This document shows positions 1 through 23,434 of a DNA stretch of 23,434 nucleotides, piece after piece. The stretch lies in the IMG/VR virus record IMGVR_UViG_3300018411_000073, positions 1-23,434 of that record; one strand, given 5' to 3'. Position 1 is the stretch's first letter, and every line of letters starts with the position of its first letter. The stretch is from a virus. A model generated the notes under the pieces. It worked only from the letters and a program-made list of their open reading frames with translations. It was not told where the DNA came from and searched no databases. The translations under genes were made by a program, and so were the position numbers.

Positions 1-279
1 CAAGTGGTGACGGTAAAACAAGCCTCTTAGGTGGCTTAGAGCATTCATACGAATATCATATGAATATCATAAAACTGCCCTGCAACCCGCATAAAACCTA
101 GAAGGCACCTGTTTGCCATACAAACCGTTTCCTTGCAGCGACTTTTATCAATGAAATCAATGGTGTTAGGCGCATTTCACACCATAGGTGACAGGCACAT
201 TTGCCGCATTCGAACCACTGTATAACACAGTGAAAATCAATGACTTACACCTGTATTTTATATGGCTGGGAGGACTGAA
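1..279 (+). promoter_or_regulatory. AT-rich leader with multiple inverted and direct repeats upstream of the plus-strand operon
   Basis: No convincing ORF lies here. The stretch is clearly AT-richer than the genes around it. Visible repeats are: GAATATCATA twice (51-60, 62-71); ATTCATA/TATGAAT inverted (43-49, 59-65); ATGGTGT/ACACCAT inverted (160-166, 179-185); CACC-ATA-GGTG (180-190); CACTGT-N5-ACAGTG (216-232); and AAATCAATG twice (154-162, 234-242). The CACTGT palindrome covers a -10-like TATAAC at 221-226, but I see no good -35 box at the right distance. A weak alternative pair is GTGAAA (230-235) and TATTTT (254-259), 18 bp apart. I infer a promoter/operator region for the genes that follow. 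The palindrome resembles LexA or phage-repressor operators in style, but its 5-bp spacer does not match the LexA CTGT-N8-ACAG rule. Confidence 0.5.
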
Positions 280-726
280 ATGGGATTGATCGAGACTGCG
301 CTAGGCATTGCCCTCCGTGCTTATTCCGGAAAGACTGACAAGGCCGGTAAGGAATACATCCTGCACCCGCTGCGCGTCATGGCGAAGATGGCAACCGAAG
401 AGGAGATGGCTGTGGCGATTCTCCACGATGTTATCGAAGATGCAGATGTGCGCGTAACCGATCTTGCCCAAGCTGGCATTCCCTGGCAGGTGATCGAGGC
501 TGTAGTCAGCCTAAGCCGGAGCGCCGGGGAACCCTACGAAGCATTTATCCAACGCGTGAGGCGCAACCCCCTCGCCACCAGGGTCAAGCTGGCGGACATC
601 GAAGACAACATCAACGTCTTGCGGCTCGTCACCCTGTCAGCCCATGACCTCGCCCGAGTCGCCAAGTATCACGCCGCTTGGCAGGCTCTCTCCCCCTCTC
701 CCTCCACCAAGGAGATAGCAGAATGA
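280..726 (+). CDS. HD-domain protein, SpoT/MESH1-like (p)ppGpp hydrolase family
   Basis: Predicted small metal-dependent HD phosphohydrolase of 148 residues. The residues that bind Mn2+ and define hydrolase-type RelA/SpoT and MESH1 domains are all visible: H29 in YILHP, H49-D50 and E53-D54 in the HDxxED motif, and D106 and N110 in KLADIEDN. No synthetase (RelA_SpoT) domain, TGS or ACT domain follows, so if active it should only remove pyrophosphate from alarmone-like nucleotides. The start at 280 is chosen over the in-frame ATG at 262 because GGGAGGA (268-274) lies at ideal distance before 280 and would lie inside the longer version. It is the first gene of a plus-strand operon and its stop overlaps the next start (ATGA). 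Function is inferred from the family; the real substrate could be another nucleotide. Confidence 0.85.
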   Translation: MGLIETALGIALRAYSGKTDKAGKEYILHPLRVMAKMATEEEMAVAILHDVIEDADVRVTDLAQAGIPWQVIEAVVSLSRSAGEPYEAFIQRVRRNPLATRVKLADIEDNINVLRLVTLSAHDLARVAKYHAAWQALSPSPSTKEIAE

Positions 727-887
727 CCTACTTTTTCACTTTCCTTGCTGGCATGCTTTTCTGCTTATCGCTGGTGTTCCTGTTTGGTGGGAAGTTGGCC
801 GATGGGTTCATGTACTTCTGCTGGACAATCGGCGCCGCGAGCCTTGCATGGGGAATTGATGCTGACCGGAGGAAGTATGACAAATAA
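723..887 (+). CDS. Small membrane protein with two predicted helices
   Basis: A 54-residue hydrophobic protein starting MTYFFTF. Two membrane segments are visible, roughly residues 2-20 and 25-43, joined by a short loop with a Gly-Gly-Lys, and the tail ends in a charged RRKYDK. The start at 723 overlaps the stop of the HD gene (ATGA) and has AAGGAG at 709-714. An upstream ATG at 678 would add residues lying inside the HD gene and is less likely. The size and hairpin topology would suit a holin-like, superinfection-exclusion or membrane-regulator protein, but I do not recognise the family. Its place outside the lysis cassette argues against the main holin. Confidence 0.65.
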   Translation: MTYFFTFLAGMLFCLSLVFLFGGKLADGFMYFCWTIGAASLAWGIDADRRKYDK

Positions 888-1062
888 AGACTACGACGAA
901 CTGATGGCCGACTATCGCAAGGTAGTAGCCGAACGCGACCGGCTGCAGCGGATTATCGACTGTAGGCCGGCGATCAATGCTGGCCTGCCGCATACCTATA
1001 TTGAATGGTCGCAGTCGATCTACGCCCTTGATATGGCACGCCTGACGGAGACAGCACAATGA
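877..1062 (+). CDS. Small hypothetical phage protein
   Basis: A 61-residue protein beginning MTNKDYDEL. The first half is a charged amphipathic helix (DELMADYRKVVAERDRLQ, likely coiled coil). A short region follows with a PHTYIEW motif and a helical end. The start at 877 has GGAGG (868-872) just upstream and overlaps the end of the previous gene by 11 bases; an in-frame longer version from 745 would be an artefact inside the membrane-protein gene. The stop overlaps the next start (ATGA). I do not recognise a family; such short helical proteins are common in phage accessory and nin-like regions. Confidence 0.6.
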   Translation: MTNKDYDELMADYRKVVAERDRLQRIIDCRPAINAGLPHTYIEWSQSIYALDMARLTETAQ

Positions 1063-1460
1063 GCGACGTAATGCTTTTGGGCGTCTTGAAGATGCCGTAC
1101 GAAATGGCAATGAGCAGCGAGCTTAGCCGCTTGCAGTTTCATGACCGGGCGCAAGAGGCCGCGGAACGGATCGAGACGGACGCTGCCACCATCGAATCAC
1201 TGCAAGCAAAGGTAGCGGCGCTGAAGCGAGATCTCGACGCGGTGGCGGAGGCAAGTACGCGCCAAAACATTGCTGCGGGCGAAGTCTGGAAGGAGCGCGA
1301 TGCTCTACGTGTCAAGGTGATGGAGCTGGAAAAGGATGCCGAGCGTTACCGCAAGCTTAGGCGGCGCAACGTGATACACCATTGCCAAGGAGAGCAGACT
1401 GAACTTGGCCGGCTATCCACTCTAGACACGATGGTGGATGCAATGCCCTTGCAGGACTAG
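1059..1460 (+). CDS. Coiled-coil hypothetical phage protein
   Basis: A 133-residue, mostly helical protein. Residues about 35-100 form long charged heptad-like stretches (AATIESLQAKVAALKRDLD, then VKVMELEKDAERYRKLRRR). These resemble the C-terminal segment of many phage early proteins whose last part contains an ERDxLRxxVxELExDAxRYRxLR-type pattern. The C-terminal 30 residues are unlike the coil. The start overlaps the preceding stop (ATGA at 1059-1062) and has a GGAG about 12 bases upstream; an internal ATG at 1092 is possible. The stop TAG at 1458-1460 is followed at once by a strong hairpin. Molecular role unknown. Confidence 0.65.
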   Translation: MSDVMLLGVLKMPYEMAMSSELSRLQFHDRAQEAAERIETDAATIESLQAKVAALKRDLDAVAEASTRQNIAAGEVWKERDALRVKVMELEKDAERYRKLRRRNVIHHCQGEQTELGRLSTLDTMVDAMPLQD

Positions 1461-1490
1461 TTTGGTACCCTCATTGATGAGGGTGCCAAA
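1461..1490 (+). terminator. Strong 13-bp hairpin after the coiled-coil gene, lacking a U-tract
   Basis: Arms 1461-1473 (TTTGGTACCCTCA) and 1478-1490 (TGAGGGTGCCAAA) pair over 13 positions with one G-U wobble and a TTGA loop. The hairpin starts one base after the stop codon at 1460. No run of T follows, so it is not a standard intrinsic terminator. It could be an attenuating or mRNA-protecting hairpin, or a DNA-level operator. The pairing is seen directly; the function is inference. Confidence 0.45.
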
Positions 1491-1501
1491 ATGCTCACGC
1501 C

Positions 1502-1580
1502 ATCGACATGTCACCTGAACGTGTTCACGAAACGCAAAAAAATCGACATGTTCGCCCTGTAGAATAGACAGTATGTCGAT
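1502..1580. repeat. Three copies of a 10-bp element in the gap before and over a start codon
   Basis: ATCGACATGT occurs exactly at 1502-1511 and 1542-1551 (40 bp apart). An inverted near-copy at 1571-1580 reads ATCGACATAC on the minus strand and covers the ATG at 1573. A -10-like TAGAAT lies at 1560-1565 between copies two and three, without a clear -35 box 17 bp upstream. The arrangement suits a protein-binding operator that controls the two-gene unit starting at 1573. Confidence 0.4.
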
Positions 1581-1869
1581 CTTCAAGCTGCCCTACTCTC
1601 CCATGCACGAACTTTCCATTGTGAAAGACGCCGCCTTGAATGCCCTAGATGACGACAGCGAAGAGCCGAAGGAATACCGGATGGCTGAATTCCGCTCTAT
1701 TGCAGATCCGTTGACCGTTCTTGAAATGGCAAAGGAGATCGAGCGGCGGCCGGCTCCTGACTACTACGCCGAGCTGCTGCAAGTCTTGAAAGAGATGACC
1801 GACTTTATGGACAAGCAGCCAGGCGAGGAAGCTCGGGTGCTGGCCATGAAGGCAAAGGTGCTGCTGTGA
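1573..1869 (+). CDS. Hypothetical phage protein, acidic and helical
   Basis: A 98-residue protein with an acidic stretch (DDDSEEPKE, about residues 27-35) followed by a helical C-terminal half (EMAKEIERR, then LLQVLKEMTDFMDKQ). No enzyme motif is visible. The upstream start has almost no Shine-Dalgarno sequence; a shorter form from ATG 1681 has AAGGA about 7 bases upstream and would give 62 residues, so the start is uncertain. The stop overlaps the GTG start of the next gene. The leader carries the repeat element described at 1502-1580. I do not recognise the family. Confidence 0.55.
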   Translation: MSIFKLPYSPMHELSIVKDAALNALDDDSEEPKEYRMAEFRSIADPLTVLEMAKEIERRPAPDYYAELLQVLKEMTDFMDKQPGEEARVLAMKAKVLL

Positions 1870-2054
1870 CAAACAGCGCGCTTTCCCGTCTCGGCCCCGA
1901 CGAGCTGTGCATTGTCGTCCTGAAGAATGGCCAGCGCCGCCAAGCTGTCTGGGTGCCAGCACTGAAATATTTCCGATTCCGAGATGAGCCGCCAGGCACC
2001 GCCGATCCGCATGAGGTCGACGAGTGGTGGCCGATGGCTTTCAAGAAGCGTTGA
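1866..2054 (+). CDS. Small hypothetical phage protein
   Basis: A 62-residue protein with a GTG start at 1866 that overlaps the previous stop (GTGA). It has a beta-rich core (ELCIVVLKNGQRRQAVWVP), an aromatic stretch (LKYFRFRDEP) and an EVDEWWPM motif near the C terminus. This looks like the small SH3-like or beta-barrel proteins common in phage accessory regions, where a VxEWWP-type ending recurs; this is resemblance only. Its stop codon TGA (2052-2054) is the first part of a 12-bp inverted repeat. It is the last plus-strand gene before the convergent minus-strand operon. Confidence 0.55.
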   Translation: MTNSALSRLGPDELCIVVLKNGQRRQAVWVPALKYFRFRDEPPGTADPHEVDEWWPMAFKKR

Positions 2055-2095
2055 GTTTGCGATTTGGTGCAAGTCGGCATTCGATCGCAAACTCA
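2052..2095. repeat. Perfect 12-bp inverted repeat at the convergence point
   Basis: Arms TGAGTTTGCGAT (2052-2063) and ATCGCAAACTCA (2084-2095) are exact reverse complements around a 20-base spacer. The repeat lies between the ends of the plus-strand and minus-strand operons and takes in the plus-strand stop codon. Neither side has a T-run. It could form an RNA hairpin in either transcript that slows or ends read-through, or be a dimeric protein site. The rest of the gap to 2156 holds only a weaker stem (CCCGTC/GGCGGG on the minus strand, within 2138-2156). Confidence 0.5.
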
Positions 2096-2156
2096 CGTCG
2101 CTAATCAGCCTTCATCTATGCTCGCTTATGCGGCAATACCCGCCATCTATGACGGG

Positions 2157-2546
2157 CTATAGGTCGGCAAGCGGTGTTGTCGAGGCACTCCAGTGAGACC
2201 CACCGAAAAGCCTTACACCAAGCCACATCGGAAAGCGGCGCCAGCCAGCGACGCCCGACACCTTCATGGCCTCGGTCAAGACATCGTCGGCCATCTTCCT
2301 ACTGACCTGTTGCGTGGAGTAAAGATAATCGTGCACTACCGCCGCAGCGTCGCCGACGCCTCCGAACAGCAGGTAGGCGAGCGGCAGCCGCGGAACCGAC
2401 GCCAGATCAGTCTGGAAACCGGTGGGCACTACGAAGATGCGGCCGGCCACCTCTGACTCATACGCCAGCGGATCGGTCAGAACCTTCCGGTCGCTACCAT
2501 CGACAGCGGACTCCAAGCGTAATTTCGTCAAGAAGCGGGCCGTCAT
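2157..2546 (-). CDS. DUF1353 family phage protein
   Basis: A 129-residue protein that fits DUF1353: an N-terminal strand pair, a PLAYES segment, then the signature VVPTGFQTDLASVPRL (about residues 39-54) and AVVHDYLYSTQQVSR (about residues 69-83), followed by AD..L.EAM and a C-terminal helix. These proteins are common near phage lysis genes; their biochemical role is not known to me. The ATG at 2546 overlaps the stop of the lipoprotein gene (ATGA). It is the last gene of the minus-strand operon, ending in TAG at 2157-2159. Confidence 0.85.
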   Translation of the reverse strand: MTARFLTKLRLESAVDGSDRKVLTDPLAYESEVAGRIFVVPTGFQTDLASVPRLPLAYLLFGGVGDAAAVVHDYLYSTQQVSRKMADDVLTEAMKVSGVAGWRRFPMWLGVRLFGGSHWSASTTPLADL

Positions 2547-2689
2547 TTTGTAGGCTCGCTGGGTTTAGCCGCGCGCTCCAAGTCGGCGAGCACGTTGTCT
2601 GTCGCGTAGCTGGCGGCCCATTGAAATCGGATGTTGGCGCACCCCGCCAGCGCCAGCGAGAGTGCAACGCTGAGAATGGTTCTTTTCAC
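2543..2689 (-). CDS. 48-residue lipoprotein, possible o-spanin (Rz1-like)
   Basis: Reading the minus strand from GTG at 2689 gives a 48-residue protein with a lipoprotein signal: basic VKR, a hydrophobic run, and the lipobox L14-A15-G16-C17. The mature part is only 32 residues, begins CANIRFQW and ends KPSEPTK. Ala and Asn follow the cysteine, with no Asp at +2, which predicts outer-membrane sorting. The start overlaps the DUF6527 stop (GTGA) and the stop overlaps the DUF1353 start (ATGA), which strongly supports a real gene. Its place behind the endolysin suggests an Rz1-type outer-membrane spanin subunit, but it lacks the usual proline richness and does not overlap an Rz gene, so this is a hypothesis. 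Confidence 0.7.
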   Translation of the reverse strand: MKRTILSVALSLALAGCANIRFQWAASYATDNVLADLERAAKPSEPTK

Positions 2690-3072
2690 GATTGGCTTTC
2701 GAAGTCAGGAAGCGGCACAGTCCGGCCGGCGAGGTGATGCGTGCAGTCGGAAAGAAATTGAATCTGGCCGTCCGTGACAAACGAATGGCAAGTCCGGCAC
2801 TCGAAGTCCCTGGTTTCATCGGGATGTTCGGCGTAATAGGTGCACCAGCACGACTGCTTGTGCTCATGCCCAGGAACAAAGTGTCCAGTCCGAACCAGGA
2901 CAGACGGCGTGAAGGTCGGGCGATCGCCGTCGCCGTTAAATCCCCATATCGGTCTTGCCTGGCCATCCGGCGACGGCTCAACGTACACTCCATGCGTTTC
3001 ACCACATCCGGGGCACTTGAACATCACCATGCCGCCCTGGCACAAGCGAAGCTTGGTACCGAGGGCGCTCAT
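2686..3072 (-). CDS. DUF6527-like cysteine-rich phage protein
   Basis: A 128-residue protein starting MSALGTK. It has a CPGCGETH zinc-ribbon-like motif (about residues 20-27), then IWGFNGDGDRPTFTPSVLVR, a central CW.C element, and the C-terminal signature CHSFVTDGQIQFLSDCTHHLAG. This matches the pattern I know as DUF6527, widespread in phages of Proteobacteria and of unknown function; some database entries wrongly call it ammonia monooxygenase. The Cys and His pairs suggest a bound zinc. The ATG at 3072 shares one base with the endolysin stop and is preceded by GGAGGAAGG. A longer in-frame ORF reaching 3324 overlaps the endolysin and is rejected. Confidence 0.75.
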   Translation of the reverse strand: MSALGTKLRLCQGGMVMFKCPGCGETHGVYVEPSPDGQARPIWGFNGDGDRPTFTPSVLVRTGHFVPGHEHKQSCWCTYYAEHPDETRDFECRTCHSFVTDGQIQFLSDCTHHLAGRTVPLPDFESQS

Positions 3073-3494
3073 CAACCTTCCTCCATCATCTTGGCCAGGC
3101 GCTCGGCCCGGGCGCCGACCTGTGTCGCCCAGGCGGAATCGCGCATGCCGCGCGCGGCCGCTCGGTAATCCCCCCGCTGCATCGATGCCAGCGTGTTCCG
3201 GAACGACAGCAGTCCGCGCTTGGAATCGCCAATACCCATGTTGAAGCACATGTTGGCCAGCACGCGCTGTCGGCGCTCGGACATCGCGCGCCACCAGGGC
3301 AGTGTCGCGTCGAGCTGGGAGCAAACCCGCTCGATGTCATTCTTGAATAGCAGTTGGATTTCCGACTCGGACAGGCCGACATCGTCCAGGTTGCGGCCGA
3401 TGCCGATGGTGGTCTTGCCGGCGGTGCAAAGATACGGCTTTGCCTTCTTGCCCTCGTCGACAGTCAACTCCTGCTGCAGTAGTGCGAGATCCAT
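3072..3494 (-). CDS. Endolysin, T4-type lysozyme (GH24)
   Basis: A 140-residue muramidase predicted to cut the MurNAc-GlcNAc bond of peptidoglycan. The N-terminal active-site pattern is E14-x8-C23-x5-T29, followed by IGIGRNL, which matches GH24 phage lysozymes; Cys stands where T4 lysozyme has Asp20, a known variant in this family. Further conserved pieces are the RRQRVLANMCFNMG segment (about residues 74-87) and a C-terminal helical lobe. There is no hydrophobic or SAR N terminus, so export should depend on a holin that makes large holes. AAGGAG lies before the ATG at 3494. It sits downstream of two membrane-protein genes in the lysis cassette. Confidence 0.92.
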   Translation of the reverse strand: MDLALLQQELTVDEGKKAKPYLCTAGKTTIGIGRNLDDVGLSESEIQLLFKNDIERVCSQLDATLPWWRAMSERRQRVLANMCFNMGIGDSKRGLLSFRNTLASMQRGDYRAAARGMRDSAWATQVGARAERLAKMMEEG

Positions 3495-3503
3495 GTGGAC
3501 TCC

Positions 3504-3908
3504 TTATGGTTGTACCGGCCGCTTGGCCAGTTCGTTTCTCAAGCGATGCACTTCGTCCCGTAGCTTCTTGACATCTTCCGCCAGCTGGGTGACGGTCTGG
3601 GAAAGGTGCTGGTTTGTGGCGGTCAGCTTTGCGATTTCCGCCGCGTCTTCTGTCCGCCGGCCCCACGCCTCCTCGGCGGCGGCCATGTACTTGTCACGCT
3701 CCGCCTGAAGCGTCTTGATGGTGGCGCGCAGCGCGCCGTCCTCGTCCATGCTGACCTTGTCCCGGCTGACCTTGCCGGCCATCTTCCAGATACCGAACAG
3801 CCCAAGGCCGACGGCGAGGATGATCGAATAGACGGTGCTGGCACTGTCGGTCGCAGATGGAATGGCGGCTATTTGGGGCACTCCAAGAACTGCTCTTGTC
3901 TCATTCAC
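3504..3908 (-). CDS. Lysis-cassette protein with one TM segment and a coiled coil
   Basis: A 134-residue protein. About 24 polar residues are followed by one membrane segment (VYSIILAVGLGLFGIW, about residues 26-41) and then a long coiled coil (about residues 59-129; repeats such as AEIAKL, TQLAEDVKKLRDEVHRLRNEL). The GTG start at 3908 overlaps the holin-like gene's stop (GTGA), and the endolysin starts 10 bases after its end. One membrane anchor plus coiled coil would fit an i-spanin (Rz-like), but the basic residues just after the membrane segment (KMAGKVSRDK) favour a cytoplasmic C terminus, which argues for a holin-associated or XhlA-like role. Exact function undecided. Confidence 0.7.
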   Translation of the reverse strand: MNETRAVLGVPQIAAIPSATDSASTVYSIILAVGLGLFGIWKMAGKVSRDKVSMDEDGALRATIKTLQAERDKYMAAAEEAWGRRTEDAAEIAKLTATNQHLSQTVTQLAEDVKKLRDEVHRLRNELAKRPVQP

Positions 3909-4315
3909 TTAGGGGCTCCTGCTCGGAAAATTGCCCATACTGCAAACCCGCAGATCACAACTTCGAGCGCGGAACTAGGGGTGAAACGTCCAAGGGAAAC
4001 GAACTGCAAGGCAGTGATCGAGATCCACAGCGTGACGCCATAGAACTGGATGACGGTCTTGCACCGCGGCCTCTCCTTCATCGCGAACAAGCAGACGTTG
4101 AAGCCGACCACATGGAGGAGGAACAGAATCGACCACTGCCAGGGAGCGGCGGCCGAGTACATCAGGCGGAACGCCGGCGCGTTGTTCGGCGGATCCAGCG
4201 CCAGCAGCGCGATAAACCAGCCGAGCGAGGCAGTCGCCAGAATCAGATGCAGCAGCTCCGTCTCCGACCGCCAGAACAGCCGCCCTACCGTCTTCTTTAT
4301 GTGCTTCAGGTTCAT
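3905..4315 (-). CDS. Putative holin-like membrane protein with four TM segments
   Basis: A 136-residue, very hydrophobic protein with four likely membrane helices at about residues 21-40, 58-78, 87-108 and 114-132, a basic N terminus (KHIKKTVGRLFWR) and a basic loop (KERPRCK) between helices two and three, so both ends probably face the cytoplasm. It opens the lysis cassette, two genes before the endolysin, and overlaps the next gene by 4 bases. Since the endolysin lacks its own export signal, a holin is expected, and this is the best candidate by position and topology. I do not recognise a named holin family. An intrinsic-terminator-like hairpin lies just upstream at 4325-4351. Confidence 0.65.
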   Translation of the reverse strand: MNLKHIKKTVGRLFWRSETELLHLILATASLGWFIALLALDPPNNAPAFRLMYSAAAPWQWSILFLLHVVGFNVCLFAMKERPRCKTVIQFYGVTLWISITALQFVSLGRFTPSSALEVVICGFAVWAIFRAGAPK

Positions 4316-4324
4316 GTCGAGCCC

Positions 4325-4351
4325 AAAAAAAAGGCCCGCACTTGGCGGGCC
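4325..4351 (-). terminator. Intrinsic-terminator-like hairpin between fibre chaperone and holin-like genes
   Basis: Minus-strand stem GGCCCGC/GCGGGCC (arms 4345-4351 and 4333-4339, 5-base loop), followed by eight U (4325-4332). It lies in the 42-bp gap before the lysis cassette. This has all parts of a Rho-independent terminator. It would separate tail from lysis genes unless overridden by antitermination. Confidence 0.8.
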
Positions 4352-4357
4352 GGTAGG

Positions 4358-4774
4358 TTAGAGAGGTTCTTGTATCGGTGGAGCAGGTAATTCAGCCAGC
4401 AGCTCGGCTTCCGTCGGAATCGCCCTGGTGCCCGACTTAACGGCATTGAGGATGCCCGCAGCAGTCACCCATACCAGCGAGCGCCAAGCTCTAAGTGCCC
4501 TGCCCTCGTTCATGAACCGCTCTACTGCCGGTTCCTCGGCATAGCTGATCGCGTGCAGGATGGGAGAGACTTCAGGACGGTTAGGGTCACCGTAGCCGAA
4601 GGACCGCGCCACAGCGTCGAGATGGCCCTGAACGATACCGTCGTATGTCTTGACCAGTTCGGCCTCTTGCTGCTCAGGCGTAGGCACATTCGCCAATTGT
4701 TTATCGAGAAATGCTGATTCCTCAGCCGCCGTCATAGCGACAGCCACGCCATTTACGAGTTTTGTCATCGCCAT
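4358..4774 (-). CDS. Putative tail fibre assembly chaperone
   Basis: A 138-residue protein with an N terminus of the pattern MTKLVNGVAVAMTAAEESAFL, common in small phage proteins coded just after tail fibres. It then has a helical middle (EAELVKTYDGIVQGHLDAVARSFGY), a segment with ISYAEEPAVERF and RALRAWRSLVW, and a Pro/Leu-rich C-terminal end. Such proteins are thought to help fold or assemble the fibre; that is family knowledge plus position, not a proven motif. Two starts are possible (4774, or ATG at 4768); both have weak ribosome-binding sites. It follows the fibre stop by 2 bases, suggesting translational coupling. Confidence 0.65.
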   Translation of the reverse strand: MAMTKLVNGVAVAMTAAEESAFLDKQLANVPTPEQQEAELVKTYDGIVQGHLDAVARSFGYGDPNRPEVSPILHAISYAEEPAVERFMNEGRALRAWRSLVWVTAAGILNAVKSGTRAIPTEAELLAELPAPPIQEPL

Positions 4775-4776
4775 AG

Positions 4777-6108
4777 TTACACCGTCTTTCTCAGCCCATA
4801 CAGTTTAAAAAGTCCGCTCGCGATATTCCCGGAACTGAAGTAGAAGCGGATTGCATTTACCGCAACGGACGCGTTGTGTCGTCCCGCACCCTGGTATGCA
4901 TGCAGATAGTTCGAGGTGACATTGCCACACCCTGTCCAGAAGAAGTCGCATGGCTGAGCTACGCTTGGGCGAACAATCCGAATCGAGAAGCTTGCTCCTG
5001 AGCCCCCGTTAATGGCGTTTGAGAGCAATATCAAGTTAGAGCCATCAGAAGAGTTCGCCAATCCGGAACCGTTCGTTCCGTATCCCTGCATTGCCCATTT
5101 ATATGCCGTTCCTCCCCCGCTAAACGAGGCACCGTTGTCTGAGGACGCAAGCATTTGGAGTGTCACTGCGGCGGAAGCTGGAATGGCACTAAGAATCTCA
5201 ACCATATACTCATCGTAGGTGCTATCGATTCCGGTAAAGTCGATAGCTGCCACACCTGACGCACTGGCTGTGCTAATCAGAACCAATCCAGATGTAGAGG
5301 CCGGAGCAACAATCGGCTGCCCGTTGGCCTTCGTGTAGTGCATGCACCGGACATTGCCAGAACCGTCGCCGCGGAATGTCGCCCTGTCACCAGCCGCTGT
5401 GGTGATGTTCGCGCCGCCCGGAAGAATCAGCGTTGTTGCGTTATGCGTCAGCAACAACGCACCATCAAACACCACGTCGCGTTCAGCGCCAGACGCCAGC
5501 GTGATAGCAGTAATCGTCGTCGTGCCTGTGATGTGCACAAGATTGCCAGTTGCGGTGTCGAGGTTGACAGTCGCCGCACTGGCAATGTTTGCCCCCTTAG
5601 CCTGGTCTATCGCAGCGCCCGACATGGTCTGCCTGCCGGTGAAAGTGTTTGCCGTAGTGGTCGCAATTCCAGTAACCGCACCCTTTTGACCGTTGACGCT
5701 GGCTACTCCGCCAAGGAAATTCCAGTTAGTCGAGTCTGCCGCCGGATCAGTAGGCGAAGCACCGCCCGGAGCCTTCCTGCGATACGTCTGCCCGTCTGTC
5801 GGCGACCAGACTGCGGCGCCCTCTGCATAGCTGCCGCTTACCCATTTGGTTGCACCTGCTGTCGCTGCTGCGGAGGCTGCTGCTGCGGCTGCATTTGCCG
5901 CATAGGTTCCAGCATCAGTCGATCCTTGTGCGGCGGCCAATGCATTGTTGTAGGCACTCAGCGCCACCGCCAGTAATTCGGCATTGAACACGTTGGCCAT
6001 GTGGGTGCCGAAGTCATAGGCCTTGCTGTTGTAGGTGCCTGCCGCCCGATCCGCCAGCGAAGGAAACTCCGGCGTATCGGTCATGCTTGGTACTGGGGTG
6101 ATTGCCAT
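4777..6108 (-). CDS. Tail fibre / receptor-binding protein
   Basis: A 443-residue protein. Residues 1-55 form a short attachment-like N terminus (TPEFPSLADRAAGTYNSKAYDF). Residues 56-88 are an Ala-rich helical linker. Residues 89-130 look like a small carbohydrate-binding module (W89, Y94, VWSPTDGQTYRRK, W129). Then come repeated Thr/Ala-rich beta segments and a beta-rich C-terminal domain ending RFYFSSGNIASGLFKLYGL, an ending common in phage fibres. It should sit at the tail tip and recognise a surface glycan or protein. The ATG at 6108 shares one base with the preceding stop. Composition differs from neighbours (rich in Ala, Ser, Gly, Thr), as is usual for fast-evolving fibres. Confidence 0.8.
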   Translation of the reverse strand: MAITPVPSMTDTPEFPSLADRAAGTYNSKAYDFGTHMANVFNAELLAVALSAYNNALAAAQGSTDAGTYAANAAAAAASAAATAGATKWVSGSYAEGAAVWSPTDGQTYRRKAPGGASPTDPAADSTNWNFLGGVASVNGQKGAVTGIATTTANTFTGRQTMSGAAIDQAKGANIASAATVNLDTATGNLVHITGTTTITAITLASGAERDVVFDGALLLTHNATTLILPGGANITTAAGDRATFRGDGSGNVRCMHYTKANGQPIVAPASTSGLVLISTASASGVAAIDFTGIDSTYDEYMVEILSAIPASAAVTLQMLASSDNGASFSGGGTAYKWAMQGYGTNGSGLANSSDGSNLILLSNAINGGSGASFSIRIVRPSVAQPCDFFWTGCGNVTSNYLHAYQGAGRHNASVAVNAIRFYFSSGNIASGLFKLYGLRKTV

Positions 6109-7043
6109 CAGATATTCCCTTCGATCTTCAGATTGATTGATGTCGTGCCAAAGTCGTCAGCGCGGATGCTGCCGGAGACGAAGCCCAGCGTGTTGAGGTA
6201 ACCATACCTGGGCAGATTGCTTGCCTCGAATGGCACTGCAGTGTCCTCGATCTCGCCCAGAATTGCATCTGCATACATCGCCTGCTCAGCGTCAATCACC
6301 ACGCTGCAGCTGACGTTGCGGCTGCTCGGCCGCCGTTGAATCGTGTATGTGCCATCGGCGTTGTATTTGCGGTGGGTGTAAGTCTTGCGGTCGGACTGAG
6401 CGCCGTACTGTGTGCCGCCGAACTCCCCGTCACCAAGGAATTGCCGCCAGTCGCCGACTTTGATCACTCCAAGCGCCACCCGCTGTCCGAGGCTCGATGA
6501 GATGGTGATAGTCACCTCAGCATTCGGCGCCAGCGGGATGTCATCGAACGACATCTGTGTCAATGGCAGCAAAGGGGCATACAGCAGTTCGTAGAAGCCG
6601 GTGGCTTGGTCGTAAAGATCGCCGCTCCATGAGCGCAACACTGTCCCGCCCGGCGCGCTCTTCACGACGATGTCGTAGGCAGCCCCCTCAAGTCCATAGA
6701 TCGCCAAGCCGTTCAGGAAGCCAGGCTGCAGCACGAACGTCAGCGAGCCCGTCGATACCGCCTTGGTGGTTGAATAGTCATCGAAGGGTGCCATGCGGTT
6801 TGTCGGCCGCATGCGGGTCCAGTAATCGGTGTCGATGTCCGGCGTCGCCGTGCGCGCGTTGTGCGCCTGGATGCATTTGTACACCGATCCGCTGTAAGTC
6901 CGCTCTAGCCCAACTGTGATGTTGGCACCAGACACCCAGGCTTCCTCCCCAGCAGTCAGGTCCGGCTCCGCTATCGTGGTACCGGACTTGATCATGCTGG
7001 GAGTGATCTCAATCGGCACCATTACCCTCGCGCTCGCTGTCAT
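6108..7043 (-). CDS. Tail-tip protein with carbohydrate-binding-like segment
   Basis: A 311-residue protein directly after the tape measure gene, overlapping it by 4 bases (ATGA at 7040-7043). Residues about 33-77 have the aromatic spacing of a small carbohydrate-binding fold (W36, Y50, VYKCIQAH, YW at 74-75). A long beta-rich region follows, with DWRQFLGDGEFGG and a C-terminal half containing SSRNVSCSVVIDAEQ and YLNTLGFVSGSIR. I do not recognise a named family. By position it takes the place of lambda tip proteins (M, L, I, J are absent), so it may be the distal-tail or baseplate-hub component. Membership of a tail structure is well supported; the exact role is inference. Confidence 0.65.
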   Translation of the reverse strand: MTASARVMVPIEITPSMIKSGTTIAEPDLTAGEEAWVSGANITVGLERTYSGSVYKCIQAHNARTATPDIDTDYWTRMRPTNRMAPFDDYSTTKAVSTGSLTFVLQPGFLNGLAIYGLEGAAYDIVVKSAPGGTVLRSWSGDLYDQATGFYELLYAPLLPLTQMSFDDIPLAPNAEVTITISSSLGQRVALGVIKVGDWRQFLGDGEFGGTQYGAQSDRKTYTHRKYNADGTYTIQRRPSSRNVSCSVVIDAEQAMYADAILGEIEDTAVPFEASNLPRYGYLNTLGFVSGSIRADDFGTTSINLKIEGNI

Positions 7044-10000
7044 GCCAACTCCTCGGTGCGCATGGCGTTACCGCCATCAGTTACGTTCTCGATAATGTCC
7101 GCAGTCCTTTCCGAGCTCTCAGCAACCCGATCGAGCACTTCCTTCAAGTCTTTGCGGAGCTGCTCGTTGTCGGCAAGCACTGCCCTGATTTCCGCCGCAA
7201 GTTCGTTGTTGCCGGTAGCGCCACGCAGAATGTCGGCTGTCTGCGACGCGTTGAAGATACGCGCCGGACCGGTGGCCTCGATCTCCGGGCCGTTCTCGCC
7301 GACGAGCCGCAACCCGCCGAAATGGGAGCCGCCGCCGGCGAAGCCTGGAATGCCGTGCTCGCGGGCGTAGTCGATTGCACTGATGGCATCAGCACCGCCG
7401 GTCGCCACCGCCGCCTTGAGGAAGTCAGTTACGTGCGCATCCCATGACTTCGGGTCGACAATCATCGCGTTCTGCCAGAAGGCAGCGCCAGCCGCATCTG
7501 CCTCGCGGCCGAGGATGTTGCTGTACAGGCCGGTGATCGACGGTGCCGTGCTGCCCGACGAGTTGCCGACTTGAGCCTGCGCGCCGGCCGCTGCGCTGAT
7601 CTTAATTTGTAGATTGGCGATTGCCGAACCCACAGATTTCACCGATGTATCGATGCCGTTGAGGATGTCGACTTGCTGTTGTGCGTACTCCAGCACACCG
7701 TCCAGGCGCTCCATCTCTGCCTGGTAGGCCTGCTCGGTCACCCCCAACTGGTCCTGCAACGATTTCAGTGTCTGCTCTTCCACCGACAGAGCGGAATCCG
7801 TCAGTTTCGCCAGTTCGCCGATCGCCGCCTTGTCCTTCAGGTAGGCAAACTGAGCCTCAGCAAAAGTTGCGTACAGGTCTTCGTTCGACTGCGCCGCGAT
7901 CGACAATGCCTGCTGCAGCGCGTCAGCATCCGGGAGGACACCGCCAGCTTTCGCAATCGCCAGAGCCGCCTGGATCTGCGCCGATGCCGCGGCTTTCTCC
8001 ATGCCGAGCTGCGAATCAAGCCGCATGCTGCCCAGCGTCGACTTCAGATTGCTCGACAGGCTCGAAAGCTTGCCAACCGAACCGTTGATGTCCTGAATCT
8101 GCTTGTTGAAGTCCTTGACCGCTGCGTTGTAAGCATTGGTCGCCGCGGTGCGCTCCGCATCTACTGCACGCTGCACACCAGACATGGCTGCGGAAACGCC
8201 TTCCATCGCTTTGTCCAGCACTGCCTGCAAGGAAGCCTGTGCCGCTTCTTTTGCAGCTTGTGCCGCCGCTGCCTGTGCATCTGCTGCCGCTTTTGCATCC
8301 TCGATAGCTTTGTCAGCCGCCGCCTGGGTGTAGTTCGACACGTTCAGGATGGCCGGGCCAAGCTGCAGCAGCGTAGCCAGAAGCTTCTGGCTGGCTTCGT
8401 CCGTCTTTCCGAAGAGTTCGCCCACCTTCGTGGTGTACTCGTCCTTGGTGTCGATGTCGCCCAATCCTACCGGGTCAAGCGCGTTCTTGAGTTGCTTGCG
8501 CGCCAAGGCCTCTTGCTGCTCCGCCGACAGAAAGTTCTGAGCGTAGAAGGCGGTTTGCGACGAAAGCGCCTCAATGCCACCCGCAGCCGCAATCAGGCTC
8601 TCGCGCGCTGCGGTGCTGGCGAGCCCAATGGCACCGAATCCAGATGTCAATTCTCGACCGAGCGTCAGCGCCAGGTCATTGGTAACGGCAAAGACGCTGT
8701 TCAAGCGAGCAAACGTGTCAAATACCGACTCACCGCGATTGGCGGCCGCTTCCAGCTTGTCGAAGTCCAGTGCTTCGCCAAACTGCGCCAGATAGCCCTT
8801 GTTCTCGACCAGTGCGTCACCGAAGTTGAAAAGCTGGGTGACGAAAGCGGAAAGCTGCCCTTCCGTTCCCTCTACGCCCTTGATGCTCTCTCTGAACGTG
8901 TCAAAGATCCGGACCATATCCTCAATGTACGGATCGAGAGGACTGCTAAGGCGCTCTTGGGCTTTCAATCCTTTAAAGTTGAATTCGCGCTGTCCATCGA
9001 TTGTGTTCGTGAAGTAGGCTTGGTACTCCTTCAATCCGATGTCGATCGTCGTGCGGAAGTTGTCAACGAACTGCAGCGCTGCGCTGTCAGCCATTGCAGA
9101 CATCAGGCGTGCAATCTCCTTCTCTTTGCCGGCGTCATCAAAGTCCTTCAGCGCCAGGCGGAAGTCGTAGGCAAAGTTCTTCATCGTTTCGCCGCCGGCG
9201 CCAACCGTCTTGCCAAGGTCGGCGAAGGTCTTTTGCAGGCTTTCTGCCGCGAAATCAAAGCTGTCCGCTGTCTTCTTTTCTAGCGCAAATGTTTCGGTGC
9301 CGTCGTTACCACCGAACCAGCCACCCTTGCTGAATTCGTAGAAGTTTCCAGAAAAGTCCCCGCCTTTGACAGAGCCCATAATCCCGTTGCCGACAACTTT
9401 GTCACCGAAGCCGCGGTTCACGATGCCACCGAGAAGACCACCAATCAAAGCGCCAATAGCAGTTCCGATGCCGGGCAAGATGTAGGTGCCGACTGCCGCG
9501 CCCGCCGCAGTGCCGCTGTTTACCGCTGAGTTGCCCGAACCCGATCCCCAAGCCGAATAACCATTCGAGATAGCCCGACCACCGTACACTCCGCCGGCGA
9601 CTCCCGCGGCTACAGTCGCCGCGCTGCCTACTGCACCGGCATAACTGCCAGCTTGCGAGCCCAGGGCAGCCGACGTTGACAGATTGCCTGTCTGCTGCGC
9701 ATAGGCGAGCATCGCGGCATTGGCCGTGTTGGTGCCCGCCGCACCGGTGAAACCACCGTAGAAGCCTGCCAGACCGCCGTATGCTGAGTAGGCCGCACTG
9801 CCTGCCGAGTACAGATTAGACGCCATGCCCATGGTGGAATTGCCGGTGCTCACCGCCTGAGCAGCAGTCGGGAGGAACGCAGCCGTGATTGCACCGGAAA
9901 TCGGGGAAAGGAAAGCTTCGATTACCGGCCTGAGCGTTAGGGTCTTGAAGTAATTCATGATCAACTGGCCAGCATTTTTGCCGCCGCGGACCAGTTCATC

Positions 10001-12262
10001 GGTAAGGCTGCGACTGATGTCCTCGTTGATCCGTCTCCAATAGTCGAGCGTTACCCGGGTGGTTGCCCCTTCGCTTGCCCGGGCGGCCGCCTCGCGCGCG
10101 CGTGCGATCTGCTGCGCCTGATCCTCTGCGGTGAGGCCCAGCTCTTTGATGCGCAGAATTTCCTTTTCGAGGTCCAGCTGGATCCGGTATTGGGAAAGCG
10201 CGGTATTCCGCGACGTCTCAGTCTGGCCAAGCAGGGTGATCTCATATGCCGTCAGTGCATTGTTTTCATCAATCGCCCGGCCGTAGTCGTTCACCAGCTT
10301 GATGGCTGAGTTCATGCTTTCGCCGTACCTGCGATCGTAGTCGGCGCGCGCCTTCTCATCTTCAATGAGCTGGTCGGTGATGACGTTCTGGGCTTGCTTC
10401 TTACGCTTGTCCTCAAGGATTGCGAGATCGTTGCTCAACTTGATGCTTCGAGTCAGCCGCTGCTCGTCTAGAATTGCCAGCTGCCCAGACAAAGCTGCCT
10501 GTTCTTTCAAGCTGTTCTGCTTGCCGGCGGCGAAGGACAGTTCAGCCTCAAGATTCTTCCGCTTCTTGTCGAACGCATCCAGTTCAATCTTGGCGACCTG
10601 CTCAATGTAGTCGCGTTCGCTGACCAGGCCGAGAGATTTGTTCGCCTGCAGCTGCTCAAGCGAGCGCTGCGCCAGCACTTCCTCGATCTGGCTACGCTGC
10701 TTCAGCGCTTCAATCTGAGAATTGACGCCATCGTTGAAGATGTCCGAATACTTCTTGCGGATCTCGCCTACGCGGGTTTCGATTTCCGCTTGGGAAACGC
10801 CGGCACGGATTCCCTGCTCGCGCGCGACATTGATTTCCTTTTCCATCTGGGCGGCGCGTGACAGATACTTGTCACCGTCTTTCATCCAGGCAATACGCGC
10901 CTCGTTCTGACGCGCGTTATCCGCTGCAGCGGTTGCGCCCTGCCGTTCCAAGCGGATCATCTCCTGAATGGCTGCCTGCTGTTGCTTCAGCTGGTCAAGG
11001 CTCGGGCCGAAGATTGCGAACGGGTTGTAGGTGCGGATTTGCTCAGAAACACCGGTCAGCTTTTCCTGCAGTGTCTCTTTCCGGCCGACGTCAAGGATTG
11101 CATCCCACCCCTTCTTGGCTGCGCCAATGACCGATCCCCAAGCGCTCTCGATGACGCCGAGGTTGCTCTTCAATTCCTTGGTGCGATCATCGAATGCTTT
11201 GGCATAGGTCTGCTGCGCCAGAGCGGCCGCCTCTTCAGTCTTACCTTGATCCTGCAGCGCCTGAATCTGCTCATAGACGGTTGCGGTAAGGTAACGATAC
11301 TTTTCGTTGAGCCTTTCGCTCGCTTCCACCGGAGACTTGCCGAGTTCGGCCAGGTCCTTTGCGGTCTCGGCCACGCTTTGGCCGACGGATTTCTCCATCT
11401 GAACCGCCACACGGGAGAAATACTCGAGGTTGGTGCCAGCAATGCGGCCGGTGCCGGCCAGTTCAGCCAGAGCCGCGGCGGCCTGAGATTGCGTGCCGGT
11501 GAAACGGCTGATGTTTTGCGCGGATAGCGTCAACAGTCCAGCCGTCGTGCCCGCCGCATTTCCGGTGAGAACGAGCGCGCGGCTGTAGGCGTCAGCCTCT
11601 TTGCTGCCCTGGTTATAGGCGACTGCCAGTGTTCCGGCCGCAGCTGCGGCCAATGTGAGAGGGTTGACCAAGCCAGCGACATAGCTGCCTAGGGCGCGCG
11701 CGGCCGGCACAATACCGCCGAACGAGTCTTTGAGCTGGCCGCCCTGCTGAATGAGAACGGTCAGCGGCGCCTGTCCACTGGCCAAGCTCGTTACGATGTC
11801 CGTCAGCTGGGCGGGCACCATGCGGAGCGCATTGGCCGTCTGGGCGGCAGAAATGCCAACACCCTTCAGCCCGTTATCGGTCGCACCTAGAGCCTGCTGC
11901 GCCTGCCTTTGCTTTGCGGCGACAGCGTCAAGCTGGTCGAGATACGGCCGCAAGGCACTGACATCAACGCCGCGCTGTGACGCGAGCGTCTCGTAATATT
12001 TCGCACTGGTCTTGGATCCAGCCTCCATGAGTGCAGTCGTCCGCTGGATCGACTGAATCATGGAGTTCGTAGCGGACTCGACCTTCTTTGCAGATGCGGC
12101 GCCACCGTTACCGATACTGTCGACCGCTTTGCCGGCCGCCTGGCTGGCTTGGGTGACGGACTGCGCCATCGACTGAACTTCACGCTTGACCTCGTTGGCG
12201 CCCGTCCTGACGCCGGTGGCATCAAGCGAGGTCTCTAGCTGAATTTTTTTGCTATCAGTCAT
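7040..12262 (-). CDS. Tail length tape measure protein, lambda/TMP_2 type
   Basis: The largest gene: 1740 residues. Residues about 1-250 carry the tape-measure N-terminal domain, with MVPAQLTDIVTSLASG and QQGGQLKDSFGG. Helical repeats rich in Ala, Glu and Gln follow (about 300-750). Then come a lambda-type segment (ELVRGGKNAGQLIMNYFKTL and LRPVIEAF, about 755-785), a Gly/Ala-rich hydrophobic stretch (about 815-970; possible membrane-inserting part), more coiled coil, a DUF4214-like segment near 1575-1625, and a typical LVGENGPEIE motif near 1650. It sets tail length and is probably ejected with the DNA. At roughly 0.15 nm per residue the tail would be near 260 nm. The start at 12262 lies after a terminator-like hairpin. 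Confidence 0.93.
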   Translation of the reverse strand: MTDSKKIQLETSLDATGVRTGANEVKREVQSMAQSVTQASQAAGKAVDSIGNGGAASAKKVESATNSMIQSIQRTTALMEAGSKTSAKYYETLASQRGVDVSALRPYLDQLDAVAAKQRQAQQALGATDNGLKGVGISAAQTANALRMVPAQLTDIVTSLASGQAPLTVLIQQGGQLKDSFGGIVPAARALGSYVAGLVNPLTLAAAAAGTLAVAYNQGSKEADAYSRALVLTGNAAGTTAGLLTLSAQNISRFTGTQSQAAAALAELAGTGRIAGTNLEYFSRVAVQMEKSVGQSVAETAKDLAELGKSPVEASERLNEKYRYLTATVYEQIQALQDQGKTEEAAALAQQTYAKAFDDRTKELKSNLGVIESAWGSVIGAAKKGWDAILDVGRKETLQEKLTGVSEQIRTYNPFAIFGPSLDQLKQQQAAIQEMIRLERQGATAAADNARQNEARIAWMKDGDKYLSRAAQMEKEINVAREQGIRAGVSQAEIETRVGEIRKKYSDIFNDGVNSQIEALKQRSQIEEVLAQRSLEQLQANKSLGLVSERDYIEQVAKIELDAFDKKRKNLEAELSFAAGKQNSLKEQAALSGQLAILDEQRLTRSIKLSNDLAILEDKRKKQAQNVITDQLIEDEKARADYDRRYGESMNSAIKLVNDYGRAIDENNALTAYEITLLGQTETSRNTALSQYRIQLDLEKEILRIKELGLTAEDQAQQIARAREAAARASEGATTRVTLDYWRRINEDISRSLTDELVRGGKNAGQLIMNYFKTLTLRPVIEAFLSPISGAITAAFLPTAAQAVSTGNSTMGMASNLYSAGSAAYSAYGGLAGFYGGFTGAAGTNTANAAMLAYAQQTGNLSTSAALGSQAGSYAGAVGSAATVAAGVAGGVYGGRAISNGYSAWGSGSGNSAVNSGTAAGAAVGTYILPGIGTAIGALIGGLLGGIVNRGFGDKVVGNGIMGSVKGGDFSGNFYEFSKGGWFGGNDGTETFALEKKTADSFDFAAESLQKTFADLGKTVGAGGETMKNFAYDFRLALKDFDDAGKEKEIARLMSAMADSAALQFVDNFRTTIDIGLKEYQAYFTNTIDGQREFNFKGLKAQERLSSPLDPYIEDMVRIFDTFRESIKGVEGTEGQLSAFVTQLFNFGDALVENKGYLAQFGEALDFDKLEAAANRGESVFDTFARLNSVFAVTNDLALTLGRELTSGFGAIGLASTAARESLIAAAGGIEALSSQTAFYAQNFLSAEQQEALARKQLKNALDPVGLGDIDTKDEYTTKVGELFGKTDEASQKLLATLLQLGPAILNVSNYTQAAADKAIEDAKAAADAQAAAAQAAKEAAQASLQAVLDKAMEGVSAAMSGVQRAVDAERTAATNAYNAAVKDFNKQIQDINGSVGKLSSLSSNLKSTLGSMRLDSQLGMEKAAASAQIQAALAIAKAGGVLPDADALQQALSIAAQSNEDLYATFAEAQFAYLKDKAAIGELAKLTDSALSVEEQTLKSLQDQLGVTEQAYQAEMERLDGVLEYAQQQVDILNGIDTSVKSVGSAIANLQIKISAAAGAQAQVGNSSGSTAPSITGLYSNILGREADAAGAAFWQNAMIVDPKSWDAHVTDFLKAAVATGGADAISAIDYAREHGIPGFAGGGSHFGGLRLVGENGPEIEATGPARIFNASQTADILRGATGNNELAAEIRAVLADNEQLRKDLKEVLDRVAESSERTADIIENVTDGGNAMRTEELA

Positions 12263-12273
12263 GGCCGTCCAAT

Positions 12274-12297
12274 GAAAAAGCCCCGGTCAAGGGGCTT
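12274..12297 (-). terminator. Intrinsic-terminator-like hairpin between the tail chaperone and tape measure genes
   Basis: Minus-strand stem AAGCCCC/GGGGCTT (12291-12297 with 12278-12284, 6-base loop) followed by a run of five U (12274-12278, the first sharing the stem). It overlaps the stop codon of the T reading frame at 12287-12289 and ends about 12 bases before the tape measure start. On the plus strand a T-run at 12302-12307 follows four bases after the stem, so it could work both ways. Confidence 0.75.
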
Positions 12298-12622
12298 CGG
12301 GTTTTTTGTTGATGTGTGACAGAGCTTCCAGCTCCATCAATTGGATGTCTTCTTCCAGCTGGTCGTACTCGGCCGGGCTTAAGCCGAGCCGATCCATCTT
12401 CTTGTACAGGACGTTGTAATCAAGGCCGACGTATCCGCCGGGGATGACCCGCCACTGCGTTTCAAGGGAGACGAACAGTTGAAAGGCTCGCCAGTTTTCC
12501 GGCCACACCTCAAAGACATCCGACTGCTTCTGCTTGGTGACAGCGACGATCGCCGCAATGAAGGGGTTGCCGGGCGCCCCCTTCTCTTCACGACCGTAGA
12601 ATGCGGCCGCCGCTTCCCTTAG
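12287..12622 (-). CDS. Tail assembly chaperone T domain (DUF1799-like), expressed by -1 frameshift from G
   Basis: This frame has no well-placed start of its own, although a GTG at 12508 exists. Read in the -1 frame from the GGGAAAC site it gives 111 residues: LREAAAAFYGREEKG, then NPFIAAIVAVTKQKQ, VFEVWPENWRAFQLF, WRVIPGGYVGLDY and LEEDIQLMELEALSHI. The WPENW...F...TQWR and MExEAL parts match DUF1799-type phage proteins, which sit where lambda T does. Joined to the 133 residues of G the fusion is 244 residues long. In lambda the GT fusion bridges tape measure and tail tube during assembly. The continuity of the unbroken -1 frame from the slip site to the domain is the main evidence. Confidence 0.85.
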   Translation of the reverse strand, partial: LREAAAAFYGREEKGAPGNPFIAAIVAVTKQKQSDVFEVWPENWRAFQLFVSLETQWRVIPGGYVGLDYNVLYKKMDRLGLSPAEYDQLEEDIQLMELEALSHINKKPEAP

Positions 12623-13020
12623 TTTCCCAGGCGGCCCTGCTGCGTTGCGTTCCGGAAGGCTTCCATGATCGCAACGGATGCGGCCGGAATCTCGTCATCG
12701 AGCTGCTGAAGCGACTCCAGTGACAGCGGCTCATCGAGGCCCCATGTATTGAGCACACGCGCCATGTACTTGGCGTTGTGGTCGCGGGTCTTGCTCATCA
12801 CCGTTTCCAGGGAAAAGCCCGCGGAATCGGCGCCTTCGACGGAAGCGTCTTTGGCCTTAGCTTCTTCCACCAACTCGTCGAACAGCTTGCCGCTTTCGGT
12901 CTTTGTGAAATAGTTGAAGGTCACCGGAAGCTGTCCTTCTCCACCTGCCGGCAGCGCGACAGTGAGGGTCATGGGTTTGAAGGTCTTGGGACGGGCGCCG
13001 AGTGTGATCTTTGTAGACAT
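12619..13020 (-). CDS. Tail assembly chaperone, lambda G-like
   Basis: A 133-residue protein lying between the tail tube and the tape measure, the usual place of lambda G. It starts MSTKITLGARPKTF, has beta-rich edges (MTLTVALPAG, LPVTFNYFTK), a helical middle (GKLFDELVEEAKAK) and a helical end (VAIMEAFRNATQQGR). It resembles the phiE125 gp14 family of tail chaperones from memory. Its last two codons, GGA AAC, belong to a slippery heptamer and the TAA follows at once, so a small share of ribosomes should continue in the -1 frame. Its ribosome-binding site lies within a predicted hairpin (13027-13076). Confidence 0.85.
   Translation of the reverse strand: MSTKITLGARPKTFKPMTLTVALPAGGEGQLPVTFNYFTKTESGKLFDELVEEAKAKDASVEGADSAGFSLETVMSKTRDHNAKYMARVLNTWGLDEPLSLESLQQLDDEIPAASVAIMEAFRNATQQGRLGN
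12622..12628 (-). other. Programmed -1 ribosomal frameshift site GGGAAAC
   Basis: On the minus strand the heptamer G GGA AAC fits the X XXY YYZ rule and is one base different from the lambda G-T site GGGAAAG. The zero-frame stop TAA follows directly (12621-12619). Slipping by -1 opens an unbroken frame to 12287 that carries the T-like domain. Confidence 0.88.
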
Positions 13021-13026
13021 TTTTTA

Positions 13027-13076
13027 CCTTTCGCGGGAGGTTATTGCCCGTGCCGAACCGCCGCTTCCCGCGAAGG
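13027..13076 (-). promoter_or_regulatory. Hairpin that would mask the ribosome-binding site of the tail chaperone gene
   Basis: On the minus strand CCTTCGCGGGA (13076-13066) pairs with TCCCGCGAAAGG (13038-13027), 11 base pairs with one bulged A, around a 27-base loop. The 3-prime arm contains the Shine-Dalgarno AAAGG (13031-13027), six bases before the ATG at 13020. Folding would hide it. The hairpin lies in the 99-bp gap after the tail tube gene and has no U-tract, so translational control is likelier than termination. Confidence 0.55.
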
Positions 13077-13119
13077 AAGACAGCAGTCCGGTCGGTGCTC
13101 GGTTTGGGCTGATGCCCGA

Positions 13120-13767
13120 TTAGGATGCGTAGGAGATGGAGCGGCCCAGGATGGTCATCGCAGCCTGGACTGTCAGCACCTGGTTGTTATTCATCTGCGG
13201 CATTTCGGAAACGCTCATGTAGCCGTAGCCGTAGGTGACAGCGCCACCGGAAATGACCTGCTTGAATGCCACCTTCTTGAGCGTGCGGGAAATCGCGAGC
13301 ATCGCCTTGTAATTGGCGTTGTTCGGGTCGTACGCGAGCGACAGCGTGATGCTGGTTGCGTTGAAGCCGGTAGGAATGCGGATGCCGTTGCGCTTGGCCA
13401 GCGGGTTGACATCGGTGAAGCGCGGATCACCACCGGACGAGCCGACGGTCAGGACCTGCGGCATTGTTGCCCAGCCGCTGATCTTCTGAGCGGTACCGGC
13501 GCCACCGCCGGCGGGGAAGAACGAAACGTCGCTGGTGTCGAGGTCGACAATCTTGAAGCTGTTGGCGTCGACCACCTCGACTTTATAGACGCTGTCCGTT
13601 GCGTCTTCCCAGCCGGAGGTCAGCAGAATTTCGTCGCCAGTGGCGTAGCCGTGGGCATTCGCTGTCGCGACCGCAGGATTGGCGTTGGTGATCGCCGAAA
13701 TTGTCTTCGCAGCTGCGAAAGTGTTGGAGAACTGCTGCTGCGAGCCCTCGGGAAAGTAGTAAGCCAT
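13120..13767 (-). CDS. Major tail tube protein
   Basis: A 215-residue beta-rich protein placed between the tail-completion gene and the tail chaperones, the standard place of the tube subunit. The early part has SAITNANPAVATANAHGYATGD followed by EILLTSGWEDATDSVYKVEV, a small immunoglobulin- or ubiquitin-activating-like loop domain seen in several phage tail tubes (about residues 20-85). The remainder (PRFTDVNPLAKRNGIRIPTGF, then SLAYDPNNANYKAML and a YGYMSVSEMPQMNNN loop) looks like the tube fold. Many copies should stack as hexameric rings around the tape measure. The start at 13767 has AAAGG upstream. The family call is from position and general pattern. Confidence 0.8.
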   Translation of the reverse strand: MAYYFPEGSQQQFSNTFAAAKTISAITNANPAVATANAHGYATGDEILLTSGWEDATDSVYKVEVVDANSFKIVDLDTSDVSFFPAGGGAGTAQKISGWATMPQVLTVGSSGGDPRFTDVNPLAKRNGIRIPTGFNATSITLSLAYDPNNANYKAMLAISRTLKKVAFKQVISGGAVTYGYGYMSVSEMPQMNNNQVLTVQAAMTILGRSISYAS

Positions 13768-13789
13768 CTTGTTTGCCTTTCATTGGACG

Positions 13790-13815
13790 AAAAAAAACCG
13801 CCAGAAGGCGGCGGT
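13790..13815 (-). terminator. Intrinsic-terminator-like hairpin between tail-completion and tail tube genes
   Basis: Minus-strand stem CCGCC/GGCGG (13807-13811 with 13798-13802, TTCT loop; or a 6-bp alternative using 13810-13815) followed by eight U (13790-13797). It lies in the 81-bp gap between the genes at 13849 and 13767. Confidence 0.75.
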
Positions 13816-13848
13816 GGTTGACGCCCTTGCGGGCACTAATCTGTACTG

Positions 13849-14202
13849 CTATCGGTCCGACCAGATGCTGAAGTCCTGCGACGAGCCATAGAGCAGCATG
13901 TCGGGGTCATAGTCGGAAACCGGTGCCGACAACGGCCGGGCGACGAACTGCGTCGCTTGACGCAGCACGGCTTCAATCTGCAGGACCAGTTCACTTGCCT
14001 GCTTACGGGTGTCCGCCCAGACGTTGATCTGGAATTCCCCGTTCTGCTTGTTCGGCACCTCGTTGCCCAGCGGGTTGATCACCTGGCCGCCGATCTGCTG
14101 ATAGGTGACATACGGCCGGACGGTCGCCGTCGGCGCGACGTCGGGGAAAACTCGCGGGCAAAGCGGCAACAGCACGTTCCGCAGATCGACTTCAACGGTC
14201 AT
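13849..14202 (-). CDS. Tail completion / tail terminator protein (DUF3168 family)
   Basis: A 117-residue protein with DUF3168 features: an N-terminal helix ending in a short loop (DLRNVLLPLCPRVFPDVAP), the strand RPYVTYQQIGG, then GEFQINVWADTRKQASELVLQIEAVL, and a C-terminal strand pair containing DYDPDMLLYGSSQDFSIW. Proteins of this family cap the tail tube and connect it to the head (lambda U-like role). The start overlaps the preceding stop (ATGA at 14199-14202). The next gene downstream is the tail tube, in keeping with this role. Confidence 0.85.
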   Translation of the reverse strand: MTVEVDLRNVLLPLCPRVFPDVAPTATVRPYVTYQQIGGQVINPLGNEVPNKQNGEFQINVWADTRKQASELVLQIEAVLRQATQFVARPLSAPVSDYDPDMLLYGSSQDFSIWSDR

Positions 14203-14771
14203 TTGGCGTTAATCCTCTTCAGCAGCTCCGCCTCGGCTGCGGCGATGGCTTGCGGGGTGCGCGACGCGGCGCGCCGGATGAAGGCTTTCCCAAGCCACTG
14301 CACCGGACCGCCTTGCCGCAGCACGTAATAGGCGTCCTTTTCCGCTTGCGACGCACGCCGGGCGGGCTTCGGTGTGCCCTTCTTCTCAGGCCTCACAAGC
14401 GTGTACCACCGCCCGTCCTTGCCAACTCGCGTCTCATACCGCTGGATATATCCGTACTCCAAGAGGTGCCCATGCGGCGCCTTCTTGTGATTCCAGCTCA
14501 CGTGATAGGTGGCCACACCCGGCCGGCTGTTGCTTTCGCTGTAGGCTTGGTAAATCGAGCGGTCAAGGTTGCCGGTTTTCTTCCCGATCGCCGCGACGTT
14601 TTCCTTCACTGCGTCATACAGAACCTGAGCCGCTGCTTGGGCCGCCGGCCGCGCCGCCTCTTCGGCGTTGTCTGCCAGCTGATCGATGTATGCATCCAGG
14701 CTGGAAGTGTCTATATCGATGCTGAATGAATTCTGACCGGATAGCGCGTGAATGCCATTCCGGCTCTTCAT
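14199..14771 (-). CDS. HK97 gp10-like head-tail joining / tail protein
   Basis: A 190-residue protein of the HK97-gp10 type: an N-terminal helix (SSLDAYIDQLADNAEEAARP), then VLYDAVKENVAAIGKKTGNLDRSIY, with the Gly-Asn-Leu-x-x-Ser pattern typical of this family, a HLLEYGYIQRYE segment matching the family's LExG motif, and a C-terminal AFIRRAASRTPQAI helix. It probably helps close the head or start the tail. The start at 14771 is preferred over 14786 because it overlaps the previous stop (ATGA) and has AGGTGG five bases upstream. It lies between the head-tail adaptor and DUF3168 genes, the common order. Confidence 0.87.
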   Translation of the reverse strand: MKSRNGIHALSGQNSFSIDIDTSSLDAYIDQLADNAEEAARPAAQAAAQVLYDAVKENVAAIGKKTGNLDRSIYQAYSESNSRPGVATYHVSWNHKKAPHGHLLEYGYIQRYETRVGKDGRWYTLVRPEKKGTPKPARRASQAEKDAYYVLRQGGPVQWLGKAFIRRAASRTPQAIAAAEAELLKRINAK

Positions 14772-15085
14772 GACACCACCTGGCATGCCAGATCGGTGTA
14801 CTGCTTGCCGCTGGCGTCCGGCAGCGGCGCCAGAATGTCGTAAACAGTCGTGCCATGCACCGCGCGCATTCCCGCCGTGATGTCTGTCCGGTACCGAATT
14901 CTGATGCTTGCCTTCACCACGCTCGCCGGCGAGTCGGCTTTGATCGACTCAAGCCCGCTTTGGTGACGGATGTCAGCCCAGACTGTGGCGACGTCGGTCC
15001 ATGTGCTGGCCGGCTGCCCATAGTCATCCGTCGTGCTGGCTTGCTGCTGGATAACGACCTTGTTCCGGAGGGAGCCCGCACGCAT
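14768..15085 (-). CDS. Head-tail adaptor (phage H-T joining, SPP1 gp16 / HK97 gp7-like)
   Basis: A 105-residue beta-barrel protein of the Phage_H_T_join type. The family pattern is clear: MRAGSLRNKVVIQQ at the start, DYGQPASTWTDVATVWADI (residues about 21-39), then ESIKADSPASVVKASIRIRYRTDI and a C-terminal TVYDILAP strand. It works as the stopper that closes the portal channel and carries the tail. The ATG shares one base with the TAA of the connector gene upstream, and its stop overlaps the next start. Confidence 0.88.
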   Translation of the reverse strand: MRAGSLRNKVVIQQQASTTDDYGQPASTWTDVATVWADIRHQSGLESIKADSPASVVKASIRIRYRTDITAGMRAVHGTTVYDILAPLPDASGKQYTDLACQVVS

Positions 15086-15651
15086 TACAGGCTCCAGATC
15101 CGGTACGCGTCGAGAAGGCAGTCCACAAATGGCATTTCTGCCAAAGAGACGCCGGCGGCGACGCTTTCACGGTTCTCGTACAGCATGCCGATTCGCAGGA
15201 GCATCCATTGCTTGATCTCCTGGGGCACTGCGGCCGCGTTTGCATACCCGGCGACGTAGCGGATCAGCACAGCATTAGCCTGTGACCGCGTCGCCGGCCA
15301 AGACGCGCCGAACTGCGCGGTTAGGCGGGCCGGCTCGCTGTGGCTGTCCAGCAGATATGCGGCAGGGTCGAGCACCTGGAGAACGCCGTCTGTGTCGACG
15401 TACTTTACGCTGTCGACAGCGGATACCGGCGCCCGCGACAGCCGAACTTCTGTTGCAAACTCATCCAGCGCCAGCTCCCATGTCTGAGGAAGCAGCGCGC
15501 GGCCGGTCGCGGTCTCCGCGCCTTGGCGGGCGGCCACGATGAGCGCCGTGATCAGCGCGTCTTCGTCAGTCGAGTCGACACGCAGATGCGCCTTCGCTTC
15601 AGCCAGCGTGATCGGCTCGGCCGTCGGCGCGGTGATGAGTTTGCTTGGCAC
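15085..15651 (-). CDS. Head-tail connector protein, phiE125 gp8 / HK97 gp6-like
   Basis: A 188-residue protein. The N terminus has the family pattern PITLAEAKAHLRVD followed by EDALITALIVAARQGAETATGRAL (residues about 13-54). A beta-rich middle contains APVSAVDSVKYVDTDG. A C-terminal helical part has QEIKQWMLLRIGMLYENRE (about 144-162), the helix that recurs in gp6-like connectors. It binds below the portal as a ring and receives the adaptor. GTG at 15651 is the start, with AGGAG six bases upstream. It follows the small protein gene by 12 bases. Confidence 0.9.
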   Translation of the reverse strand: MPSKLITAPTAEPITLAEAKAHLRVDSTDEDALITALIVAARQGAETATGRALLPQTWELALDEFATEVRLSRAPVSAVDSVKYVDTDGVLQVLDPAAYLLDSHSEPARLTAQFGASWPATRSQANAVLIRYVAGYANAAAVPQEIKQWMLLRIGMLYENRESVAAGVSLAEMPFVDCLLDAYRIWSL

Positions 15652-15663
15652 GGGGCGCTCCTG

Positions 15664-15912
15664 TTACTTAGCGGCCTCGTCGCCGACGGCCTTGGCTTCC
15701 TTGGCCAGCTTGGCGACTTCGTCGGCGTGCTTGATCACCTTGGCACCCAGTTCAGTCGTGCAGTACGCGACTGCTTCCTTGTTGCTGTCAGCAGCGCCAG
15801 CACCTTCCAGGTTCTTGACGATCTTCTCGTCCACCTCGATGACTTGATTTGCTTTGTAGCCGATGCCGTCCACCGTGGTATCGGCCAGAATTCGAACTTG
15901 CTTTGATGCCAT
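15664..15912 (-). CDS. Small hypothetical protein between capsid and connector genes
   Basis: An 82-residue protein. The first 35 residues look like a small beta fold (QVRILADTTVDGIGYKANQV, then IEVDEKIVKNLEGAG), and the C-terminal third is a Lys/Ala/Glu-rich helix (KHADEVAKLAKEAKAVGDEAAK). Genes at this spot in related phages often code small proteins of unknown role; a decoration, connector-accessory or capsid-binding function is possible, but nothing in the sequence decides it. The ATG at 15912 follows a perfect terminator-like hairpin at 15941-15963, and its stop is 12 bases before the next start. Confidence 0.7.
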   Translation of the reverse strand: MASKQVRILADTTVDGIGYKANQVIEVDEKIVKNLEGAGAADSNKEAVAYCTTELGAKVIKHADEVAKLAKEAKAVGDEAAK

Positions 15913-15940
15913 GTTCAGTCCCTTCTATTTTCTGGAGATG

Positions 15941-15963
15941 AAAAAGGGCGGCCGAAGCCGCCC
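15941..15963 (-). terminator. Intrinsic-terminator-like hairpin after the capsid gene
   Basis: On the minus strand GGGCGGC (15963-15957), a UUCG tetraloop, GCCGCCC (15952-15946), then five U (15945-15941). All seven pairs are perfect. It is 16 bases after the capsid stop, so it could cap the abundant capsid mRNA or protect its 3-prime end. Confidence 0.85.
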
Positions 15964-15979
15964 CTCCCGTTAGCCGCGG

Positions 15980-17185
15980 TTAGGTGGCCGAGTGCTGGTA
16001 AGTTTTAACGGCGCCTGTGTCGAGCAGGTTGCCGCCGGCGCGGGCCCATGCCAGGAAGCCGATTTGGCCCTTGGAGATGTAGGCCGAGTCCTCGAAGCGG
16101 AACAGGGTGACTTCCATCGCGTCGCGAATCATGTACTCGTCCAGCTTGCCGAATGCGATGGACTTTGCATTCGCGGCCGGCGAGGGCATGTGGTTATTGA
16201 TCTGAATCGGGTGACCCAGCAGTTCGTCCGCCAGACCGGCAGAAATGCCAGCCTCATAGGACGGCGCCCAGATCGGACGGCCAGCAGTGTCCTTCAGCTT
16301 GCGGATCACCTTGCGAGTGGGCTGGGCAAAGGTGAACTTCCGACCTTCGTAACCATCGTCCACAGATTCAATCAGGTCGACCAGGTCGTCATAGAGCACG
16401 GTCACGGTCTGGCCGGTTGCGCCCGTCTTGCCGACGGTTGCGGCAGTCACCAGACCGTTCGGCTCACCGGAGTTGGTGCCAACAGTGAATTTGCGGTTCT
16501 GGATACGGCCGATGCGGTCGCGCACCCGCTTGTAGACCATCGCGATGATGTCGATGGACGAATCCATCACGAGCTCGATCGGGATAGCAATCGACTTGGA
16601 ACCGAACTTGTAGGTGTTCAAGCCAACGGTGCCGAATGTCGGGTCTGCAGCGGCGGCAGTCTGGTTTTCCGCCACGATTTCGCCTTCCTCCGCGGTGCCA
16701 TCACTGGATGGGTAGGAGAGCGGCGCGCCGGTGGCGGTCACGATACGGCTTGCGACGTTACGCATGCCGGCGTAGGTGGCGATGGCATCGACCAGTTCCT
16801 TGGCGATGTCGGACTGAACGGTATAACCGCCCTGGTTGCCGGTGCCGGTGGACATGGTGTTGCGGATCTGCATGAGCTCGTCACGCGAGAGAACCGTCGG
16901 GCCTTCGCGCAGGAGCTTTGCGAAGAGCTGGCGAGCTTTGTCTTCAGCGGCGGTCGGCTTCACACGGAATTGTTCAACGTCACGGACGTTCTGCTCCGCT
17001 TCGAGCTCGAGAACCGCCTGGACAGCAGTAATTTCAGCGTCAATCGCCTCGATCTGCTCGGCACGGTTGTCGAATGCGGTCTGGTCTTCCTTTGACCATG
17101 CGCGGTCGCCCTTCTGCTCCAGCTGGTTGCGGGCTTCTTTCGCGAGTTGCTGACGTTGCTCGCGCAATGCTTGAATAGACTTCAT
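15980..17185 (-). CDS. Major capsid protein, HK97 fold
   Basis: A 401-residue HK97-family capsid protein. The N-terminal ~95 residues are charged and helical (LREQRQQLAKEARN, RAEQIEAIDAEITAVQA) and correspond to the delta/scaffolding domain usually cut off by the prohead protease. After LLREGPTVLSRDEL the mature part follows: GGYTVQSDIAKELVDAI, VASRIVTATGAPLSYP, the E-loop region with EGEIVAENQTAAAADPTFG, KFGSKSIAIPIELVMDS, and at the end AYISKGQIGFLAWARAGGNLL. No separate scaffold gene is visible, which fits the delta-domain model. AAAGGAA precedes the start. The gene is bracketed by two terminator-like hairpins. Confidence 0.95.
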   Translation of the reverse strand: MKSIQALREQRQQLAKEARNQLEQKGDRAWSKEDQTAFDNRAEQIEAIDAEITAVQAVLELEAEQNVRDVEQFRVKPTAAEDKARQLFAKLLREGPTVLSRDELMQIRNTMSTGTGNQGGYTVQSDIAKELVDAIATYAGMRNVASRIVTATGAPLSYPSSDGTAEEGEIVAENQTAAAADPTFGTVGLNTYKFGSKSIAIPIELVMDSSIDIIAMVYKRVRDRIGRIQNRKFTVGTNSGEPNGLVTAATVGKTGATGQTVTVLYDDLVDLIESVDDGYEGRKFTFAQPTRKVIRKLKDTAGRPIWAPSYEAGISAGLADELLGHPIQINNHMPSPAANAKSIAFGKLDEYMIRDAMEVTLFRFEDSAYISKGQIGFLAWARAGGNLLDTGAVKTYQHSAT

Positions 17186-17208
17186 GCTGTTTCCTTTCTA
17201 CAGGTCGT

Positions 17209-17231
17209 AAAAAAAGCCGCACTAGGCGGCT
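17209..17231 (-). terminator. Intrinsic-terminator-like hairpin between prohead protease and capsid genes
   Basis: Minus-strand stem AGCCGC/GCGGCT (17231-17226 with 17220-17215, 5-base loop) followed by U (17215-17209, the first shared with the stem). It lies in the 69-bp gap before the capsid start and leaves the capsid ribosome-binding site free. Confidence 0.78.
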
Positions 17232-17254
17232 GTCATCGGGATTGCGCGAGCGCG

Positions 17255-17950
17255 TTATCCGATTTCGTGCAAGCGCAGCCGGTTCAGGTTGCGCTGACGG
17301 ACTGCATCCCAGTTCTGGGAATCGTCCTGCGTGCGTTCGATCTTCGGCGCATTTGCATAGGCCGAGAGATCCCATTTGTTTTCTGCCTTGGCGGCGGTGG
17401 TGACCGAATTAACGAAGCCGTTATCAAGCGCCTCTTGGGCGGTGAACCAAGTCTCAGCATCCATCCATGCCACGATCTCGTCGGCCGACTTGCCGCTTTT
17501 CTTGGCGTAGTCGTTCACGATGGTCTGATCGATCTTGTCCAGCAGGCCGGCGGTTTCTTTCAGCTCATGCTTGTTGCCGTAAGCCATGGTCCAAGCGTTG
17601 TGGATCATGAAAAAGCCGCCATCAGCCATCACCACGTTCTTTGCTGCGATCGCAACATAGGTGGCTGCGCTAGCGGCCAAGCCGTCGATGTAGGCAGTCA
17701 CGTCGCCATGCTGGGCAATGGCTGTGGCCATCGCGCGGCCGGCAAAAACGTCGCCACCGGGCGAGTTAATGCGCAGCGAAACAGACTTGCCTTTCAGTTC
17801 GGACAGCGCCTTGGTGATGTCTGCGGCGCTCACGCCCCAATAGTCGTCGATGACGTCGTAGAGGTAGATCGTAGTTTCGTCACCTTCGGCACGGACCTTG
17901 GCCGGCTCACGGCTGGCGTTGTTACGAATCAGTTGGACTAGCTTTTTCAT
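17255..17950 (-). CDS. Prohead protease, ClpP-like serine protease (S14 type)
   Basis: A 231-residue ClpP-fold protease predicted to remove the delta domain of the capsid protein. The ClpP landmarks are in order: INSPGGDVFAG (residues 61-71), the nucleophile Ser94 in GLAASAAT, His117 in FFMIHNAW, and ETWFTAQEALDNGFV near 165-180, where ClpP has its catalytic Asp region; here a Glu seems to align. The start at 17950 is chosen because AAAGGG lies just upstream; a longer ORF to 18070 overlaps the portal gene. It follows the portal stop by 13 bases in the common order portal-protease-capsid. Confidence 0.9.
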   Translation of the reverse strand: MKKLVQLIRNNASREPAKVRAEGDETTIYLYDVIDDYWGVSAADITKALSELKGKSVSLRINSPGGDVFAGRAMATAIAQHGDVTAYIDGLAASAATYVAIAAKNVVMADGGFFMIHNAWTMAYGNKHELKETAGLLDKIDQTIVNDYAKKSGKSADEIVAWMDAETWFTAQEALDNGFVNSVTTAAKAENKWDLSAYANAPKIERTQDDSQNWDAVRQRNLNRLRLHEIG

Positions 17951-17963
17951 GTTGCCCTTTCGG

Positions 17964-19256
17964 TTATTCGCTTTCGCCAGGCGGCTGATCGGGTTGTTTT
18001 GGCTGCTGCGGTTCCCGGCGCGGCGGCTCGGGAGCGGCCTTTGCTTGCTTGGTCGGGTCGTACAGAGCATCGCCTCCGATGATCGGCGGCATGTTTTTTA
18101 CCTTCCGGACCTCGTTGATGGTCATCCATCCAGGACCTTGCGAGCCGCCGACTGCCTGCCGCATGTACTCGCCCTCTGCCTTGGAGTCGCCCGCGAGGAG
18201 CGCCTCGAGCTTGTGCTCGACGAACGGCGAAGCGCGGCGGAAAAGCTTACGGTTCAGTTCCTGACGATTGCGCGTCACATACGGATTCAGCGAGAACTTT
18301 AGGAAGCCGATCGTCATCTGCTCGACGCCGGTGCCCCAAGAGGTAGTCGTTTCCTGCGCGCCGATCATGTGCGGCGGCACTCCGAACGCCCGGGCGATGT
18401 CGATTACCTGAAACTTGCGAGATTCCAGCAGCTGCGCGTCGACCGCGCTGAGGCTCATTTCCTTGACGGTGAGTCCTTCGGTCAGCACCAGCGGCTTTCC
18501 GGCGGCATCCGCCCCGGCCTGCTTCGTCGCATACTCGCGCTTGAGGTTTTCGATGGCGTCTGGCGTCATCTTCCCTGACGCCAGAATCGCGTGCTTTGGC
18601 GATGCGCCGTTGGCGAACATCTTGCCTGCCTGCGTGTCTGTCGCCAGTGCAACGCCAATCGACTGGAAAGCCGCCCATTGAATCACTGACATGGACCGGA
18701 GCCCATTGAAGCCGAAACCCGGGAAGTGGAGGATGTCGTCCTGATGCAGCGCGCGGACAGCACCAGTCACCTCATCCGTCACCGTGTAAACCAGAAAGTC
18801 ACCCACCCTGGACACAGCCACGAAGTCAGGATGGAGCGGCTTGAATCCAGCGATACCCGCCCCTTTGCGGAGAATCTCGGCAAAACCGTCGCCTCGGAGC
18901 AGGATGGACATCATGATCCATTCCCAGAAAGCAGCGGCGGTCCATGCCGGGCACGGTTGCTCATTGAGCAGCCACCACAAATCGGGAGAAATGCTTTCGC
19001 GCCCCTTGTCTGTCTCCTTGTAGATGGAGACCGGCAGGGAGGCAAGCGCCCCAGCCAGCAGGCGGACGCACGCATAGACGGCGGAAACCCGCATGGAAGT
19101 CTCCGGTGTTACGGAGAAGCCAGCAGCCGAACGCTCGCCGCCGAGCAGCTGCACGACCTGCGGATCACTCGACCGGATGAGGGTCGCTGCGTTCTGCACC
19201 GACGCGTCTTCTCCCATGGCTCTGCCTGGGAACCATTTTTTGAGAATATTCAGCAT
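17964..19256 (-). CDS. Portal protein, HK97 type
   Basis: A 430-residue portal of the HK97 family. Clear pieces are SAVYACVRLLAGALASLPV (residues about 59-77), the stretch LHPDFVAVSR, DILHFPGFGFNGLRSMSVIQ, GASPKHAIL, then LSAVDAQLLESRKFQVIDIARAFGVPPHMIG and TIGFLKFSLNPYV, with a Pro/Gln-rich tail (PEPPRREPQQPKQPDQ) at the end. Twelve copies form the DNA channel at one capsid vertex and dock the terminase. Its ATG shares one base with the terminase stop (TGATG), so translation is likely coupled. Confidence 0.95.
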   Translation of the reverse strand: MLNILKKWFPGRAMGEDASVQNAATLIRSSDPQVVQLLGGERSAAGFSVTPETSMRVSAVYACVRLLAGALASLPVSIYKETDKGRESISPDLWWLLNEQPCPAWTAAAFWEWIMMSILLRGDGFAEILRKGAGIAGFKPLHPDFVAVSRVGDFLVYTVTDEVTGAVRALHQDDILHFPGFGFNGLRSMSVIQWAAFQSIGVALATDTQAGKMFANGASPKHAILASGKMTPDAIENLKREYATKQAGADAAGKPLVLTEGLTVKEMSLSAVDAQLLESRKFQVIDIARAFGVPPHMIGAQETTTSWGTGVEQMTIGFLKFSLNPYVTRNRQELNRKLFRRASPFVEHKLEALLAGDSKAEGEYMRQAVGGSQGPGWMTINEVRKVKNMPPIIGGDALYDPTKQAKAAPEPPRREPQQPKQPDQPPGESE

Positions 19257-20968
19257 CAGAGAGAGACAAATCCTTGGTCAATTGCATCAGAATCGTTCGC
19301 CATTGCGCGCCCGATCGCCATAATCAGCGCCACCGCGCCGTCAATCTTGTTGTCGTTGCCCTGCTTGATCGGCCGGACAACGTCATCATTCCCCGGTAGG
19401 TTCTTGCCGATCACGTTGCTGACGCACCAGGTCATGATGGGATTGCCGTCATGATGGAAGCGCCCGCTCAAAATCGCCGCCTCGAGCTCCTTCATCGGGT
19501 CGCTCATGTTGGTGTAGTTCTGCGTCACCGTAATGGGCGTCAAGCCCTCGTCGTCCAGCTGGTGCGCCAAGTTGGTCGCGCCATGCGGGTCGATTGGGCT
19601 GGCCTGCACCGGCGCCAGCTTGTTCGCCTCGATCGCTTCAGCGAGAATTTCCCGGTAGTCGATCTCCGCGCCGTCAGTCGCGATTAGGTCGCCAGTGTTC
19701 ACCCAAGCCTGATAGCGTTCAGCCATCCGGCGGTTGTCCGTGTTCGTAACCGTGTCTTCCGGCACCCAGAACCGCGGCGCGACGCTGTAATAGTGTCGTT
19801 TTCCGCCAATGTCCCGCCAGAACAGCCTCGCCATTGCCGTTAAATCCAGCTTTTTCGACAAGTCGAAGCCCAGATTGCATTCGTGACCTTCGAACTGCTC
19901 AAGTCGTAACGACCGGTCCTCGCAGGCCTTCCAGCTTTCCAGATTGAAATAGCCCGCTTTCGCCGACGTCCACACGTTCAAATGCTTGGTTTTGAACGTA
20001 TTGGTGAATCGCGCGCTGCGAATAGCTCGCTGCTGCTGGCTTTCCAAATACTCCTGAAACACCGAAACGCCGATGTTGGGATTGGCTTTCGCCAGCACCT
20101 TCGGATCGGTCCAACTGTCGCCCTCGTCGATCGTGAAAATCCAGCCGAACAGCTCCTCATCAGGAACCGTCCCTTCCAGCATCTCGACCACCTGCCGGCG
20201 CTTGTCGTAGCACGGTCCCTCGATGTTCGCGCCGGCGGTCGTGATGATAAACATCAGTGCCTGGCGGCGCGCACCCATGCCGGTCAGCATGGTCTCGTAA
20301 AGAGACGCGCTGTCGTGCTCGTGGTACTCGTCGACGATCGCACAGGAAGGCGACGCGCCGTCACCCGGGTTGCCAATCAGCGGCTCGAACCGACTGCCGT
20401 CCTCGGGCTTGTTCATGTTCTGGGCGTTGACTTCAATGCCCGCCGCCTCGATTAGCATCGGAGAGCGCTTGACCATCAGGCGCGCCGGCCGGAACACCTC
20501 CCAAGCCTGCTTCTCAGTGGTCGCCCCGGCGTACACTTCAGCGCCAAACTCGTCGTCCAGGATGAACATCGAGATACCGACGCCGGCGGCGATGACGCTT
20601 TTCCCGTTTTTCCGGGGCACTTCCCAGTAGCTCTCGCGGAACCGGCGGAGGCCGTCCTTCTTCCGTTTCCAGCCGAAGGTGACCGCCAGGCCAAACTTCT
20701 GCCACGGCTCCAGCGTGACGAGCTGTCGCTTGAACGCCCATTCGCCCTTTGTATGGGGCATGAGCTCGATCAGCTTCAGCTTGCGCTCGGCGGCCGCCGG
20801 GTCAAATCGGTACTTGAACGTCTTCGACCGGCTCTCCGCCATGTCATCGAAGTGACGTTTGCATGCCTGCTTCACATAGCGGCATGCCGGAACCTTGCCT
20901 GCGATGACGTCGCGCGCCCACTTCAGCCCGGCCTCGACTCGCGGGTATTGTTCCTTGACCTTAACCAT
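19256..20968 (-). CDS. Terminase large subunit, HK97/Terminase_1 type
   Basis: A 570-residue packaging motor and nuclease. The ATPase part shows the Q-like LEPWQKFG (86-93), a Walker A variant VPRKNGKS (117-124), Walker B CAIVDEYH (209-216) and the coupling motif TTAGA (243-247). The C-terminal nuclease part has [14 protein letters not shown] around D369 and an acidic [13 protein letters not shown] near 545-557. It pumps DNA into the prohead through the portal and cuts the concatemer. It overlaps the small subunit gene by 8 bases and leads straight into the portal gene. Confidence 0.96.
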
Positions 20969-21446
20969 TCAACAGCGCCCCGAATGGGTTATCCGGTTTC
21001 TTGTTCCCGCCGCCCATCAGCCGCGAACGGCTGGTTGGATCCAGACCGAGCATCGCGCCGAAGGTCGCCATCTGGCGCGCGGCCTCGTTGACCGCAGTCA
21101 GCGCCGGGTTCTTGGTCGGGCCGCCCTGGGCACCCATCACCACGATTCCGTTTTTCGCGACTTCCTTCTGAGCCTCACGCCAGTTGCCATAGGCAGTGCA
21201 GAAAATCTCGACGTTGTGCAAGTCGGTCATCTGCAGCACCTTCTGACCGCACAGAAGCGGAACGAGCCGCTCCCACATCTCGCGGGCGTGCCCGATGATC
21301 CACTCCGGCGCGCCGATGTCGGTGACGGCGCCGAAGTCCGGCTCATCCTTGTTCAGTGCGCGCTTGCCGGGGTTCCCGGCTGCTTCCTTGCGGGCCGTCG
21401 GCTTGGGTTTCCTGCCACGGCCCGGTACCTTGGCAATCCCTCCCAT
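20961..21446 (-). CDS. Terminase small subunit, P27 family
   Basis: A 161-residue DNA-recognition subunit. A basic N terminus ([24 protein letters not shown]) is followed by the P27/Terminase_4 core: [75 protein letters not shown]. The last part, [11 protein letters not shown], is the usual signature of the family. It finds the packaging site and hands the end to the large subunit. The ATG at 21446 has a modest AAAGG upstream; the stop lies inside the large-subunit start region. Confidence 0.93.
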
Positions 21447-21502
21447 GGGCCAACCTTTGGATTTTTAATTTCGCGGTCGTAAAAATTCGAGGAACCGGTC
21501 GG

Positions 21503-21889
21503 TCAGGGACCAAAAGCCCCAGACTTTCGATGCCCCCACCCCCTGCCCCGGTCCGCCGCCGTCTTCGCCTTGTGGCAGTCGCGGCAGATCGACTGCAGAT
21601 TGTCATCATCGTCTGTCCCGCCATCGGCTTTCTGCACGATGTGGTCGACGTCCGTTGCTTCCTTGACTCTTCCCTCTTTCCGGCAGACCTGGCATAAGCC
21701 GCAGTCGCGGAGCAGTATCCGCTCGCGTCGCTTCTGCCATGCCCATCCGTATCCGCGCTCAGTCGTCTTGCCCTTGCTGGTCTTGGCCCAGCCGGAAGAC
21801 TGGCCGGCATGCTTGGCGCAGTAGCCCGGCGCATCCGTCAATGCGCTGCAGCCTGGCTGCCGGCAGATTGACTTGGGACGCTTGGGCAC
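21503..21889 (-). CDS. HNH endonuclease linked to packaging (HK97 gp74-like)
   Basis: A 128-residue nuclease. The HNH fold is clear: paired C66-x2-C69, D82-H83 in DVDHIV, N97, C102-x2-C105 and H106, so a Zn-held beta-beta-alpha-metal site is expected. A second small Cys/His cluster (C9, C14, C24, H27) at the N terminus may be another zinc finger, and a Trp/Arg-rich segment (YGWAWQKRRERIL) lies between. In HK97-like phages the HNH protein next to the terminase genes helps the large subunit make the specific end cut. GTG at 21889 is the start, with AAAGGAA upstream. It is the first gene after the candidate late leader. Confidence 0.93.
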   Translation of the reverse strand: MPKRPKSICRQPGCSALTDAPGYCAKHAGQSSGWAKTSKGKTTERGYGWAWQKRRERILLRDCGLCQVCRKEGRVKEATDVDHIVQKADGGTDDDDNLQSICRDCHKAKTAADRGRGWGHRKSGAFGP

Positions 21890-22028
21890 TTCGGTTCCTT
21901 TGAATGCCGCAGCCCGCGTCGCTCAGCGAACCACTTGCGTGGCCAGAGAGCTGTCGACCTTTGCTACGTCTGCGGACTGCTGGCTTTACTCAAACCGCCA
22001 ATAGACCAGCGCTGGCGGCCGCACGTAT

Positions 22029-22059
22029 AAAAAAGCCCGCGGGTCTTTCGACCTCGGGC
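22029..22059 (-). terminator. Second terminator-like hairpin in the candidate late leader
   Basis: Minus-strand outer stem GCCCG/CGGGC (22059-22055 with 22039-22035) with an inner GGTC-GAAA-GACC (22053-22050 with 22045-22042), followed by six U (22034-22029). It lies about 115 bases after the candidate promoter's expected start point and 140 bases before the HNH gene. Confidence 0.78.
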
Positions 22060-22105
22060 GAAGTCCAATCAGGGAGGATCGGAGGAGACATCGGGACTGC
22101 TGAAA

Positions 22106-22135
22106 GCAAAAAAGCCAGCTGATTAGGCTGGCTTT
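22106..22135 (-). terminator. First terminator-like hairpin in the candidate late leader
   Basis: Minus-strand stem AAAGCCAGC/GCTGGCTTT (22135-22127 with 22119-22111, 7-base loop) ending in a T-run that continues to 22108. It starts about 40 bases downstream of the predicted start of transcription. The gap 21890-22217 holds this hairpin, the second one, the promoter candidate and no plausible gene; it is also where a cos site could lie, but none can be recognised. Confidence 0.82.
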
Positions 22136-22182
22136 CGAATTCTTTACTTTTCTCTGGGCGAGCGAAGTCACCCCGTAACTGA

Positions 22183-22211
22183 ATGTTAGCAAAGCGACTT
22201 AGGGTTTACAA
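22183..22211 (-). promoter_or_regulatory. Candidate sigma70-type late promoter
   Basis: On the minus strand TTGTAA (22211-22206) and TAACAT (22188-22183) are separated by exactly 17 bases. Each box matches 4 of 6 consensus positions. It lies just after the stop of the 22218-22658 gene and right before two intrinsic terminators, as lambda pR-prime does after Q. The boxes are seen; promoter activity is inference. Confidence 0.5.
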
Positions 22212-22217
22212 GCACTT

Positions 22218-22658
22218 TCATAGAAATTGCGTTGCGGTCGCGATGTGAACCCGCAACTTCCTTTCCAGCTCGGCCTGAGCAGCAGCCAAGCAGGAAAGGA
22301 AATCCACGGACGGGAAGTTCCACACCGTCGTGACACCGCACTTGCGGTAGAGCGCCCAGCGGTGCGCCGGCTTCAGGTCCTCGATCATGGCGCCGGTGGC
22401 CTGCCCGATCTTCATGTCTGCCCGGCGCTGCTCCTCGTATGGGTCAGACTCATAGCCGGCTCGGTCCTGCTCCTTGTCGTCGTCATCACGGTAGGAGTCG
22501 AACTTCATTCGCGAAGCCCCAAGGTCTTTGTCATCGCTGGCCATCCACATCTTCCAGCACTCCAGGCAAATAGCCAATCCGTCCTGCTTCACGATCTGGC
22601 TCGGCGCCGCGTCTTCCTTGCGTACCCGGTACCGCGCTACTGTTTTTTCTGCATTCAC
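22218..22658 (-). CDS. Hypothetical protein, positional candidate for a Q-like late regulator
   Basis: A 146-residue protein. It has a single CxxC (C31, C34), an extended acidic stretch (YRDDDDKEQDRAGYESDPYEEQ, split here as residues 57-67 and 68-77), and a helical C-terminal half with IEDLKPAHRWALYRK, CGVTTVWNFPSVDF and LAAAQAELERKLRVHI. The PxHRWAL...VWxFP part recalls short DNA-binding regulators of phages, but I cannot name a family. It lies just before a candidate promoter and two terminators that lead into the late genes, as lambda Q does, so antitermination is a reasonable guess from position. Start is GTG at 22658 with GGGAG upstream. Confidence 0.6.
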   Translation of the reverse strand: MNAEKTVARYRVRKEDAAPSQIVKQDGLAICLECWKMWMASDDKDLGASRMKFDSYRDDDDKEQDRAGYESDPYEEQRRADMKIGQATGAMIEDLKPAHRWALYRKCGVTTVWNFPSVDFLSCLAAAQAELERKLRVHIATATQFL

Positions 22659-22692
22659 TCGCCTTCTCCCTTTTTGCCTTACTCGTTGCTAC

Positions 22693-23163
22693 CTAGGCTG
22701 CTACCTTTTCCAGCGCTTCCTTAATCTGAAAGTCTTTGATCAGCTGCTTTGCATAGTCAGCCGTCATCTGCATGGTTTCAACCCGCATCCGCGCCATGCA
22801 CGCGCGCGCCGCGGTGGTGTCGCTTTGGAAGATCGGCATGCCGTACTTCAGCTTGTTCGACAGGACCCGGAGCGGCTCCAGCGCCAGCGTGCGGCCATAC
22901 CGGCGCTCGTGGATTTCATAAGCCTCGATGACGCCGTTCAGGGCAGACACGGTGCAATACCAAGCGCCATCGCTACTATCCTTGAAGATCGGCACGCCGT
23001 CTGTTGCGGCGGTGTCGATTGTGCCGTCCTGCTCCAGCTGGTTCAGGATCTGCTCAAGCGGACTGAATACCGCCTGAATCTTCCAGGGCTGCGACTTCAG
23101 CAAGACGCCGCCGGCATTCCAGCTCCTGCGGTGCTGCTTCTTGGGTCGTTTGGTGCCTGCCAT
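22693..23163 (-). CDS. Hypothetical phage protein
   Basis: A 156-residue protein with a strongly basic N terminus (KRPKKQHRR, about residues 5-13), an extended Trp/Pro part, a middle containing VPIFKDSSDGAWYCTVSALNGVIEAYEIH and a helical C-terminal region (TAARACMARMRVETMQMTADYAKQLIKD). No catalytic or metal motif stands out. Its ATG follows the TAA of the DUF1064 gene without any base between, and the next gene starts 34 bases after its stop, so it belongs to the same early/middle operon. A regulatory or DNA-binding role is possible because of the basic end, but the family is not recognised. Confidence 0.65.
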   Translation of the reverse strand: MAGTKRPKKQHRRSWNAGGVLLKSQPWKIQAVFSPLEQILNQLEQDGTIDTAATDGVPIFKDSSDGAWYCTVSALNGVIEAYEIHERRYGRTLALEPLRVLSNKLKYGMPIFQSDTTAARACMARMRVETMQMTADYAKQLIKDFQIKEALEKVAA

Positions 23164-23434
23164 TTAGAACTCCTCTATCTTCCAGCCGCCACCTTCTTTT
23201 TTCGGTATTGGCATTACTGCTATGAACTGCAGCGGGTACATGTCCGCCGCGATCTTGATCTTTGCCCGGGCGTCGTCTTCCCAGAATCCCTTGACTTCAT
23301 GTGCCTGGAGCTGACCGTCCGCCAGCATCACCGCGAAGTCCGGTGTATAGAACGTGTTGTCTGCCAGCCGGAACTTCAGGCCTTCGAACTTGAACCAGGA
23401 CACCTCGCCGGCCGCCTTGCGCTGCTCGAGCAGC
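23164..23434 (-). CDS. DUF1064 family nuclease-like protein, 5-prime part cut by the window edge
   Basis: The visible part ends at TAA 23164-23166. The frame stays open to the right edge: before the GTG at 23403 it reads LLEQRKAAGE, which fits the normal DUF1064 interior (an LLxxxxAGEI-type helix before a strand), so the GTG is an internal Val and the real start lies beyond 23434. The visible core YTPDFAVMLADGQLQAHEVKG has the D..V..........EVKG order of PD-(D/E)XK-type nuclease folds. The end has ADMYPLQFIAVMPI. DUF1064 proteins are phage-borne and thought to be Holliday-junction or similar nucleases; exact activity is not shown here. Confidence 0.88.
   Translation of the reverse strand, partial: LLEQRKAAGEVSWFKFEGLKFRLADNTFYTPDFAVMLADGQLQAHEVKGFWEDDARAKIKIAADMYPLQFIAVMPIPKKEGGGWKIEEF

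Follow-up and report, generated by a model that had tools for sequence, protein, structure and literature searches.

The lambda-type frameshift that joins G to T is textbook knowledge (PMC5009743). Slip sites of the form XXXAAAC directly before the stop codon have been described by the respective authors for Burkholderia phage KL1 (gp18/gp19; PMC3483164) and Acinetobacter phage Loki (gp12/gp13; PMC5313236), AAAAAAC or GGGAAAC sites are given for phiCbK and Colossus (PMC3556154), and a frameshift has been reported for the T1-like phage Solomon (PMC8407766). Among the papers searched, DUF1799 is named only in PMC9658991, as a separate gene and without mention of frameshifting.

The window analysed in the present study is a whole stretch of 23,434 nucleotides, positions 1 to 23,434 of IMG/VR virus record IMGVR_UViG_3300018411_000073. 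Its minus strand very probably encodes a pair of tail assembly chaperones, G and G-T, from a phage with a long tail, G-T being the predicted product of a programmed -1 frameshift (Table 1). The 3' end of G reads CTG GGA AAC TAA (protein end ...GRLGN-stop), placing the heptamer GGGAAAC in the phase G_GGA_AAC with respect to G. The -1 frame is open between a stop at 12697 and the stop ending at 12287, and translation across the shift gives a fusion of 133 + 111 = 244 residues with the junction ...GRLGN-LREAAAAF. Profile searches place the pair between genes for the tail tube and the tape measure protein. The original prediction had named a GGGAAAC heptamer at 12628-12622 followed at once by TAA, a -1 frame open for 111 codons and a 244-residue G-T reading, and its coordinates, phase and lengths were all correct. 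Across the overlap in the window, which offers 25 positions in phase, approximately 0.04 canonical heptamers would be expected by chance, or 0.004 if only GGGAAAC and AAAAAAC are counted; on the whole minus strand of the window, either of these two with a stop directly after it is found once, at the G/T site. Chance is removed as an explanation of the heptamer because the slip site is conserved in relatives, as set out below. Elsewhere in the window, a 311-aa protein encoded after the tape measure gene (6108-7043, minus strand) has a weak match to CBM_5_12 (1.2e-4, below the cut-off) and also matches phrog_6278, of unknown function, and a 536-codon open frame at 7673-9283 on the plus strand, antisense to the tape measure gene, probably represents a shadow frame in G+C-rich coding sequence.

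Table 1 Features of the G/T locus in IMGVR_UViG_3300018411_000073 (positions of the window)
Feature	Position	Strand	Basis or detail
Gene G, tail assembly chaperone, 133 aa, ATG to TAA	12619-13020	minus	PF08748 Phage_TAC_4, phrog_569
Slippery heptamer G_GGA_AAC	12622-12628	minus	sequence; conserved at DUF1799 junctions
TAA stop of G, immediately 3' of the heptamer	12619-12621	minus	sequence
T extension, -1 frame, 111 residues added after slip, and stop	12287-12628	minus	sequence, model
DUF1799 domain core (FEVWPENW...)	12311-12526	minus	PF08809 1e-25, T residues 35-106
Candidate stimulatory hairpin GCGGCCG-CATTCTA-CGGTCGT, -10.0 kcal/mol	12590-12610	minus	11 nt past the heptamer
Tail tube protein, upstream	13120-13767	minus	PF08813 5.1e-34
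Tape measure protein, 1740 aa, downstream	7040-12262	minus	PF06791 2.1e-73, phrog_24
Predicted G-T junction peptide			GRLGNLREAAAAF

In profile searches G matched PF08748 at 4.2e-21, over the curated cut-off, and phrog_569 at 2.6e-12, and the match of the -1 frame to PF08809 lay far over the curated cut-off, so that the DUF1799-like identity originally proposed for T held. PF08809 was the sole Pfam family reported for T, which was assigned neither to the lambda T family (PF06223) nor to PF23812 Phage_TAC_18; a profile comparison with KL1 T gave a probability of 5%. When G was modelled with AlphaFold (pLDDT 85.5), VIA-align ranked 2ob9, the tail assembly chaperone of HK97, first (Z 5.6 over 96 residues). 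This likeness supports the identity of G and falls short of proving it, because the Z score is modest and plain Foldseek of the model against the PDB returned no significant match (none with E below 0.4). The model of T (pLDDT 84.7) gave Foldseek matches to viral proteins named tape measure chaperone from Scapp, F20 and Solomon and, more weakly, to the tape measure chaperones of CcrColossus and Loki (E 0.11 for Loki), while VIA-align returned nothing above Z 4.2 for it. Sequence searches of solved structures with the G and T profiles yielded no meaningful match, NCBIfam held no model for either protein, and blastn of the G/T region against phages gave no match. The nearest prophage relatives of the window sit in Burkholderiales, which suggests a host within that order.

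The junction was readable in 140 DUF1799 loci, the window included, comprising 80 viral loci, 31 genome loci and 29 further prophages. An XXXAAAC slip site was present at all 140, as GGGAAAC at 54 and AAAAAAC at 86, the third base never being any other, and the G stop lay directly behind the heptamer at 127; beta-, gamma- and alphaproteobacterial prophages are represented among these junctions. All 11 cultured phage records examined had the same arrangement of XXXAAAC and adjacent stop, their named hosts being Variovorax, Acidovorax, Pseudomonas, Stenotrophomonas, Klebsiella, E. coli, Citrobacter, Synechococcus and Campylobacter (the last from one unverified record). The original prediction had staked itself on conservation of the slip site in related phages, and the site was kept at every DUF1799 junction read. 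Although the window derives from a metagenomic virus contig that is unverified, an explanation of the frame break as a sequencing or assembly indel within one continuous gene is refuted, its probability being negligible, because the break recurs at the same heptamer in the 140 loci as well as in the genomes of 11 cultured phages.

The fusion is recorded in none of 10 annotated cultured relatives, seven of which show two separate genes while three omit T, much as had been guessed when it was proposed that annotation would probably give two separate genes or miss the upstream part of T. The deposition of T as a gene of its own in those seven records is what would be expected if T were translated separately, from an internal start or through translational coupling where G terminates, with the heptamer being coincidental. 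We nevertheless consider separate translation very improbable. In the window, the first ATG, GTG or TTG of the T frame after 12697 is GTG 12508, which is located within the conserved FEVWPENW core and would cut it, bearing out the earlier remark that T has no good start of its own, and many relatives similarly have no start upstream of the T core. Residues K2 and L3 of T, whose codons are formed by the heptamer and the adjoining downstream bases, are conserved in a frame open only to ribosomes that have shifted, and the T start given in the annotations omits the beginning of a conserved KL..AA segment in most of the cultured phages that were read. The family known in databases only as DUF1799 would as a whole represent the T half of G-T fusions, routinely split or omitted in annotation. 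Two names given to members of these loci may be mentioned here: the DUF1799 T of Acidovorax phage Aval (gp32; OP131589, 1528-1839 of the stretch read) is misannotated as an FAD-dependent oxidoreductase, and the gene in the G position of Synechococcus phage S-LBS1 (MG271909, 319-699 of the stretch read), which ends in AAAAAAC with an adjacent TGA, is named an ABC-type cobalamin transporter ATPase.

Conservation of the adjacent stop was assessed in a non-redundant set of 70 representatives with <60% T identity. The stop stood at distance zero in 60 of these (45 TGA, 10 TAA and 5 TAG), as against a coding baseline of 100 of 714 leucine codons (14%) elsewhere in T that yield a stop in the same register (Fisher 1e-35; common descent persists below the 60% identity threshold, so the p-value overstates the independence of the representatives). 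The first base of T codon 4 is A in 57 of the 70, though ten different residues are coded there, and where the residue is arginine the codon is AGG or AGA in 10 of 12 cases versus 49 of 525 elsewhere; it is therefore the stop itself that is kept, and not a T residue. The remaining 10 representatives lack an adjacent stop and have a G longer by 1-35 residues. In other T families the distance varies: the G stop lies 5 codons on in lambda and 13-19 codons on in AH2 relatives (seven AH2-type control loci; the lambda query returned near-identical loci only), and in prophages with a lambda-type T (PF06223) it is adjacent in 1 of 13 and mostly 7-20 codons off. KL1-type junctions (PF23812, TAC_18) have an adjacent stop in 30 of 32 viral loci, the PF23812 prophages being few and mixed. 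Proteobacterial PF06223 prophages mostly carry AAAAAAC, not the GGGAAAG of lambda, followed by TCC in several lineages. A rule tying AAC in the heptamer to an adjacent stop was rejected: AAC does not need an adjacent stop, because these prophages use AAAAAAC with distant stops.

For RNA structure, the 42 nt that begin at +5 past the heptamer were folded and the result was compared with synonymous codon resampling. Across the DUF1799 family there is excess structure at +5 nt (mean z -1.28, se 0.17), while 15 other positions in G and T gave z of only -0.17 to -0.50 under the same resampling, and the signal is present in both heptamer classes, GGGAAAC and AAAAAAC. Covariation for one fixed stem geometry in 26 sequences was moderate, with 69% of cells paired versus at most 59% when the geometry was slid. 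A predicted RNA hairpin 5-47 nt downstream of the heptamer is thus selected at that position only, to judge from these sequence comparisons. The window's own stem (12610-12590) scored no better than synonymous shuffles (z -0.35), and Shine-Dalgarno-like stimulators upstream were no more frequent than under synonymous resampling (26 observed versus 26.2 expected). KL1-type junctions had a +5 value similar to that of DUF1799, and a second peak of excess structure was seen in them at +65 nt (mean z -1.12). Together, the selected adjacent stop and hairpin constitute a natural and widely conserved test set for asking if termination and -1 slipping compete in bacteria.

In the reading we favour, a single start codon would serve both G and G-T. 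The majority of ribosomes would end at the TAA to give the 133-aa G. A minority would shift back by one base at G_GGA_AAC, where the tRNAs paired to GGA and AAC would re-pair with GGG and AAA, and would read CTA next to produce the 244-aa G-T with its C-terminal DUF1799 domain. By analogy with lambda, many copies of G would coat the tape measure protein and a few of G-T would start tail-tube polymerisation, neither staying in the virion. The downstream hairpin may act as the usual stimulator of tandem slippage. A point against this reading is that AAC as the second codon makes a poor slip site in E. coli assays (PMC4066793, PMC5009743). The adjacent stop may tune slipping or may simply fix the end of G.

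One way in which the stop could tune slipping is if the slip came later than translocation, when the tRNAs occupy the E and P sites and the stop codon stands in the A site, so that release factor and slipping compete; this would account for AAC as well as for the adjacent stop. Such a slip is favoured by the selection of the adjacent stop in DUF1799 and its frequency in TAC_18, by the poor tolerance of AAC to AAA re-pairing in the bacterial A site (PMC4066793), and by RF2-sensitive frameshifting when a stop follows the HIV-1 slip site in E. coli (Horsfield 1995, as cited in PMC4373837). It has to contend, however, with the lambda-T-type prophages, in which AAAAAAC is used with distant stops, with the 10 of 70 DUF1799 representatives in which the stop is not adjacent, and with a lowering of frameshifting by the stop in the cited assays; we regard it as rather unlikely. 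Similarly doubtful is the broader proposal that the DUF1799 and TAC_18 lineages form a distinct -1 class in which XXXAAAC, together with a hairpin and a stop already occupying the A site, sets slipping against termination. Were it true, the ratio of G to G-T would follow release factor activity.

The alternative that the adjacent stop is retained solely to define where G ends (...GN or ...KN), and not to tune slipping, fares better, and we hold it to be a tenable explanation, if somewhat less than an even prospect. G and N are invariant at the C-terminus of G in the alignment and the heptamer itself codes the last residues of G, but G is lengthened in the exceptions described above and bears 7-20 extra residues in the lambda-T relatives.

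Compared with the described systems, the locus shares with lambda G / G-T (PF06894 and PF06223) the order of G then T between the tail tube and tape measure genes, as well as a slippery heptamer at the end of G and a -1 shift to a fusion. It differs from lambda, which has GGGAAAG and a G stop further on, in the use of AAC (Asn) with an adjacent stop and in the Pfam families of both halves. KL1 and Loki share the arrangement in which GGGAAAC or AAAAAAC immediately precedes the stop, and the Loki chaperone is a weak fold match to the window T; in contrast to the window, their T belongs to another Pfam family, PF23812 Phage_TAC_18. In T1-like phages (Drexlerviridae) such as Solomon, Devorator and haarsle, T was identified in a tblastn search that used a DUF1799 relative as query and has about 25-36% identity to the window family, and Devorator and haarsle have AAAAAAC with an adjacent stop (TAA), like the window. 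Variovorax phage VarioGold (p12/p13) likewise combines a tail assembly chaperone G with a DUF1799 T across AAAAAAC-TAA, but was deposited as two genes, and its paper makes no mention of a frameshift. We found no description in the literature of the family-wide regularity of adjacent stop and hairpin, although the survey of Xu et al. 2004 may include members. Besides this modest regularity, the predicted G/T frameshift site is real and ordinary in kind, and constitutes a well-supported added case of tail-chaperone frameshifting.
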